Below, piece by piece: positions 1-64,000 of a DNA stretch of 64,000 nucleotides. The notes below the pieces were generated by a model. It had not been told where the DNA came from and made no database searches. It saw only the letters and a list, made by a program, of their open reading frames with translations. The position numbers and the translations under genes were made by a program. Source of the stretch: Agromyces humatus (lineage in GTDB: Bacteria > Actinomycetota > Actinomycetes > Actinomycetales > Microbacteriaceae); NCBI RefSeq assembly GCF_021228295.1, contig NZ_JAJQPD010000006.1, positions 186,001-250,000 on the forward strand, read 5' to 3'. The number at the start of each line of letters is the position of its first letter. Position 1 is the stretch's first letter.

Positions 1-287
1 GCATGGTGCTCCTCGACCTCCGGTTCCGGCTCGTCTTCTGGTCGGCAGGCCTGCGGGCGGGCATCGTGCTCGCCGCGGGCGTCGCCTTCTTCCTGATCTG
101 GGATCTCCTCGGCATCGGCCTCGGCATCTTCTTCCGCGCCGAGAACTCGGTGAGCACGGGCATCCTGCTCGCCCCCGAACTCCCGCTCGAGGAGCTCGTG
201 TTCCTCACGTTCCTCTGCTACCTGACGCTCGTGCTGTATACCGGCACGCTCCGCGTCGTCGCAGCACGGAAGGTGGAACGCCGGTGA
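1..287 (+). CDS. crtYe: Lycopene cyclase subunit, CrtYe type (5' end outside window)
   Basis: One half of the heterodimeric membrane lycopene cyclase that forms the epsilon rings of C50 carotenoids. The reading frame is open to the left edge. The first visible ATG (base 3) sits inside the conserved MVLLDLRFR stretch, and family members carry roughly 20 residues before it, so the true start is upstream. Two membrane segments are visible, around LAAGVAFFLIWDLLGIGL and EELVFLTFLCYLTLVLY, with the conserved LAPELPLEE motif between them. The stop overlaps the next cyclase gene by GTGA. The order crtYe-crtYf-crtEb matches the Corynebacterium glutamicum decaprenoxanthin operon, which supports the assignment. 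The ring type cannot be fixed from sequence alone. Confidence 0.85.
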   Translation, partial: MVLLDLRFRLVFWSAGLRAGIVLAAGVAFFLIWDLLGIGLGIFFRAENSVSTGILLAPELPLEELVFLTFLCYLTLVLYTGTLRVVAARKVERR

Positions 288-589
288 CCTACCTGCTGCT
301 CTCCGCCGTGTTCCTCGCGCTCGCCGCGATCGTGGCGGCCGTCGCATGGCGGAACGCACCTCCCGGGCACCTCATCGCGACCGCCGTCACCGTCACGACG
401 CTCATCGTGCTCACCGCGGTGTTCGACACCGTGATGATCGCCACCGGCCTGTTCGCGTACGCGGATGAGCACATCTCCGGCGTACGAATCGGGCTCGCGC
501 CGGTCGAGGACTTCGCGTATCCGATCGCCGGAGTACTGCTGCTCACCGGACTGTGGACACTCATGACGAGGCAACGAGATGCCGACTGA
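284..589 (+). CDS. crtYf: Lycopene cyclase subunit, CrtYf type
   Basis: Second subunit of the heterodimeric lycopene cyclase, 101 residues, the usual size for this half. Three hydrophobic stretches are visible (residues about 3-22, 31-55 and 81-94), and the motif LAPVEDFAYPI is the counterpart of LAPELPLEE in the partner. The GTG start at 284 overlaps the stop of the upstream subunit by four bases, and the 3' end overlaps the prenyltransferase start at 579. The three genes are therefore probably translated in a coupled way, as expected for subunits needed in equal amount. It acts in the cytoplasmic membrane on lycopene or the elongated C50 intermediate. Confidence 0.87.
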   Translation: MTYLLLSAVFLALAAIVAAVAWRNAPPGHLIATAVTVTTLIVLTAVFDTVMIATGLFAYADEHISGVRIGLAPVEDFAYPIAGVLLLTGLWTLMTRQRDAD

Positions 590-1463
590 GACGCGGCGGG
601 GCGTCATCGCCGACCTCATCACGGCGTCACGGCCGCTCAGCTGGGTGAATACGGCGTTCCCGTTCGCGGCGGCGTACCTGCTCACCACCCGCGAGGTCGA
701 CCTCACGTTCATCGTGGGCGCGTTGTTCTTCCTCGTCCCGTACAACCTCGCGATGTACGGCGTGAACGACGTCTTCGATTACGCCTCGGATGCCGCGAAC
801 CCGCGCAAGGGCGGAGCCGAGGGTGCACTCCTCGTGCCGGCCAGGCACCGCATCACGATCATCGCCGCGATCGTGCTGTGCCTCCCGTTCGTCATCGCAC
901 TGGTGGCAGTCGGCGATCCGGCCTCTTGGGCGGTGCTCGCGGTGAGCCTCTTCGCGGTCGCCGCCTATTCGGTGCCCGGCCTTCGCTTCAAGGAGATCCC
1001 GTTCCTCGACTCACTGACGTCGAGCGTGCACTTCGTGAGCCCGGCGGTCTACGGGCTGGTGCTCGCGGGCGCGGCATTCACGCCGCAATCGGTCGCACTC
1101 CTCCTCGCGTTCCTCGCATGGGGCATCGCGAGCCATGCGTTCGGTGCGGTGCAGGACATCGTGCCCGACCGCGAGGCCGGCATCGCCTCGATCGCCACTG
1201 TGCTCGGCGCTGCTCGTACGGTGCGGTTCGCGATCGTCATGTGGGCGGCCGCGGGTCTCTTGACGCTCGCGACCTCGTGGCCCGGCCCGCTCGCGGCGGT
1301 GCTCGTGCTGCCGTACATCGCGACGGCGGCGCCGTTCGTGAGGCTCGACGATGCGGACTCGGGCAACGCGAACGCCGGGTGGAAGCGCTTCCTCGCGATC
1401 AACTACGTTGTGGGATTTCTCGTCACGATGCTGCTGATCTGGTACGCGGCCATCACCGCGTGA
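579..1463 (+). CDS. crtEb: Lycopene elongase, UbiA-family prenyltransferase
   Basis: A polytopic prenyltransferase that adds C5 units from DMAPP to the ends of lycopene, giving the C50 skeleton (flavuxanthin, then decaprenoxanthin after cyclisation). The two Mg-diphosphate-binding Asp motifs of the UbiA family are intact: NDVFDYASD at residues 63-71 and QDIVPDREA at 192-200. Length is 294 residues, normal for CrtEb/LbtBC proteins, with about eight hydrophobic helices. The ATG at 579 lies 11 bases inside crtYf. Upstream crtE, crtB and crtI are presumably just outside the window. Substrate assignment rests on neighbours, since UbiA proteins also make quinones and other prenylated products. Confidence 0.85.
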   Translation: MPTETRRGVIADLITASRPLSWVNTAFPFAAAYLLTTREVDLTFIVGALFFLVPYNLAMYGVNDVFDYASDAANPRKGGAEGALLVPARHRITIIAAIVLCLPFVIALVAVGDPASWAVLAVSLFAVAAYSVPGLRFKEIPFLDSLTSSVHFVSPAVYGLVLAGAAFTPQSVALLLAFLAWGIASHAFGAVQDIVPDREAGIASIATVLGAARTVRFAIVMWAAAGLLTLATSWPGPLAAVLVLPYIATAAPFVRLDDADSGNANAGWKRFLAINYVVGFLVTMLLIWYAAITA

Positions 1464-1513
1464 ACGGCCGAGCCTCGGCGAGGCGAGCCCGGTGGCTCAA
1501 CTCACCCAGCCGT

Positions 1514-3004
1514 TCAGCGACTCGTGTCCTTCGAGCTGACAACCCGTGCCGCGGCTTCGGCCTCGGCCGTGATGCGATTCGCCATGCCGGAGAAGATCAC
1601 GTCGTGGAAGGGTACGATCAGCCACCAGTACGCGCGGCCGGCCAGTCCCTTCGGGAAGAACACCGCGCGCTGTTGATACACAGCGCCGTCGCCGTCGACC
1701 GAGGCACCGAGTTCGAGCCAGGCGCGGCCCGGAATCCGCATCTCGGCGCGCAGGCGCAGGAAGCTCCCCCGATCGATCGCTTCGACCCGCCAGAAGTCCA
1801 CGGCATCGCCGACGTGCAGCATCAGGGGGTCGCGACGACCGCGGCGAAGTCCGACGCCGCCGGTCAGCTTGTCGACCCAGCCCCGGATCGCCCAGAGCAA
1901 CGGGAACGAGTACCACCCGTTCTCACCGCCGACACCTTCGATCACGCGCCACAGATCGCTCACGTGCGCCGTGCAGCGCTGCTCACGCTCGTCGACGTAG
2001 ACCGTGTGCCCCGACCAGTCGGGGTCGCTCGGCAGCGGATCACTCGGCGCACCTGCGACCTCGGCATTGCGCCAGCTCGTCTCGACCTCGCCCTCGCGCT
2101 CCCGCTCGAGCGCGAGCCGGACCGCCGTGCGATACCTGAGCAGACCCTCGGCCGGCGGCGCGATGACTCGATCGATGTCGTGATCGTGCACAACGCAGTC
2201 GAACTGCAGCGACTCGATGATCGGCACAGCGAGTCGTCGTGGGATCGGGGTCACGAGGTTCACCCACTGCCCGGCGAGCCACGGGGTGAGCACCGGGAGT
2301 GCTGCGATCGGGCGCTGCGGCAGCCCTGCCTCCACCGCGTAGCCGTTCATCAGCTGCCCGTACCGGTAGATGTCGGGACCCCCGATATCGAACGCACGAT
2401 TCACGACCGACGGCACCTCGAGGGCATGGATCAGGTAGTGCAGCACGTCCCGCACCGCGATCGGCTGAATGTAGCTGCGAACCCACCGCGGCGCCGGCAT
2501 GTAGGGAAGCACGTCGGTGAGATGACGGATCATCTCGAATGAGGCGGAGCCCGAGCCGATGACCACGCCCGCCTGCAGGACGATCGTCGGCACGCCGGAT
2601 GCCAGAAGGATCTCGCCCACGTCCACGCGTGATCGAAGGTGCCGCGAGAGCCGATCCACATCGGGATGCAGGCCGCCGAGATAGACGATCCGACTGACGC
2701 CGTGCTCGCGTGCGGATGCGGCGACGTTGTGGGCGATCGAGCGCTCGATGGCCGCGAAATCGCCGTGCATGCCTCCCATGGAGTGCACGAGATAGAAGAC
2801 CGCGTCGATGTCCTGCATGGATCGGTCGACGGCTGCCCGGTCGGCGAGGTCGCCGGCGAGCACGTCGACCGAGGCCGCCCACGGCACATCGCGAAGCCGT
2901 TCGGGCCGGCGCACGAGTACCCGTACCTCGTGGCCGGCTTCGATGAGCCGGGGCACGAGCCGACCGCCGATGTACCCGGAGGCGCCGGTCACGAGCACAC
3001 GCAT
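1514..3004 (-). CDS. SDR-family NAD(P)-dependent oxidoreductase with C-terminal DUF2867
   Basis: A 496-residue two-part protein. The N-terminal 300 residues are an atypical short-chain dehydrogenase/epimerase fold, with the nucleotide-binding motif TGASGYIGG at residues 6-14 and the YLVHSMG stretch near residue 90. The C-terminal 170 or so residues match DUF2867 (WRVIEGVGGENGWYSFP, then WRVEAIDRGSFLRLRAEM). This fusion is common in actinobacteria and is usually annotated as an NAD(P)H-binding or nucleoside-diphosphate-sugar epimerase-like protein of unknown substrate. The ATG at 3004 has a clear ribosome site (GGGAGG, about 6 bases upstream). It is convergent with the carotenoid operon and separated from it by only 50 bases. 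No substrate is proposed. Confidence 0.85.
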   Translation of the reverse strand: MRVLVTGASGYIGGRLVPRLIEAGHEVRVLVRRPERLRDVPWAASVDVLAGDLADRAAVDRSMQDIDAVFYLVHSMGGMHGDFAAIERSIAHNVAASAREHGVSRIVYLGGLHPDVDRLSRHLRSRVDVGEILLASGVPTIVLQAGVVIGSGSASFEMIRHLTDVLPYMPAPRWVRSYIQPIAVRDVLHYLIHALEVPSVVNRAFDIGGPDIYRYGQLMNGYAVEAGLPQRPIAALPVLTPWLAGQWVNLVTPIPRRLAVPIIESLQFDCVVHDHDIDRVIAPPAEGLLRYRTAVRLALEREREGEVETSWRNAEVAGAPSDPLPSDPDWSGHTVYVDEREQRCTAHVSDLWRVIEGVGGENGWYSFPLLWAIRGWVDKLTGGVGLRRGRRDPLMLHVGDAVDFWRVEAIDRGSFLRLRAEMRIPGRAWLELGASVDGDGAVYQQRAVFFPKGLAGRAYWWLIVPFHDVIFSGMANRITAEAEAAARVVSSKDTSR

Positions 3005-3084
3005 GAAGCACCTCCCCCTGCTGACCGGCCAGATTCGGCGGAATGCGCAGCCGGGGACGTGTTCGCCGGTCCGCGGCCGGTCAC

Positions 3085-3840
3085 TCAGACGCCCCGGAGC
3101 TGTCCGCGGACGATCGAGTCGCCGGAGTGCGCGGGGTCACCGTCTGACGGCTCGGATGACACGTCGACAACCGGGAATTCGCCGAGGTCGATGCCGGGTG
3201 GCAGGGCGAACGTACCGGTGGTGTCATCGAGGAGGCCGAGGCTCACCAGTCCGGTCGCGTCTTCGCGCAGCAACCAGACTTCGCGAAGCTGGCCGGTTTC
3301 GGCATCTCCATCGAGTTCGACCACGATCGTTCGCCTGCCGTCGCTGCTCTCCTGGATGACCGCCCGCCCCTCGGCTGTCCAGCCGGGGAAGGGATCGAGG
3401 CGTGCCTCAGCGACGATGGACTCGTTCGGCGATGATGGCGGCAGGCGCGTGCCGATCGCTATGCCGGCCAGCACCCCGATCACCACTGCAGCGGCCGCGA
3501 CAGCGGGCCACCATCGCCAACCGCCTCGTCTCGACACGCCGCGGTCAGCGGCCCTGATCGGGGCAACAGAACGGGGCGTCTCGTCGCTCGCAATCGGATC
3601 GGACGCGAGTCGATCATCGAGCGACAGCTCGCGATGAATGCCCGCCCACACGGACGAGGACGGTCGTTCGAGGTCGAGATCGAGGTTCGCTTCAGAGGCG
3701 CGTACTTGCGCAGCCGCAGCCTGGAACGCCTCGTACTCGAACCGGCAGTCGTCGCATGCGCGCAGGTGTGTCGTCATGGCGGCGTCGGGTTCGCGCCCGT
3801 CGGCCGCGAGGGCGGCGAGTTCATCAGGCTCCGGGTGCAT
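3085..3840 (-). CDS. Zinc-type anti-sigma factor (RskA-like)
   Basis: A membrane anti-sigma factor that should hold the adjacent ECF sigma factor inactive. The N-terminal anti-sigma zinc motif H-x3-C-x2-C is visible (H25, C29, C32 in THLRACDDC). A single membrane helix follows a basic stretch at residues about 111-131, and the C-terminal outside domain is of the RskA kind (WTAEGRAVIQ, LREVWLLREDATGLVSLG, FALPPGIDLGEFPVVDVS). The start lies 17 bases inside the sigma gene, a typical coupled arrangement. In this family, release of the sigma factor usually involves regulated proteolysis of the anti-sigma factor; the signal here is unknown. Confidence 0.88.
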   Translation of the reverse strand: MHPEPDELAALAADGREPDAAMTTHLRACDDCRFEYEAFQAAAAQVRASEANLDLDLERPSSSVWAGIHRELSLDDRLASDPIASDETPRSVAPIRAADRGVSRRGGWRWWPAVAAAAVVIGVLAGIAIGTRLPPSSPNESIVAEARLDPFPGWTAEGRAVIQESSDGRRTIVVELDGDAETGQLREVWLLREDATGLVSLGLLDDTTGTFALPPGIDLGEFPVVDVSSEPSDGDPAHSGDSIVRGQLRGV

Positions 3841-4384
3841 CCTCCACCTCCCATCGTTCTCGAATCCGAGTCAGGCTCCTGCGAATGTGGCTCTTCACAG
3901 TGCCGAGCGGAAGGCCGAGTCGATCTGCGATCTGCGAGTGCGTCATCCGGTCGTAGAACGCCAATCGCATGACTTGCCGCGGCACCGGGTCGAGGCGGTC
4001 GAGCGCCTCCGAGACCATCGCACGTTCGGCGAGATCCTCGTCGAAGACACCGCCGTCGATCACGGCCTCGCCGGCGAGCCTGGCTTCGATTCGGCTCGTT
4101 CGGGCACGAGCTTCGTGGGCGTCGGCGATGCGGTGTCGCGAGATCCCTATGAGCCACGATTGCAGCGAAGCGCGGGTCGGATCGAAGCGTTCGCGACTGC
4201 GCCAGGCGGCGATGAACACCTGTTGCGTGACATCTTCGGCGTCCGACCTGTTGCCGAGCGAGCGGGCCGCGAGCGTGTAGACGAGGGGCGCCCAGCGAGC
4301 GTATGCCGCCCGAAGTGCCGCTTCGTCGCCACTGGCGAATCCCTCAGCGAGCGTGTCGTCTTCAGCGAAGGACGGTGCGCTCAT
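3824..4384 (-). CDS. ECF RNA polymerase sigma factor (SigK-like)
   Basis: A 186-residue sigma-70 family ECF factor. Region 2 is recognisable (YTLAARSLGNRSDAEDVTQQ, then FIAAWRSRERFDP), and region 4 carries the helix-turn-helix MTHSQIADRLGLPLGTVKSH. The frame is open 93 bases further upstream, but that extension looks non-coding. The ATG at 4384 (MSAPSFAEDD) fits normal ECF length and has AAAGGA about 13 bases before it. The gene overlaps its anti-sigma partner by 17 bases. The DUF4397 protein upstream on the same strand is a plausible target or co-regulated gene. Direct targets cannot be read from the window. Confidence 0.9.
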   Translation of the reverse strand: MSAPSFAEDDTLAEGFASGDEAALRAAYARWAPLVYTLAARSLGNRSDAEDVTQQVFIAAWRSRERFDPTRASLQSWLIGISRHRIADAHEARARTSRIEARLAGEAVIDGGVFDEDLAERAMVSEALDRLDPVPRQVMRLAFYDRMTHSQIADRLGLPLGTVKSHIRRSLTRIRERWEVEDAPGA

Positions 4385-4515
4385 CGACCGGAACCCATCC
4401 TTTCGCTCATCCCGACGGTGTTCCGGGATGAGGGCTCGACGCCGACGGTCCTGGGCGATCACCGTTGTGCTCAGCATATCGACCTCGGCTCATCCGGTCT
4501 CTCGTGCGGTCACGA

Positions 4516-4674
4516 TCACACACACCGCACGCGGCGGGCGACCCGGCTGATGTCGTCGACGTGGGAGGCTGCGCCATCGCCATCGCCATCGCCATCGCTA
4601 CTCGGCGAGACGGCGGACGTGAGCAGGGCGAAGGCCGCGATCGGGAGACGAATCGCGGCCTTCTTGGGGAGCAT
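4516..4674 (-). pseudogene. Small ORF with signal-like start after DUF4397 gene; possible class F sortase remnant
   Basis: Fifty-two codons starting five bases after the DUF4397 stop, with a strong ribosome site (AGAAGGAG, 8 bases before the ATG). The product begins MLPKKAAIRLPIAAFALLTS, a short basic then hydrophobic signal or anchor-like segment. It then runs into a four-fold Asp-Gly repeat and stops after 52 residues. In many actinobacteria a DUF4397 gene is followed by a class F sortase gene, so this may be the retained 5' end of a lost sortase. No sortase catalytic Cys or His motifs are seen in any frame before the sigma gene. It could also be a genuine small secreted peptide. Confidence 0.35.
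4573..4596. repeat. Four tandem copies of the hexamer GCCATC
   Basis: The hexamer GCCATC occurs four times in a row without change. On the minus strand it lies inside the small ORF at 4516-4674 and encodes Asp-Gly repeats. A 6-base unit keeps frame when it expands or shrinks, so the tract may vary in length between strains without disrupting the ORF. Confidence 0.9.
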
Positions 4675-4679
4675 CGGTG

Positions 4680-5516
4680 TCACTCCTTCTGTCGAGCGGC
4701 GGCACTGCGACGCATCAGCACGGCTGCGACGGCAGCCGCGCCCAGCAGCATCGTGGCTCCCGCGGCGAGCCAGACGCCCGCGCCCGCATCGGGGGCGTTC
4801 GTCGCGACCAGGCCGGCAGAACCCGCAGGGACACCGTCCGGGTTCGAGTGCATCCCGGTGACGGTCTGGATCGCGAGCGCCAGGTTGTCGTCGTCGAGGC
4901 TGCCCCAGGCGTACACGATCGTGTTCGCGCCTTCGGCGACCTCGACGTCAGCCGGGCCGAGCACCGGATCCGTCGTGCCGGCGGCAGCGACCGACGCGGA
5001 GACCGTACCGGCAGCCAGGTCGAGCTTCGCCTCATCGGGGTTGGCGAGGTTCGTGATCACCGCAGTTCCACCCGCCAGCACATCCACCGCGGGCGCAGCC
5101 GCGACATGGCGAACGGTGAGACGTCCCTCGCCTGCGGCGGTTTGGGCTGTGTCGTTCGTGAACAGCGTGGCGGTCGGTTCACCGGCTTCGGTGAGGTGCG
5201 CGACGGCCGTGTAGTTCATCCCTGACTCGAGTGCGAGGTCGACAGGGCCGATCGCGGGCGACGATGCATCAGCGGCATCAGAAGCGGTGATCGCGACGCT
5301 GTATGTCCCGGCCGGCAGCTCGAGGGGTCCCGCGAGATCCCCTGGTGCGAAGTCGTCGAGCGTGAGGTCATCGTTCACGTACACGTCTACGGTGAGGTCA
5401 GGCACGCCGTGCAGCACGGACAGCATTGCCGGTGCTTCAGATGCCTGGGCCGGGGCGAAGCCGGCCAAGGCGACGGCGGCGCCGGCGATGACTCCGGCGA
5501 TGGCGGTGCGCTTCAT
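4680..5516 (-). CDS. DUF4397 domain-containing exported, membrane-anchored protein
   Basis: A 278-residue surface protein of unknown role. Residues 1-25 are a signal peptide (MKRTAIAGVIAGAAVALAGF, cleavage near AQASEA). Two related DUF4397 modules follow: LSVLHGVPDLTVDVYVND with LPAGTYSVAIT, and LTVRHVAAAPAVDVLAGG with LDLAAGTVSASV. The C-terminus has a flexible segment, one hydrophobic helix (about residues 245-268) and a basic tail RRSAAARQKE, so the protein is probably anchored with its body outside the cell. GGAGGAACC precedes the ATG. It is followed on the same strand by a small ORF and the ECF sigma/anti-sigma pair, a grouping seen in other actinobacteria. Confidence 0.85.
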   Translation of the reverse strand: MKRTAIAGVIAGAAVALAGFAPAQASEAPAMLSVLHGVPDLTVDVYVNDDLTLDDFAPGDLAGPLELPAGTYSVAITASDAADASSPAIGPVDLALESGMNYTAVAHLTEAGEPTATLFTNDTAQTAAGEGRLTVRHVAAAPAVDVLAGGTAVITNLANPDEAKLDLAAGTVSASVAAAGTTDPVLGPADVEVAEGANTIVYAWGSLDDDNLALAIQTVTGMHSNPDGVPAGSAGLVATNAPDAGAGVWLAAGATMLLGAAAVAAVLMRRSAAARQKE

Positions 5517-5536
5517 GGTTCCTCCAGATGGATTCA

Positions 5537-5554
5537 GTGAAACGGTGCTTTCAC
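5537..5554. promoter_or_regulatory. Inverted repeat upstream of DUF4397 gene
   Basis: GTGAAA and TTTCAC form a perfect 6-base inverted repeat with a 6-base spacer, 20 bases before the DUF4397 start. It could be an operator or a 5'-UTR hairpin. No regulator is assigned. Confidence 0.35.
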
Positions 5555-5697
5555 GAAGGACTTCCGACGGTGCGTCGCGATCGGATGCAGCAGCATCGGA
5601 TTCTGCTCGACTGCATCCATCCGACCTCGACCACGGGAATCATCTTTCGACGGCGCTGCACACGACATGGGGCGCCGCGGAATGCGGAATGAAGAAG

Positions 5698-5729
5698 GGC
5701 GGGTCGGATCCGCCGAGATCCGACCCGCC
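5698..5729. other. Perfect 12-bp stem-loop between divergent genes
   Basis: GGCGGGTCGGAT and its exact complement flank an 8-base loop. It lies in the 250-base divergent region between the DUF4397 gene (minus strand) and the TIGR01777 gene (plus strand). It looks like a strong terminator hairpin, but neither neighbour needs one here. It may be a 5' leader structure of the plus-strand gene or the relic of a lost gene. Confidence 0.5.
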
Positions 5730-5766
5730 GCTCCTCACCCCATCGAGCTTCGAGAACGGAGTCGAC

Positions 5767-6720
5767 ATGACCACCGTGGTGATCGCCGGGTCATCCGGCA
5801 TGATCGGCAGCGCCCTGACGCAACGTCTGCGCGCGGACGGAGTCTCGGTGGTGCGGCTCGTCCGTCGGCCCGTCCGACGCGGCGACGAGGTCGAGTGGCT
5901 CGCTGAGGGTCGACCACTCGACCCGCAGGTGGTCGCTGGAGCGAGCGCTGTCGTCTGTCTCAATGGGGCGAGCATCGGGCGGCTTCCATGGACGCGGAGG
6001 TATCAACGCACCTTGCGCGAGTCGCGCCTGCGCCCGACGCGGGCCCTCGCGACGGCACTGCGCGCACTCGGCGCTGAGGCTCCCGCGTTCATCTCGGCAT
6101 CAGCCGTCGGCTACTACGGCAACCGACCGGGTGTCGAGCTCACGGAGAGGGCTGCTCCAGGCGCGACGTTCCTCGCCGATCTCTGCCGGGAATGGGAACG
6201 GGAGGCGAGGCGAGCCGGCGACGCGTGCCGTGTCGTCCGCATGCGCACGGCACCGGTGCTGCACCGCAACGGTGTGCTGAAGCCACTCGTCCGCCTCACG
6301 TCTCTCGGGCTGGGCGGGCCGATCGGGCGCGGGACGCAGACCTGGCCGTGGATCTCGCTGGAGGACGAAGTCCGCGCGATCAGGCACGTGATCGCAACCG
6401 ACATCGACGGTGCGGTGAACCTCTCGGGACCGACACCGGCCACCGCGAACGAGATCGGACGATCCGTGGCTCATGCCCTGCGCCGTCCCTTCATGCTGCC
6501 CGTCCCGGAATGGGCGCTCGACCTCGTCATCGGGCGCGCGGCAACTGAGTCGCTGCTGACCGCCGATGCTCGCGTGACCCCTGCCGTACTCGAGAACACG
6601 GGCTTCACGTTCAGGCATCGCACGGCACGCGAGGCGACCCTGGCGGCCATTGCGCCGAACTCAGCCCCATTCGACCGCGACGAGCACTCGCGATACCGGG
6701 TGCGAAGGGAAGCTGGATGA
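5767..6720 (+). CDS. TIGR01777 family epimerase-like protein
   Basis: A 317-residue member of the TIGR01777 (SulA/YfcH-like) branch of extended SDR proteins. The NAD(P)-binding motif is near the start (VIAGSSGMIGSALTQRL). Family hallmarks follow: LNGASIGRLPWTRRYQRTL, then SASAVGYYGNR, and RGTQTWPWISLEDEVRAI. The frame is open far upstream, but the ATG at 5767 fits family length and has GGAG 5 bases before it. The reaction is unknown for most of this family. Its stop overlaps the start of a photolyase remnant (ATGA at 6717), so it probably once headed an operon with a DNA photolyase. Confidence 0.88.
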   Translation: MTTVVIAGSSGMIGSALTQRLRADGVSVVRLVRRPVRRGDEVEWLAEGRPLDPQVVAGASAVVCLNGASIGRLPWTRRYQRTLRESRLRPTRALATALRALGAEAPAFISASAVGYYGNRPGVELTERAAPGATFLADLCREWEREARRAGDACRVVRMRTAPVLHRNGVLKPLVRLTSLGLGGPIGRGTQTWPWISLEDEVRAIRHVIATDIDGAVNLSGPTPATANEIGRSVAHALRRPFMLPVPEWALDLVIGRAATESLLTADARVTPAVLENTGFTFRHRTAREATLAAIAPNSAPFDRDEHSRYRVRREAG

Positions 6721-6770
6721 GGACTGCAGCGGTGCTGTTCACTCGCGACCTGCGGGTGCCGGATGCAGGT
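6717..6770 (+). pseudogene. Remnant of a DNA photolyase start
   Basis: The ATG at 6717 overlaps the TIGR01777 stop. The first 16 codons read MRTAAVLFTRDLRVPD, closely matching the N-terminus of class I photolyases/cryptochromes (VLFTRDLRVHD). After residue 16 the similarity stops. The frame runs on through unrelated sequence and fuses in frame with the YciI gene that has its own ribosome site. About 450 codons of photolyase are missing, so this is a deletion scar. Confidence that the similarity is real is good because FTRDLRV is highly characteristic. Confidence 0.6.
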
Positions 6771-6851
6771 GCGCCGTGGCCGACTGCCCGACGAGGTCGC
6801 GCGAGCAGTGCGCGAGTACAACACACACCCGCGATTGACAAGGAGACGATG

Positions 6852-7172
6852 ATGACCGATGCACTACCCAACTGGGGCGACACGTACCTCTACACATTGC
6901 GGCCGACGCGTGTCGCGATGCTCACCGACGGCCCGACCGACAGGGAGAACGCCGCAGCAGCGGCGCACTGGGTGCGGCTCGAGTCCGAGCACGCGGCCGG
7001 GCAGGTCGTGTTCGCGGGTCGCACGCTCGTCAACGACGAGCGCAACTTCGCCGCCATCGTCTTCAAGGCGGGCTCGCTCGAGGAGGCGCGGGCGTTCGCC
7101 GAGGCCGACCCAGCGGTTGTCGCCGGGGTGTTCCGGCCGGAGGTGTATCGGTTCGAGGCGATGCTGGGGTGA
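6852..7172 (+). CDS. YciI family protein
   Basis: A small (about 106 residue) protein of the YciI/YCII dimeric alpha-beta barrel family, members of which bind small metabolites and often sit beside other enzymes. Family features: YLYTLRPTRVAMLTDGPT, then HWVRLESEHAAGQVVFAGRT and EEARAFAEADPAVVAGVFRPEV, with the central conserved Asp in FAEADP. Two ATG codons occur in tandem at 6849 and 6852. AAGGAG lies 6 bases before the second, so 6852 is chosen. The frame also reads back into the upstream photolyase remnant, but the strong ribosome site shows the gene starts here. A terminator hairpin follows. Confidence 0.85.
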   Translation: MTDALPNWGDTYLYTLRPTRVAMLTDGPTDRENAAAAAHWVRLESEHAAGQVVFAGRTLVNDERNFAAIVFKAGSLEEARAFAEADPAVVAGVFRPEVYRFEAMLG

Positions 7173-7174
7173 GC

Positions 7175-7193
7175 GACCGTTTCTGAAACGGTC
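7175..7193. terminator. Hairpin after YciI gene
   Basis: GACCGTTT and AAACGGTC form an 8-base stem with a 3-base loop three bases after the YciI stop. It lies between the convergent YciI (plus) and MMPL (minus) genes and could serve both strands. Confidence 0.6.
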
Positions 7194-7274
7194 TTCGCAG
7201 CGCGAACGGACGTGGTCGAACATGGCGTCCAGGTCGGGTCCACGGGGCAGCGGGCGCTCTCTCCTGTCGCGGGC

Positions 7275-9458
7275 TCAGTCGGGTCGTGCGACTTCCTCCA
7301 CTGGTCGCCCGCCAGCCGCGGCGCCGACCGACTCGGGCGCAGGTTCAGAATCCGCCGCACCGTCGTAGCGCGGATGGTACATCGCGTCGGCGCCCGAGGC
7401 CGAGGCCGCGGCGTCGGAGATGGAGGGCCGACGAGGCCACCAGAACTGGTCGCCCGCGATGAACGCCATCGCCGGCACGATCACCGTCCGTACGAGCAGA
7501 GTGTCGATGAGCACGCCGATGCACACGATCACCCCGATCTGCGTCAGCGTGATGAGCGGCAGTACGCCGAGGACGGCGAATACGGCGGCCAGCAGTATGC
7601 CGGCGCTCGTGATCACACCCCCGGTCGCGGCGAGCGCGCGGATCATGCCCTGAGTCGTGCCGAGCAGCGCGGCTTCTTCCTTGGCGCGCGTGACCAGGAA
7701 GATGCTGTAGTCGACGCCGAGCGCGACCAGGAACAGGAAGCTGAAGAGCAGGACGTTGACATCGATGGCCGGGAAGTCGAAGACCGGGGTCTGGAACAAC
7801 CACCAACTCGCCCCGACGGCCGCGAAGAAGCTCGCGACGACGGCGAGCAGCAGCAGCAGTGGAGCCAGAATCGCCCGGAGGAGAATCACGAGCACGACGA
7901 GTACGACGACGAGGATGAGCGGGATGATGAGGGCCTGATCTCGCGCTTGTGCGGCGGACACGTCGAGGGCACGCGCGTCGAGCCCGCCGACGAGGCCGTC
8001 GCCCGAACCGACCGAGTCGAGCTCCGAGCGGAGGAGTTCGATCGTGGCGAACGCCTCTGGGGTCTCCGCGCCGGCCGAGAGCGTGACGTCGATCCTCGCA
8101 ACGTCGTCGGTCTGGTCGCCGATGCGGGCCGCGTCCACTCCGTCGAGCTCATCCAGCGCGCCGGCCGTCTCGGCGGCCTCGTCGACGGGCACGATGACGG
8201 ACGCCGGGGAGGTCGTGCCGGCCGAGAACGCGTCAGCGAGCACCTCCTGACCGCGGACCGCCTCGGGCTTCTGCAGGAATCGCTCATTCTGGGATAGACC
8301 GGTCTGCACGAAGAGGAGGCCGCTGGCGAGGACTCCGAGCACTGCGAACCCGCTGACGACCACGGCGACAGGGCGCTTCGAGACGGCCCGGCCGAGCCGG
8401 CCCCACGGGCTTCGGGAGATGGCGTCGGCCGAACCGAACCGCGGGATGTATGGCCAGAACAAGCCGCGCCCGAACAACACGAGGGCGGGCGGGAGCACGA
8501 GGAGCACGAAGAGCATCGCGACGACGACGCCGAGCGAGCAGGCGAGGCCGAGCGCGCGGGTTCCCTCGAGTTCGCCGAGAAGGAGCGTCGCGAGCGCGAG
8601 TGCGACGGTCGAGCCGCTCGCGATGATCGCCGGGCCCGCGCCGCGCACCGCTCGGCGCATCGCCGCACGACGATCGAGATGCCGCCGGAGCTCGTCGCGG
8701 TACCGCGCGATGAGCAGCAGCGCGTAGTTGGTGCCCGCTCCGAAGACCAGCACCGAGAGGATCCCGGTGATCGACGCATCCAGCTGCACACCCACCGCGG
8801 CGGCGGCCCGCTGTGCGACGATGCCCGCGACGCCGTCGGCGACGCCGATGACGGTGAGGGGCACGAGCCACAGCCACGGGCTGCGATAGGTGATGAGCAG
8901 GAGCACGCCCACGACGATTGCGGTCGTCAGCAGGAGCGTGACGTCGGCGCCTTCGAACACCGCGGCAACGTCCACCTCGAAGCCCTCGGCCCCAGTGAGA
9001 TACACGCGTACCCCGTCGAGGTCCGCTGCTGCGGCTGCGCGAAGCTCTTGTGCGCGTTCGGCCTGTTTCCCGACATCCGAAAAGGGCTCAAGCGGAACCA
9101 CCATCAAGGCGACCATTCCGTCGTCGGAAACCTGCACAGGCGGGATGAACCCGTCGGGCGCGAAGTCGGCGAGGTCGCCGAACGTCTTCGCCTCGAGTTG
9201 CTCGAGGTGCTGCGCCGAGAGCTTGCCGGCATCGGCAGCGAACACGAGCGCCGCCGAGGTCGCGTTGGCGCTGGGGAGCTCATCGAGCAACTCCGCGACC
9301 TGCTCCGACTCGGCGGACGCCGGCAGGCCGACCGAGGGTGCCGTCTCGGACGCGTTGCCGCTGCCGAGCGTGAAGAGGGCCGCGACGGCGAGGGCCGCGA
9401 GCACCAACGCGACCCAGGAAGTCTTCGCCGACGTCAGGAAACGAAGCAGCCGATCCAC
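7275..9458 (-). CDS. MMPL family (RND-type) membrane transporter
   Basis: A 727-residue RND-superfamily transporter of the MMPL/YdfJ type, exporting lipids or hydrophobic compounds across the cytoplasmic membrane using the proton gradient. Layout: helix 1 at about residues 14-32, a large extracellular loop (to about 175), five helices with the conserved GAGTNYALLLIARYRDEL after helix 4, a second loop, then five helices with GVDYSIFLVTRAKEEA in the equivalent position. Both halves are complete. The divergent MarR gene lies 86 bases away with an AT-rich palindrome between them, so expression is probably controlled by that MarR and perhaps by a compound the pump exports. Confidence 0.9.
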   Translation of the reverse strand: MDRLLRFLTSAKTSWVALVLAALAVAALFTLGSGNASETAPSVGLPASAESEQVAELLDELPSANATSAALVFAADAGKLSAQHLEQLEAKTFGDLADFAPDGFIPPVQVSDDGMVALMVVPLEPFSDVGKQAERAQELRAAAAADLDGVRVYLTGAEGFEVDVAAVFEGADVTLLLTTAIVVGVLLLITYRSPWLWLVPLTVIGVADGVAGIVAQRAAAAVGVQLDASITGILSVLVFGAGTNYALLLIARYRDELRRHLDRRAAMRRAVRGAGPAIIASGSTVALALATLLLGELEGTRALGLACSLGVVVAMLFVLLVLPPALVLFGRGLFWPYIPRFGSADAISRSPWGRLGRAVSKRPVAVVVSGFAVLGVLASGLLFVQTGLSQNERFLQKPEAVRGQEVLADAFSAGTTSPASVIVPVDEAAETAGALDELDGVDAARIGDQTDDVARIDVTLSAGAETPEAFATIELLRSELDSVGSGDGLVGGLDARALDVSAAQARDQALIIPLILVVVLVVLVILLRAILAPLLLLLAVVASFFAAVGASWWLFQTPVFDFPAIDVNVLLFSFLFLVALGVDYSIFLVTRAKEEAALLGTTQGMIRALAATGGVITSAGILLAAVFAVLGVLPLITLTQIGVIVCIGVLIDTLLVRTVIVPAMAFIAGDQFWWPRRPSISDAAASASGADAMYHPRYDGAADSEPAPESVGAAAGGRPVEEVARPD

Positions 9459-9498
9459 TGATCTTCCCCACTCTCTTTCGCCAAGATAGTAGTTTGAT

Positions 9499-9508
9499 TA
9501 TCTAGATA
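9499..9508. promoter_or_regulatory. Palindrome in MMPL/MarR divergent region (candidate MarR operator)
   Basis: TATCTAGATA is a perfect 10-base palindrome in an AT-rich patch, between a MarR gene and the transporter it probably controls. MarR dimers bind AT-rich inverted repeats of this kind. The site sits where it could cover both promoters. Confidence 0.5.
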
Positions 9509-9544
9509 TATGATCGGCTAGCGCAAGCCCCTATCCTTGGGTGC

Positions 9545-10081
9545 ATGGATGACCCGGTCGTCGACGACTCACTCCAGGACTCGGCCGCCGCGCCCGAGGG
9601 CGAACGGTGGGTGCCCGTTGAGCTGCAGGTTGCCGGCCTGCGGCGAGCGACTCGCCTGCTGCGCGAGTTCCTGGTGGCGAGCGACCAGTTCGAACGCTCC
9701 CTTCGCGCTGCACTCTCGGTGAACGCGACCGACCTCGAGGCGATGGAGCACCTCATCATGGCGGGACCGCTCGGACCGAGCGAGCTGGCGCGCCGGGTCG
9801 GCATCTCGACCCCTTCGGCGACCACGTCCGTCGATCGGCTCGTCGCCCTCGGTCATGTGACACGCGAGCCTCACCCGACCGATCGACGCGCTGTGATGAT
9901 CACGCCGACCCCCAGTTCGCGCGACCGCGCGATCGGCATCCTGATACCGATGATCCGGCATCTCGACGCGCAGCTCGACGGATTGACGGAGGCCGAGCAG
10001 ACCGTGATCACGGCGTACCTCCAGCGCGTCGTCGACGCCTGCCGCGACCATGTGTCCAAGGAGTCCGCCGACCGGGGCTGA
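9545..10081 (+). CDS. MarR family transcriptional regulator
   Basis: A 178-residue MarR-type winged-helix dimer. The recognition region reads GPSELARRVGISTPSATTSVDRL, and the wing HVTREPHPTDRRAVMITPT contains the highly conserved D-x-R-R of the family. An N-terminal extension of about 25 acidic residues precedes the usual fold, and a start further in is possible. It is divergent from the MMPL exporter, the standard arrangement for a local repressor relieved by a substrate of the pump. The inducing compound cannot be predicted. Confidence 0.88.
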   Translation: MDDPVVDDSLQDSAAAPEGERWVPVELQVAGLRRATRLLREFLVASDQFERSLRAALSVNATDLEAMEHLIMAGPLGPSELARRVGISTPSATTSVDRLVALGHVTREPHPTDRRAVMITPTPSSRDRAIGILIPMIRHLDAQLDGLTEAEQTVITAYLQRVVDACRDHVSKESADRG

Positions 10082-10117
10082 GCTCGGTGCACGCCGCAGT
10101 CCATCCACGCACCGGAC

Positions 10118-10537
10118 TCACCGAGCCTTCGGCTGACGCCACTGGTTGGCGCGGATGTTCTCGCCCGCCTTCTCCACCGTTTCCCCGACACGCTTCTCGC
10201 GGGTCGCATTCGTCTTCGCAGCGTTGATCCACTCGAGGATGGCGCGCCTGGTCGATCGGGGGAACGCATCCCAGTGGCGCCGCGCGTCCGGCATCGCGTC
10301 GAGGGCATCCTCGAGATCGTCGGGCTCGCGGAGCTCCTCCACCTCATCGAGCGAAGCCCATGCTCCGTTTCGCCGCGCCGCCTCAACGACCGCGCGACCG
10401 GCGTCTGTCATCAGGCCCTCCCGGTCGAGCCGTTCGACCCGGCGCTTGTTCACGCGCGACCAGCTGCTGGATGGGCGGCGCGGCGTCACCAGCAACTGGG
10501 ACCGGTCGTCGTCGAGTCTACGGCTCTCGGAGCTCGG
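10118..10537 (-). pseudogene. YdeI/OmpD-associated family protein, 5' half missing
   Basis: The C-terminal half of a YdeI-like protein. Conserved features of that half are present: LDDDRS, TPRRPSSSWSRVNKRRVERL, FPRSTRRAILEWINAAK and REKRVGETVEKAGE. Family members are about 190 residues and begin some 60 residues earlier with a GWID region. Here the homologous frame runs back only to about 10537, where it enters the end of the epoxide hydrolase gene in another frame. A TTG at 10495 could start a 125-residue product, but it would lack the front of the domain. I read it as a deletion product fused to its neighbour, possibly still translated. Confidence 0.7.
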
Positions 10538-11651
10538 CCAGGAACGCTCGGATGTCGTCGGCGATCAGTACCGGCTCCTCCCACTCGCCGAAGTGGCCAC
10601 CCCGAGGAAGCTCAACCCACCGTGCGACCGGGCCACGCCGCTCGACCCACTCGCGGGGCGTCGGGAACATGTCCGCGGGCAGCATCGCCATCGCGACCGG
10701 CGCGCGCAACTCACCCCACATCGGCGGGTGGTGCGCGCTCTCGAAGTAGAGCCGCATCGACGACCCGATCGTCTCCGTCGCCCAGTACACCGTGAGGAAC
10801 GTCAGGAGTTCGTCCTTCGAGAAGCGTTGTTCGACGTCGCCGCCGCAGTCGCTCCAGGCTCGGAACTTCTCGACGATCCATGCGGCCATGCCTGCCGGCG
10901 AGTCGTTCAGCGCGATCGCCGGCGTCTGCGGCTTGGTGGCATGGAGCCGTGCGTACGCGAACTCATTCCGCTGGAACGTGCGAGCGTCATCGACCATCTG
11001 CTGCTCGACAGGGGCGAGATCATCGGGGAGGTGGTCGTAGTCGGCCGACGGATCGCTTCCGCTGAGGTGCAGCCCCACGACCGCCCCGGGTCGTCGCATC
11101 GCCATCAGCGGGGCTATCCCTGCGCCGAGATCGCTTGCCCGGATCGCATAACGCTCGTATCCCAACCGATCCATGAGATCGAGGAGGACGTCGGCCACCT
11201 CGCCGACGCCCATTCCAGACTGAGTCGGCCGGCCAGAGAACCCGAAGCCCGGGAGGTCCGGTACGACGACGTGAAAGTCAGCGAGGCGGGGCAGGATCTT
11301 CAGCATCTGGATGAAGCAACTGGGCCACCCGTGGAGCAGGAGCAGTGGTATGGCTCCGGGGCTGTCGCTTCGGACGTGGACGAAGTGGATGATCAGTCGC
11401 TCGATCTCGGTGCAGAATTGCGGGACCTCGTTGAGCCCTGCTTCCTCCGCTCGCCAGTCGAACCGATCCGCCCAGTACGCGCAGAGCTCATGAATGTAGT
11501 CGAGGTCAGCGCCATAGTCCCAGCCGGCGCCGACGACCGCGTCGGTCCAGCGAGTCCGATGCAGTCGTTCACGAAGATCCCCGAGCACGTTCTCAGGAAC
11601 ACTCACTTCGAATCGCTCGATGCTGCGAGATTCGGGTGTTGCATCGCTCAT
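10518..11651 (-). CDS. Epoxide hydrolase family protein (EHN domain plus alpha/beta hydrolase)
   Basis: A 377-residue alpha/beta hydrolase of the microsomal-type epoxide hydrolase family. The N-terminal EHN region has the signature LRERLHRTRWTDAVVGAGWDYG. The oxyanion motif HGWP is at residues 107-110, the nucleophile is Asp174 in RASDLGAGIA, and the charge-relay His lies in PRGGHFGEWEEP near the end. The frame extends 32 codons further upstream. The ATG at 11651 (MSDATPESRS) fits family starts. Its 3' end touches the truncated YdeI gene, so a deletion ended just beyond this gene. The natural substrate is unknown. Confidence 0.87.
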   Translation of the reverse strand: MSDATPESRSIERFEVSVPENVLGDLRERLHRTRWTDAVVGAGWDYGADLDYIHELCAYWADRFDWRAEEAGLNEVPQFCTEIERLIIHFVHVRSDSPGAIPLLLLHGWPSCFIQMLKILPRLADFHVVVPDLPGFGFSGRPTQSGMGVGEVADVLLDLMDRLGYERYAIRASDLGAGIAPLMAMRRPGAVVGLHLSGSDPSADYDHLPDDLAPVEQQMVDDARTFQRNEFAYARLHATKPQTPAIALNDSPAGMAAWIVEKFRAWSDCGGDVEQRFSKDELLTFLTVYWATETIGSSMRLYFESAHHPPMWGELRAPVAMAMLPADMFPTPREWVERRGPVARWVELPRGGHFGEWEEPVLIADDIRAFLAELREP

Positions 11652-11906
11652 TGCGGGCCCCCGTTCCGACGTGTGCTGTCTCGCCCCCTGCGGCAGCGTC
11701 GTGGCGTGCGAACGGTGCGCGCTCGCGCGACGCATCGAGGTGCGCACCCTCCTCCAAGTCTTCTCCCACTCGGCTCGATTCGGATGCGCGTGTCGAAGAT
11801 GCGGCCGCGACGCCCGTGTGCCTCTCCGTGTGGTGGACGTCGATGATCATGAGCGCCGACGGGGCCGCCCGGCACGCATGCGGACGGCCCGATCATCGGC
11901 GGGGAC

Positions 11907-12629
11907 TCAGCTGCCGGACTGCACCGAGCGGACGGCGCGGAGGATGGCCTCGGCGACGGGGTCGGGCTGCGACACCGGGAGGGCGTGCGAGGCGTCGGGA
12001 ATTTCGACGGCCTCCACGGCGCCGGCGCGCTCAGCCATGAAGCGGAGCGCATCGACGGGGATGTTCTTGTCGCCGGAGGAGTACACGAAGTACGACGGCA
12101 CGGTCTTCCATGCCGGCTCGGACGCGCGGCCGTTCAGCGCCTCGGTGTTGAGCGGACGCTGCGTGGCCGCGTCGAGGCTGGTCTGCTCCTCGGCGACGTC
12201 GGCCGCGAACTGGGCCCGGTACAGCTCCTGCCGGATGTAGAGGTCGGTCGTGCCGTCGGCGAGCTCGACCGGCGCCAGCGTGTCGCCCAGGGTGCTGCCC
12301 GGGAACTTGCCCGAGAGCTCGCCGATCGTCTCGCCGAGCTCGGGGGCAAAGGCCGAGACGTACACGAGCGCCTTGACCGACTCGACGCCGGTCGCGGCGT
12401 CGGAGATGACCGCGCCGCCGTAGGAGTGGCCGACCGCGACGACGGGGCCCTCGATCGAAGTGAGGATGCTGCGCACGAACGCGGCGTCGCCCTTCAGGCT
12501 GCGCAGCGGATTCGCGGCCGCGATCACGCGCAGCCCCTCGCTCTGCAGGCGCGCGACGACGCCGTTCCAGCTCGCGGACTCCGCGAAGGCGCCGTGGACG
12601 AGGACGACAGTGGGAAGGGGGTTGGACAT
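11907..12629 (-). CDS. Alpha/beta hydrolase (EstC-like)
   Basis: A 240-residue esterase-type alpha/beta hydrolase of the plant methylesterase/EstC-like group. It opens with VVLVHGAFAESASWNGV. The nucleophile elbow GHSYGG places Ser69, and the His is in DASHALPVSQPDPVAEAI. The start ATG at 12629 has AAGGAG 5 bases upstream. The gene is divergent from a CGNR zinc-finger regulator, with AACCGG repeats in the gap. That arrangement suggests the regulator controls it. Proteins like this are frequently annotated only as alpha/beta fold hydrolase; substrate unknown. Confidence 0.88.
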   Translation of the reverse strand: MSNPLPTVVLVHGAFAESASWNGVVARLQSEGLRVIAAANPLRSLKGDAAFVRSILTSIEGPVVAVGHSYGGAVISDAATGVESVKALVYVSAFAPELGETIGELSGKFPGSTLGDTLAPVELADGTTDLYIRQELYRAQFAADVAEEQTSLDAATQRPLNTEALNGRASEPAWKTVPSYFVYSSGDKNIPVDALRFMAERAGAVEAVEIPDASHALPVSQPDPVAEAILRAVRSVQSGS

Positions 12630-12650
12630 TCCTGCTCCTTATTTGAATCT

Positions 12651-12676
12651 AACCGGCTTATGTCTTTGAACCGGTT
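12651..12676. promoter_or_regulatory. Repeated AACCGG / AACCGGTT motif between hydrolase and CGNR gene
   Basis: AACCGG at 12651-12656 and the perfect palindrome AACCGGTT at 12669-12676 lie upstream of both divergent genes, each preceded by a similar TTGAA-type string. The repeated motif is a candidate operator for the adjacent CGNR regulator. Confidence 0.4.
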
Positions 12677-12760
12677 GTACTGGTGACGAGTGAACCACGA
12701 TTTGTCTAACCTGTCAAGTCCGGGAAAAGAGTTATAGAATGACTGCTGGAGGAACAGAGA

Positions 12761-13261
12761 ATGAACGAGACACTGCTGCTCGACCTGGTGAACTCGCGCC
12801 TGGTCTCGAGCGATGGAGTGCACGATGAGCTGGCGGACGACCGTGCCGCGGTCGAATGGCTGCGCCGGCACGGCGCGCCGCACGGCCCGGTGCAGGTGGC
12901 GGATGCCCGAGCGGTCCGCGCGGCGCTGGTCCCGCTGCTGCGCGACGAGGTGCCGGTATCGGTCCTCGCGCCCTGGATCGCCGCGATGCGACGAACGGCC
13001 ACGCTCAGCGCCGACGGCCTCGAGTGGGTCGACGGGACACCACCGGACAAGCAGGTCGGCAGCGCGGTCGTACAGGAGTGGGCCGACCTGCAGAATGCCG
13101 GCGGGCGTCCGCGGATCCGCCCCTGCGAGGCGGACGACTGCCAGCACTTCCTCATCGACCGAAGCCGCGCGAACAACCGGCGCTGGCACTCGATGGAGAC
13201 CTGCGGCAACCGCGAGAAGGCGCGCCGCCACTACGCCCGCAGCAAGGAGGCCGCGGCATAA
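12761..13261 (+). CDS. CGNR zinc-finger domain transcriptional regulator
   Basis: A 166-residue protein with an N-terminal stress-response ABATE-like region and a C-terminal CGNR zinc finger. The finger reads C122-x4-C127, then RRWHSMETCGNREKARRH with His143 and Cys148. The position that is often Cys (RRWC) is His here, a substitution that can still bind zinc. A strong ribosome site GGAGGA is 7 bases before the ATG. A TATAGAAT-like -10 element is seen at about 12733. It is divergent from the alpha/beta hydrolase, its likely target. CGNR proteins are thought to be DNA-binding repressors or activators, mostly uncharacterised. Confidence 0.85.
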   Translation: MNETLLLDLVNSRLVSSDGVHDELADDRAAVEWLRRHGAPHGPVQVADARAVRAALVPLLRDEVPVSVLAPWIAAMRRTATLSADGLEWVDGTPPDKQVGSAVVQEWADLQNAGGRPRIRPCEADDCQHFLIDRSRANNRRWHSMETCGNREKARRHYARSKEAAA

Positions 13262-13605
13262 CGGCGGGACTCCCCCGCATGCTCGCCATCGACGACGTTG
13301 CCAGGAGACACGCAGCGGAAGCAGAATTCCATGGATCCTGACAACCTGGCATCGGAGCCGGGCGCGACCTCTGACCTTGTCAGCCCTCGTCGTCGCCGTC
13401 AGCGAGCTCGCGCTGGGTCGCACTCTTCGCGCCGGACATTCCTAATGCGGTACATCCGGTCAACCGCCGAGCGCGACTGGGGCTGACTCGCCGGCCACGA
13501 CCGATTCATCGATATCATCGCTCTCGCTGGCGCGTTCCGCCCTCCGTGGTCAAGTCCCCCGGCTATGCGGAGCGGCGCGTGGTCCTTCGCATTCAGTAGA
13601 ACGCA
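13262..13605. other. Gene-poor stretch between CGNR gene and deacetylase terminator
   Basis: About 340 bases with no convincing gene. A 62-codon ORF at 13298-13486 (plus) has no ribosome site, atypical composition and no recognisable motif. Codon-position GC bias is weaker than in flanking genes. It may be 3' untranslated sequence or a decayed gene. Confidence 0.5.
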
Positions 13606-13642
13606 CTGAGGTGCGGACGAGTCTGGCTCGCCCGCACCTCAG
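13606..13642 (-). terminator. Strong hairpin terminator after the PIG-L deacetylase gene
   Basis: CTGAGGTGCGG and its exact complement form an 11-base stem with a 15-base loop, 16 bases beyond the deacetylase stop. There is no long U tract, as usual in high-GC actinobacteria. Confidence 0.65.
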
Positions 13643-13657
13643 GATTTCGATCGGGAC

Positions 13658-16600
13658 TCAGCCTCTGCCGGGCAGTCGCGATTCGATCGGGAAACTCCAC
13701 GCATTGACGCCATCACCCGAGGCCACGGTTGCGGCCTCCGCATAAGAGACGAGGATCCGCGCGTCGTCGGCAAGCGCAGAACGGATACTCGCATCAATCG
13801 GCACCGCAAGGCTGCCCTTGCCGGCGGCGACGTCCTGTTCGAACGACCCCAGAAGGCGGCCGCTCATGTCAGGAGCCCACGGCGGAGCCGCGCCATCCGA
13901 CGGTGAGCAGGCGTCGAAGCCGTAGATGTCGCCGACACAGCTCGAGGTCCAGACGGGGATGAACGTTGTGTCGCCCTTCCAGAGGAAGACGCGCACGGTG
14001 CCGGCCTCTTCCGATCGGTAGGAGACCCGGACGTTCTTCTGCTGGATCTTCACGTCGGTTACGCTCAACGCTTCGCTCGGCTGCACCCCAGAGATGGTGC
14101 CCCCGCGGGTGGCCGACTGCGCGACCGTCTGCGGCGACTGCACGCCCTGCAGGGCGGTGTCGGGGATGATCGGCGCCGCGGCCTGGGTCGACCGGTCGGC
14201 CGGCGGGACGTATCCGTCAAGGTAGGCGTGGCCCCAGCGGTAGGGCTCCGACTGCTGGCTTCCGAAGGCCGACCACGCGGTGCGGGTCTGCCCGATGAAG
14301 TTCTGCGTGTCGGAGTCGTAGGGCGTGACGTTGAGTCCGAAGTACGACGGGTCGACATCGTTCTGCTCTGCGTCGCCCGTCGGGACGGCGCTCGTCGGAC
14401 CGACCGCCGCCGGCAGCGCCGCGAGCGGCACCTTCACCTCGAGGTCGTAGCCACCGTCGGCGTAGCTGCCGTCGGCCTGTCGGGCGACCTCCACCGCGAC
14501 CTCGACGCCTTCGGCGTTGAGCCCACCCTCGACGGTCTCGGCGAGCGGACCCGTCGAGAACCCCTGGTGGTTGTCGGCGTCGCGCGACCAGCACGGTCCG
14601 TCCGCCCCGTTGCCGTTCGTGCCATCGGTGTCATCGGTGAACGGGAACATGCCCAGCTTGAACGTCGTCGATGTGTCAACCGAGTCGCCGCGCGGGTCGA
14701 GCAGCAGCTCGACCGAGTCGACAAGCCAGTGACCGAAGCACCGGTCGGGCGTCGCCGCAGCGCTCGCCACGTCGTCGGTCACGCGGATCTGCGCGTAGAG
14801 GGCATCGTCGTACCAGCCGAGCTTCGCCAGGCTGCCGTCGCCGCAATCGACGCCGTCAGTGGCGCAGGCCGCGCCTTCCCATCGGGTGCCGACGTCGACC
14901 GGGTCACCGACATAGACGCCGTCGGCCGTACCGTCGACCGTCGGCGCCGAGGCCAGCTGCGGAATGACGACTGTCGGAACGAGGTATACAGTCTCGTTCT
15001 CGGTCGACGCGCCCGCGCCCGACGTCGTCGTCGCCGTGAAGGTCACCGTGCGGCTTCCGGCGTCAGCCGGATCGGTGTGCGTGACGACGAACTCGACTGT
15101 CACGGTGTCGCCCGGGGCGAGCCCGCTGAACGACTTCGACGCCGCATCGGCGACGAAGCCGGCGGGCAGCGCGAGCGCCACCTCGCCCGACTCGGTGCCG
15201 TCGGTGCGGTTGGTCACCTCGACCGGCACGGTCACGGTCTCACCTGCGCCCATCTGCGCGACGGCATTCGAACGACCGCCTACGTAGGCGTCGTGGTCGC
15301 GGGTCCACTGCTCGTACTCGGCCATGTTGCCCCAGCGCTCGAAGCGGCCCTCGACGGGCGCGACGAGCGCGATGCGGGTGTCGTTGTACGCGGTGACGTC
15401 GCCATCGAACGACGCGGCGAGCTTGTACACGCCCGCTACCGCGTCGGCGGCCGGGGTCACGGTGAACGTCGCATCCGAAGCATCCGCGTCGCCGATGCCG
15501 TCGATCTCGACGGGCTCGGAGACCTGCCATCCGGCCGGAACCACGAGGCTCACCGTGCCGCCGCCGAGGTCGCCATCGCCGGAACGCGCCGCGACCGTGA
15601 CCTCGAAGGGCTCACCCGCCGCCTCGTAGTATTCGTCAACCGCGATCGAGAACTCGGAGCCGAGGGGCATGCCGCCTGGGTCGGCGACGACGGCGCCGTA
15701 GAGCACCGCGTCGTCGTTCGCCGATGCCGCCGAGTTGTTCGGCTGCATCGGCACGATCGACTGCGAGACGCCGTAGCGCTGGCAGCTGGGGTTGGTGAGG
15801 CCCTTCTCCATCACACGCGCCTGCGTCGGGTGTGCGCGGCCGCCTTCACGGCCGACCTGCGCCCACGTCTTAGCAGTGCCCGCCTGCTGGCCCTGCACAT
15901 TGCCGTCGGCCCAGACGTAGGGCGAGTCGTAGCCGGTCCACGTGCCGACGACGGTGAATGGGTTCGTCGCCGCGGGCGTGAAGCCGGTGTTGCAGTTCGG
16001 TGCGAGCGTCCCGCCCGTGCCTGTGGTCTGTCCTCCAGCGAGGATCTTCTTGACCTGCCACGTTTCGACGGCGCCGAGGCCGCTGAGCTGCTCGGGGAAC
16101 ATGTTCGCGTCAGCGGCCGCGGCTGCGGCCTCCCAGATCATGCGGCCCTGGGCGTACTGGTGGTTGCCGTGCCCGGCCGCGAGCGACGGCGTGCTGCCGA
16201 CGAGGATCTCGGGTTGGGTCTCGCGAATTATCCGCACGGTGCGGCGCAGGGTTTCCTCGGCGTCCCACACTTCTGCGGTCAGCGCCGCGGAGGTGTTGTA
16301 GAAGAAATCGACCCGATCGAGGTTGAAGATGTCGACGGACCCGGAACGGACGTGCGAGGTACGGTCCTCGTTCTCGCGACGCACTCCGAGGTCGGGACCA
16401 GCCTCGGGGCCGACTGAGTTCGAGCCGCCTTCGCCGCGCGTGGCCATGATGATGCCGCAGCGCACGCCGTAGAGATCGTGCCAGACGCCGCAGGGCGTTG
16501 TGAAGCCAGCGTCGTCGTCGGGGTGGGCCCAGATGCCCATGATGTCGATCTTGCCGCGCTCGGTCTTGGTGGCGATCGAAGGGTCACCGACTTCAAGCTG

Positions 16601-16717
16601 CACGGCAGGATCCGCTGGGCCTGGTTGCGTGTTGCCCATCGTCGCGGCCACCGCGTTCCCCGGCCCCATAAGGGCGGCGACGGTGAGCAGCGACGTGAGC
16701 AGGATTGCGCGTTTCAT
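13658..16717 (-). CDS. Secreted PIG-L family deacetylase, multidomain
   Basis: A 1019-residue exported protein. Residues 1-25 are a signal peptide (MKRAILLTSLLTVAALMGPG, cut near AVAA). A PIG-L/LmbE zinc deacetylase domain follows, with AHPDD at 64-68 and the second zinc motif GHGNH at 182-186. This family removes acetyl groups from N-acetylglucosamine-containing molecules. After it come two immunoglobulin-like NEW3/CARDB regions (about 370-600) and a carbohydrate-binding family 9-like region (about 605-855, with LGWYDDALYAQIRVTDDV). A C-terminal beta-rich tail completes the protein. GGAGGA precedes the ATG. It is on the same strand as, and just downstream of, the sugar uptake/nagB operon, so an extracellular de-N-acetylase feeding the importer is likely. 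Confidence 0.85.
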   Translation of the reverse strand: MKRAILLTSLLTVAALMGPGNAVAATMGNTQPGPADPAVQLEVGDPSIATKTERGKIDIMGIWAHPDDDAGFTTPCGVWHDLYGVRCGIIMATRGEGGSNSVGPEAGPDLGVRRENEDRTSHVRSGSVDIFNLDRVDFFYNTSAALTAEVWDAEETLRRTVRIIRETQPEILVGSTPSLAAGHGNHQYAQGRMIWEAAAAAADANMFPEQLSGLGAVETWQVKKILAGGQTTGTGGTLAPNCNTGFTPAATNPFTVVGTWTGYDSPYVWADGNVQGQQAGTAKTWAQVGREGGRAHPTQARVMEKGLTNPSCQRYGVSQSIVPMQPNNSAASANDDAVLYGAVVADPGGMPLGSEFSIAVDEYYEAAGEPFEVTVAARSGDGDLGGGTVSLVVPAGWQVSEPVEIDGIGDADASDATFTVTPAADAVAGVYKLAASFDGDVTAYNDTRIALVAPVEGRFERWGNMAEYEQWTRDHDAYVGGRSNAVAQMGAGETVTVPVEVTNRTDGTESGEVALALPAGFVADAASKSFSGLAPGDTVTVEFVVTHTDPADAGSRTVTFTATTTSGAGASTENETVYLVPTVVIPQLASAPTVDGTADGVYVGDPVDVGTRWEGAACATDGVDCGDGSLAKLGWYDDALYAQIRVTDDVASAAATPDRCFGHWLVDSVELLLDPRGDSVDTSTTFKLGMFPFTDDTDGTNGNGADGPCWSRDADNHQGFSTGPLAETVEGGLNAEGVEVAVEVARQADGSYADGGYDLEVKVPLAALPAAVGPTSAVPTGDAEQNDVDPSYFGLNVTPYDSDTQNFIGQTRTAWSAFGSQQSEPYRWGHAYLDGYVPPADRSTQAAAPIIPDTALQGVQSPQTVAQSATRGGTISGVQPSEALSVTDVKIQQKNVRVSYRSEEAGTVRVFLWKGDTTFIPVWTSSCVGDIYGFDACSPSDGAAPPWAPDMSGRLLGSFEQDVAAGKGSLAVPIDASIRSALADDARILVSYAEAATVASGDGVNAWSFPIESRLPGRG

Positions 16718-16788
16718 GCGTTCCTCCGTTGGACGCTCGGGACGACGGACTGCCTCCCGATGTTCTCCCTCAAGTTAGGGCAACTTCA

Positions 16789-16802
16789 GTCAATAAATCA
16801 AC
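16789..16802. promoter_or_regulatory. GTCAA-type inverted motif upstream of the deacetylase gene
   Basis: GTCAATAAATCAAC contains GTCAA and, on the other strand, GTTGA. It shares the GTCAAT core with the two operator-like repeats beside the DeoR gene at 21901-21943, so the deacetylase gene may belong to the same regulon. The match is short. Confidence 0.3.
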
Positions 16803-16861
16803 CATATACACGCATTAACGCGCATTTCTCCGCACGCATCTGCTCGCAAATCCGAATGAGC

Positions 16862-17656
16862 TCATAGCTCACCCGCTACCCTCGACCGCCCGTTGGAGAG
16901 GCGAACGGTGGGGAGGATGGCATCCGATTCGATTCCGGATGCTGCGTCGAGATCGACCAGCATGGTGACCGCGGGATGGTCATGCAGAGCCGATACTGGG
17001 AGGTCTGGTGTCGGGGGTGTCCTCACAAGCGCCGCCACCGGGGCCGACTTGGCCTGTCCTATCGCGACGAGGAGAATCCGTCGTGCGCTCAGGATCGTCG
17101 CGATTCCCTGTGACATCGCACGACGCGGCACCGCATCGAGGTCGCCTTTGAAGAAGCGAGCGTTGTCGCGGCGAGTTTGACCGGCGAGCTCGACGGCCCG
17201 CGTTCTGCTATCGAATGGAGTCCCGGGTTCGTTGAACGCGATATGCCCGTTGGCCCCGACTCCGAGCAGCTGCAGATCAATGCCGCCTGCGTTTGCGATG
17301 GAAAGCTCGAACGACGTCCCAGCGAGATTCGGATCGGCGCCTTCAGCATCCGGAGCCTGAACTCGTGAGATCGGCACGCCGAGCGGCCCGGCGAAGCTCC
17401 GCCGGATTACCTCGAGGTATCGCTCGGGATGCTCAACGGGGAGCCCGATGTACTCGTCGAGCTGGAACAGTTGCATCGTGCGGTACAGGTTGCGCCGACC
17501 GCCGTGACGCCGCGTCAACTCCGCGTATACGGGGTCGGTGGACGACCCCGTCGCCAATCCCAGTGTTCGGACTCCCGACTGCACTGCGCGATCGAAGATG
17601 TCCGCTGCACGAGCACCGACGGCCTCGGCATCTGGAAGCACCGCTATCTCTATCAT
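16862..17656 (-). CDS. nagB: Glucosamine-6-phosphate deaminase
   Basis: Converts glucosamine-6-phosphate to fructose-6-phosphate and ammonia in the cytoplasm. At 264 residues it is normal NagB length. Hallmarks: LGLATGSS at 32-39, LDEYIGL with catalytic-region Asp67-Glu68, and GANGHIAFNEPG at 134-145 containing the ring-opening His138. The frame is open upstream into the permease gene, but the ATG at 17656 overlaps the permease stop by four bases (ATGA) and gives the right length. It is the last gene of a tightly coupled kinase-ABC-nagB operon. No nagA (deacetylase) is present; the secreted PIG-L enzyme downstream could supply the deacetylated sugar instead. Confidence 0.92.
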   Translation of the reverse strand: MIEIAVLPDAEAVGARAADIFDRAVQSGVRTLGLATGSSTDPVYAELTRRHGGRRNLYRTMQLFQLDEYIGLPVEHPERYLEVIRRSFAGPLGVPISRVQAPDAEGADPNLAGTSFELSIANAGGIDLQLLGVGANGHIAFNEPGTPFDSRTRAVELAGQTRRDNARFFKGDLDAVPRRAMSQGIATILSARRILLVAIGQAKSAPVAALVRTPPTPDLPVSALHDHPAVTMLVDLDAASGIESDAILPTVRLSNGRSRVAGEL

Positions 17657-18471
17657 TCGCGAACCGCGCCCTCGATCATGCCCTTGATGAAGTGCCGCTG
17701 GAGGAAGACGTAGAGGAGCACGATCGGCAGCGCGACCATGACCGCACCCGCCGCGAGCAGCGCTGTGCCCTGCGTGTACTGCCCCTGGAAGAAGGCGAGG
17801 GCGAGCGGCGCGGTGCGCACCGACCCGTTGGGCGACATCACGAGCGGTATGAGGAATTCGTTCCAGGTCCACATGAACGTGAGCAGCACGAGCGTGAGGA
17901 TCGCGGGGCGACCGATCGGCACGAGCACCTGCCACAGGATGCGCATCGACCCGGCCCCGTCGAGGCGGGCGGCGTCGATGAGCGCGCGGCTCGAGGTGCG
18001 GAAGTACGTGCGCATCCAATACGTGCCGAACGCGATCGACATCGCGATCTGCGGCGCAGCGACGCCCCAGACGGTGTTCGTGAGCCCGACCATCCGTAGG
18101 TCGAAATAGAGCGGCACGATGAACGCCTCGGTCGGCACCATGATGCCGAGCAGGAAGACGTAGAACATGAGCGTGGCCCCGCGAAAGCGCATCGTGCCGA
18201 GCGCGTACCCCGCGAGGATCGACGCGAGCACCGACACGATGACGACGATCACCGCGACCACCACCGAGGTCTGCATGTACTGGCCGAACCGGCCGATCTC
18301 CCACGCCTCGGGGAAGTTCTCGGGATGGAACGGTCCGCCGTCGCGGGCGACGGAGGCGCTCTGCGGACCGAACGCGAGCGACACGATGACTGCGATAGGG
18401 CCGAGCACGATGAGCGCGAACGCGACGAGCACGACGTAGTTCGCGCCCCGTTCGATCGGGGACACCTTCAC
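17653..18471 (-). CDS. Carbohydrate ABC transporter permease (MalG type)
   Basis: The second membrane subunit of a CUT1-type sugar importer, 272 residues with six predicted helices. The cytoplasmic coupling loop reads DAARLDGAGSMRILWQVLVP, the EAA motif that contacts the ATPase. It overlaps the first permease and nagB by four bases on either side, so the operon is translationally coupled. No ATP-binding subunit is encoded in the operon or anywhere in the window. A shared MsiK/UgpC-type ATPase encoded elsewhere probably energises the importer, as in Streptomyces. Confidence 0.9.
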   Translation of the reverse strand: MKVSPIERGANYVVLVAFALIVLGPIAVIVSLAFGPQSASVARDGGPFHPENFPEAWEIGRFGQYMQTSVVVAVIVVIVSVLASILAGYALGTMRFRGATLMFYVFLLGIMVPTEAFIVPLYFDLRMVGLTNTVWGVAAPQIAMSIAFGTYWMRTYFRTSSRALIDAARLDGAGSMRILWQVLVPIGRPAILTLVLLTFMWTWNEFLIPLVMSPNGSVRTAPLALAFFQGQYTQGTALLAAGAVMVALPIVLLYVFLQRHFIKGMIEGAVRE

Positions 18472-19373
18472 TTGCGGTCTCCGATCATGTTCACGACGCC
18501 GTTGATGGCGAAAACGATGAGGGTGAGCACGACGCCCACGGCGGTCGCGACCCCGACTTCACCGAGCTCGAACGCCCGGCGGTAGATCTCGTAGCTCGGC
18601 ACGGTCGTCGACGTGCCCGGGCCGCCGCTCGTCGTGACGTAGACGAGATCGAAGGTCTTGAGCGCGGCGACGATCGTGAGCGTGAGTGCGACGGTGATCT
18701 CGCCGCGCACCATCGGCAGCGTGATCGCGAAGAACTCGCGCACGGGGCCCGAGCCGTCGAGTCGCGCGGCCTCGTAGAGTTCGCGCGGCACCCGGCTCAT
18801 GCCGGCCATGAGCAGCACGGTCACGAGGCCCGTGCACACCCACGTGCCGATGAGGCCGACCGCGGGCAGTGTGAACGTGTAGTCGCCGAGCCAGGGGCGA
18901 GCGAGTGTCCCGAGCCCGATCATGCGCAGGATCCCGTTGAGCGGCCCGTCTGGCGCGTAGATCTGCCGCCAGGTGACGGCGACGACAACCATTGCGATGA
19001 CCTGCGGCAGGAAAATGACGCTGCGGAAGAACCCGAGCCCGCGCACTTGGGCGCGGGTGAGCAGGCTCGCGAGCAGCAGACCGATCGCGAGCGGCAGCAC
19101 CGCGTAGAAGAACACGAGCACGAGGGCGTGCCAGAACGCCTCGCGCAGGCGCTCGTCGTAGATGATCTCGACGTAGTTGTCGAGGCCGACGAACGTCGAG
19201 GCCCCGAGCCCGTCCCACTCGAAGAGCGAGAACTGTGCGGCCCGGGCGAGCGGGAAGAGCAGGAACGCCCCGTAGAGCAGGATGGCAGGCGCGAGGTACG
19301 CCCAGGGAGCCCACGCCGATCGGGCGGAGAGCCGCGAGGCGCTCCGCCCGATCGTGGTCGTACTGTCAGCCAT
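18468..19373 (-). CDS. Sugar ABC transporter permease (MalF type)
   Basis: The first membrane subunit of the CUT1 sugar importer, 301 residues with six helices. The first helix follows a short cytoplasmic N-terminus (WAYLAPAILLYGAFLLFPL). The EAA loop reads YEAARLDGSGPVREFFAITL. Its ATG lies 8 bases inside the end of the solute-binding protein gene and its stop overlaps the next permease by four bases. The pair forms the channel for a sugar delivered by the binding lipoprotein encoded directly upstream. Confidence 0.9.
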   Translation of the reverse strand: MADSTTTIGRSASRLSARSAWAPWAYLAPAILLYGAFLLFPLARAAQFSLFEWDGLGASTFVGLDNYVEIIYDERLREAFWHALVLVFFYAVLPLAIGLLLASLLTRAQVRGLGFFRSVIFLPQVIAMVVVAVTWRQIYAPDGPLNGILRMIGLGTLARPWLGDYTFTLPAVGLIGTWVCTGLVTVLLMAGMSRVPRELYEAARLDGSGPVREFFAITLPMVRGEITVALTLTIVAALKTFDLVYVTTSGGPGTSTTVPSYEIYRRAFELGEVGVATAVGVVLTLIVFAINGVVNMIGDRK

Positions 19374-20724
19374 TGCTCGCGACGAACTCCGAGTAGTCGG
19401 CCTCGAGCGTCTCGGTGAACTGCTCGGGCGTCGTCTGCCCGGCGAGCAGATCCTGCAATGCCTGTCCCATCGTGTCGCCGAAGGTCGGCGTCGCGTAGTC
19501 GAGGTAGGGCAGCAGGCTGCCGTCGCCGGTGACGTCGCCGAATACGGTGAACACGTCGGCCATCACGCCGTCGCTCGGGGCGAGCTCGGCGGTGCGGTTG
19601 ACGGGCAGGTTGCCGGTGTCGGCGAGCACCTGCATCGCCTCGTCGCTCGTGATGAAGTCGATGTACGCGGCGGCGACGTCCGTGTTGTCGGCCGCCGAGG
19701 TGATCGTGAACGGCAAACCGGTGCCGCCCGTGGTGGCCGGGGTGCCGTCGCCGGTATTCGGGATGAAGAACCCGACGTCGTCGCCCATGGCATCGGCGAG
19801 GTCGGCGGCGAGCCACGACCCGCCGATGAGGAAGACGCCGTCGCCGGCTGCGAGCGACTGCCAGGCCGCGTCGTAGTCGGTACCGTTCACGCCGTCGTTG
19901 AAGTAGCCGGCGTCGACCCAGTCCTGCAGGGTCTCGGCGGCCGCGACGTTCTCGGGCGTCGTCCAGCTCTGTCCGGCGTTCCCGAGGCCCAGGTCGGTGA
20001 TGACCTCGGCGGCGACGTCATCGCCCTGCACCGGGCCGAACACGTGCAGCGCGGGCCACTTCTCGATGTTGCCGAGCAACATCGGCGTCTCCCCCGCAGT
20101 CGTCGCGGCCTTCAGTGCCGCGTCGAACTCGGTCCAGTCGGTCGGCACTTCGAGGCCGAGCTCGTCGAGCTTCGACTTCGAGTAGAAGGCACCGACGACC
20201 TCGCCTACCTGCGGCAGGCCGTAGAGGTTGCCGTCGCCGAACACTTTCGCGTCCTCGCTGTATGTCGAGTACTGCAGCACCGAGGGGGAGTACCGGTCGA
20301 ACCAGCCGTACTCCTCGGCGTAGTCGTCGAGCGGGCGCAGCTGCTCGGCGGCGACGAACTGGCCCATCGTGTTGCGACCGTTGTTCGCCTGCACGACGTC
20401 GGGCGCGTCGGCGTCGGTAAGGGCGAGCCGCAGAGTCGTGGCGAGGTCGTCGAACGATTGCGAGTTGCGGTCGATCGTGACGTTCGGGTACTTCTCCATG
20501 AACGCCTCGTTGAGCTGCTCCATCTGCTCGTTCTGGCCGCCGCGCACCTCCTGGTCCCACACGGTCAAGGTGACGTCGCCGACCCCTGAGATGTCGGTGC
20601 TGATGGCGCCCGTGTCGGCCGTGTCCTCAGGGCCCGCGCCAGTGCCGGGGGCGCAGCTCGTGAGGGCGACGACGAGTGCGGCGCTGCCAAGCGCCACCGC
20701 GGTCAGTCGGGTGTTCCGTCTCAT
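19366..20724 (-). CDS. Sugar ABC transporter solute-binding lipoprotein
   Basis: A 452-residue extracellular binding protein of the MalE/cluster 1 type, anchored by a lipid on Cys24 (lipobox LTSC after the signal MRRNTRLTAVALGSAALVVA). The family segments VTLTVWDQ, then NEAFMEKYPNVTI and PDVVQANNGR are present, as is the late PLDDY region. The frame is open further upstream but the ATG at 20724 gives a proper lipoprotein signal and overlaps the kinase stop by ATGA. Substrate cannot be read from sequence; the neighbouring nagB, kinase and GH4 genes suggest an amino-sugar glycoside or oligosaccharide. Confidence 0.9.
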   Translation of the reverse strand: MRRNTRLTAVALGSAALVVALTSCAPGTGAGPEDTADTGAISTDISGVGDVTLTVWDQEVRGGQNEQMEQLNEAFMEKYPNVTIDRNSQSFDDLATTLRLALTDADAPDVVQANNGRNTMGQFVAAEQLRPLDDYAEEYGWFDRYSPSVLQYSTYSEDAKVFGDGNLYGLPQVGEVVGAFYSKSKLDELGLEVPTDWTEFDAALKAATTAGETPMLLGNIEKWPALHVFGPVQGDDVAAEVITDLGLGNAGQSWTTPENVAAAETLQDWVDAGYFNDGVNGTDYDAAWQSLAAGDGVFLIGGSWLAADLADAMGDDVGFFIPNTGDGTPATTGGTGLPFTITSAADNTDVAAAYIDFITSDEAMQVLADTGNLPVNRTAELAPSDGVMADVFTVFGDVTGDGSLLPYLDYATPTFGDTMGQALQDLLAGQTTPEQFTETLEADYSEFVASNG

Positions 20725-21821
20725 GATGTACCTCTCTTTTTCTCGGGATTCGATCTCCGGGCCGCTGTGGTGCCGAAGTCGGCGAAGGGGAAGGTGAGCT
20801 CCGCTCTGCGGCGCATGGATGGTTCGGGGGCGGCGTCGTTCAGGAAAGCGAATCGCGCCGCGAGCTCGCGGTCTCCGCTGCCGCGCGCGCGATGCCACCA
20901 GTCGGCGACGTCGCCCCAGCCCGGCGCGCCGACGGCACCGCCGGGATGTTCGACGGCGAGCGCCGCACAGAGCGCCGCGAACGAAAGCCGATGTTCAAGC
21001 GGCCAGTCGCGCAGGGTCCCGACCACGAGGGCCGCGCCGAAGACGTCGCCGGCGCCCGTGGCGTCGCGGCCGTTCGCCGGCACGGCGGGCATCGTGATCT
21101 CCTCCCCGCGAGCAGCGTCGATCGCGACGGCGCCCTGCTCGCCCCGGGTCACGACGACGAGGGGCACGAGTTCGGCGAGCGCGCGGGCGGCGTCGCGGGC
21201 CGAGTCGGTGCGGGTGTAGCCCATCGCCTCGGTCTCGTTGGGGGTGAAGGCGAAGCAGTCGGCGAGCGGGGCGAGGTCAGCCGGATCCCAGCGTCCGCTC
21301 GAGTCCCAGCCGAGGTCGGCGAAGATCTTCGTGCCCGCGCGGGCGGCGCTCCGCCACCAGACGTCGGCACCGCGGACACTGCGCGTGGCGCCGAGGTCGA
21401 CGAACGTGGCACGGGCGCTCATTGCGTCGCCGACAACCTCGCCCGCGGTGAATGGCGCCGGCTCCTCGCGGGTGACCATGCTGCGGTCGCTGCCGGAGGC
21501 GATCGAGACGGTGACTGGCGTGGGCCAGTCGGGCACGAGGCGGGAGCGGCCGAGATCGATGCCCTCGCGGTCGGCGAGGAACTCCCAGCACCAGCGGCCG
21601 TAGACGTCGTCGCCGAACGGCGCCGCCAGCGAGGTACTGAGGCCGAGTCGGGCGGTGGCGACCGCGAGGTTTGCAACGCCGCCCGGGCTCGACGCGAGGC
21701 CCGCCGCGTGCACCTCGGTGCCCGGCCGGGGCGTTCCGTCGACGCCGGTGAACACGAGGTCGAAGAAGACGGGCCCGGTGAGGAGCACGTCGACGGTGTC
21801 GTCGGCAGCCCATTCAGCCAC
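20721..21821 (-). CDS. PfkB family carbohydrate kinase
   Basis: A ribokinase-fold sugar kinase that should phosphorylate the imported sugar. The N-terminal signature SPGGVANLAVATARLG and the C-terminal GRDATGAGDVFGAAL with the catalytic Asp and anion hole are both intact. The GTG at 21821 is chosen because GGAGG lies 4-5 bases upstream; it gives 366 residues. The open frame continues about 28 codons into the promoter region. It is the first gene of the operon and overlaps the binding protein by four bases. Its position beside GH4 and nagB suggests it produces the 6-phospho-glycoside the GH4 enzyme needs. It does not look like IolC. Confidence 0.85.
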   Translation of the reverse strand: MAEWAADDTVDVLLTGPVFFDLVFTGVDGTPRPGTEVHAAGLASSPGGVANLAVATARLGLSTSLAAPFGDDVYGRWCWEFLADREGIDLGRSRLVPDWPTPVTVSIASGSDRSMVTREEPAPFTAGEVVGDAMSARATFVDLGATRSVRGADVWWRSAARAGTKIFADLGWDSSGRWDPADLAPLADCFAFTPNETEAMGYTRTDSARDAARALAELVPLVVVTRGEQGAVAIDAARGEEITMPAVPANGRDATGAGDVFGAALVVGTLRDWPLEHRLSFAALCAALAVEHPGGAVGAPGWGDVADWWHRARGSGDRELAARFAFLNDAAPEPSMRRRAELTFPFADFGTTAARRSNPEKKRGTS

Positions 21822-21866
21822 GAATCCTCCATTGATTGCGATCGCCTGCGCGATCATCGATCGGCT

Positions 21867-21895
21867 TTGACTGAACATACTCTCGAATGGATGAT
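21867..21895 (+). promoter_or_regulatory. Putative promoter for the DeoR-GH4 transcript
   Basis: TTGACT at 21867-21872 and GATGAT at 21890-21895 with 17-base spacing fit a sigma-70 type promoter. It would start transcription near 21902, right at the first operator-like repeat. Confidence 0.4.
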
Positions 21896-21900
21896 CCTGC

Positions 21901-21943
21901 GTCAATTCATGCGCGAAATCGTCAATTCATGCTCGAAGTTGAC
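21901..21943. promoter_or_regulatory. Direct repeats flanked by GTCAA/TTGAC: candidate DeoR operator
   Basis: The 17-base string GTCAATTCATGCxCGAA occurs twice, at 21901-21917 and 21921-21937, with one base different and a 20-base period (two helical turns). The second copy is followed by GTTGAC, giving an inverted GTCAA...TTGAC pair. The site lies between the divergent kinase operon and the DeoR gene and immediately precedes the DeoR start, so it is a likely autoregulatory and operon operator. Confidence 0.6.
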
Positions 21944-21953
21944 TGCTAGCATC

Positions 21954-22709
21954 ATGCATATGCTGACAGCAACGCGACAGGCGCACATCCTGAACTCCCT
22001 GCGCACCGACGGCGAAGTCACCGTCGAAGAACTCGCCGAGCAGTTCGGCGTCTCGCTCTCGACGATTCGCCGCGACCTCAACGCGCTGAGCGCCGAGGGC
22101 TTGCTGCGGCGCGTGCGCGGCGGCGGAAGCATCGAGCCCGACCAGATCCCGTTCACCGACGTCGAGCGGCAACACGCGCCTGAGAAGTCACGGGTAGCCG
22201 AGCGCGCCGCCGAGCTCGTCTCCGAGGGCGATGTTGTCATCATCGACATCGGCACGACCACCGCCCTGCTCGCGGCGCAGTTACGCGGCCGGCGCATCAC
22301 CGTCATCACCGCGAGCCTCGCGGTCATTGACGAACTGCGCGACGACGACGTCGTGGAGCTCATCGTGCTCGGCGGGGCGGTGCGCAAGAACTACAACTCG
22401 ATGATCGGCACGCTCACCGAGCAGGCGCTCGCGCAGATCCGCGCGACGACGTGCTTCCTCGGCACGAGCGGCATTCGCGCCGACGGCACCATCTCCGACA
22501 CCACGGGCATGGAGGTGCCAATCAAGCGGGCGATGATCGAGTCATCCCAACGCACGGTCGTACTGGCCGACGCCTCGAAGTTCCCCGGCGTCGGGGTGCT
22601 GAGCGTGTGCGGCCCCGACCAGATCTCGGCGGTCGTGACGAACGACGACGCAGACGCATCTACGCTCGACCTGCTCCGCGAGGCGGGAGTCGAGGTGTTG
22701 GTCGCGTGA
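21954..22709 (+). CDS. DeoR/GlpR family transcriptional regulator
   Basis: A 251-residue DeoR-type repressor. The N-terminal helix-turn-helix reads VTVEELAEQFGVSLSTIRRD with the family signature continuing into LNALSAEGLLRRVRGG. The C-terminal sugar-phosphate-sensing domain contains IDIGTTTALLAAQL, a region that binds phosphorylated sugars in this family. ATG codons at 21954 and 21960 are both possible. It overlaps the GH4 gene (GTGA) and is divergent from the kinase-ABC-nagB operon, so it probably senses a sugar phosphate of this pathway and controls both directions through the adjacent repeats. Confidence 0.9.
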   Translation: MHMLTATRQAHILNSLRTDGEVTVEELAEQFGVSLSTIRRDLNALSAEGLLRRVRGGGSIEPDQIPFTDVERQHAPEKSRVAERAAELVSEGDVVIIDIGTTTALLAAQLRGRRITVITASLAVIDELRDDDVVELIVLGGAVRKNYNSMIGTLTEQALAQIRATTCFLGTSGIRADGTISDTTGMEVPIKRAMIESSQRTVVLADASKFPGVGVLSVCGPDQISAVVTNDDADASTLDLLREAGVEVLVA

Positions 22710-24034
22710 AGCTCACCATCATCGGCGGCGGCGGGTTCCGCGTGCCGCAGGTCTTCGAGGCGGTCGCCGCCGACGAGGCGCCCGTGCGCATCGACGAGCT
22801 CGCGCTCTACGACGTCTCGGCATCTCGGCTCGAGACCATCGGGGCGATCGTGTCGCGGCTTGCGCGCGGGCGTCGGCATGTGCCGGCGATCACGACGACG
22901 ACCGACCTCGAGGAGGCACTGCGCGGCGCCGACTTCATCTTCAGCGCCGTGCGCATCGGCGGCACGCAGGGCCGCATCCTCGACGAGCGCACCGCGCTCG
23001 ACCTCGGGGTGCTCGGCCAGGAGACGGTCGGCCCGGGCGGCCTGGCCTACGCGCTGCGGACTGTGCCGTTCATGATCCGGCTCGCCGAGACGATCCGCAG
23101 GGTCGCGCCCGAGGCCTGGGTGATCAACTTCACGAACCCTGCGGGCATCGTCACCGAGGCGATGCAGCGTGTGCTCGGTGACCGGGTCGTCGGCATCTGC
23201 GACACCCCGATCGGGCTCATGCGCCGCGCCGCCGCCGCGACGGGCAGCTCGGCCGATGCCATCGCGTTCGACTACGTCGGGCTCAACCACCTGGGTTGGT
23301 TGCGGTCGATCACGGCCGGCAGCGACGAACTGCTGCCGCGCCTGCTCGAATCGGATGCCTCACTCGAGGCGATCGAGGAGGCCAGGCTGATGGGCTTCGA
23401 CTGGGTGCGCGCGATCGGTGCCCTGCCGAACGAGTACCTGTACTACTACTACTTCACGCGCGAGGCCACGGCACGAATCCGTGCGTCGGCCGCGACCCGT
23501 GGTGAGTTCATCGACCGCCAGCAGTCGGCGTTCTACAGTGCGCCCGGCGATGACCCGCTTGAGACGTGGCTGCGGGCGCGCCATGAGCGCGAGTCGAGCT
23601 ACATGGCCGAGAGTCGCGACGATGACGAAGAGCGCCGCGAGTCGGATGTCGACGGCGGCGGATACCACCAAGTGGCGCTCGACCTCATGGCTGCGCTCGC
23701 GAGCGGGCGCTCGGCGACGATGATCCTCAACGTGCGCAACAACACGCTGGTTCCGCAGCTGCCCGACAACGCGGTCATCGAGGTGGGCTGCGTCGTCGAC
23801 GCCGATGGCGTGCACCCGTGGTCGATCGCCCCGGTGTCGGGCGAGATGCTCGGGCTCATCACGCAGGTGAAATCGGCCGAGCGCCTTATCATCGGCGCCG
23901 TGCACGAGCGCTCGCGCGAGCTGGCCTGGCGCGGCTTCGCCGCGCACCCGCTGGTCGACTCGGTTGGGGTGGCGCATTCGCTCCTCGATCGCTACAGCCA
24001 GGCCTTCACCGAGATCGGCGCGCTCCTGCGATGA
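22706..24034 (+). CDS. Glycoside hydrolase family 4, 6-phospho-beta-glucosidase type
   Basis: A 442-residue NAD- and metal-dependent GH4 enzyme. It opens with the dinucleotide motif KLTIIGGGGFRVPQ and carries NFTNPAGIVTEA, the CDTPIG loop and GLNHLGW, regions that hold the metal and substrate. Family 4 enzymes act by oxidation-elimination and usually need a C6-phosphorylated glycoside. They can cleave either anomer. The GTG at 22706 overlaps the DeoR stop by four bases. E. coli ChbF, which cleaves deacetylated chitobiose-6-phosphate, is a GH4 member. With a PfkB kinase, nagB and a deacetylase nearby, a similar role is plausible here. The exact substrate is inferred only. Confidence 0.88.
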   Translation: MKLTIIGGGGFRVPQVFEAVAADEAPVRIDELALYDVSASRLETIGAIVSRLARGRRHVPAITTTTDLEEALRGADFIFSAVRIGGTQGRILDERTALDLGVLGQETVGPGGLAYALRTVPFMIRLAETIRRVAPEAWVINFTNPAGIVTEAMQRVLGDRVVGICDTPIGLMRRAAAATGSSADAIAFDYVGLNHLGWLRSITAGSDELLPRLLESDASLEAIEEARLMGFDWVRAIGALPNEYLYYYYFTREATARIRASAATRGEFIDRQQSAFYSAPGDDPLETWLRARHERESSYMAESRDDDEERRESDVDGGGYHQVALDLMAALASGRSATMILNVRNNTLVPQLPDNAVIEVGCVVDADGVHPWSIAPVSGEMLGLITQVKSAERLIIGAVHERSRELAWRGFAAHPLVDSVGVAHSLLDRYSQAFTEIGALLR

Positions 24035-24138
24035 GGGAATCGAGTTTCGAACGCGCGCACCGCCCGGGGTTCGATGTCGCGGCATGCCATTGGTCCGCGG
24101 CATCCGTTCGACCGACGACATGACATGAAGGCGACCGC

Positions 24139-25047
24139 ATGACGACCGACAAGCGCTGGTTTCATCGACGTGGCGACCTCGCCCGCGATGGATGGGAGAG
24201 CGTCGTCGATCGGGCGACCCCAGGGTGGCGGTACACCGGTATCCGCGTGGCGGAGCTCGCGCCGGGTGAGGCGCTCGCGCTCGACGGGACCGGCGTCGAG
24301 CGGATCGTGGTACCGCTGCGCGGCTCGTTCACGGTCTCGCACACTGAGGATGGGCGGCCCGCCACGACGCGGCTCGACGGCCGCGCCTCGGTGTTCGTGG
24401 GGCCTACTGACGCGCTGTACCTTTCATCGGCAGCGACAGGCGTGCTCGAGGGGGACGGCCGCGTCGCGGTCGCCACCGCGCCGACCGACGAGGTTCGGCC
24501 GAGCCGTTACATCCCGAAAGGCGACGTGCCGGTCGAGCAGCGCGGCGCCGGGGCGTCCAGCCGCCAGGTGCACAACTTCGGCACCCCGCCGACTCTGGAT
24601 GCGGCACGACTGATCGTGTGCGAGGTGATCACGCCCGCCGAGAACTGGTCGTCGTACCCGCCGCACAAGCACGACGAACACATACCGGGCCACGAGTCAT
24701 GTCTCGAGGAGATCTACTACTTCGAGGCCGAGCCAACTCGAGGCAGCACAGGCGGAACGTCCGCGGGCGCGTTCGGGCTCTTCAGCACGTATTCGTCGCC
24801 GGCCGGAGAGATCGAGATCGACGCGATGGTGCGCAGCGGCGATATCGCTCTCGTGCCACACGGCTACCACGGCCCTGCCGTCGCCGCACCGGGCTATGAC
24901 CTCTACTACCTCAATGTGATGGCCGGGCCCGACCCCGAGCGGGAGTGGCTCATCAGCGACGATCCGGCCCATGCGTGGGTGCGCGATACCTGGAAGGGGC
25001 AGCGTGTGGATCCGCGGCTGCCGTACGGCAAGGAAGGTCTGCACTGA
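24139..25047 (+). CDS. iolB: 5-deoxy-glucuronate isomerase
   Basis: Isomerises 5-deoxy-D-glucuronate to 5-dehydro-2-deoxy-D-gluconate in myo-inositol breakdown. It is a 302-residue double-cupin protein. The metal-binding motif SSYPPHKHDEH is followed by the conserved CLEEIYYFE, and the late IALVPHGYHGPAVAAPGYDLYYLN is characteristic of IolB. The ATG at 24139 is 104 bases after the GH4 stop, with a weak AAGGCG ribosome site. The stop overlaps iolD by one base (TGATG). It heads an iolB-D-E-G run. Confidence 0.92.
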   Translation: MTTDKRWFHRRGDLARDGWESVVDRATPGWRYTGIRVAELAPGEALALDGTGVERIVVPLRGSFTVSHTEDGRPATTRLDGRASVFVGPTDALYLSSAATGVLEGDGRVAVATAPTDEVRPSRYIPKGDVPVEQRGAGASSRQVHNFGTPPTLDAARLIVCEVITPAENWSSYPPHKHDEHIPGHESCLEEIYYFEAEPTRGSTGGTSAGAFGLFSTYSSPAGEIEIDAMVRSGDIALVPHGYHGPAVAAPGYDLYYLNVMAGPDPEREWLISDDPAHAWVRDTWKGQRVDPRLPYGKEGLH

Positions 25048-26975
25048 TGGCGGCGACGAGAAGCATGACGGTCAGCCAGGCGCTCATCGAGTTCCTGGCG
25101 CATCAGTGGACCGTGGACGGCGAGATCCGTGAACGCACGATCCCGGGCGTGTTCGGCATCTTCGGCCACGGGAACGTCGCCGGCGTGGGTCAGGCGCTCA
25201 AGCAGCTCAACGTGGATCAGCCCGACCTCATGCCCTACCTTCAGGCGCGCAACGAGCAGGCCATGGTGCACCAGTCGGTCGGCTATGCGCGCATGCATCG
25301 GCGGCGCGGGACATTCGCGTCGACGGCATCCGTCGGGCCCGGCGCGACGAACATGCTCACTGGTGCGGCCCTCGCCACCACCAATCGCCTGCCCGTCCTC
25401 CTGCTGCCGAGCGACACGTTCGCCACGCGCGTGGCAGATCCGGTGCTTCAGCAGCTCGAGCAGCCGTGGGACATCGGACTGACGGTGAACGACGCATTCC
25501 GGCCGTTGTCGAAGTTCTTCGATCGGGTGCAGCGTCCCGAGCAGCTCTACTCGATTGCCCTCGGCGCGATGCGGGTGCTCACCGACCCTGCCGAGACTGG
25601 CGCGGTGACGATCGCGCTCCCCGAGGACGTGCAGGCCGAGACACTCGACGTGCCCGTCGCGTTCCTTCAGGACCGCGAATGGCACGTCCGTCGGCCGCTG
25701 CCCGAGCCTGCCGCACTCGCGCGGGCGGTCGCGGCGATCCGAAGTGCGAAGCGACCGTTCATCGTCGCCGGCGGTGGGGTGATCTACTCCGGCGCCGAGA
25801 ATGCGCTTAAGACCCTTGTCGAGGCCACGGGCATCCCGGTCAGTACGACGCAGGCGGGCGGCGGTTCACTCGTATGGGACCATCCGCTGTACCTCGGCGC
25901 GGTCGGCGCGACCGGCACAACCGCGGCCAACCGGCTCGCCTCTGAGGCCGACGTCGTCATCGGCATCGGTACGCGGTACAGCGACTTCACGACCGCGTCC
26001 CGCGCCGCGTTCCAAGATCCGAATGTGTTGTTCGCCAACATCAACGTGGCAGCGTTCGACGCCTACAAGCATGGCACGCAGTTGCCCGTGATCGCGGACG
26101 CGAGGGAGACGCTCGTCGCACTGGCCGGGGAACTCGCCGGGCATCGAGTCGAGGGCCCCTACGCCGAGCGCATCGCGCGTGAGAAGGCCGAATGGGATGC
26201 CGCGGTCGACGCGGCGTTCGCGCCATCCGGTCGCGACCTGCCCGGCCAGCCCGAGATCATCGGCGCGGTGCATTCGGCGACAGCCCCTGAGGACGTCATC
26301 GTGCAGGCCGCCGGATCGCTCCCTGGCGACCTTCACAAGCTCTGGCGCGTGCGCGACCCGCTCGGGTACCACGTCGAATACGCGTACTCGTGCATGGGGT
26401 ACGAGATCGCGGGTGGACTCGGCGTCAAACGCGGGCTCACCACGTTAGGTGACGACCGCGACGTGATCATCATGGTCGGCGACGGTTCCTACCTCATGCT
26501 GAACTCCGAACTCGTGACGGCAGTAGCCGAAGGGATCAAGGTCATCGTGATTCTCATCCAGAACCACGGCTTCGCCTCGATCGGCAACCTCTCAGAGACG
26601 GTCGGGTCGGAGCGGTTCGGTACCAATTACCGTCGGTACGACCCTGAGGCACGGAACTTCGAGGGCGACGAGGTCCTGCCCGTCGACCTCGCGATGAACG
26701 CACGCAGCTACGGCATCGACGTCGTCGAGATCTTGCCGGGGCCGGGGTCGATCGAGGCGCTGCGTTCGGCGGTCGTCGCCGCGAAAGCGTCCGACCGCGG
26801 CACGTTCATCCAGGTGCACAGCGACCCCCTTATCCACGCACCCGACGGCGAGGGATGGTGGGACGTCCCGGTGCCCGCGGTGTCGACGCTCGAATCGACG
26901 AGGCGGGCCCGCGCGGAGTACGAACGGCTCCGGCCGGCTCAGCGACCGCTCCTCGGGACGGAGGACGCACCATGA
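25047..26975 (+). CDS. iolD: 3D-(3,5/4)-trihydroxycyclohexane-1,2-dione hydrolase
   Basis: A thiamine-diphosphate enzyme that opens the inositol-derived ring to 5-deoxy-glucuronate. At 642 residues it matches IolD. The N-terminal domain reads GVFGIFGHGNVAGVG, with the cofactor-activating Glu in QARNEQAMVHQSVG. The C-terminal cofactor-binding motif is GDGSYLMLNSELVT followed by NHGFASIGNLS. It starts within the iolB stop and overlaps iolE by ATGA, so coupled translation is likely. Confidence 0.93.
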   Translation: MAATRSMTVSQALIEFLAHQWTVDGEIRERTIPGVFGIFGHGNVAGVGQALKQLNVDQPDLMPYLQARNEQAMVHQSVGYARMHRRRGTFASTASVGPGATNMLTGAALATTNRLPVLLLPSDTFATRVADPVLQQLEQPWDIGLTVNDAFRPLSKFFDRVQRPEQLYSIALGAMRVLTDPAETGAVTIALPEDVQAETLDVPVAFLQDREWHVRRPLPEPAALARAVAAIRSAKRPFIVAGGGVIYSGAENALKTLVEATGIPVSTTQAGGGSLVWDHPLYLGAVGATGTTAANRLASEADVVIGIGTRYSDFTTASRAAFQDPNVLFANINVAAFDAYKHGTQLPVIADARETLVALAGELAGHRVEGPYAERIAREKAEWDAAVDAAFAPSGRDLPGQPEIIGAVHSATAPEDVIVQAAGSLPGDLHKLWRVRDPLGYHVEYAYSCMGYEIAGGLGVKRGLTTLGDDRDVIIMVGDGSYLMLNSELVTAVAEGIKVIVILIQNHGFASIGNLSETVGSERFGTNYRRYDPEARNFEGDEVLPVDLAMNARSYGIDVVEILPGPGSIEALRSAVVAAKASDRGTFIQVHSDPLIHAPDGEGWWDVPVPAVSTLESTRRARAEYERLRPAQRPLLGTEDAP

Positions 26976-27889
26976 AGGCGACAGTGGCCGGCGCCCCCGT
27001 GAGCTTCGGGGTCTTCGAGCTGACGCCCGAGGGCGCCGAGACGGTCGCGCCCGACGACTTGCTCGCGATCCTCGTCGAAACTGGATACCGTGGGGTGGAT
27101 CTCGGCCCCGTCGGCTACCTCGGCCGCGACGCCGCGCTTCGCCGCCGACTCGAGCGATTCGGGCTCGAGCTCGCCGGAGGCTGGGTGCAGCTGCCATTCT
27201 CCGACGACGAGGCGTTCGCCGCGGCGCTCCCGACACTCGACGAGGCCCTGCGCGCATTCGCCTCGGCGGCCGAGTCGGGGCCGACCCGGTTGCCGTGTCC
27301 GACGCTTGCCGACGATGGCTCAGCCGATCGTCGCGCGGCTCCCGGGCGTGGTGCTGAGGCCGACCCGCTCGACGCGGTCCGTTGGGATCGGCTCGTCGTG
27401 AACGCAGGGCGTGCCGCCGAAATCGTGCGCGCTGCCGGATTCGAGCCGACGTTCCACCATCATGCCGGGACGTTTGTGGAGTCGCAGGAGGAGATTGATC
27501 GCTTCCTCGCCGATGTCGACATCGACCTCACTCTCGACACAGGACACCTCTTCATCGCCGGCGGTGACCCGGTCGAGGCGGTGCGCCGATGGGGTGCGCG
27601 TATCAATCACCTGCACCTGAAGGACGTCGACCTTACAGAGCTGCGGCGTGTGCTCGCCGCGGGCGGCGGGATGCGCGAGGTCTGGCAGTCGGGCTCGTTC
27701 GTGACGTTCGGCAGCGGCGATATCGACCTGGCGGCGGTGATGGCTGGCATCGATGAGCACGAGTACGACGGCTGGATCGTCGTCGAGCAGGACGTGCTCA
27801 ACGGTGACGACATCTCCCTCACCGCATTCGAGGCGGAGCGCGCAGAGGACCAGCGCCGGAACCGCGAGGCGCTCCGCCCTTGGGCGTGA
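26972..27889 (+). CDS. iolE: Inosose dehydratase-like TIM-barrel protein
   Basis: Probably removes water from 2-keto-myo-inositol to give the substrate of IolD. It is a sugar phosphate isomerase/epimerase-fold protein of 305 residues. Metal-site motifs are visible: GAPVSFGVFE at the start, FEPTFHHHAGTFVES in the middle, DLTLDTGHLFIAGGDP and INHLHLKDVD, and a late YDGWIVVEQD. A segment rich in Ala, Arg and Asp at about residues 109-130 looks like a variable insertion. Its place between iolD and iolG supports the assignment. Related barrel proteins may act as inosose isomerases, so the exact step is slightly uncertain. Confidence 0.85.
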   Translation: MKATVAGAPVSFGVFELTPEGAETVAPDDLLAILVETGYRGVDLGPVGYLGRDAALRRRLERFGLELAGGWVQLPFSDDEAFAAALPTLDEALRAFASAAESGPTRLPCPTLADDGSADRRAAPGRGAEADPLDAVRWDRLVVNAGRAAEIVRAAGFEPTFHHHAGTFVESQEEIDRFLADVDIDLTLDTGHLFIAGGDPVEAVRRWGARINHLHLKDVDLTELRRVLAAGGGMREVWQSGSFVTFGSGDIDLAAVMAGIDEHEYDGWIVVEQDVLNGDDISLTAFEAERAEDQRRNREALRPWA

Positions 27890-27911
27890 GCCAGAAGGGA
27901 AGAGAGGGAAC

Positions 27912-28922
27912 ATGACTGCGCGCCCCATGCGCTTCGGACTCATCGGCACCGGCCGAATCGGGCAGGTCCACGCGGCAGGCATCGCCGCCGACCCAGACAC
28001 TACCCTCGCGTGGGTGTGCGACCCCATCGTCGACGGCGCGCGTACCGTCGCCGCCCGATACGGCGGCACCGTCTCCGACACGGCCGAGGAGCTCATCGCC
28101 TCCGGCGAGGTTGACGCCGTGCTCGTGGCATCGCCGACACCGACGCACGTTGATCTCATCGAGCGGGCCGTCGACGCCGGCATCCCGGTGCTCTGCGAGA
28201 AGCCCATCGACCTCGACATCGCGCGGGTCGAAGCGCTCCGGCCCAAGATCGCGGCCTCGGGCGTCCCGGTGGCACTCGGGTTCAACCGCCGCTTCGACGC
28301 GGGATTTGCTAGCGCTCGCGCCCGCGTCGCGGCCGGCGAGATCGGCGAGCTCGAGCAACTCGCGATCATCAGCCGCGACCCCGCGCCGCCCCCTGCCTCG
28401 TACATCGGGGCGTCGGGCGGCATCTTCCGGGACATGACGATCCACGACTTCGACATGGCCCGCTTCTTTCTGCCCGACATCGTCGAGGTGTCGGCTGTGG
28501 GCACCGCCGCGTTCGACGTTGGAGCCCGCGAGCACGGAGACTTCGACACGGCGGTGGCCGTGCTTCGCGCGGCAACGGGCGCCATCGTCACCATCACGAA
28601 CTCGCGACACAGTGCGGTCGGCTACGACCAGCGCATCGAGGCGTTCGGCGCCGGCGGGATGCTGCAGGTCGCCAACGCGCCGAGCAGCCTCGTGAGTCTC
28701 TCGACCGCAGAGGCGGTCGAGGCCAGACCGCCCTACCAGGAGTTCTTCGTCGAGCGGTACGCCGGTGCGTACCGTGCCGAACTGAGCGAGTTCGTGCGAC
28801 TCGTGCGCGGCGAAACCTCGACAAGCCCGACGTTCGAGGACGGCCGGGCTGCGCTCATCCTCGCGGACGCCGCACAGCGATCCGCCACTGAGCACGTCGC
28901 CGTCCAGGTCGACCTCGACTGA
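27912..28922 (+). CDS. iolG: Inositol 2-dehydrogenase-like Gfo/Idh/MocA oxidoreductase
   Basis: NAD-dependent oxidation of myo-inositol to 2-keto-myo-inositol is the likely reaction. The 336-residue protein has the Rossmann motif GLIGTGRIGQVHA at residues 9-21, the catalytic-lysine motif CEKPIDLD near residue 97, FNRRFD, and the GGIFRDMTIHDFDMARF stretch carrying the catalytic Asp/His pair. The ATG at 27912 has GAGAGGGA just upstream and lies 22 bases after iolE. The family also oxidises scyllo-inositol and other sugars, so stereospecificity is open. Confidence 0.87.
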   Translation: MTARPMRFGLIGTGRIGQVHAAGIAADPDTTLAWVCDPIVDGARTVAARYGGTVSDTAEELIASGEVDAVLVASPTPTHVDLIERAVDAGIPVLCEKPIDLDIARVEALRPKIAASGVPVALGFNRRFDAGFASARARVAAGEIGELEQLAIISRDPAPPPASYIGASGGIFRDMTIHDFDMARFFLPDIVEVSAVGTAAFDVGAREHGDFDTAVAVLRAATGAIVTITNSRHSAVGYDQRIEAFGAGGMLQVANAPSSLVSLSTAEAVEARPPYQEFFVERYAGAYRAELSEFVRLVRGETSTSPTFEDGRAALILADAAQRSATEHVAVQVDLD

Positions 28923-29000
28923 CGCGACGATCACTCCGACACATGCCCAACCAAACGATGGCCGGCTACGCGACCCGACCGAATCGACGAAAGGACTCCG

Positions 29001-30083
29001 ATGTCCACACTCACTGATCGCACCAGGGGGCCACTGGAGCGCGCCGCCGTGACCGCGACCTCCCTCTGGAACGACTCCGCGGACCCCGACGAGCTCCGGC
29101 GCTCCATCAGCTTCGGCGCAGTTGGCGCGACCTGCAACCCTGTGATCGCCTACACGGTGATCAAACGGCATCCAGATGTCTGGGTGCCGCGCATCCGCGA
29201 CCTCGCTGTCGAGCATCCGACCTGGGGTGAATCGCAGCTCGGCTGGGCCGCTGTCAAGGAACTCTCGATCGAGGCGGCCAGCCTGCTCGAGCCAGCGTTC
29301 GAGGCGAGCGGCGGGCGCGACGGCCGACTCTCGATCCAGACCGACCCCCGATTGCACCGAGACACCACGGCGCTCGTCGAACAAGCCGTCGAGTTCTCGC
29401 AACTCGCCGACAACATCATCGTCAAGCTCCCCGCGACCGCACCCGGCATCGCAGCAATGGAGGAGGCGGCGTACCTCGGCGTGAGCATCAACGCGACGCT
29501 GAGCTTCACGGTGCCGCAAGCACTCGCGGTGGGCGCAGCGCTCGAACGCGCCCTCGAGCGCCGAGCCGCGCAAGGCCTTCCCAACTGGGAGTTCGGCCAC
29601 GTGGTTACGATCATGGGTGGCCGCCTGGACGACTGGCTGAAGCGGTGGACTGCCAACGAGGGCATCCTCACGACCCCGGGGGTACTCGACTGGGCCGGCG
29701 TCGCCGCCTTCAAGCGCGCCTACTCGATGTTCATCGAGCGCGGCTACCGGAGCCGGATGCTTTCTGCGGCGTTCCGCAGCCACCTTCAGTTCTCCGAATT
29801 CGTCGGCGGGGATCTGGTGATCTCGCCTCCCTTCGAGTGGCAGGAGCGCATCAACGCCAACGGGATCGTGGTCGACGGCCACCGGATCGACACTCCGGTT
29901 CCGGACCCGATCCTCGAGGAACTGAGCGGGCTCTCGGAGTTCCGGCGTGCGTACGACGCCGACGGCATGTCTCCGGATGAGTTCGAGCGCTTCGGCGCAT
30001 CCCGCAACACGCTCCGGCAGTTTCTGGATGCGGACGCACAGCTCGACGCCCTCGTGCGTGACGTTGTCGTCCCGGCCGCGTGA
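29001..30083 (+). CDS. Transaldolase family protein
   Basis: A 360-residue class I aldolase-fold protein of the transaldolase family. Motifs: GATCNPVI at 42-49 (counterpart of the TSNP motif), SIQTDPR at 111-117, and the Schiff-base lysine Lys142 in NIIVKLPATAPG. A ribosome site AAAGGA is 6 bases before the ATG. It is 78 bases after iolG on the same strand. Proteins of this subgroup often accompany inositol genes in actinobacteria. Since no iolJ aldolase is present here, it might provide an alternative carbon-carbon bond cleavage or a pentose-phosphate link. That role is inference. Confidence 0.82.
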   Translation: MSTLTDRTRGPLERAAVTATSLWNDSADPDELRRSISFGAVGATCNPVIAYTVIKRHPDVWVPRIRDLAVEHPTWGESQLGWAAVKELSIEAASLLEPAFEASGGRDGRLSIQTDPRLHRDTTALVEQAVEFSQLADNIIVKLPATAPGIAAMEEAAYLGVSINATLSFTVPQALAVGAALERALERRAAQGLPNWEFGHVVTIMGGRLDDWLKRWTANEGILTTPGVLDWAGVAAFKRAYSMFIERGYRSRMLSAAFRSHLQFSEFVGGDLVISPPFEWQERINANGIVVDGHRIDTPVPDPILEELSGLSEFRRAYDADGMSPDEFERFGASRNTLRQFLDADAQLDALVRDVVVPAA

Positions 30084-30280
30084 GCTGTGCAGCCGACCGG
30101 CCGTCACGACGACCTGCGGCTGCTCGAGGAAATTAACAGGAGGGCAGCCATCTCCTCCAAGACGTCCGCAGGCGGATCCTTGGGTTCTAAGGATGGCGCC
30201 ATCGATGTTGATGACACTCGCGCGCGGACGAGTTCGGTCGTGCCTGCATTTTCGGAAGGCGGCGAGTATGCCGCATCCAT

Positions 30281-32041
30281 CTAGATCGTCCGGAGTACGG
30301 CCCAGATGGCGGACAGCGCGCCTCCCGCCAGCATGGTCGCGCGCGTGCGCCCGATCAGACCCATCAACGCGACGAATCCAACGCAAGCGCCGACGGCGAG
30401 CCCGCCGGCGACTGTCCAGGCGACCACGGGGTTACCGACGAACCTGCTCAGGAACCGGAAGAGGGGGTGCTCGGCCGCATTCCCGGGTGTGCCGGCGTCG
30501 CCCCGTACCAGGAACCCGGCGATCGACTCGATGTTCGGATTATCCGGCGGATCGACCCCAGTCGCCGTCGCCCCGAGCGTCTTCGTTGCTTCCTTCGGCG
30601 CCGGCGGCGGGATGAATGCCGCGCCGTGACCGCCTCGGATCAGCCCGCCGTCGCGCACGAGGTCGGGCGCGAACTCGAAGCCGTCGACGCCGGCGGTGCC
30701 TATGTCGCGACTGCCGAGACCGCGGAGCCACGAGCACAGGATGCCGACGGGGACGTCGGCAGTTGCACGATCGGTTCTCACACGCACCGACGACGTGTCC
30801 CGCCCCGCGAGCTGACCGCGGTCCACCACGTCGCCCCATGCGTAGTTGCGTGGCAGCACCGTCCCAGCGAGGTAGATGCGCTCGAAGTGCATCGCGGGGA
30901 TGCGGTCGAGCGCGTGCGCCATCATGTACGTCCCGTTGCTGTGCCCCGCGAATCGGAAGCGGTCCGGCTCGGTCGACGCGTAGGCGTCGCCGTACAGTTT
31001 CAGGAACTCGTGAATCTTGCGCCGCCTCGTAAAGGGAAGCGCGAACTCGATCGCGCTGAAGTATCCGGTGTCGGGTCGCACAACCTGCACTTCGTTCTGG
31101 TCGCCCTCGGCCCGGCGGATCGCCGCCTCGAGGTCGCGGCCCCAGTCCTCATATGCGGACGCGCGGATCCCGTGCAGCACGAAGTAGGTCGGCGCGCTAG
31201 ACAGGGGCGTAGGCGGCGAGGCCACCTCGTCGGCCCGGCCGAGGATCGCTCCGCGCAGCTGCTCCCACCGAAGGTCGGGGTCGGCGGCGATCGACAAGTC
31301 GATCAGGCCGAGGTGCGTCGCGCCGGGGATCTCGACGACGATGGTGTCGCCCATGTACCGCGTGTCTAGGATGTCCTCACGCTCGACAAGGTCGTCTCGG
31401 GTACCCAGTACCTGCACGACCGTCGGTGGGCGGGATGCATCACCCGCTTCAGCGTCGCGTGCGAGCCGACGGAAGGTCTCCAGCCACCTAAGGCGCAGGT
31501 TCGTAATCCAGTAGCCACCCACGACGACTTTCTCGATCGTGAAGTCCACGAACGGCGTCGTGAGGTACCAGGCGATCTTCCACGCCAAAGGCGTGTAGCG
31601 AGTATCGAGCCGGAAGCCAGCATTCGGGCTGCCGAGCAGCACGATCCGGTCGACCATTCGGGTCCATCGGCGGCCATTGAGGGACCGCGGATCGTTTGCG
31701 TCGAGCACGAACGCGGCGCGCGCGAGGACCCCGCCGAAGCTGTGTCCGATCAGAATGATCCGGGCGGGCGGTTCGACGCCCTCGGAGATCTCTCCGGCCC
31801 ACCCGCGGATGTGCGCCGCGAGGTCGCGGACAATGCCGTCCAAGTCGGCTCGGCTCGTGGCCTTCTGCCCGTGATCGTAGACCTCCACACGCCAGCTATC
31901 GCCGAGGTCTCCCTTGAGGCGGCTGATCAATTGCGCGAATGACTGCGAGCCGCCCCCGCGCCGGTTTCCACGCTCACCCTGCGGCAGTCCGCGGACGAAC
32001 ACTACAAGCCCGCGGGCACCGTCGTCGTGCCACCCCGCCAT
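30281..32041 (-). CDS. Tandem alpha/beta hydrolase with C-terminal membrane helices
   Basis: A 586-residue protein that appears to contain two alpha/beta hydrolase folds in a row. The first has LVVFVRGLPQGERG and the nucleophile elbow GHSFGG at Ser101, with a possible His in GATHLGLID. The second begins about residue 283 (TYFVLHGIRASAYEDW), with a second elbow AGHSNGTY at Ser368 and a possible His in GGHGAAF. The C-terminus holds one or two hydrophobic helices (about 537-560 and 566-583). No signal peptide is seen, so the domains are likely cytoplasmic and tethered. It lies between the iol genes and an integrase remnant and may be cargo of that element. Substrate unknown. Confidence 0.75.
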   Translation of the reverse strand: MAGWHDDGARGLVVFVRGLPQGERGNRRGGGSQSFAQLISRLKGDLGDSWRVEVYDHGQKATSRADLDGIVRDLAAHIRGWAGEISEGVEPPARIILIGHSFGGVLARAAFVLDANDPRSLNGRRWTRMVDRIVLLGSPNAGFRLDTRYTPLAWKIAWYLTTPFVDFTIEKVVVGGYWITNLRLRWLETFRRLARDAEAGDASRPPTVVQVLGTRDDLVEREDILDTRYMGDTIVVEIPGATHLGLIDLSIAADPDLRWEQLRGAILGRADEVASPPTPLSSAPTYFVLHGIRASAYEDWGRDLEAAIRRAEGDQNEVQVVRPDTGYFSAIEFALPFTRRRKIHEFLKLYGDAYASTEPDRFRFAGHSNGTYMMAHALDRIPAMHFERIYLAGTVLPRNYAWGDVVDRGQLAGRDTSSVRVRTDRATADVPVGILCSWLRGLGSRDIGTAGVDGFEFAPDLVRDGGLIRGGHGAAFIPPPAPKEATKTLGATATGVDPPDNPNIESIAGFLVRGDAGTPGNAAEHPLFRFLSRFVGNPVVAWTVAGGLAVGACVGFVALMGLIGRTRATMLAGGALSAIWAVLRTI

Positions 32042-32074
32042 CCCGTCCTCCCCATGGACAGTCGTGGCTGGAGC

Positions 32075-32656
32075 CTACTCCGTTGCCGAGCGGCGCGGTA
32101 ACCCTGAGTCCTCGACGAACACGACGTCTTTAGACAGATCGGACGTGTGGGCTGTGCCATCCATGGAACCGGGTCGATCCCGTAACCGCGACGGTCGACT
32201 ACTACCTGTCCTCGAACCCGTCATCACAATGAGCGATCCCGCCACGGTGACCTGCATCGGCGAGACAGTGTCGTCGATCTCGCACTTGCGGAGCGCCAGC
32301 GACTCTCCGATTCGATCGCTGGTACTACGGAGCATCACCTCGATGACGTCCTTCACCTGGTTCCCGCCGCGAGGTCGGAACGCTGCCAACACATCCTCCA
32401 TCCACGCCTCGGCCAGTTCGGCGACGGTACTCTCGGGCGACAGTGCGACGCCGAACCCGGTCGCCGTGTTGCGCCGCTGGAGCTTGAGCCGCATGTTCTG
32501 CTTGGCCTGCTTCGCGGTTCCCGCCGAGGCGGTCACCTTGCGGATCATCCCGTCGCCGTCCCGATACCGCGCCTCCGCCCGGACCTTGCCGTGCCCGGTC
32601 CGGATGGTGCTGATGTCGCCGTGCGTCCCGATCTCCAGCCGGCCGCGACCGCTCAT
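32075..32656 (-). pseudogene. Degenerate tyrosine integrase
   Basis: A 193-codon frame that preserves separate pieces of an actinobacterial phage-type integrase. The N-terminal arm-binding part is intact (IGTHGDISTIRTGHGKVRAEA, then VTASAGTAKQAKQNM and STVAELAEAWMEDV). After about residue 90 some 150 residues of core-binding and catalytic domain are missing. The frame resumes at DRIGESLALRKCEIDDT, which holds the first catalytic Arg, followed by VTVAGSLIVMTG. Beyond that the sequence is scrambled, and the second Arg and Tyr nucleophile are absent. It cannot be an active recombinase. It adjoins an excisionase-like gene and the tRNA-fMet gene, marking an old integration. Confidence 0.75.
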
Positions 32657-32892
32657 CGGGTGGCACCTTCGATGAGACCGGCGGCGTGGTCGTATGCCTC
32701 CATCCCTTCCACCCAGGCCTGTACTTCGGAGAGCCGAAAGCGCAGCTCGCGGCCGACCCGGAAGCCGCGCGGGCCGCGCTGGGCGTGCCGGAGGTCGTGG
32801 ATGGTCTGCACCGGGACGCCGCGGTGGGCGGCGAGTTCGCTGGTCGTCAGCACCGGTTCCAGGCCGGGGAATGCGTGCGATGTCTCACTCAC
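32653..32892 (-). CDS. Excisionase-like helix-turn-helix protein
   Basis: A 79-residue DNA-binding protein with a MerR/Xis-type winged helix. Its core reads LTTSELAAHRGVPVQTIHDLR, then GPRGFRVGRELRFRLSEVQAWV, the usual pattern of excisionase-like HTH proteins next to integrases. The GTG at 32892 (VSETSHAF) is chosen; the longer frame to 33012 translates through a terminator hairpin and is not credible. The stop overlaps the integrase start. It may be functional, but without its integrase it has no clear role. Confidence 0.75.
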   Translation of the reverse strand: MSETSHAFPGLEPVLTTSELAAHRGVPVQTIHDLRHAQRGPRGFRVGRELRFRLSEVQAWVEGMEAYDHAAGLIEGATR

Positions 32893-32963
32893 ACCAGTGA
32901 GGTACGCCAGCGACTCCGAGCGATCGCGAGGGGGGTCGAGCCGCACCTGGCGCCGAGACGAGA

Positions 32964-32996
32964 AAATCCGGCGCAGCGTGACGCTGCGCCGGATTT
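32964..32996. terminator. Perfect 16-bp hairpin terminator
   Basis: AAATCCGGCGCAGCGT and its exact complement are separated by one base, with A-rich and T-rich ends. It lies between the excisionase-like gene and the tRNA. It can terminate in both directions, including the tRNA transcript. Confidence 0.8.
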
Positions 32997-33061
32997 GTGC
33001 CGAGTCAGTCATTCTTGGTTCCCTCTGTAGGGACCAGAAACCGAATCTGACCGGGACTTCT

Positions 33062-33138
33062 TGGTTGCGGGGGCAGGATTTGAACCTACGACCTCTGGGT
33101 TATGAGCCCAGCGAGCTACCGAACTGCTCCACCCCGCG
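33062..33138 (-). tRNA. Initiator tRNA-fMet (anticodon CAT)
   Basis: A 77-nt cloverleaf with encoded CCA. The anticodon loop is CTCATAA. Three features mark it as the initiator: the unpaired C1-A72 at the top of the acceptor stem, three G:C pairs in the anticodon stem (GGG and CCC), and the acceptor GCGGGG/CCCCGC. The T-loop reads GGTTCAAATCC. Its 3' end faces the integrase/excisionase remnants, so it probably served as the attachment site of the lost element. Confidence 0.95.
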
Positions 33139-33289
33139 GCACAAGAGATAACACTAGCATGCGGTTCAAACGCCGTCCAATCGGGCGCAGCCCGCAGGAG
33201 AGCGAGCGCGCCGCGGCTCGAGAACGGGTTGCGAAACGCCCGTGATTGCACCTCGGCGGATGATCGTCGCCGGGTGCGATGATCGAGTT

Positions 33290-34243
33290 GTGAGCATTCT
33301 CGTCAACACCGACAACTTCGCGTTCGCTGAGACCCACCGGATGATGCGTGACCTTCAGGGCAACGCAGGAGGCGTGAATCGATTCCTTCACAACCGTGAA
33401 CCCGCGGCGATCGACGAGCAGACGGTCATACGCCTGAACAGGGATACGCTCTACAGCTTCGCGGTCGTCGACATCAGCGCTGGTGCGACGTTCACCATCC
33501 CCGAGCACGCCGGACGCTACCTGTCGGCGATGGTCGTCAATGAGCACCACTACGTCGACGCCATCTTCCATGATGCGGGCGAGCACCGCCTGTCGGTCGA
33601 GCAGTTCGGCACGCCTCACGTCGTGCTGGCGGTGCGCACCCTGGTGGATCCCGCGGATCCGGCCGACGTCGCCGACGTCGCGGCATTGCAGGATCAGATC
33701 CGACTCGACTGCGGCTCGTCGATTCCGTTTGAGATGCCCGACTATGACACGTCCAGCCTGGATGAGACCCGAGACGCCCTGCTCGCGCTCGCGCGCAATC
33801 TGAGCGACTTCGATCGCATGTTCGGCTCGAAGGGCGAAGTCGACCCCGTCCGTCACCTCATCGGCACCGCGGCCGGGTGGGGCGGACTGCCTTCGTCTGA
33901 GGCGAAGTACATCGGGGTCGACCCGCGCCTCCCGGTGGGGCAGTACGAATTGACCGTCGGGGAAGTTCCGGTCGATGGGTTCTGGTCGATCTCCGTGTAC
34001 AACGCGGCCGGGTTCTTCGAACCGAACGAGCGCGGTGCGTACACGATCAACAACATCACCGGCACCCGCAACGATGACGGCACGATAACCGTCCGGTTCG
34101 GCAGCTATCCCGACGATGTTCCGAATGCGCTGCCGATCATGGAGGGATGGAACTACCTCGTCAGGCTCTATCGACCTCGCGCCGAGATCGCCGATGGCCG
34201 ATGGGGTTTCCCGACCCTCACCCGTGAGCACTCGACGCGGTAG
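33290..34243 (+). CDS. DUF1254/DUF1214 domain-containing protein
   Basis: A 317-residue protein made of an N-terminal DUF1254-type part (VIRLNRDTLYSFAVVDISAG, then FTIPEHAGRYLSAMVVNEHHY) and a C-terminal DUF1214-type part (DGFWSISVYNAAGFFEPNERGAY, LPIMEGWNYLVRLYRP). No signal peptide is seen, unlike many relatives. The GTG at 33290 gives MSILVNTDNFAFAETHRMM and is preferred over the longer frame, though no good ribosome site is present. The function of this family is not established. Confidence 0.82.
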   Translation: MSILVNTDNFAFAETHRMMRDLQGNAGGVNRFLHNREPAAIDEQTVIRLNRDTLYSFAVVDISAGATFTIPEHAGRYLSAMVVNEHHYVDAIFHDAGEHRLSVEQFGTPHVVLAVRTLVDPADPADVADVAALQDQIRLDCGSSIPFEMPDYDTSSLDETRDALLALARNLSDFDRMFGSKGEVDPVRHLIGTAAGWGGLPSSEAKYIGVDPRLPVGQYELTVGEVPVDGFWSISVYNAAGFFEPNERGAYTINNITGTRNDDGTITVRFGSYPDDVPNALPIMEGWNYLVRLYRPRAEIADGRWGFPTLTREHSTR

Positions 34244-34378
34244 CCACCCAGTGGAGTGTGCGGCGAGGCAGAGCCCGGCGCGGCGATTGCGGGCCGCTCC
34301 ACGACAGTGCGTCCGAGACGGCGGACTTGCTGCTCGTGGCCGAAATCGATGGGACGGCCGTCGAGCCACAGACAGGCC

Positions 34379-35290
34379 CTAGTGCGAAGGCGCCGTCTGG
34401 CTGTACACGCCTGCACTGACCTCGTACGCGTGCGCCTCGAGTGCCAGCGCTTCCGCGCGGATCGCCGCGAGCGCCTCGGGACTCAACTGCGTCGTGTTGC
34501 GCAGCTGCAGTTCTTCTTTCTCGTCAGGATCGCCCCGCCATCCGACGCGGACTTCACCGATGCCCCTGGCGTAGTGCTTGAGCTGGAAGATCCCCTCCTC
34601 GCCGAGGCTCGATTCGGCGATGACCAGCGTCTCCTCGTAGCAGCCGGAGTATGTGCACGTACTCCCGCCCACCTCATCGATGGTGCCGTAGTCGGTCCAT
34701 TCCACAGACTCGGCATAGCCTTGGAAGTAGCTGGGCATCCCCATCTTCGGGTCGGCCCACATCTTGACACCGGGGCGCGCGTCGCCGGAGCCGGCGATCC
34801 AGGTCGGGGCGGCGACGACCTCCTCGTTCTCATACTCCACCGGGTGCTCGCCGAAGTACCAGACATCGCCCTCCTGGTTCTGGGCGTAGAAGGCGATCTC
34901 CTTCTCGACGATCTCGCCGTCGGCGATGTCGACGATCCACGCCACCGCCGTCTCGACTCCTTGAATCTCCTTCGTCAGGTCGGTGACCGTGAACTCGATA
35001 CTGTGGGGGGTCGTCTCCTCGGGCGTCTCGAGGAACCCGTCGTAGGTCCACTGTGTGCCGGGAAGCATGGCGAGCCACGGGTTGTCGATGACCGCGGAAG
35101 AATCGTCGAAATCCGCCGGATCGAACTCGATGTGCTCCGGTTCCGCCGGGAGCGGCGTCGGCGGCGTGGCCGCATCGGGCGCACCCTCGCCACCACTGGT
35201 CTCCTGCGTCGAAGCGCCGACTCCGCAGGCCGAAACCGCGGCCAGCATCAGGAGCCCCAGCCCCGGAAGGACAACTCGACGATTTCTCAT
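34379..35290 (-). CDS. Putative lipoprotein of unknown function
   Basis: A 303-residue exported protein with a lipoprotein signal: MRNRRVVLPGLGLLMLAAVS then AC, placing the lipid on Cys22. A Thr/Pro/Glu-rich linker follows, then a globular body with VIDNPWLAMLPGTQWTYDGF, DVWYFGEHPVEY and GEVRVGWRGDPDEKEELQL. Two Cys in STCTYSGCYEE may form a disulfide. The start at 35290 is favoured over an ATG at 35311 because it gives a compact signal and has GAGGAA just upstream. I do not recognise a named family with certainty. Confidence 0.78.
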   Translation of the reverse strand: MRNRRVVLPGLGLLMLAAVSACGVGASTQETSGGEGAPDAATPPTPLPAEPEHIEFDPADFDDSSAVIDNPWLAMLPGTQWTYDGFLETPEETTPHSIEFTVTDLTKEIQGVETAVAWIVDIADGEIVEKEIAFYAQNQEGDVWYFGEHPVEYENEEVVAAPTWIAGSGDARPGVKMWADPKMGMPSYFQGYAESVEWTDYGTIDEVGGSTCTYSGCYEETLVIAESSLGEEGIFQLKHYARGIGEVRVGWRGDPDEKEELQLRNTTQLSPEALAAIRAEALALEAHAYEVSAGVYSQTAPSH

Positions 35291-35388
35291 TTTCCTCGCC
35301 CCGTCCCCCATGGTACAGGTTGGTTCGCGAGAATCATGTGCCGATTCCAGTGCTCCGAAGTCGGGCGATCGGGCGGCTTCCCGGCTCG

Positions 35389-36252
35389 TCAGGGCGGCGA
35401 TTCGGGTGCCGCGGCGACCAGTTCGAATGAGAGCGGCAGGAAGCGCGCGTCAGGCCAGCCGAACATGCCGTCGCCAAGGGGGGCCAGCACGGGGAATGCC
35501 TGCCACGGAACGCTGTACCCCTCGGTGTAGGACTCGATATCGAGGCCCGCACCGCGCACCGCGCCAAGCACCGTGTCGATCGGATGCGTCCACTCCCAGG
35601 TTCGGGCGTTCGTGATCACGGCGTCGGGGTCGGCATAGTCGCTGGGGTCGTCGATGACGTCGGGTGCGTCGTTCGAGTACGCGTAGGTGAACGTCGGCAT
35701 TCCGTGGGCGCCGCCGGCCCCCTCGAACACCATCGCCACCGGATGCCCCTCGGCGAAGTACAGACGGCCACCGGGCTTCAGGAACCACGAGACGATGCGA
35801 GCCCATTCGGCCACGTCGGGAAGCCAGATGATCGTGCCCCACGTCACGAAGACGAGGTCGAACGACTCTGGCTCGGGCAGCATGTGCCGTGCGTCGTAGA
35901 CGTTCGCCTCGATGAATCGGGCGCGGTGCGAGAGATCGAGTTCGTCGGCCATGCGCCTCGCCTCGGCGACGGCGGCCGGCGCGAAGTCGATGCCCACGAC
36001 GGTCGCGCCGAGGTTCGCGAGCGACAGCGAGTCGGAGCCGAAGTGACACTGCAGGTGCAGCACGCGGACGCCCTCGAGCCCGTCGGGGTAGAGCCGCTCG
36101 ATTCCCGCCCGGGCGACGGGGTCGAGCACTCCCCCGCCGGCCCGCAACGGCGTCTGGTCGTAGAAGTCGGATGCGAGATGCACGCCGACCCGCTCGTCCC
36201 AGCTGGCCCGATTGTCGTCGAGCCACTCGCCGCCGTTGAGGTCGGTGGTCAT
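35389..36252 (-). CDS. Class I SAM-dependent methyltransferase
   Basis: A 287-residue Rossmann-fold methyltransferase. The SAM-binding motif I region is VRVLHLQCHFGSDSLSLANLGATVVGIDF, followed by ARFIEANVYDA and FDLVFVTWGTIIWLPDV, then FLKPGGRLYFAEGHPV. The ATG at 36252 overlaps the stop of the UPF0182 gene by four bases, so it is translated together with that membrane protein. Substrate unknown. Confidence 0.88.
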   Translation of the reverse strand: MTTDLNGGEWLDDNRASWDERVGVHLASDFYDQTPLRAGGGVLDPVARAGIERLYPDGLEGVRVLHLQCHFGSDSLSLANLGATVVGIDFAPAAVAEARRMADELDLSHRARFIEANVYDARHMLPEPESFDLVFVTWGTIIWLPDVAEWARIVSWFLKPGGRLYFAEGHPVAMVFEGAGGAHGMPTFTYAYSNDAPDVIDDPSDYADPDAVITNARTWEWTHPIDTVLGAVRGAGLDIESYTEGYSVPWQAFPVLAPLGDGMFGWPDARFLPLSFELVAAAPESPP

Positions 36253-39173
36253 TCGCCGGTGTCTGCGGGGGCGTTCTGCGTGCCGGTGAGGGTGAGCAGG
36301 CTCGCGATGATCTCGGCGAGCTTCGCATCGGCCGCACCGTAGGCGGCCCAGTCGCCCTCGGCGAGCGCCGCCTGCTTGTTCTGCAGTTCTTGCGCCGCCT
36401 CGTTCAACAGGGCCTGCACCTCGTCGCTCGGCGCGACCGGTGTGGTCGGCGGGGTCTCACCCTCGCCCTCGGCGGGCGGGGTCGTCGGCGCGGCGGGGTC
36501 GACCTCCTCATCGCCCGCCGCGGCGCCGGAGTCACCGCCGAAGAGCACATCGAGTGCCTGGTCGAGCGTGTCCTGGAAGGCGATCTGGTCGCCGAACGCG
36601 ACGAGCACCTTCTGCAGCAGCGGGAAGCTCGTGTTGCCCGTCGACCTGACGTACACGGGCTGCACATACAACAGGCCGCCGCCGACCGGCACCGTGAGCA
36701 GGTTGCCGTTGATCACGTCGGACTGGCCCTGCTTCAGCAGGTTGAGCGACTGGGAGACAGTCGGGTCGGAGTTGAATTTCGCCTGCACCTGCCCCGGGCC
36801 CGGCACGTTGTCGTCTTCGGGCAACGTCAACAGCCGCAGCTTGCCGTAGCCCTCGGCGCGTTCGCCGTCGGTGGCACCCGCGTCGGCGTCGACCGCGAGG
36901 TAGCCGCGCAGCACGTTGCGGCTCTGGTCGCCGCTCGCCTCGGGGATGAACGTCGAATAGAGCGAATAGGTCGGCGCGTCCTGACCGGGCATCTGCATCG
37001 TCAGGTAGTACGGCTGCTGCAGAATCGTGGTGTTCGCGCCCGCGGTCGGGTCCTTCGGCGTCGTCCATGCGTCGTCGCGCGAGTAGAACGAGCCGGCCTC
37101 GGTGACGTGGTAGCGGCCGAGCACGGCACGCTGCATCTTGAACAGGTCGGCCGGGTACCGCACGTGGCTCAGGAGGTCGCCCGACATCGCGGTCATCGGC
37201 TCGAGGGTCGCCGGGAAGACCTTCTGCCAGGTCTGCAGGATCGGATCTTCCTCGTCCCACGCGTAGAGCGTGACTGAGCCGTCGTAGGCGTCGACGGTGG
37301 CCTTGACCGAGTTGCGGATGTAGTTGACCTCATCGAACGCGAGCGTCGGCGCGACGCCTTCGCTGTCGGCGATGGCATCGCTCATCGAGACCTTGTTCGA
37401 GTAGGGGTACTGGTCGGACAGCGTGTAGCCGTCGACGATCCACACGATGCGGCCGTCGACGACCGACGGGTACGTGTCGCTGTCGAGCGTGAGGTATGGG
37501 GCCACCTTCTGCACACGCTGGATGGGATCGCGGTCGTAGAGGATCTGCGAATCGGTGGTGACCTCGTCGGAGAGGAAGATCTGCTCGGACTGGAACTTCA
37601 GCGCGTACACCAGCTTCGTGAAGATGTTGTCGAGCGCCGGCCCGCCATCGCCCTCGAAGGTCGTCTGCGTCTGCCGGTCGTTGTCGCCGCCCGCCGGGTA
37701 GTCGAGCTCGATCGGGTCGTTCCCCTCGGGTGCGCCGACGATCGAGTACTGCGGCGACCCCTCGCCGAAGTAGACGCGCGGCTCGAACTCGCCGAGGTCG
37801 CCCGTCTGCGGGATGCCCGACTGCAGGAAGACCGGCTGGCCGTCGACGGAGCGCTGGTTGCCCGCTGCGGCCACGAGGCCGTAGCCGTGCGTGTAGACGA
37901 GGTGCGAGTTGAACCACGTGTCGGCGTCACCGAGGCCCGAGACGTCCACGTCGCGGACGGCGACGACGGTATCGCGCGTCTCGCCGTCGATCTCGTAGCG
38001 GTCGACGTCGAGCGCCTCGGGGAACTGGTAGTACTGACGGAACTGCTCGAGCTGCTGGAACGCCGGCGCCATCACGAGCGGGTCCATGAGCCGGATGTTC
38101 GCGGTGGTCTGGGCGTCGGCGCGCAGCGCGCCCTGCTCGGCATCGGTCTTCGCCTCGAAGGGGATCTCCTCGACGTCGGCGACGCCGTAGGCCTCACGCG
38201 TGAGGTCGATGTTGCGTTGCACGTACGGCGCCTCGAGCGACTTCGCGTTCGGTTCGACCTGGAACCGCTCGACGACCCACGGGTAGAGCGAGCCGATGAT
38301 CAGGCTCGTGACGATGAGCAGCGCGGTTCCGACGAGCGGAAGGCGCCAGCGACCGATGATCGCGGTCACGAAGAACAGGATCGCGACGACTCCGGCGACG
38401 GCGGCGAGGATGCCCCTGCCGGGGATCGTGGCGTTCACGTCGGTGTAGGCCGCACCCGTGATGAGCGAGCCGGTCTCGGTGACGGTTGCGTACTGGTCGA
38501 GCCAGATGCTCACGGCCTGCAGCAGCAGGTAGATGCCCGCGGTGACGGCGATCTGCACACGGGCCGACTTGGAGATGACGACCTCACGGCCGCTGACGCG
38601 GATCGCGCCGTAGAGGTAGTTGGTGGCGATGACGAGCAGCACCGAAAGCAGCACCACGGCCGAGGCGAACCCGACGATGGAGCGGTAGAACGGCAATTCG
38701 AAGACGTAGAACCCGATGTCGAAGCCGAACTGGGGGTCGGTCGTGCCGAACGGCGTGCGGTTCAGCCAGGCGAGCGTGCCCTCCCAACGGCTCGACGCCG
38801 AGACGCCCGCGAAGATGCCGAGCACGACCGGGATGCCGTACATCGCGAGGCGGCGCAGCGGCTCGAACACCTCTTGGTAACGATCGAGTTGCGAATTGAG
38901 TTTCGCGTACACGGGGCGGGTGCGATAGGCGATCTGGATCGACGCCCAGACCGGCACCGCCATCGCGAGGAACCCGATGACGAACAGCACGATGCGCGAG
39001 ATCCACTCGGTCGTGAGCACCGGGAGGTAGCCGAGCTGGTCGTACCAGAGCACGTCGGCATAAAGCCCGGTGAACGCGAAGAACGCGATCACGAGCGCAG
39101 CCACCGCCCCGATGGTGATCGCGATCGGCGCGCGCCGTCGCGTGTTCCTCGGTTCTTGGGTCTGTGCTGACAC
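36249..39173 (-). CDS. UPF0182 family membrane protein
   Basis: A very large conserved actinobacterial membrane protein, about 974 residues, counterpart of M. tuberculosis Rv3193c as I recall it. About seven N-terminal helices span residues 20-320, including ALVIAFFAFTGLYADVLWYD and PFGTTDPQFGFDIGFYVFELPFY. A long extracytoplasmic domain follows (NIDLTREAYGV, YTHGYGLVAA, PYLTLDSDTYPSVVDGRIVW). The C-terminus ends in an acidic Pro/Glu-rich linker and a short helical region. The GTG at 39173 (MSAQTQEPRNTRRR) is preferred over a TTG 12 codons upstream. Function is unknown. It is co-translated with the methyltransferase and divergent from no gene, being followed on the same strand by the PDZ-Lon gene upstream. 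Confidence 0.9.
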   Translation of the reverse strand: MSAQTQEPRNTRRRAPIAITIGAVAALVIAFFAFTGLYADVLWYDQLGYLPVLTTEWISRIVLFVIGFLAMAVPVWASIQIAYRTRPVYAKLNSQLDRYQEVFEPLRRLAMYGIPVVLGIFAGVSASSRWEGTLAWLNRTPFGTTDPQFGFDIGFYVFELPFYRSIVGFASAVVLLSVLLVIATNYLYGAIRVSGREVVISKSARVQIAVTAGIYLLLQAVSIWLDQYATVTETGSLITGAAYTDVNATIPGRGILAAVAGVVAILFFVTAIIGRWRLPLVGTALLIVTSLIIGSLYPWVVERFQVEPNAKSLEAPYVQRNIDLTREAYGVADVEEIPFEAKTDAEQGALRADAQTTANIRLMDPLVMAPAFQQLEQFRQYYQFPEALDVDRYEIDGETRDTVVAVRDVDVSGLGDADTWFNSHLVYTHGYGLVAAAGNQRSVDGQPVFLQSGIPQTGDLGEFEPRVYFGEGSPQYSIVGAPEGNDPIELDYPAGGDNDRQTQTTFEGDGGPALDNIFTKLVYALKFQSEQIFLSDEVTTDSQILYDRDPIQRVQKVAPYLTLDSDTYPSVVDGRIVWIVDGYTLSDQYPYSNKVSMSDAIADSEGVAPTLAFDEVNYIRNSVKATVDAYDGSVTLYAWDEEDPILQTWQKVFPATLEPMTAMSGDLLSHVRYPADLFKMQRAVLGRYHVTEAGSFYSRDDAWTTPKDPTAGANTTILQQPYYLTMQMPGQDAPTYSLYSTFIPEASGDQSRNVLRGYLAVDADAGATDGERAEGYGKLRLLTLPEDDNVPGPGQVQAKFNSDPTVSQSLNLLKQGQSDVINGNLLTVPVGGGLLYVQPVYVRSTGNTSFPLLQKVLVAFGDQIAFQDTLDQALDVLFGGDSGAAAGDEEVDPAAPTTPPAEGEGETPPTTPVAPSDEVQALLNEAAQELQNKQAALAEGDWAAYGAADAKLAEIIASLLTLTGTQNAPADTGE

Positions 39174-39243
39174 TCTCGGCCTCAATGTTCGGTCGGATGG
39201 GATCGACAATCCATCCTATGGTCGCGATTCTTGGAACGGGCTG

Positions 39244-40359
39244 TCACCCGTCGACGCACATGGGGTACGAACCGGAGAGTTCGCCGTCGGCGACGTCTTC
39301 GACGATGGTGCGCGCCTCGTCGAGCGTCTCGACCGCGAAGACGGTGAGACCGTCGGGGACGTGGTCGACGACCTCGTCGCAGTTCGCCTCGGGAGCGAGG
39401 AACCACTCGGCGCCGGCATCGAGCGCGCCCCAGAGCTTCTGGCGAACGCCGCCGATGCCTCCGACCGCCCCGGCCGAGTCGATCGTGCCGGTGCCGGCGA
39501 CGATCTCTCCGCCGGTCATCGCACCGGGCGTGAGCTTGTCGACGATGCCCAATGCGAACATCATCCCGGCGCTGGGCCCGCCCACGTTGTCGAGCTGCAG
39601 TTCGACGTCGATGGGGAAGTCGTAGGTCATGCGCACGCCGACTCCCAGCACGGCGGTGCCGTTGCGATCGACCGGGGTCACCTCGACCGTCTGCTCGACG
39701 CCGTCGCGCACGAGCACGATCGACGCCGGGTCATCCGAACCGTGCTCGCGCACAGCCCGCTGCAGCTCGCCGACCGAGTGCACCTCGGTGCCGTCGAGCG
39801 AGAGGATGACGTCGCCCTCTTCGATGACGCCATCGGCCGGTGAATCCTCGAGAAGCGTGACGACCGTGACCTCGCGCGGGAAGTCGCGACCGAGCTCGAC
39901 GAGCGCGGCCGCGATCGCGTCCTGCTGCGAATCGACCATGGCGGCTTGATTCTGTTCGTCGCGCTGCTCGTTGGTGACGCCGGGCGGGAAGATCGCCTCG
40001 GCGGGGACGACCGAGCGGGTGCGGTCGAACCACGCGGCGAGCACCTCGAGCCAGTTCGGCGTCGCGCCCGGGCGCCCGACGACCGACACCGTCAGCAGGT
40101 TGAGTTCGCCGTCGGTCGGGTAGGTCGTCTCGTCGGGGATCTCGATGAGGGGCACCTCTTCGCCGTCGCCGTTCTCGGCGACGCCGAGAGTGTCGTAGAC
40201 GGGGCCCGGTTGCTCGATCACGTACGGCGACGGCATCAGGGCGAACACGATCGCGATGACCGTTGCGAGGGTGATCGCGCCCCACCCGATGCGCTCGCGG
40301 CGCGAGCGTCGCTCGGAACGGGCATGCGACGACGCAGGCTCGTCGGAGAAGAGGGCCAT
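39244..40359 (-). CDS. PDZ domain-containing Lon-like serine protease (YlbL type)
   Basis: A 371-residue membrane-anchored protease. One helix at residues 26-43 anchors it, with the body outside. A PDZ domain spans about 160-230 (DSPADGVIEEGDVILSLDG). The S16 Lon-type protease part has the catalytic Ser263 in NVGGPSAGMMFALG and Lys308 in GGIGGVRQKLWGA, forming the Ser-Lys dyad. It corresponds to Rv3194c in the M. tuberculosis order. GGAAGGA is 6 bases before the ATG. Confidence 0.92.
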   Translation of the reverse strand: MALFSDEPASSHARSERRSRRERIGWGAITLATVIAIVFALMPSPYVIEQPGPVYDTLGVAENGDGEEVPLIEIPDETTYPTDGELNLLTVSVVGRPGATPNWLEVLAAWFDRTRSVVPAEAIFPPGVTNEQRDEQNQAAMVDSQQDAIAAALVELGRDFPREVTVVTLLEDSPADGVIEEGDVILSLDGTEVHSVGELQRAVREHGSDDPASIVLVRDGVEQTVEVTPVDRNGTAVLGVGVRMTYDFPIDVELQLDNVGGPSAGMMFALGIVDKLTPGAMTGGEIVAGTGTIDSAGAVGGIGGVRQKLWGALDAGAEWFLAPEANCDEVVDHVPDGLTVFAVETLDEARTIVEDVADGELSGSYPMCVDG

Positions 40360-40519
40360 CGGTGTTCCTTCCGGGGCGACGGGTCGTCGCAGATGCGCGC
40401 CGGGGCCGGCGCTGTTCGCGAAGGGCGGACACCCGGAACGCCCAGCCTAGGCCATTTCCCAGACATGCCGCCGTGCGGCGGCGTTACGGTTGAGAACACG
40501 AAATGTGGAGGTGACGGCA

Positions 40520-41896
40520 GTGGCCGATCAGCGCGACGAGCCCGGCGAGCCCAACCCCGAAGACGAGTTCCGCGAGATGCTCCGCGAGCTGCTCTCGGGC
40601 TCGGGCGGCATCGACCCCTCGAGCCTCGCGGGCGCCGCCGGGCTGCCCAGCGACCCTGCCGCCCTCGCTGCGCTCTTCGCCCAGCTGCAGCAGGCGATGA
40701 ACAACGCCGACGACGGCATCGACTGGAGCGTGGCCCTCCGCCAGGGCGAAGAGCGGGCGGCTTCGGCGCAGACCCAGATCACCGCCGACGAACGCGCCCG
40801 CTTCGACCAGGCCTTCCAGGTCGCGTCGCTGTGGCTCGACGAGGCCGTCGACTTCTCATCGCTGCCCCAGACCCCCGAGGTGCTCACACGCCGCGCCTGG
40901 GTGTCGGCGACCATGGCGATCTGGTCGCAGCTCGCCGAGCCGGTCGCACTGTCGATCTCCGACGCGCTCACGCGCGTCATGACCGAGCAGGCGCCCGAAG
41001 AGATGCGCTCGATGATCGCGGGCGCGAGCCGCATGATGCGCGGCATCGGCGGTGCGCTCTTCGCGATGCAGCTCGGCCAGGTCGTCGGCCAGCTCGCGAC
41101 CGAGGTCGTCTCCGGCGGCGACGTCGGCATCCCGCTCCTCGACGACGGTCGCGCCGCGATCCTGCCGCAGAACGCCGCCGAGTTCGGCGCCGGCCTCGAC
41201 ATCCCGAACGACCAGGTCGAGCTGTACCTCGCCGTGCGCGAGCTCGCGCACGCGCGCCTGTTCCGGCATGCGCGCTGGCTTCGCCTCCACCTGATCACCG
41301 CGATCACGGCCTTCGCACGCGGCATCGACATCGACACCGACCGCCTCGAGCAGCTCGCCGAGGGATTCGACCCCTCGAACACCGAAGAGCTCCGCAATGC
41401 GGTCGTGAGCGGCGCGCTCATCCGTCCCAAGAGCGAGGCGCAGCAGGCCGCGCTCGACCGGCTCGAGACCATGCTCGCCCTCGTCGAGGGATGGGTCGAC
41501 GCGGCGACCGCCGACGCGACGTCGCGCCTGCCGAAGTCCGACGCGGTCGCCGAGTCCATTCGACGCCGACGTGCGTCGGGCGGACCGGCCGAGTCCGCCT
41601 TCGCGACACTCGTCGGCCTCGAGCTGCGACCGCGTCGACTCCGCGAGGCGACCGCGATGTGGCGCGCAGTCACCGAAGCGGTCGGCGTCGAGGCGCGTGA
41701 CGCACTGTGGGCGCACCCCGACCTTCTGCCGACGGCAGCAGACCTCGACGATTCGAGCGCGCTCGTCGCCCGGCTCACCGGTGCCGACAGCGCCGGAGCC
41801 ACCGCCGACGACGAGTTCGATCAGGCGCTCGAGCAACTGCTGCGCGGCGAGACGCCCGCGGCACCCGGCGAAGACGGCGAGGCCCCGAAGGGCTGA
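40520..41896 (+). CDS. Zinc-dependent metalloprotease-like protein (DUF2342)
   Basis: A 458-residue member of the DUF2342 family, often labelled zinc-dependent metalloprotease or F420 biosynthesis-associated. The motif RELAHARLFRHARWL holds a reduced zinc-site pattern (E-x-x-H) and LPQNAAEFGAGLDIPNDQVELYLAV precedes it. The GTG at 40520 is chosen because GGAGGTGA lies 7 bases upstream. It is divergent from the PDZ-Lon gene and counterpart of Rv3195. Enzymatic activity has not been established for most members. Confidence 0.85.
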   Translation: MADQRDEPGEPNPEDEFREMLRELLSGSGGIDPSSLAGAAGLPSDPAALAALFAQLQQAMNNADDGIDWSVALRQGEERAASAQTQITADERARFDQAFQVASLWLDEAVDFSSLPQTPEVLTRRAWVSATMAIWSQLAEPVALSISDALTRVMTEQAPEEMRSMIAGASRMMRGIGGALFAMQLGQVVGQLATEVVSGGDVGIPLLDDGRAAILPQNAAEFGAGLDIPNDQVELYLAVRELAHARLFRHARWLRLHLITAITAFARGIDIDTDRLEQLAEGFDPSNTEELRNAVVSGALIRPKSEAQQAALDRLETMLALVEGWVDAATADATSRLPKSDAVAESIRRRRASGGPAESAFATLVGLELRPRRLREATAMWRAVTEAVGVEARDALWAHPDLLPTAADLDDSSALVARLTGADSAGATADDEFDQALEQLLRGETPAAPGEDGEAPKG

Positions 41897-41999
41897 GCCC
41901 GGGCGCCCGACGGGTCTCGAGACGCCCCGCGCCTCGGCCAGTGGATTCGCCTGTGGAAGGATTCCGCGGCGATCCCGAGGATTCGGGCATGCTCTGGCC

Positions 42000-42902
42000 A
42001 TGGCCCCGCGCATCGACCCGGCACTCCCCCTCGTGTGGCGCTCGCCCGCCGAGTTGCAGCTCGGCGGCCTGACCCCGCGCGTCGTGATCCGCGACCCGGG
42101 CGGGCTCGAGACCGGGCTGGTGGCCGCCCTGCGACACGGCGCCGGGTATTCGACGCTCCGCACGATCGGCGCGGGACTCGACGGCTCGCCCGCCGAGGTC
42201 GAGCGAGTGCTCGAGCTGCTCGCACCGGCCTTCGACGAGGCGACGGATGTCTCGTGCCGCACGGCCGATCGACGCACCGGCCGAGTCGTGGTCGACGCCG
42301 ACGGCGAGGTCGCCCGCCTGCTGCTTGCGAATCTCACCGCGCTCGGCCACAGCGCGGTGAAGGTCGACGAAGTCGACGGCGATGCCGGCGGCAACGACGG
42401 CGACGAGGTCGCCCTCGTCGTGATCGCCGCGGCATGGGTGATCCCGCCGGCACGCCACCTGCCGTGGTTACGGCGCGACGTGCCCCACCTCGCCGTCGTC
42501 GACGACGAGCGCGGCATCACCGTCGGTCCGTTCGTCGAGCCCGGGCTCGGCCCGTGCCTTCGCTGCGTCGAGCTCGACCGGCGTGATGCCGACGGTGCGT
42601 GGCCGGCGATCGCGGCGCAGCTCGCCGGGCGACCCGCCCCGCACCCGGGCCGCCGCTCGGCGTTCGACGCGGCCGCGGCCGCGGCATCCGCCGTCGACGA
42701 TCACCTGCGACTCGGCCGCAGCGCCCTTGCAGGGGCTTCGCTCACGCTCGCGGCCGGCGCGCCTCCGTCGGTCGTGACGCACCGGCCGCATCCCGAGTGC
42801 GGCTGCCGAGCTCCAGCAGGAACCTCGACGGCTCCCGTTCGCCCCGATGCGCGCCACCCTGGCGCGCCCAGCTCAGTTCGAGGCGTCGCCGTGCCCGCGT
42901 GA
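42000..42902 (+). CDS. ThiF/cyclodehydratase-like conserved protein (Rv3196-type)
   Basis: A 300-residue conserved actinobacterial protein of the group annotated as TOMM precursor leader peptide-binding or cyclodehydratase-like. Features: RSPAELQLGGLTPRVVIRDP at the start, DDERGITVGPFVEPGLGPCLRCVELDRRDAD in the centre, and THRPHPECGCRAP near the end. Together the cysteines CLRC and CGC look like a zinc site. No peptide precursor or other RiPP enzyme is nearby, so a RiPP role is not supported. The gene runs about 160 bases into the 3' end of the convergent uvrD2 gene. The part after CGCR may be non-conserved tail. Confidence 0.78.
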   Translation: MAPRIDPALPLVWRSPAELQLGGLTPRVVIRDPGGLETGLVAALRHGAGYSTLRTIGAGLDGSPAEVERVLELLAPAFDEATDVSCRTADRRTGRVVVDADGEVARLLLANLTALGHSAVKVDEVDGDAGGNDGDEVALVVIAAAWVIPPARHLPWLRRDVPHLAVVDDERGITVGPFVEPGLGPCLRCVELDRRDADGAWPAIAAQLAGRPAPHPGRRSAFDAAAAAASAVDDHLRLGRSALAGASLTLAAGAPPSVVTHRPHPECGCRAPAGTSTAPVRPDARHPGAPSSVRGVAVPA

Positions 42903-44505
42903 TGCCGACGTAGAGCAGCCGTCGCTCTTCGTCGATCGCGTCGAAGCCCTTGGCGTAGGCGATGGGCAACATCCCCTCGCTGAGGCCGACGACGAACACC
43001 TCGTCCCACTCGAGGCCCTTCGCCGAGTGCAGTGTCGCGAGCGTGACGACCGCGAGCGCCGGTTCGTGCTGCGCCTCGGCCCGTGCCCGCAGGTCGTCGG
43101 CGAACTGCCGGAACGTCGTGCCCTCGGGCGCGTCGTCGACGAGCCGTGCGATCGCATTGAGCGACTCCCAGCGACTGCGCACTGCGCCCGGGGCTTCGGG
43201 CGGTTGCGCGCTCCACCCGAGCGATCGCAGCACGTCGCTCACCGACTTGAAGAGCGGCTCGCCCGAGATCGTGAGGGCGGCGGCGCGCAGCGCGTGCACC
43301 GCCTGGCGCACCTCGGGCTGGTCGAAGAACCTCGCGGCCCCGCGCACCCGCGACCCCACCCCGACATCGTCGAGGGCGCGCTCGAGGATCGCGGACTGCG
43401 AGTTCACGCGCATGAGCACGGCGATCGACTCGGGTGCCGCGCCCTCGTCGATGCGGTTGCGGATGCGGGTCGCGACGCCCCTCGCCTCGGCGAGCTCGTC
43501 GGCGTACGCGACGATGTCGGGCTCCGGGACATCCGCCCGGCTCTCGCCTTCGATCGCCGACTCCAGCCGCAGCGCACCCGCACGACCGCGCATCAAGCGG
43601 TTCGCGGTGCCGACGATCTCGGCGGTCGATCGATAGTTGCGTTCGAGCCGCACGACCGTGGCGTCGGCGTAGCGCCGCTCGAACCCCAGCAGGTACTCGG
43701 AGCTCGCCCCCGCGAACGAGTAGATGGTCTGGCTGGCGTCACCGACGACGCAGAGGTCGTCGCGATCGCCGAGCCACAGCTCGAGCAATTGCTGCTGCAC
43801 GGGCGAGACGTCCTGGTACTCGTCGACGATGAAGTGACGGTAGCTTTCGCGAACGTGCATGGCGACGGATGCCTCGGACTCGATCATTCCCGCCGTCGCG
43901 AGCAGCACGTCCTCGAAGTCGAGCATGCGCCGCTCGTCTTTCAGCTGCTCGTACGCCTCGACGAGCGCGAGGAACTGGTCGGGTGTGAGGCTGCCGGGCG
44001 CACCGCGCGTCGCGAGTCTCGCGTGGAAGGCCTCGGCGCCGCGCCCGCCCACCTTGCGCCACTCGATCTCGGAGGCGACGTCGCGCAACGTGGGCACGTC
44101 GACCCTGAGCCGCACACGCTCGGCGGCCTGGCCGAGGAGGCGCCCCTTGTACTCGAGCACCCGCGGCGCCGACCCGCCCGCGACGATCGGCCAGAAGTGG
44201 TTGAGTTGCGCGAGCGCCGCCGCGTGGAACGTGCGCGCGTGCACGGCACCCGCGCCGAGTCGGCCCAGGCGTGCGCGCAGTTCGGCCGCTGCACGCGCGG
44301 TGAACGTCAGCGCCATGACCCGGGCCGGGTCGTACGACCCCGACGCGACCCCGTAGGCGATGCGATGCGTGATCGCCCGGGTCTTGCCGGTGCCCGCGCC
44401 GGCGAGCACGCACACCGGGCCGTTCAGCGCCTCGGCGACGACGCGCTGCTCGTCGTCGAGCGCCGCGAGCAGCGGATCGTCGACCGAGGTCACGACGTCG
44501 GCCAT
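42742..44505 (-). CDS. uvrD2: ATP-dependent DNA helicase UvrD2-like (short form)
   Basis: A 587-residue superfamily 1 helicase. Walker A AGAGTGKT is at 35-42, followed by ALTFTARAAAELRARLG, the Walker B region FIVDEYQDVSP, GDASQTIYSF, and late motifs LHSAKGLEWDEVFVVGL and EERRLLYVGITRARRRL. The ATG at 44505 lies 16 bases inside nudC. M. tuberculosis UvrD2 has an additional cysteine-tether and HRDC region after the motor domains. Here the protein ends about 40 residues after the last helicase motif, so that region is absent. Confidence 0.88.
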   Translation of the reverse strand: MADVVTSVDDPLLAALDDEQRVVAEALNGPVCVLAGAGTGKTRAITHRIAYGVASGSYDPARVMALTFTARAAAELRARLGRLGAGAVHARTFHAAALAQLNHFWPIVAGGSAPRVLEYKGRLLGQAAERVRLRVDVPTLRDVASEIEWRKVGGRGAEAFHARLATRGAPGSLTPDQFLALVEAYEQLKDERRMLDFEDVLLATAGMIESEASVAMHVRESYRHFIVDEYQDVSPVQQQLLELWLGDRDDLCVVGDASQTIYSFAGASSEYLLGFERRYADATVVRLERNYRSTAEIVGTANRLMRGRAGALRLESAIEGESRADVPEPDIVAYADELAEARGVATRIRNRIDEGAAPESIAVLMRVNSQSAILERALDDVGVGSRVRGAARFFDQPEVRQAVHALRAAALTISGEPLFKSVSDVLRSLGWSAQPPEAPGAVRSRWESLNAIARLVDDAPEGTTFRQFADDLRARAEAQHEPALAVVTLATLHSAKGLEWDEVFVVGLSEGMLPIAYAKGFDAIDEERRLLYVGITRARRRLELSWARQGGAHRGEREPSRFLLELGSRTRDAAGASRPTEARRPRA

Positions 44506-45446
44506 GCAGGCAGGCGCCCCTCGGGGTCGATGGGGCCGCCGTACCAGCGTTCGATGAGCCAGCGCGCGATCGACGTCTCGCCGGGCAGCACCACTCCGTC
44601 GAACGCCGCGGTGATCTCGTTGCGCGTGAACCAGCGCAGCTCGAGGATCTCGTCGCCGTCGGGCTTCGCCGCCGCGGGGTCGACGCCGGGTGCCAGACGC
44701 GCCGTGAACCCCAGCATGAGACTCGCGGGCAGTGGCCACGGCTGCGAGGCGACGTACTCGACGCGATCGACGACGAGCCCCGCCTCTTCGCCGATCTCGC
44801 GGACGACCGCGGACTCGAGCGACTCGCCCGGCTCCACGAATCCCGCGAGCAGCGAGAACCGGCGCTGCTCCCACAGTGCGTTCGAGCCGAGCAGCAACCG
44901 GTCGTCGTCGTCGGTGACGATCACGATGACGGCCGGATCGGTGCGCGGGAAGACGAGGTTGCCTTCGCGCTCGCAACGCCGCGCCCAACCGGCCTGCACC
45001 GGTTCGGTCGGTGCGCCGCATCGAGGGCAGAAGGCGTGACCGGCATGCCAGTTCGCGAGTGCGATCGACTCGACCGCGAGGCCGGTGTGGTTCGCGGTCA
45101 GCACCGGCGCCGCGGTGCGCAGCCCCTGCCAGCGGGCGGCCTCGGGCTCGATGAGATCGGCTGCGGCATCGTCGAAGACACGGAGCTCGACGGGCGTGTC
45201 GCCGTCGCGACCCAGGTAGCAGCGCAACGTCGGCGCCGGCAGGTCGGCGGGATGCCGCAGCTCGAGCGCGGGCTCGGATCCCTCGACGCGCTCGGAGATG
45301 AGCACCCGGTGGCCACGCACTGCGACCACCCGCGAGGCCGGATCGGCATCGAACCGCGCGGCGAACGCCGGGTCGTCGCGCTCCACCGCGTCTCGATCGA
45401 TGACGGCGCGAGCGAACGGCGGCGCCGACAGGTCGGGATCGGTCAC
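44490..45446 (-). CDS. nudC: NAD(+) diphosphatase (NADH pyrophosphatase)
   Basis: Hydrolyses NAD(H) to NMN(H) and AMP and can act on NAD-capped RNA. It is a 318-residue Nudix protein. Zinc-ribbon cysteines are Cys140 and Cys143 (FCPRCG) with Cys158. The Nudix box runs from GFVEPGESLE to REIGEEAG at 202-223, followed by the NADH-specific motif SQPWPLP at 234-240. The GTG at 45446 has GAAGGG 7 bases upstream. It overlaps uvrD2 by 16 bases, and the same pair occurs in mycobacteria. Confidence 0.92.
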   Translation of the reverse strand: MTDPDLSAPPFARAVIDRDAVERDDPAFAARFDADPASRVVAVRGHRVLISERVEGSEPALELRHPADLPAPTLRCYLGRDGDTPVELRVFDDAAADLIEPEAARWQGLRTAAPVLTANHTGLAVESIALANWHAGHAFCPRCGAPTEPVQAGWARRCEREGNLVFPRTDPAVIVIVTDDDDRLLLGSNALWEQRRFSLLAGFVEPGESLESAVVREIGEEAGLVVDRVEYVASQPWPLPASLMLGFTARLAPGVDPAAAKPDGDEILELRWFTRNEITAAFDGVVLPGETSIARWLIERWYGGPIDPEGRLPAWPTS

Positions 45447-45532
45447 AGTGCACCCTTCGCGGCTCGATGCGGTGTCGGCCCGAACGCGTGGCGGTCGCCC
45501 GAAGCCGGAGATGCCTGCTTAAGCTGTGTGCC

Positions 45533-46828
45533 ATGGCCAGACCTCCTCTCACCTTAGCCGCGTTGGCCACGGCGGCAGTGCCCGGCCTCGAGGTGCGCGC
45601 GGCACGATCCCACACGCGGCGCAGCCACGGGGCGTTCGACGCCGTCGAGTTCCACACCACCGACGACCGGCACCTGCTCATCCGGGTGCCGCGCTCGCAG
45701 GCTGCCGAGACCGAGCAGTCGGCCGACCTCGTCGCCCTTCGCGCGATGAGCCCCGGAATCCGCTCGCGGCTGGCGTTCCGCGTGCCCACGTTCGTCGGTC
45801 AGGCGCCCATCGACGGCACCCGCGGAGTCGTCACGGAGCTCATTCCCGGCGCGATGCTGGGCGCCGATGAGCTGACGGCACACGACCGGCTCGCGGCATC
45901 CGTCGGACTCGCGGTCGCCGCGATCCACTCACTGCCCACCGGATTCATCGCCGACGCCGGACTCCCCCGCCAGACCGCCGAGCAGTCGCGCGACGCGGTC
46001 GTCGAGCTCGTCGGCCGGGCGGCCGACACGGGCCGCCTGCCTGCCGCGATCCTGCGCCGTTGGGAGGAGGCGACCGACGATGCCGCGCTCTGGCGGTTCC
46101 GTCCGACCGTCGTGAACGGCGCCCTCACGGCCGACTCGATCCTCGTCGACGGAGACACCGTGAGCGGGGTGCTCGGCTGGGCGGCGCTCGCCGAGAGCGA
46201 CCCCGCCCGCGACCTGCACTGGCTGCTCACGTCGCGCGGCCAGGCCGCCGAGTCGGCGCTCGGCGCCTACGTCGGCGCGCGCAACGGCGGTGCCGACTCC
46301 CACCTGCCGCAGCGGGCCCTGCTCTACGGCGAGCTCGAACTCGCCCGCTGGCTGCTGCACGGCGTCGACGCCCATGACGACGCCATCATCGACGACGCCG
46401 TCGGGCTGCTCGACGGCCTCGTCGAGAGCGTGCACGACCGGTCGAGCGAACCGCTGTCGCCCGAGACCGGCCCGATCCTCGCCGTCGGCGACGTCGAACG
46501 GCTGCTCGATGAGACGCCCCACGATCGGCTCGCACGCGAGCGCGGTGGCGCCCTGCTGACCGACAGCTACGACGTCTCGGAGTTCGAACGCCACGCGGCG
46601 GGCGAACGGCCGGCCCCGCCGATGGACGCGACCGCTCCGATGCCGCTCGACCTCAGCGACTGGGGTGATGCGGCGCCGCTGCGCCCCGCCGAGCGCGAGC
46701 CGGGCGCCGATCGTGCGGCGGCCGCCGATCGCACGGCGAGTAGACCCGACGGCGATCAGGCCGAGGGCGCGGCGGACGCCGCCGCCTCCACCGACGACCA
46801 GGCTCGGCGCAACGCGGCTTCGTCGTAG
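45533..46828 (+). CDS. Phosphotransferase (APH-like) family protein
   Basis: A 431-residue protein with an aminoglycoside-phosphotransferase-like kinase fold in the first 300 residues: TELIPGAMLGADELTAHDR, AAIHSLPTGFI, VVNGALTADSILVDGDTVSGVLGW and ESDPARDLHWLL. The usual catalytic HGD is replaced by NGA (VVNGALTADS), so kinase activity is doubtful. The last 80 residues are acidic and low in complexity. A TAAGCT hexamer ends 7 bases before the ATG, fitting a leaderless start. The gene is divergent from nudC, and its end overlaps adnB by 73 bases in the convergent direction. Confidence 0.8.
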   Translation: MARPPLTLAALATAAVPGLEVRAARSHTRRSHGAFDAVEFHTTDDRHLLIRVPRSQAAETEQSADLVALRAMSPGIRSRLAFRVPTFVGQAPIDGTRGVVTELIPGAMLGADELTAHDRLAASVGLAVAAIHSLPTGFIADAGLPRQTAEQSRDAVVELVGRAADTGRLPAAILRRWEEATDDAALWRFRPTVVNGALTADSILVDGDTVSGVLGWAALAESDPARDLHWLLTSRGQAAESALGAYVGARNGGADSHLPQRALLYGELELARWLLHGVDAHDDAIIDDAVGLLDGLVESVHDRSSEPLSPETGPILAVGDVERLLDETPHDRLARERGGALLTDSYDVSEFERHAAGERPAPPMDATAPMPLDLSDWGDAAPLRPAEREPGADRAAAADRTASRPDGDQAEGAADAAASTDDQARRNAASS

Positions 46829-49800
46829 AGCCCGTCGGGCCTGATGACGCGGTCGTCTTCGACGAAGTAGAAGACCGCGTCGACCGACTCGGGGTCGATG
46901 CCGGCCCAGCTCGCGTATGCCAGCCGGTAGAGCGCGAGCTGCGTCTGCTTGAGCTCGAGGTCGCGTGCGTCGCGTGGAGATTTTCCGGTCTTCCAGTCGA
47001 CGACCTGCACACGGATGCCCCGTGCCGCCAGTTCACTGTCGGGGTCGACGTCGTACACGGCGTCGAGCTTGCACACGAAGACGTTCGCGCCGATCGGCAG
47101 GTGGAGCTCGAGTTCGACGGAGCGCGGCTTGCGACGACCCCATTCGGAGGCGGCGAACGTCGACTGCAGGGCACGCAGCCGCTCAGGCGAGGCATCGTCG
47201 ACCACCGCGCCGCGCCCATCGCCTCCACTGCGGTCAGCGGCGAGCCCGTCGGCGGCAAGCCCGGCGGCGGCGAGCCCGTCGGCGGCCATGCCGAGGCCGA
47301 GGCCGAGTCCGAACGGGTCGAGCCGGTCGAGGTCGTCGAGCGCCGATGCCGCTCCCTCACCGGTCGAGCGATGCTCGACCCACTCGTGGAAGAGCGTGCC
47401 GAGGCGAGTGGCCCGGAACGGCCGCTGCGGCAACGGCCGGCGCAGGGCCGCACCCACCGCGGCCGGGTCGTCGACATAGTCCTTGAACCGCGACGCCGGC
47501 ACGCGGGCCGGGATCTCGATGACCGCGTCGCCCTCGTCGCGGCGGCGACGCTCTTCGAGGAGCAGCCGCAGGTGCTCGGCGAGTCGCGGCCCGATGCCCG
47601 ATCCGCTCGGAAGTTCGGCCGCGGCACGCACGGCATCGGCTGCGGCCACGACCGCCGTGCGTCGTGCTGAGAGCGGGTCGAGCGGCCAGCGCGGCCGCTC
47701 GCCGAGATCGCCGCGGGGGTTCTCATCGGCGCTCGGTGCGGTCGGCAACACGTCGACCGGGATGATGTCGGCCTGGACGAGCTCGCGCAGGAACGGGCTC
47801 GGTTGCCGGGGCGCCTTCTGGGTGGACCACCATGAGCCGGTGAGCAGCAGCTCGGCGCGAGCGCGGGTGAGGGCGACGTAGGAGAGGCGTCGCTCTTCAT
47901 CGGCGTGCCGCTCGCGGTTCTCTTCGGCGAACGCCGAGACCGCCTGATCGAACTCCGCCTGGCTCTGTACGCCGCGCCACTGCAGCTCGGGCAACTCGTC
48001 GGCGTCGCCCTTGAACTCGTTCGGCAGCTCGCCGAACGCCAGCCAGCCCCTGGCCGAACGCGGCTTCGACGGCAGTTCGGCGTCGACGAGCCTCGGAATG
48101 GCGACGAGATCCCACTCGAGTCCCTTGGAGCCGTGGATCGAGAGCACCTGTACGGCACCCGGTTCGGGATCGTCTTGGCGGGGTGCGAGGCGGTCGCGCT
48201 GCTCGGCCTCGGTGAGCCAGCCGAGGAACGCACCGAGCGTGGGGTGCTCGGCCACGTCGACGAATGCGGAGAGCAGCTCGTCGAACGCCTCGAGGCTCGG
48301 GGCCCCGAGCGGTTGTGCGGCATTCGCGGCGACCTCGATGTCGAGCAGCAGCTCCTGCTGCACGAGACTCACGAAGTCGACGAGGCCCAGCCCGGCACGC
48401 CGGCGCAGCGACTGCAACTGCGCGCCGGCTCGACGCATGCGCCCGAGGCCGATCGCGCTGAAGCCGCGAAGCGCCGAATGCGTGTCGGGTGCGTTCAACA
48501 GGAAGTCGAGGGCGTCGACGATCGAGGGCGACTCGTCGGCGGCGATCGAGGCGCGCAAGCCGGCGCGAACCTCGTCGGCCAGGCGACGTGTCGAGAGGTC
48601 GCGGTCGACGAGCCACTTCGCGAGGCCGTGGAGCGCGGCGAGATCAGCTGGGCCGATGCGCCACCGGGCGCCGCCGAGCACGCGGACGAGTTCTGACCCG
48701 GCGGTCGGGTCGTGCAGCACGCGCAACGCGCACACCAGGTCGGCGATGACCGGTTGGTCGAGCAGCCCGGCCATTCCGAGCACGTGCACCGGCACGCCCC
48801 GAGCGCGGAGCGCTGCGGTGAAGACACCCACGTTCGCGAAGGTGCGACAGAGCAGCGCCCCACTCGCCCCGTCGCCGGCGCCACGCCCCAGTCGCCGCTT
48901 GAACCATTCCGCGACCCTGTCGGCCTCGTCTTCGACGGTCTCGGCCCAGGCGACGTCGAGCCGGCCCGGCCCCGCGAAGGGCGACGCGGTGAGCGGCGCC
49001 TTGGGGATCCCGGCGTCGAGCGGGGCGATGAGCACGTTCGCCGCGTCGAGGACGATGCGGGGGTTGCGCCAGCTCGTGGACAGGTCGTACACGCTCGCCG
49101 ACGCCTGTCGCGCGAAGTCACGCCCGAAGCGCGCGAGGTTCGCGGCGCTCGCGCCCCGCCAGCCGTAGATCGACTGGTCGGGGTCGCCGACCGCCATCAC
49201 GGGTTGGTCGGCGAAGAGCGTCGACAGCAGTCGCGTCTGCACGACGCTCGTGTCTTGGTACTCGTCGAGCAGCACCGTTCGATACCGCTCACGGTGAGCC
49301 GCCACGACCTCGGGGTGCTGCTCGCAGATGGCGAGCGCGAGCGCGATCTGGTCGGAGAACTCGACGTATCCGCGCTGCTGCTTCGCCGTGGCGTAGGCGT
49401 CGGCGAGTTCGAGCAGCGGCGGCAGCGCGTCGACGACGCCGAGGGCGTCGACGAAGGACGCGAAGTCGGTGCGTTTGCGCGGCGCCTCGATCGGCAGGCC
49501 TCGCATCTGCAGGAAGTCGCGCGCCATCGCCCGCACGTCGCGACTGTCGGCGACGTTCTCGGCGAGCGATCGACTGAGCGAGAGCACCGCCGCCGTGATG
49601 CGGTCGAGTGTCGCGTCGAGTTCGACGAGCCGAGGGTCGGTCGACGCGGCGACGACCGATCGGGCCAACTGCCATGCGGATGCCTCGCCGAGCACGGCCG
49701 CGTCGGGCTCGCGCCCGATGAGCATCGCGTGCTCGCGGTAGATCGAGCTGGCGAACGCGTTGTACGTGCCGACCGACGCCGACTCCAGCGGATCGAGCGA

Positions 49801-50121
49801 GACGTCGGCGATGCCCTCGTCGACGAGTTGCGACACGCGCTGACGCACGCGGTCGGCGAGCTCGGCGGCGGCCTTGCGCGTGAACGTCAGCCCGAGCACC
49901 TCGGGCACGTCGACGTGGCCGTTCGCGAGCAGCCAGACGACGCGGTTCGCCATGGTCTCGGTCTTGCCGCTGCCGGCCCCCGCGACCACGATGCTCTGGC
50001 CGCGCGGGTCGGCCTCGATCACGGCGCGTTGCTCGGGGGTGGGCGCATGCAGCCCGAGCCGGGTGGCGATCTCGAGCGCGCTGAGCACTGCGCGGGTCGC
50101 TGCCCCGCTCGTACCGCTCAC
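46756..50121 (-). CDS. adnB: AdnB-type ATP-dependent helicase-nuclease subunit
   Basis: The lead motor and one nuclease of the AdnAB double-strand-break resection machine, about 1121 residues. Walker A AGAGSGKT is at 47-54, then LGLTFTRKAAAELADR, LLDEYQDTSVVQTRLL, GDPDQSIYGWRGA and LSIHGSKGLEWDLV. The C-terminal RecB-type nuclease has VVDWKTGKSP and LKQTQLALYRLAYA. The GTG at 50121 overlaps the adnA stop by GTGA. A low-complexity Gly-Leu-Ala-Asp insert, built from tandem DNA repeats, lies just before the nuclease region at about residues 938-962. Confidence 0.92.
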   Translation of the reverse strand: MSGTSGAATRAVLSALEIATRLGLHAPTPEQRAVIEADPRGQSIVVAGAGSGKTETMANRVVWLLANGHVDVPEVLGLTFTRKAAAELADRVRQRVSQLVDEGIADVSLDPLESASVGTYNAFASSIYREHAMLIGREPDAAVLGEASAWQLARSVVAASTDPRLVELDATLDRITAAVLSLSRSLAENVADSRDVRAMARDFLQMRGLPIEAPRKRTDFASFVDALGVVDALPPLLELADAYATAKQQRGYVEFSDQIALALAICEQHPEVVAAHRERYRTVLLDEYQDTSVVQTRLLSTLFADQPVMAVGDPDQSIYGWRGASAANLARFGRDFARQASASVYDLSTSWRNPRIVLDAANVLIAPLDAGIPKAPLTASPFAGPGRLDVAWAETVEDEADRVAEWFKRRLGRGAGDGASGALLCRTFANVGVFTAALRARGVPVHVLGMAGLLDQPVIADLVCALRVLHDPTAGSELVRVLGGARWRIGPADLAALHGLAKWLVDRDLSTRRLADEVRAGLRASIAADESPSIVDALDFLLNAPDTHSALRGFSAIGLGRMRRAGAQLQSLRRRAGLGLVDFVSLVQQELLLDIEVAANAAQPLGAPSLEAFDELLSAFVDVAEHPTLGAFLGWLTEAEQRDRLAPRQDDPEPGAVQVLSIHGSKGLEWDLVAIPRLVDAELPSKPRSARGWLAFGELPNEFKGDADELPELQWRGVQSQAEFDQAVSAFAEENRERHADEERRLSYVALTRARAELLLTGSWWSTQKAPRQPSPFLRELVQADIIPVDVLPTAPSADENPRGDLGERPRWPLDPLSARRTAVVAAADAVRAAAELPSGSGIGPRLAEHLRLLLEERRRRDEGDAVIEIPARVPASRFKDYVDDPAAVGAALRRPLPQRPFRATRLGTLFHEWVEHRSTGEGAASALDDLDRLDPFGLGLGLGMAADGLAAAGLAADGLAADRSGGDGRGAVVDDASPERLRALQSTFAASEWGRRKPRSVELELHLPIGANVFVCKLDAVYDVDPDSELAARGIRVQVVDWKTGKSPRDARDLELKQTQLALYRLAYASWAGIDPESVDAVFYFVEDDRVIRPDGLYDEAALRRAWSSVEAAASAAPSA
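47237..47281. repeat. Three 15-bp tandem repeats inside adnB
   Basis: A 15-base unit starting GCGGC(G/A)AGCCC occurs three times, the first and third identical. It is followed by a GGCCGA hexamer repeated three times at about 47290-47307. They encode a Gly-Leu-Ala-Ala-Asp type tract and a Leu-Gly tract in the linker before the nuclease domain. All units keep frame. Confidence 0.8.
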
Positions 50122-53100
50122 GCGGACACCGCCGGAACGAGGTGCACGCGGTACTGCCAGCCGGCGAATCGCGATCGGTAGCCGAGTTCGGCGGGCCCCT
50201 CGAACTCGCTGCCGGCCATCGTGTGCCCGACCGCGGCGAGCCGCTCGCGGAACGCCGCCTCGGCGGCCTCGTCGAACGGCTGCTGCACGCGCTCGGTATA
50301 TGCCACGCCACGTGCGGGCTTCGCGAGGTAGACGAGCTTGGCTCCCCCCAGAACGCCGCCGCTCGGGATCTCGCCGACGCGAGCTGCGAGCTGGTAGGCC
50401 GCGAGCTGCGGATGCGCCGCGGTCTGCTCGCCCGTCGGCGGGGTGCGGCCCGTCTTGAGGTCGACGATGACCGTCGTTCCGTCGGCGGATGCCTCGACCC
50501 GGTCGATCGTTCCGGAGATGCGCACTCGATCGACGACGAGCGTGAACCGCCCCTCGGCTCCGAGCAGCACCTTGCCGTCGTCGGCGAAGTTCGCCAGGTA
50601 GTCGGCTGCGCCCTCGGCCATCTTGCGGGCGCCCCGCCGCTCGCGCTCGGCGACCCAGCCCGCATCGAACCGCAGTTCGCGCCACCGCGCCTCTACGGCC
50701 GACCAGATCGTCTCGATGCTCGTATCGCCGTCGTCGCGCGCGCCGACCTCTTCGACGACCGCGTGCACGAGCGTGCCGATCGACGCGGCGACGCCCGAAG
50801 GCGGCGAGGCGACGTGATCGATGAACCAGCCGAGCGGCGACTCCTCGGCACGATCGATCTGCGACGGCGAGATCGGCACGAGTGCCTCGGGGTCGCCGTC
50901 GAGATCGACGAGGGGGGCGACGGTCGATGGTTCGGCGAGGCCGTACCAGTCGGCCGGATCAGCGCCGGGCACGCCCGCCTCGGCGAGCAGGGCGAGCGCT
51001 GCCGGAGCCTCGCCCGACGGGGACGCGACCGCCTCGTGGCGAAGGGCGCCCACGAGCCCGCGCAGGTGCAGCGGACGCCGTCGACCCGCACGGATGCGAT
51101 CGGGGGCGCAGCCCATGAGCATCGAGGGCTGCTCGTCGTCGTTGGCGGTGCAGCTGAGCACGAGCTGTCGCTCGGCGCGCGATGCCGCGAGCGCGAACAG
51201 GCGAAGCTCATCGCCGCGTACCGACGCCCGCGCGGCGGGCACACCCTCGGGCGAGGGCAACGGCACTCCCGACCGTGCGGCCGCCGCGGCTCGGGCGAGG
51301 AGGCCCGCGTGCAGCAGTGTGCCCCGCGGACGCAGGTTCGGCCAGACACCGTCTTGCAGGCCCGCGATGACCACCACCTCGAACGAGCGGCCGATGAGGG
51401 ACGGCGGTGTCGCGACGACCACGGTCTCGGCACTGCGCTGGGGCGCCAGGGAGTCTTCGGGCAGCTCGCTCGCCAGGACCTCGTCGACGAACCTGGCGGC
51501 CGACCCGTCGGGCTCGCGCTCGACGTGGCGCTGCGCCGCGGCGAAGAGCGCGACCGCGGCGTCGAGCGCACGGTTCGCCTCATCGGCGAGCACGCCCGTG
51601 CCGCGCGCCTGCGCGCCCCACTCGGTGGCGAGCCCGCTGCCGTCCCACAGCGCCCACAGCACGTCCTCGATCGACCCCCCGCTCAGGGCGACCGCTCGTG
51701 CAGTCGCGAGCACCTTCGCGAGCCGAGCGGCGCGACGGGCGGGTGCTGCGTCGATCGTCTCGAAACCACCCGGCGCGGCGAGCGCGTCGACGAGCAGTTC
51801 GTCGCCCGTGCGATCGCCGCCCGCCGCGAGTTCGTCGTGCCGCAGCGCCAGGCGGAGCCGCCGCAGGCCCACACCGTCGAGGCGCCCGATGGGCCCGGTC
51901 AGCAGCGCGATGGCGAGTTCGGGGGTGAGCGGTTCACGCTCGAGCACGAGCGACGCCGCCGCGAGCAGGGCCGCCGCCGTCGGTGCGTCGCGCAGCGCCG
52001 TGCGCGCCGCGCTGCCGGCCGTGGGCACGTCGGCGAGCGCGAGCCCGCGTTCGAACGCGGGCACGTCGCCACCCGACCGCAGGACCACCGCCATCTTCGA
52101 CCAGGGCACGCCATCGAGCAGATGGCGCTCGCGCAGCACGCCGGCGACGGCCTGGCATTCGGCGGCGTGCGACGGGGCCTCGATGCCGAGCACCGGGACG
52201 AGCGCGTCGGCCACCGGTGCGGAGGAGTCGTGCCGGGGCGCCACCGCCGCCGAGCGATGCCGGCCGCCGAGCGCCGTGCCGATATGCGCGGTCGTCGACT
52301 GCACGATGCCCCGGAGCGCCGCGTTTCCGCGGCGCACCGACGGCAGGTCGACGCGGCGCACCTCGGCGCCGTCGAGCACACCCGCGAGCGAGCCCAGCAA
52401 CTCGGGGCGGCCACCCCGGAAGCCGTTGCTCGCGACGTCGGGGTCGCCGAGCGCCACGACCTGGGTGCCGCGCGCGGCGAAGGCGCCCAGCAGCGCGGCC
52501 GTGGTCTCGGTCGCCTCCTGCGCGTCGTCGACGACGAGCAGGCGCAACCCCGCCAGGGTGCCGAGCGCTCGCACCGCACCGGAATCATCGGCACTGCGCC
52601 GCACGATCGCCGCGGCGAAGGCGCCGAGCTCGCTCGAGTCGAACTGGGTCGGGCGCAGCTGCTCTTTCACCTCGGCGTACTCCGCGAGGAACTCCCCCGC
52701 GGCGACCCACTCGGGCCGCCCGGCGCGGCGACCGAGTTCTGAAAGTTGCACGGCCTCGACACCGTGCTCGACCGCACGCATCATGAGGTCGCGCAGCTCG
52801 GAGCGGAACCCGCGCAGCGAGCGCACCTCGGGTGTGAGGGGATCGGGCCACTCCGGGCCGAAGCCGTCGCGGATGCCGCCCTCGAGGAGCTCGCTGATGA
52901 TGTGGTCGTGCTCGGCGCCCGTGAGCAGCGTGACCGGCGCCTCGGTATAGGCACGGACGAGTTGGAACGCGATCGAGTTCGCCGTGCGGGCGAGCGGACC
53001 CCGGGTGGTGACCCCGAGCCGTACCGCGAGCGCATCACGCAACGAGGTGGCCGCGGAGCGGGTGGCCGACACCACGAGCACGTCGTCGGTGGAGTACCCG

Positions 53101-53234
53101 AGTCGCTCGACGCGATCGGCGACGAGCTCGATCGCGAGGGTCGTCTTGCCGCTGCCGGGCGCGCCGAACACCGCCGTGTGATCGCCCGCGACGAGCTGTT
53201 CGAGGAGGTCGGGAACGGACCGGGTGCCCTGCAT
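50118..53234 (-). CDS. adnA: AdnA-type ATP-dependent helicase-nuclease subunit
   Basis: The partner subunit of AdnAB, about 1038 residues. The N-terminal motor has GAPGSGKT at 24-31, but its Walker B region reads LLVVDDAQEATET rather than DEYQD, consistent with the weaker motor role of AdnA in mycobacteria. The C-terminal nuclease is intact: GTLVHAVVEEVG, IVDLKTGRTPPTGEQ and HPQLAAYQLAARVG. The ATG at 53234 is listed; a GTG at 53285 is also possible and neither has a good ribosome site. It overlaps adnB by four bases. Confidence 0.9.
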   Translation of the reverse strand: MQGTRSVPDLLEQLVAGDHTAVFGAPGSGKTTLAIELVADRVERLGYSTDDVLVVSATRSAATSLRDALAVRLGVTTRGPLARTANSIAFQLVRAYTEAPVTLLTGAEHDHIISELLEGGIRDGFGPEWPDPLTPEVRSLRGFRSELRDLMMRAVEHGVEAVQLSELGRRAGRPEWVAAGEFLAEYAEVKEQLRPTQFDSSELGAFAAAIVRRSADDSGAVRALGTLAGLRLLVVDDAQEATETTAALLGAFAARGTQVVALGDPDVASNGFRGGRPELLGSLAGVLDGAEVRRVDLPSVRRGNAALRGIVQSTTAHIGTALGGRHRSAAVAPRHDSSAPVADALVPVLGIEAPSHAAECQAVAGVLRERHLLDGVPWSKMAVVLRSGGDVPAFERGLALADVPTAGSAARTALRDAPTAAALLAAASLVLEREPLTPELAIALLTGPIGRLDGVGLRRLRLALRHDELAAGGDRTGDELLVDALAAPGGFETIDAAPARRAARLAKVLATARAVALSGGSIEDVLWALWDGSGLATEWGAQARGTGVLADEANRALDAAVALFAAAQRHVEREPDGSAARFVDEVLASELPEDSLAPQRSAETVVVATPPSLIGRSFEVVVIAGLQDGVWPNLRPRGTLLHAGLLARAAAAARSGVPLPSPEGVPAARASVRGDELRLFALAASRAERQLVLSCTANDDEQPSMLMGCAPDRIRAGRRRPLHLRGLVGALRHEAVASPSGEAPAALALLAEAGVPGADPADWYGLAEPSTVAPLVDLDGDPEALVPISPSQIDRAEESPLGWFIDHVASPPSGVAASIGTLVHAVVEEVGARDDGDTSIETIWSAVEARWRELRFDAGWVAERERRGARKMAEGAADYLANFADDGKVLLGAEGRFTLVVDRVRISGTIDRVEASADGTTVIVDLKTGRTPPTGEQTAAHPQLAAYQLAARVGEIPSGGVLGGAKLVYLAKPARGVAYTERVQQPFDEAAEAAFRERLAAVGHTMAGSEFEGPAELGYRSRFAGWQYRVHLVPAVSA

Positions 53235-53327
53235 GGGCGCAACGCTAACCCGTTCCGCCGACAGTGAACGCGAACGGCTCGGCACGTCGGGTGTCGTAGT
53301 GTTTCAGCAACAGGAGAAAGGCGTACA

Positions 53328-53552
53328 GTGGACGTTCGCATCGGCATCCAGCACTCACCCCGTGAACTCGGCTTCGAGACTTCCCAGTCGGCCGCCGAGG
53401 TCGAGCAGGCGGTCGCCGCCGCCCTCGCCGGGCAGTCGCCGGTGCTCAAGCTCTCCGACGACAAGGGCACCGTCTACGTGGTTCCGGCCGCGGCGCTCGC
53501 CTATGTCGAGATCGGCTCCGAGGAGTCGCGTCGCGTCGGCTTCGTCGCCTGA
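53328..53552 (+). CDS. DUF3107 small conserved protein
   Basis: A 74-residue actinobacterial protein (counterpart of M. tuberculosis Rv3208A as I recall). It contains the typical RIGIQHSPRELGFETSQSAAEV and a central DDKGTVYVVPAAALAYVEIG, ending RRVGFVA. The GTG at 53328 is supported by AAAGG 6 bases upstream. Function unknown; it is probably cytoplasmic. It is divergent from adnA and followed two bases later by a small membrane protein gene. Confidence 0.9.
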   Translation: MDVRIGIQHSPRELGFETSQSAAEVEQAVAAALAGQSPVLKLSDDKGTVYVVPAAALAYVEIGSEESRRVGFVA

Positions 53553-53554
53553 CG

Positions 53555-53860
53555 ATGGAACTCCTCTTCGTCGCCGTCGGCGGAGCGATCCTCGGCGTCG
53601 CCGCTCATTTCGCCTTCCACTACCGGCACCTGCGCGGCGTCGTCGTCGTGCCCGCCATCGGCACTGCCGTCGCGGCGGTCGTCTGGGTCGGTCTCACCTG
53701 GCTCGGCTGGGCCTGGGACGGCGGCTGGATCTGGGTCGTCTCGCTCGTGGCTGCCGGCCTCGCATCCGCGGCGTCCGCGTACCTCATCGGGCCGGGTCGC
53801 GAGCGCGCAGACGTCGCGCTCTTCGAGCGGCTGTCGCGTCCGGGCAGCGGGCGCGCCTGA
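53555..53860 (+). CDS. Small conserved membrane protein
   Basis: A 101-residue protein with about three helices: MELLFVAVGGAILGVAAHFA, VVVVPAIGTAVAAVVWVGLTW and WIWVVSLVAAGLASAASAYL, with a short basic C-terminal tail. It starts two bases after the DUF3107 stop and is likely co-transcribed. I recognise it only as a hypothetical protein often placed in this neighbourhood. Confidence 0.78.
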   Translation: MELLFVAVGGAILGVAAHFAFHYRHLRGVVVVPAIGTAVAAVVWVGLTWLGWAWDGGWIWVVSLVAAGLASAASAYLIGPGRERADVALFERLSRPGSGRA

Positions 53861-53905
53861 GCGGATGTCGCGACGCGGGTCGCGCTGAGGCCGGTCGGGT
53901 GCGGC

Positions 53906-54616
53906 TCAGGCGGTGAGACCGAGCGCGTCCATGCGACGCGTGTGCTCGGCGATGAGCTCGGTGAACACCGGTTCGACGCGTTCGCCCGACCGATCGGCCG
54001 AGTCACTGGCCCGCAACGCCGACCGCGCGATGAGCAATGTGTCGCCCACGATGCTGCGCCCCCACAGGGCGAGCCGGTCGGCAAGGCCAGGGTCGGCCCG
54101 GATCGCCGCGCGCAACTCGGATTCGAGCACGCCTGCGGCGCCCGCCTCGTGCAGGATGGCGCGAACCCGCGTGCCGAGTTCGGTGGGCAGTCCCTCGGCG
54201 AGGCGCGAGAAGTAGTCGTCGAGCATGCCCGAGGTGACGTGGATGCCGAGGAGCAGTTCGTACCAGTCGGCGCCCGCCGTCGACTCACCGAGCCGGTCGG
54301 TGGCGGGGGCGAACGGCGCCATCACGGCTTCGGGCTCGACGTCGAGTCGGCGCAGCTCGGCGATGAGTGCGTGGTGCTTGCGCAGTGCGACTCCTGCTGC
54401 GGCGCTCAGGCCCTCTTTCGCGGCGAGGGTCGGCGCCGTCGCCACCGCCCGCGAAAGGGACTCGAAGAAGTCGAGCTGGATGTACGCGGCCTGCCCCAGG
54501 AACGCCACCGGTTCGGGGACGAGCTCGGTGAAATCGACGCGGGTCAAATCGGTCGGCACGACTCGCGGGCGCAGCCGCGGCAGCTCGGGGCGCGCACCGC
54601 GCCGATTCGACCACAT
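53906..54616 (-). CDS. Ferritin-like fold-containing protein (Rv3210c-type)
   Basis: A 236-residue all-helical protein of the ferritin-like diiron type found next to rhlE in actinobacteria. Conserved acidic residues are seen in QAAYIQLDFFESLSRAV, KHHALIAELRRLDVEPEAVM and DWYELLLGIHVTSGMLDDYFSRL. These could form a metal site, but I cannot confirm complete iron ligation. Related proteins include tRNA-hydroxylase (MiaE)-like folds. The ATG at 54616 is listed; a GTG 12 bases upstream is also possible. It is divergent from rhlE. Confidence 0.82.
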   Translation of the reverse strand: MWSNRRGARPELPRLRPRVVPTDLTRVDFTELVPEPVAFLGQAAYIQLDFFESLSRAVATAPTLAAKEGLSAAAGVALRKHHALIAELRRLDVEPEAVMAPFAPATDRLGESTAGADWYELLLGIHVTSGMLDDYFSRLAEGLPTELGTRVRAILHEAGAAGVLESELRAAIRADPGLADRLALWGRSIVGDTLLIARSALRASDSADRSGERVEPVFTELIAEHTRRMDALGLTA

Positions 54617-54766
54617 CACCACGAACACAGCCTATCCGAGGCTCACAGACTGTCTCCGATAGGGTAGAGGCTGCACGCGGGCGATGGAACCGCGGCCGTG
54701 CGCCTGGGGTTGAGAACGGGGCGCATCTTTCACCGTCACTTTCAGGCAACACCGACAGGCAGGCTT

Positions 54767-56263
54767 TTGAGCACATTCACCGAACTCGGCATCGAGTCCG
54801 ACATCGTCGACGCACTCGCCGGGAAGGGCATCATCGATGCCTTCCCCATCCAGGAACAAACCATCCCCCTCGCCCTCTCCGGCCAGGACATCATCGGCCA
54901 GGCCAAGACCGGCACCGGCAAGACCTTCGGGTTCGGGCTGCCGATCATCCAGCGGCTCGGCACCGATCCCGACGCGGGCGTCAAGGCGCTCGTCGTCGTC
55001 CCCACGCGCGAACTGTGCGTGCAGGTGACCGAAGACCTCGAGCTCGCGACATCCAATCGCCCGACGAAGATCGTCTCGATCTACGGCGGCAAGGCCTACG
55101 AGGGCCAGATCGAGCAGCTCAAGGCCGGCGCGCAGATCGTCGTCGGCACCCCCGGGCGCCTGCTCGACCTCGCGTCGCAGCGCCTGCTCTCGCTCAAGAA
55201 CGTCAGCGAGCTCGTGCTCGACGAGGCCGACAAGATGCTCGACCTCGGGTTCCTTCCCGACATCGAGAAGCTCGTCGCACAGACGCCCGCGACCCGCCAC
55301 ACGATGCTGTTCTCGGCCACGATGCCGGGTCCGATCGTCGCGCTCGCGCGCCGCTTCATGACGCGCCCCATCCACATCCGGGCCACCGACCCCGATGAGG
55401 GGCTCACGCAGGCGAACATCAAGCACCTCGTCTACCGGGCGCACTCGCTCGACAAAGACGAGGTCATCGCCCGCATCCTGCAGTCCGATGGTCGCGGCAA
55501 GACGATCATCTTCACGCGCACGAAGCGCGCGGCGGCGAAGCTCGTCGAGGAGCTCAACGACCGCGGCTTCAATGCGGCCGCCGTGCACGGCGACCTGAAC
55601 CAGGACCAGCGCGAGCGCGCCATGGCCGCGTTCAAGGCCGGCAAGAAAGACGTGCTGATCGCCACGGATGTCGCAGCACGCGGCATCGACGTCGACGATG
55701 TCACCCACGTCATCAATCACACGATCCCCGACGACGACAAGGCGTACCTGCACCGGGTGGGCCGCACCGGCCGTGCCGGCAAGACGGGCATCGCCGTCAC
55801 GTTCGTCGACTGGGACGACCTGCACAAGTGGGCCCTCATCAATCGCGCCCTCGAGTTCGGCCAGCCCGAGCCGACCGAGACCTACTCGTCGAGCCCGCAC
55901 CTGTACCACGACCTCGACATCCCGGCGGGGACGAAGGGGCGGTTGAAGCCCGCCTCGGCCGTGGCCGCGCCGACGCGTTCGGCCACCGCCGGGCGCCACG
56001 AGTCGCGCAACGAGGCATCCGCTGACCGCCCGCCGCGCAACCGCACCCGCAACCGCACCCGCGGCGGCAAGCCCGTGAGCGCGACCGAAGTCGCGACCGA
56101 GACGCCCGCGGGCGACGCGGCTGCGCCGAAGCAGCCCGGCACGGGCACGCACGACGGCAAGGGTCACGAGCACCACGACGGCAAGCCCGCAGCCCGTCGC
56201 CGTCGGCGTCGCGGTGGCGGTGGCGGCGGTCAGTCGGCGCCGGCAACGGCCCCGCAGGCCTGA
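54767..56263 (+). CDS. rhlE: DEAD-box RNA helicase (RhlE type)
   Basis: An ATP-dependent RNA-unwinding protein of about 498 residues. All core motifs are present: Q motif FPIQEQTI at 26-33, AKTGTGKT at 46-53, PTRELCVQ, TPGRLLD, VLDEADKML, FSATMPG, ARGIDVDDV and HRVGRTGRAG. The tail after about residue 395 is rich in Arg, Thr and Gly (RNRTRNRTRGG; then RRRRRRGGGGGG), typical of RNA-binding C-termini. The TTG at 54767 is chosen because similarity starts at STFTELG; a GTG at 54698 would add a non-conserved stretch. Confidence 0.9.
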   Translation: MSTFTELGIESDIVDALAGKGIIDAFPIQEQTIPLALSGQDIIGQAKTGTGKTFGFGLPIIQRLGTDPDAGVKALVVVPTRELCVQVTEDLELATSNRPTKIVSIYGGKAYEGQIEQLKAGAQIVVGTPGRLLDLASQRLLSLKNVSELVLDEADKMLDLGFLPDIEKLVAQTPATRHTMLFSATMPGPIVALARRFMTRPIHIRATDPDEGLTQANIKHLVYRAHSLDKDEVIARILQSDGRGKTIIFTRTKRAAAKLVEELNDRGFNAAAVHGDLNQDQRERAMAAFKAGKKDVLIATDVAARGIDVDDVTHVINHTIPDDDKAYLHRVGRTGRAGKTGIAVTFVDWDDLHKWALINRALEFGQPEPTETYSSSPHLYHDLDIPAGTKGRLKPASAVAAPTRSATAGRHESRNEASADRPPRNRTRNRTRGGKPVSATEVATETPAGDAAAPKQPGTGTHDGKGHEHHDGKPAARRRRRRGGGGGGQSAPATAPQA

Positions 56264-56281
56264 CAACTGAGCGCACCCACC

Positions 56282-56347
56282 CGAATCGGCGCCTGAGTGC
56301 CCGATCGGCGAGCACGTGCGGCACTCACGCGCCGATTCGGCACTCGG
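56282..56347. repeat. Dispersed palindromic repeat, copy 1
   Basis: A 66-base element starting CGAATCGGCGCCTGAGTGCC and ending CGCGCCGATTCGGCACTCGG. The two arms pair over about 20 positions with one mismatch (CGAATCGGCGC against GCGCCGATTCG, then TGAGTGCC against GGCACTCA). It lies between the convergent rhlE and M20 hydrolase genes. A copy differing by one base and one single-base insertion is at 62236-62302. It may serve as a two-way terminator. Confidence 0.9.
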
Positions 56348-56359
56348 GTGGAGTGGTGT

Positions 56360-57652
56360 TCAGGCCTCGGCGGCGACCAACGTGTCGGCGCGCGCCACGG
56401 CCTCGTCGGCGAGCTCGCCGGCGAGCAGTCGTCGCACCACATCGGTCAGCAGTGCCACCCCGCGCACGGCGTCGTCGTCACGGGTGAACTCCGCCTCGTT
56501 GTGCGAGACTCCGTCGACGCTCGGCACGAACAGCATCACGGTGGGCACCTCGTCCTTCAGGTTGGTCGAGTCGTGTCCGGCGACCGTCATGATGTCGACG
56601 TGGCTGAGGCCGAGCGACTCGGCACTCTCGCGCGCCAGGCGCACGCCTTCGGGCTGGTACGCCACGAGGCCCCAACGATGCGTCAATGCGGCCTCGACGC
56701 GCGTGCGCGAACGCCCTTCGACGAGCCGGATGCGGTCGGCGAGCTTCTCCATCGCGCGCTCGAGCACCCCTTCGCTCGGGGAACGCAGGTCGAGGTTCAT
56801 GACCACCTCGCGCGCGATCGTCACGGGTGAGTTCGGCAGCACGTACAGCTCGGAGACCGACGAGTGCAGCTCCCCGACGGCGAACTCGTCGGTGAGGTCG
56901 CGGGCCGCCGCGATGATGAGCGATGCCCCATAGAGCGCGTCCTGCCGGTCGGCCATGCGGGTCGACCCCGTGTGCGACTGCTCTCCGTGCACGGTCACGC
57001 GATACTTGCTCGCGGCCCAGGTGCGGTCGACGAGCCCGATCTGCACCGACGTCTCCTCGAGCACCCGCCCCTGCTCGATGTGGATCTCGGCGTACCGTGC
57101 GATATCGTCCAGCGCCGGGGCATCCGTCGGAGCCCCGTGACCGTCGGCGAGCGCCTCGGCAACGCTCACGCCCGCCGGGTCGGTCGTGGCGAGTGCGGTG
57201 GCCGGGTCGAGCTTGCCGGTGAACACCGAGCTGCCCATCATGCTGGGGGTGAACCGACTGCCCTCCTCGTTGAACCAGTTGACCACTGCGACGTTGAAGC
57301 GCGGCTCGATCTCGCCCTCGTCGACCGCGGCGATCGCCCTGACGGCCGCATGCGCGCCGGCGAGCACTCCGTACGCACCGTCGTAGCGACCCGCGAGCGG
57401 TTGCGAGTCGAGGTGCGATCCGACGAGCACGTACGGCAGGCCCGGTGCGAACTCGCGGGTGCCGAACTGGTTGCCGACCTCGTCGATCGACTCGCGCAAC
57501 CCGTGCTCGCGCAGCCAGCCGCCGAACCAGGCGCGGGTCGCGTGGTCGGCGGCGGTGCCGGCCTGCCGGTCGACTCCGCCGCCGTCGGTCGCGCCGTGCG
57601 TCGACATGATCTCGAAGTCGCTGAGGAACTCGGCGTCGGTGGTGGTCATCAT
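56360..57652 (-). CDS. M20 family Zn-dependent hydrolase (N-carbamoyl-L-amino acid hydrolase / allantoate amidohydrolase type)
   Basis: A 430-residue dinuclear-zinc amidohydrolase. Metal-site motifs: GSHLDSQPLAGRYDG (His80, Asp82, Asp91), NEEGSRF with the bridging Glu, YAEIHIEQGRVLE, and the late GVSHNEAEF. These are the hallmarks of the hydantoinase/carbamoylase (HyuC/AllC) group, which cleaves N-carbamoyl groups or ureido amides. The start overlaps the upstream amidohydrolase stop by four bases. With a divergent PucR-type regulator and an MHS symporter nearby, a purine-derived or carbamoyl compound is a fair guess. Exact substrate unknown. Confidence 0.9.
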   Translation of the reverse strand: MMTTTDAEFLSDFEIMSTHGATDGGGVDRQAGTAADHATRAWFGGWLREHGLRESIDEVGNQFGTREFAPGLPYVLVGSHLDSQPLAGRYDGAYGVLAGAHAAVRAIAAVDEGEIEPRFNVAVVNWFNEEGSRFTPSMMGSSVFTGKLDPATALATTDPAGVSVAEALADGHGAPTDAPALDDIARYAEIHIEQGRVLEETSVQIGLVDRTWAASKYRVTVHGEQSHTGSTRMADRQDALYGASLIIAAARDLTDEFAVGELHSSVSELYVLPNSPVTIAREVVMNLDLRSPSEGVLERAMEKLADRIRLVEGRSRTRVEAALTHRWGLVAYQPEGVRLARESAESLGLSHVDIMTVAGHDSTNLKDEVPTVMLFVPSVDGVSHNEAEFTRDDDAVRGVALLTDVVRRLLAGELADEAVARADTLVAAEA

Positions 57653-59349
57653 CGGCCTTTCGTGGAGAGCGCCCGAGCAGGTCGCAGCGCGGTGACGGAT
57701 GCGGAGTCGACGTGACGGCGAAGGCGATCGCCCCCGAACACGATCTCACCGCCGACGATCGTGGCGACGACGTCGATCGCGCCGATCTGGGACGGCTCGA
57801 CCGCCGTCGGGTCGTCGGAGAGGAAGACGAGGTCGGCGAGCATGGCGGTGCGCACCATGCCCTTTCGTCCGCTCCACCCGGTCGCCGCAGCCGATCCGAC
57901 CGTGTAGGCGGCGAGCGCCTCTGCGGCGGTGAGTCGCTCGGCCGGCGCATAGACCTCGCCGGCGGGGGTTCGACGCTCGATGAAGGCCTGCATCACATCG
58001 AGCGGCCGCCCGCCGGCGACCGGCCGGTCGGAGCTCGCGGGCAGCACCGCCCCGCGCTCGATGAGGCTCTTCGCCGGGTACGACCATGCGGTGCGTCGGG
58101 CGCCGAGGAGCGCAGACATCCCGTCGCCGAACTGGGTGATGAACGCCGGCTGCGGCACGAGCACGATGCCCGCCGCGGCGATGCGGTCGAGTTGCTCGGG
58201 TCGCACGACGCCGCCGTGCTCGATGCGGTTCGGCATCGCTCGCACGCCGTACACCTGCTGCGCCTCGGTGATGATGTCGATGGCGTGGTCGACGGCCCGG
58301 TCGCCGATGGCGTGCATCGCGATCGCCCAGCCGCCGCGGTATGCGGCGAGCGCCGAGTCGCGCAGCTCATCGGCGGTCATCTGCAGGTAGCCGTGGTTGT
58401 GGGGGCAGCCCTCATAGTCCTCGCTCAGGTAGGCCGTGCTGCCCAGCAGCGACCCGTCGCTGAAGATCTTGGTCGGCCCGATGCTCAGCCATTCGTCGCC
58501 GAGACCGGAGCGGATTCCCGCGTCGAGCCCGAGTGCGGGCAGGTCGTCGCGATGCCCGGTGAGCTCGTGCAGGGCGTCGATCGCGATCATCGGCTGCATG
58601 CGGGTCCGCAGCACGCCGGCGTCTCGGGCGTTCTGGTAGGCCTCGAGTTCCCGGGGGCTGTGCCCGATCCACCCGCCCGCGATGCCCGCGTCGGTCACAC
58701 TCGTGATGCCCTCGGAGAGGTAGTGCGCCGTCGCGAGGTCGAGCGCCCGCTCGATCGTCGCGAGCGGGTACGGCAGCATGATGTCCTGCACGAGCCCCAT
58801 GGCCTTCTCTTCGAGCAGGCCCGAAGGGCGACCGGATGCCTCGAGGCCGACGATGCCGCCCTCGATCGGTGCGTGCAGGTCGGTCGTCTCGGCGAGCAAC
58901 TCGAGCACGACGCCGTTCACGCTGTAGGCGTGCCCCGACGCGTGCTTGATCCAGACGGGCCTGCCGCCGGATGCGCGATCGAGCGCCTCGCGGTCGGGTT
59001 GGCCGCCGACGAGCAGCGGGCTGAATCCCGACGCGATCACCCACTCATCGGGGTCGAGCCCCTCGGCGGCTGCAGCGACGACGTCGTAGAGGTCGTCGAG
59101 CGTGCGCGCCGATCCGGCGGCGGCCTCCATGAGCCCGAGCCCGAACCAGACGCTGTGCGCGTGGACGTCGTTGAATCCGGGCGTCACGGTGAGGCCCTGC
59201 GCATCGATCGTGCGCGCCGCGTGCACCTCGCCGGGGACCGGATCGACCGCGACGATACGACCGTCGTCGACCGCCACGCTACGTGCGAGCGGGTGCGCCG
59301 GATCCTGGGTGAGGATGCGTGCGTTCGTGATGAGCAGCTCAACGTTCAT
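57649..59349 (-). CDS. YtcJ-type metal-dependent amidohydrolase
   Basis: A 566-residue amidohydrolase-superfamily enzyme of the YtcJ/AmdA-like branch. Metal motifs: GFNDVHAHSVWFGLG (HxH), WIKHASGHAYSVN, a late MHAIGDRAVDHAID, NRIEHGGVVRPE and LPASSDRPVAGG. The ATG at 59349 (MNVELLITNARIL) is the family start; the longer frame passes through the promoter region. It precedes and overlaps the M20 hydrolase by four bases, so both act on related amide compounds. Substrates of this branch are mostly unknown. Confidence 0.88.
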   Translation of the reverse strand: MNVELLITNARILTQDPAHPLARSVAVDDGRIVAVDPVPGEVHAARTIDAQGLTVTPGFNDVHAHSVWFGLGLMEAAAGSARTLDDLYDVVAAAAEGLDPDEWVIASGFSPLLVGGQPDREALDRASGGRPVWIKHASGHAYSVNGVVLELLAETTDLHAPIEGGIVGLEASGRPSGLLEEKAMGLVQDIMLPYPLATIERALDLATAHYLSEGITSVTDAGIAGGWIGHSPRELEAYQNARDAGVLRTRMQPMIAIDALHELTGHRDDLPALGLDAGIRSGLGDEWLSIGPTKIFSDGSLLGSTAYLSEDYEGCPHNHGYLQMTADELRDSALAAYRGGWAIAMHAIGDRAVDHAIDIITEAQQVYGVRAMPNRIEHGGVVRPEQLDRIAAAGIVLVPQPAFITQFGDGMSALLGARRTAWSYPAKSLIERGAVLPASSDRPVAGGRPLDVMQAFIERRTPAGEVYAPAERLTAAEALAAYTVGSAAATGWSGRKGMVRTAMLADLVFLSDDPTAVEPSQIGAIDVVATIVGGEIVFGGDRLRRHVDSASVTALRPARALSTKGR

Positions 59350-59477
59350 GGTCAGCCCAGTCAACTGTGGAGAAATGACCAAGACAATAGACAATGGACA
59401 CCAAAATCGAGGACTGAAGTAGGCTTTTGCATAATCAGGGTTCGGTTCAACCACAGATCCCGTGCGAGGAGGCATCC

Positions 59478-60620
59478 GTGACCGAGATTCAGGCAACCGC
59501 TGCCGATTCCCCGCCCGCTGCACCCGATTGGAGCGTGCTGGTCGCGCGCCTCGCCGACGAGCGCGATGCGCTCGTCGACGACTTCCTCGAGCGATTCACC
59601 ACGGCGGGGCACTACGAGCCCGGCCTCGTCGACATCGACGACGTGCGCGACAACGCGGTCGAGACGATGGACATGTTCATCCTGCTGCTCTCCGGGGCCG
59701 ATGTGCCGCCGCATCTGGCAGAACTCCCCCATCGCGTCGGCTCCCGCCGCGCCCGTCAGGGCGTTCCGCTCGACGCGTTCCTCGAGGCGGTGCGCATCGA
59801 CTTCCGCGTGCTCTGGAAGTCGCTCGAGCGGGTCGCCCGTCCCGACGCGCTGCACGTGCTCGTCGCGAATGTCGAGCGCATCCTCAACACCGTCGAGGCG
59901 TATGTCAGCGAAGTGCAGCAGGCCTTCCTCGACGAAGAGGCACGACTCACGCGCGATCACCGGCTGACGCGCGAGCGCACGCTCTCGCGGCTGTTCAACG
60001 CAGAGACGCTCGCCCCGGCGGCCGTCGCCGAACTCGGCCGTGCACTCGGCGTCGATCCCGGCGCCGAGTTCGAGGTGCTCGCGGTCGCGGGCGACAACGC
60101 TCGCACGGCTGCCGAGCGATTCGTCGACAGCCGGGGCGTGTTCGTCTATGACCGGGGCGGGGCGCTCATCGTGTTCCGCGCGCGCACGAGCGAGTCAGGG
60201 TGGCTCGATGAGCAGCTCGGCTTCTCGGGCGGGTACCTCGGCGAGGTCGACGGGCTCGGTGCCGTCCCCGATGCCGCGAAGACCGCGCTGCTGCTCGCCG
60301 GCACGGGCACCGGACTCGTCACCGTGACGAACGCCTGGATGCGCGTCGCCCGCGGACAGCTCGATTCGGTGATCCCCGGCTTCAGCGCCCGGGTGCTCGA
60401 CGACCTCGCCTCGTGCACGCCGCACGAGCGGGCGCGGCTCATCGAGACCGTGCGCATGTACGCGTCGAACGGATCGGTGAAGGGCAGCGCCGATGCGCTG
60501 TTCTGCCACCGCAACACGGTCGTCAATCGCCTCCGCACGTTCCACGAGTTGACCGGTCTCGACGTCACCGTGCCACTCGACAGCGCGTGGGCGTTGGTAG
60601 CGCTCAGCGATCAGCCGTGA
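59478..60620 (+). CDS. PucR/CdaR-type transcriptional regulator
   Basis: A 380-residue regulator with the C-terminal PucR-type helix-turn-helix (LIETVRMYASNGSVKGSADA, then FCHRNTVVNRLRTFHELTGL). The N-terminal part is an RsbRD/GGDEF-like helical region (VARLADERDALVDDFLERF). The GTG at 59478 has GAGGAGG 6 bases upstream. It is divergent from the amidohydrolase pair and followed by an MHS-type transporter. PucR-type proteins often activate purine or amide catabolism, so it probably controls this module. Confidence 0.87.
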   Translation: MTEIQATAADSPPAAPDWSVLVARLADERDALVDDFLERFTTAGHYEPGLVDIDDVRDNAVETMDMFILLLSGADVPPHLAELPHRVGSRRARQGVPLDAFLEAVRIDFRVLWKSLERVARPDALHVLVANVERILNTVEAYVSEVQQAFLDEEARLTRDHRLTRERTLSRLFNAETLAPAAVAELGRALGVDPGAEFEVLAVAGDNARTAAERFVDSRGVFVYDRGGALIVFRARTSESGWLDEQLGFSGGYLGEVDGLGAVPDAAKTALLLAGTGTGLVTVTNAWMRVARGQLDSVIPGFSARVLDDLASCTPHERARLIETVRMYASNGSVKGSADALFCHRNTVVNRLRTFHELTGLDVTVPLDSAWALVALSDQP

Positions 60621-60836
60621 GTAGAGAATGTTCATCTGCACAGTAGATGGCGAGATTCTGGGTGATGTACGCCATTGTGATGCGATTTCTGTGCACTTAG
60701 GCTCGGGACACATTCACCCCAGCGCGCAACGTGGCCGCTCCCCCGGCCTCCTCGAAATCCGACGAGGCTCCCAGTGAGATTCTTCAGCGGAGGATGTCGC
60801 AGGCGCACTTCCCAGCATCCCGCGAAAGGCAAACCG

Positions 60837-62165
60837 GTGACCACCACCCAAGAACCCCTCGTCCCAGGCGAGAAACTCACGACCGTCTCCGGCGCCGATG
60901 CGGGCCGCATCGCCCGCGCCGCCTTCGTCGGCACCGCGCTCGAGTGGTACGACTACTACCTCTTCGGCACCGCTGCCGCGCTCGTCTTCAACCGGCTCTT
61001 CTTCACGGAACTCGACCCCACCGCAGCGCTGCTGGCCGCGTTCGCCACCTTCGGCGTCGGGTTCGCCGCGCGCCCGCTCGGCGCGATCATCTTCGGCTGG
61101 ATGGGCGACCGATTCGGTCGTCGACCCGCCCTGCTGACCACGATCGTCATGATCGGCATCGCCACCGGACTCATCGGGCTGCTGCCCGACTTCGGGGCGA
61201 TCGGCCTGGCCGCTCCGATCGCGCTCGCCCTGCTGCGCCTGGTGCAGGGCCTCGCGGTCGGCGGCGAATGGGGCGGGGCGGTCACGATGGCCGTCGAGCA
61301 CGCGCCCGCCGAGAAGCGTGGACGCTTCGCCGCCCTCGTGCAGGTCGGCTCGCCCGTCGGCACGCTGCTCTCCTCCGGGGCGTTCGCCCTCGTGCTGATG
61401 CTTCCCCCCGAGACGTTCGACAGCTGGGGCTGGCGCATCCCGTTCCTGCTCGCATTCCCGATGCTGCTCATCGCGCTGTGGATCCGCATCAAGGTCGAGG
61501 AGTCGCCGATCTTCAAGGACCTCCTCGCGCACGAGGAGACGGTGAAGGTTCCCGCCCTCGAGGTCTTCCGCCACTCGTTCGGCCGCCTCGTCGTCGCGAT
61601 CATGTCGGCGCTGCTCGGCGTCGGCGGGTTCTACATGATCACGACCTTCGTCACGAGCTACGGCACCAACACGCTCGGCGTCGACCGCCAGGTCATGGTG
61701 AGCGCCACGCTCATCGCCGCGGTCGCCCAGATCGTCGTCACGATCTTCGCGGGCCGACTGGCCGAGAAGATCGGTCCGGGCCGGGTCACGATGTGGGGCG
61801 GACTGCTCACCGCGGTCGCGGCGTTCCCCCTGTTCTGGCTGATCGACACCAAGGAGCCGGTCGCGATCATCGCCGCCGTCACGATCGGCATCATGCTCAT
61901 CGCCATCGCCTACGCCGTGAGCGGCGCCCTGCTCACCGAGCTGTTCCCCGCGAAGCAGCGGTACTCGGGTGTGGCGCTCGGCTACAACATCGCCGGTGCC
62001 ACGAGCGGGTTCATGCCCCTGCTCGCTACGGCGATGCTCGCCACGTCGGGCAACCAGTCGTGGGGCGCCGCGATCATCCTCGCCGCGATCGCGCTGATCA
62101 CCGCCGCGGGCGGCATCATCGGCGAGCGCCTGCGGGTGCACGACAAGCCGATCGTCGTCGACTGA
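60837..62165 (+). CDS. MFS transporter, MHS (metabolite:H+ symporter) family
   Basis: A 442-residue 12-helix transporter. It has the MHS signature ALEWYDYYLFG near residue 30, the loop motif FGWMGDRFGRRPALL, LVQGLAVGGEWGGAVTMAVEHAPAEKRG and a late GYNIAGATSGFMPLLATAML. The GTG at 60837 with AAAGG about 7 bases upstream is used. Members import organic acids, osmolytes or related metabolites with protons. The neighbouring hydrolases and regulator suggest the uptake of their substrate. A 216-base gap precedes it. Confidence 0.88.
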   Translation: MTTTQEPLVPGEKLTTVSGADAGRIARAAFVGTALEWYDYYLFGTAAALVFNRLFFTELDPTAALLAAFATFGVGFAARPLGAIIFGWMGDRFGRRPALLTTIVMIGIATGLIGLLPDFGAIGLAAPIALALLRLVQGLAVGGEWGGAVTMAVEHAPAEKRGRFAALVQVGSPVGTLLSSGAFALVLMLPPETFDSWGWRIPFLLAFPMLLIALWIRIKVEESPIFKDLLAHEETVKVPALEVFRHSFGRLVVAIMSALLGVGGFYMITTFVTSYGTNTLGVDRQVMVSATLIAAVAQIVVTIFAGRLAEKIGPGRVTMWGGLLTAVAAFPLFWLIDTKEPVAIIAAVTIGIMLIAIAYAVSGALLTELFPAKQRYSGVALGYNIAGATSGFMPLLATAMLATSGNQSWGAAIILAAIALITAAGGIIGERLRVHDKPIVVD

Positions 62166-62235
62166 CGAAACCGCGAATCGGATGCCCCGGCGAGCCTGGC
62201 TCGCCGGGGAATCCGTGCTCGCGCGCACGAACGAT

Positions 62236-62302
62236 CGAATCGGCGCCTGAGTGCCCGATCGGCGAGTCACGTGCGGCACTCACGCGCCGATTCGGCGCTC
62301 GG
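62236..62302. repeat. Dispersed palindromic repeat, copy 2
   Basis: A 67-base copy of the element at 56282-56347. It differs by one inserted T in the loop region and one A/G change near the end. It again lies between convergent genes (MHS transporter and PHP phosphoesterase). Confidence 0.9.
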
Positions 62303-62312
62303 AAGGGGATGA

Positions 62313-63182
62313 TCAGGGCAGAACCGCCCGCGTTCCGGTGCCCTCGGCCAGGATCTTCGAGGTCACGTCGGGCGCCGTGCGGCACTCGCCCAGCCGGTTG
62401 GGCTTGCCCGTGCCGTGGTAATCGCTCGAACCGGTGATCTCGAGGCCGAACCGGGCGGCCAGCTCGCGCAGCCGCGGCTTCGCGTCGGCACGATTCTCGG
62501 GATGGTCGACCTCGAGCCCGAAGAGTCCGGCGTCGACGAGCTGTCGGAGCCGCCGCGGCGGGACGACCTGCTCGGCGCCGCGGGTGCCGGGGTGCGCGAG
62601 CACGGGCACACCGCCGGCCCCGCGGATCAGGCGCACGCCCTCGAGCGGGTCGGGCGCGTAGTGCGGTCGGGCGTAGCCCCACTGCGGATGCAGGATGCTC
62701 GCGAACGCGGCCGACCGATCGGTCGCGTGCCCGCGCGCCACGAGCGCGTCGGCGATATGCGGGCGACCGATGGTCGCGCCCTCGGCGGTCTGCGCGAGCA
62801 CGTCGTCCCAGCTGAGGGGATAGTCGCGGCCGATGCGCCGCACGATGTCTTCAGCGCGCGAGAGCCGCGACTCGCGGATGCGGGCGGTCTTGTCGACGAG
62901 CGCCGCGTCGAGCGGGTCGATGAGGTAGGCGAGCAGGTGCACGCTCATGTAGCCCTCGCGCGTCGACAACTCCATGCCCGGGATGAGCGCGACGCCGGTT
63001 CGGGGCACGGCCGCGGCAGCCTCGGCCCACCCGCTCGTCGAGTCGTGGTCGGTCAGGGCGATGCCCCAGAGACCGGCGTTGGCGGCCTGCTCGAGCAGCC
63101 GCGCGGGCGACTCGGTTCCGTCGGACACCGTGGAGTGCGTGTGCAGGTCGGCCTCGCCGGCCGTCGCGGGGGCGTCTGACAT
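62313..63182 (-). CDS. PHP domain phosphoesterase (RNase AM / nucleoside bisphosphate phosphatase type)
   Basis: A 289-residue PHP-fold metal hydrolase. The four PHP motifs are present: DLHTHSTVSDG (His13, His15), ALTDHDST, the middle GRPHIADALVARG and PVLAHPG, and the final GSSDYHGTGKP. Proteins of this group remove phosphates from 3',5'-bisphosphonucleotides and trim the 5' ends of RNA (TrpH/YciV type). It ends at the convergent repeat copy 2. A GAGGA site directly precedes the ATG. Confidence 0.88.
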   Translation of the reverse strand: MSDAPATAGEADLHTHSTVSDGTESPARLLEQAANAGLWGIALTDHDSTSGWAEAAAAVPRTGVALIPGMELSTREGYMSVHLLAYLIDPLDAALVDKTARIRESRLSRAEDIVRRIGRDYPLSWDDVLAQTAEGATIGRPHIADALVARGHATDRSAAFASILHPQWGYARPHYAPDPLEGVRLIRGAGGVPVLAHPGTRGAEQVVPPRRLRQLVDAGLFGLEVDHPENRADAKPRLRELAARFGLEITGSSDYHGTGKPNRLGECRTAPDVTSKILAEGTGTRAVLP

Positions 63183-63245
63183 TCCTCAATGCTAGTGCGG
63201 CGTCTCACCGCCGACTCTCAGCGCCGGAGCCCTATCGTGGATGGA

Positions 63246-64000
63246 ATGCTCCCCCGCATCATCGGCTGGGCCATCGTGCTCGGTACCGCCGCCGTTGCGT
63301 TCGTGCTCGTCTGGCCGCAGGCGCTCGGCCTGCAGAACCAGTGGGTCGCCGCGCACGTCGTCGCGCTGCGCGGGCCCGCAGCGGCAGCCGGCATCGCGGC
63401 GGCGATCGTCTTCGCGCTCATCGCGATCCCCCGCCGCTCGCGTCGCTTCGGCATCGCGATGGCCACGGTGCTCGCGCTGTTCGCCGCAGGCAACATCGCC
63501 GTGCTCGCGGTGCGCGGCACGGGCAGTGCCGAAGCCGCCCGGGCCGCGACATCCGACACGGTCACCGTGCTCTCCTGGAACACGCTCGGCGAGGTGCCCG
63601 ACGCGCAGACCATCGCCATGCTGGCGCTCGACGAGGGCGCCGACGTCGTCGTGCTGCCCGAGACGACCGACCCGCTCGGCGAAGCGGTCGCGATCGCGAT
63701 GCGTGAGGGCGGGAGCCCCATGTGGGTGCACACGCAGGCGTACGACGACATCGCGAAGGCGCGATCGACGACGCTGCTCATCAGCCCCGACCTCGGTTCG
63801 TACACGGTGACGTCGGCCGAGTCGCCCGGTCCGCCCGGCAACACGAACACGCTGCCGAGCGTCGTCGCCGACCCGGTCGACGGCGACGGCCCGCGCATCG
63901 TCGCGGTGCACGCCGTGGCACCGATCAGATGGGAGCTGCGCAACTGGCGCAGCGACCTCGACTGGCTCGCCGCGCAGTGCGAGGGCGACGACGTGATCAT
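63246..64000 (+). CDS. Endonuclease/exonuclease/phosphatase family membrane protein (3' end outside window)
   Basis: A frame open to the right edge, at least 251 residues. Two or three N-terminal helices (MLPRIIGWAIVLGTAAVAFV, PAAAAGIAAAIVFALIAIP, FGIAMATVLALFAAGNIAVL) are followed by the EEP catalytic fold: VTVLSWNTLGEVPDAQ, then DEGADVVVLPETTDPLG and GPRIVAVHAVAP. The Asn and Glu residues of the metal site are visible. The C-terminal part is missing because of the window edge. Small divergent gap to the PHP gene. Substrate unknown. Confidence 0.85.
   Translation, partial: MLPRIIGWAIVLGTAAVAFVLVWPQALGLQNQWVAAHVVALRGPAAAAGIAAAIVFALIAIPRRSRRFGIAMATVLALFAAGNIAVLAVRGTGSAEAARAATSDTVTVLSWNTLGEVPDAQTIAMLALDEGADVVVLPETTDPLGEAVAIAMREGGSPMWVHTQAYDDIAKARSTTLLISPDLGSYTVTSAESPGPPGNTNTLPSVVADPVDGDGPRIVAVHAVAPIRWELRNWRSDLDWLAAQCEGDDVI

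Follow-up and report, generated by a model that had tools for sequence, protein, structure and literature searches.

The first 16 codons of the open frame that begins in the stop codon of a TIGR01777-family gene are very probably the start of a photolyase gene, judging from the translated sequence. The best explanation, to which we give a probability of roughly three in four, is that positions 6717-6764 are the surviving 5' end of such a gene, the rest of which was deleted so that a YciI-family gene was brought near. This looks like an ordinary remnant of a lost second photolyase and a case of ordinary gene decay, of little consequence overall. It records the disappearance of a photolyase whose clade was unseen among the family members inspected, and it adjoins carotenoid-type genes and a sigma-factor module. 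Positions refer to the whole stretch of Agromyces humatus DNA that was analysed (the window, 64,000 nucleotides), in which the features around the break are as follows:

5767-6720, + strand: TIGR01777-family NAD(P)-dependent epimerase-like gene (NCBIfam TIGR01777, E 6.6e-75)
6717-6764, + strand: probable remnant, codons 1-16 of a '(R)TAVVLFTRDLRVHD'-clade photolyase (intact members L241-L255)
6765-6848, + strand: spacer in which no frame shows a coding signal; may be the decayed tail of a gene (photolyase or other)
6763-6852, + strand: short open reading frame (ORF) MQVRRGRLPDEVARAVREYNTHPRLTRRR in another frame, its TGA overlapping the YciI ATG; candidate tail of the gene on the far side
6840-6845, + strand: Shine-Dalgarno-like AAGGAG before YciI
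6849-7172, + strand: YciI-family gene (PF03795), start ATG 6849 or 6852

The TIGR01777 gene, of which the genome has a second family copy on contig C4 (45% identical), stops at TGA 6718-6720. An ATG at 6717-6719 overlaps this stop, so the photolyase-like start sits in the TIGR01777 stop codon, as the first-pass annotation had reported. From this ATG, 151 codons are open (6717-7172); the first 16 of them read MRTAAVLFTRDLRVPD, and YciI makes up the end of the frame.

That these codons match a photolyase N-terminus, as first proposed, is supported by a start matrix and a pattern search. The matrix, built from 15 FTRDLRV photolyases, scores 28.6 bits at 6723 against 15.3 for the runner-up in all six frames of the window; the score is partly circular, because the matrix sequences trace to a motif pattern and to a profile built from it (7 of the 15 came from a pattern derived from this motif, the remaining eight from a profile of six of those). 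When V[VL]FTRDLRV was searched for as a 27-base degenerate pattern in 246 genomes of the class, seven genomes matched, always where an intact photolyase begins; the rows shown for the reversed control pattern contained no match. From 297 genomes of the order, the profile of six FTRDLRV photolyases retrieved ten photolyases at E ≤1e-110, and eight of the ten carry FTRDLRV. Intact photolyases of the same bacterial class begin (R)TAVVLFTRDLRVHD, and by eye the series R-T-A-x-V-L-F-T-R-D-L-R-V-x-D agrees with the intact photolyase L247 at 13 of 15 positions. The N-terminal strand motif V-L-F-T-R-D-L-R-V of the photolyase/cryptochrome superfamily is present. With codon log-likelihoods derived from ten window genes, the 16 codons score +4.3 bits in this frame and negatively in the other five. 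The first 24 residues of the frame found no match in plasmids, and 22 of its residues found none in solved structures.

Photolyases of the (R)TAVVLFTRDLRVHD type, which carry PF00875 and PF03441 (e.g., L242-L247), share these first 16 codons, but both domains (~420 residues) are missing here. At E values up to 10, antenna-binding PF00875 matched neither the 151-residue frame nor its first 44 residues, which taken alone match no Pfam family at all, and FAD-binding PF03441, present in L247 and in the genome's own intact photolyase (L001), is absent from the frame. The earlier statement that the remainder of the photolyase is gone therefore holds for any recognisable photolyase domain, YciI being the only Pfam match in the frame. 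Because the antenna and FAD domains are both missing, the 16 codons cannot act as a photolyase.

We consider a deletion likely, and the wording first used for the locus, a clean deletion scar in a DNA-repair operon, is plausible as a reading of the sequence. A photolyase gene would once have stood behind the TIGR01777 gene, overlapping it at ATGA. From about codon 16 on, a deletion would then have removed the rest and brought the YciI start to within ~85 bases. YciI would be translated from its own start at 6849 or 6852, with the 151-codon frame as a by-product. A full gene at this place, a single deletion removing it and an internal YciI start would together make up this history. The data themselves show the sequence match, the difference in clade, the spacer devoid of coding signal and the intact copy elsewhere. 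Ordinary bacterial deletion remnants likewise consist of a short 5' gene piece in an otherwise intact row of genes, and only the clade of the lost gene is notable here.

An intact TIGR01777-photolyase pair was not seen in the loci examined, which counts against the deletion. Among 12 loci of TIGR01777 relatives (16 kb), one (L062) has a photolyase, which is of the other clade and lies 3.7 kb left of the TIGR01777 gene. The closest TIGR01777 gene, from Agromyces cavernae (76%), ends earlier and is followed by a gene reading as a transporter. A strict motif scan of all 48 TIGR01777 loci, accompanied by tblastn on L104 and L105 only, found no photolyase start, and in plasmids the best place for the TIGR01777 gene was 42.5% identical. 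Genomes with FTRDLRV photolyases have a listed TIGR01777 match in 14 of 15 cases, each of them on a different contig from the photolyase or more than 1 Mb away, with mainly one copy listed per genome and several of the genomes being drafts. None of 20 genus loci with the anti-sigma/ECF/DUF4397 module has a photolyase; these loci represent 20 of the 21 other genus genomes with a match of at least 58%, G016 being left out. At E 1e-8, none of 24 related loci had a DNA match over 6700-6860. A literature search returned no paper on TIGR01777 together with a photolyase.

Relatives without a photolyase at this place, named by the first-pass annotation as evidence against its reading, were therefore found in form, but none was seen with TIGR01777 and YciI adjacent. 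Because none has the same arrangement, the relatives' loci do not test the deletion, and because no relative in the loci examined has a photolyase behind TIGR01777, the deletion is something that we infer.

Within the deletion reading, the sequence behind the break may have come from a second gene. The photolyase start would then run into the final ~28 codons of another gene, with a TGA that overlaps the YciI ATG, a tentative reading that we nevertheless take seriously. The 29-codon ORF at 6763-6852 ends exactly in an ATGA overlap (6849-6852), the way in which genes of an operon are usually coupled. Of the six frames, that of the ORF scores least negatively for codon use (-5.9, against -7.8 and -18.8 for the other + frames), but the value is still below zero, and no family matches the ORF: Pfam and NCBIfam gave no match at E values up to 10, and two plasmid matches at E 7 are at chance level. 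YciI itself was without a match at E 1e-12 in 248 other genomes of the family, so the native gene upstream of YciI could not be seen.

The spacer might instead stem from the photolyase itself, the 16 codons being followed, in shifted frames, by part of the decayed C-terminal tail of the same gene after an internal deletion; we think this possible but rather doubtful. In the spacer, '..GAPW..' and '..LPDEVARAV..' were set against '..AVHxPWxLPDE..RAL..' of photolyases; by eye, RLPDE followed by R-A and Y fits L247 too. A frameshift-tolerant alignment to a C-terminal profile of 15 photolyases scored 18.0 bits in 6717-6860, a value that includes the remnant's own bases and that 19 of 1419 control blocks from the window also attain, while 6764-6852 alone scored 16.8 bits, reached by 11 of 1000 shuffles. 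Such rates, 1 in 75 to 1 in 91, are weak for a post hoc idea. The alignment stops at base 6807, beyond which the likeness (EY, TPAID) is by eye only; the score without frameshifts is 12.1, which 43 of 790 unrelated gene tails reach, and at least eight peaks on the + strand and at least six on the - strand of the window score higher. LPDEVARAV and LLDEVARAVRE also occur inside two long unrelated frames of relatives (L299 and L298), and because they are encoded there such words are commonplace. In view of the control blocks, shuffles and unrelated gene tails, a spacer derived from a photolyase tail is only a rival.

A DNA search with 5769-7172 against 60 relatives gave four short matches (29-57 bases, E 3.7e-5 to 5.5e-4) touching the remnant or spacer. 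Each lies in a separate place: one in a long frame reading as carbamoyl-phosphate synthase, one in a long frame reading as a response regulator, one in the G006 ECF gene and one in an unassigned stretch. We regard these matches as chance similarity in GC-rich code.

The first-pass annotation also described the photolyase start as fused in frame to YciI. The frame is indeed open through 151 codons, but a photolyase-YciI fusion is not supported, and the long frame is most likely an accident of open reading. Against the fusion stand the codon use of the spacer, the Shine-Dalgarno-like site and start codon that YciI has of its own, and the chance of an open frame. PF03795 matches residues 70-145 of the 151-residue frame (E 8.5e-11; 42.6 bits against a cut-off of 24), so that the downstream gene is a member of the YciI family and the 44-residue leader of the long frame lies outside the family domain. 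From ATG 6849, YciI has a codon score of +46.2 bits and a GC3 of 0.89, and the ATG ATG at 6849/6852 is preceded by the AAGGAG. Codon scores across the spacer (6765-6848) are negative in all six frames. Dinucleotide shuffles of these 84 bases were open in 2461 of 5000 cases, and stretches sampled across the window in 2475 of 3456. As the spacer is so often open by chance, the long frame needs no fusion; in GC-rich DNA, a frame that stays open across two pieces of genes is weak evidence of one.

A real fusion would have ribosomes that stop at the end of TIGR01777 restart at ATG 6717 and make a 151-residue YciI with a 44-residue leader. The open frame and the restart that an ATGA overlap permits agree with it, but given a spacer with non-coding codon use, the half of shuffles that are open and the start signals of YciI itself, we judge it very unlikely. 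In the closest YciI relative found (52%), which lies on a Gemmatirosa plasmid, an ATG stands at roughly the start of the short form, and the frame is also open further upstream. No similar stretch was found upstream of that plasmid gene, and no YciI relatives were found in phages or viral contigs. YciI (6849-7172) was possibly acquired from afar.

It is still less probable that the start of the photolyase survives because it serves as a translational coupler or leader, with termination at TIGR01777 and a restart at ATG 6717 driving translation through the spacer and tuning YciI; if this were true, the start signal of a dead repair gene would have been reused. A chance resemblance, with no photolyase ever present at this place, would agree with the lack of a photolyase at this place in the relatives' loci examined, but it is hardly credible beside the gap between 28.6 bits and the next best of all frames, the seven of seven pattern matches at photolyase starts, and a start codon placed in an ATGA overlap before coding-like codon use.

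The lost gene was of another clade than the photolyase the genome retains. A check for another photolyase in the genome, suggested at the outset, turned up an intact one on contig C10 (L001, from 288711 on; 454 residues, both domains), the only PF00875 match of the genome. It belongs to the same superfamily as the remnant, but its start, MSVAPSIVWFRDDLRVADHPAL, is that of another clade, and seven intact members of the FTRDLRV type are 38-40% identical to it. With this intact copy, the cell still has a photolyase on paper. Our survey of photolyase starts inspected 59 genus and family loci, only part of the existing photolyases; an FTRDLR start occurs in none of the 58 that were readable, the genome's own intact one included, and it is for this reason that we place the lost gene in another clade. 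None of the ten genomes found with the order profile belongs to the same family; that no FTRDLRV photolyase was seen in the family weighs against the main reading. Photolyases were found in 179 of 249 family genomes, and their patchy presence in the genus (32 of 60 genomes) was counted in favour of gene loss. The lost photolyase may have been acquired from outside.

To the left of TIGR01777 lie genes for a UbiA-type prenyltransferase, a DUF2867 SDR, an RskA-like anti-sigma factor, an ECF sigma factor and a DUF4397 protein, and two small frames at 3-589, which may encode lycopene cyclase subunits. For the genus relatives L168 and L169, DNA similarity extends over most of 3076-5529 and in both cases stops at 5529, 13 bases before the DUF4397 start codon. 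The anti-sigma/ECF/DUF4397 module (window 3076-5529) stays together in all 20 genus loci taken. Similarity around the SDR extends over ~1545-3003 in three other relatives, and six of the 24 loci compared, those with matches listed, have none between 5530 and 7500. The region thus looks like a mosaic.

A search based on the SDR yielded 19 loci of 17-20 kb, of which one (L233, from another genus of the family) has a photolyase; this is no rate, because the L233 genome was picked for a known closeness of SDR and photolyase. There, the SDR and DUF4397 flank a photolyase of the other clade, and ECF and anti-sigma genes are close by, which shows that a cluster of this kind can include a photolyase. 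In L233 (G390:C51:445000-464900), the UbiA-type prenyltransferase, SDR-DUF2867, photolyase, DUF4397, ECF sigma, anti-sigma, MarR (29%) and MMPL (37%) matches fall within ~15 kb, in an arrangement resembling that of the window and with the photolyase adjoining DUF4397. Four of the seven loci L241-L247 (L242, L244, L245 and L246) have a 59-61% relative of SDR-DUF2867, divergently oriented, beside their FTRDLRV photolyase.

The surroundings are reminiscent of the light-responsive LitS-type regulon of Streptomyces. In C. glutamicum, the crt genes were light-induced via CrtR, while phrB was not largely affected (PMC6739363).

Just before the TIGR01777 start, a hairpin at 5690-5737 (14 pairs) is followed, on the - strand, by CTTCTTCATT; no - strand gene was seen to end at it, and the count of such hairpin-type sites (one) is not above that in shuffles (mean 0.6, sd 0.8). 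A short tandem run of GCCATC units lies at 4570-4600, between the ECF and DUF4397 genes.
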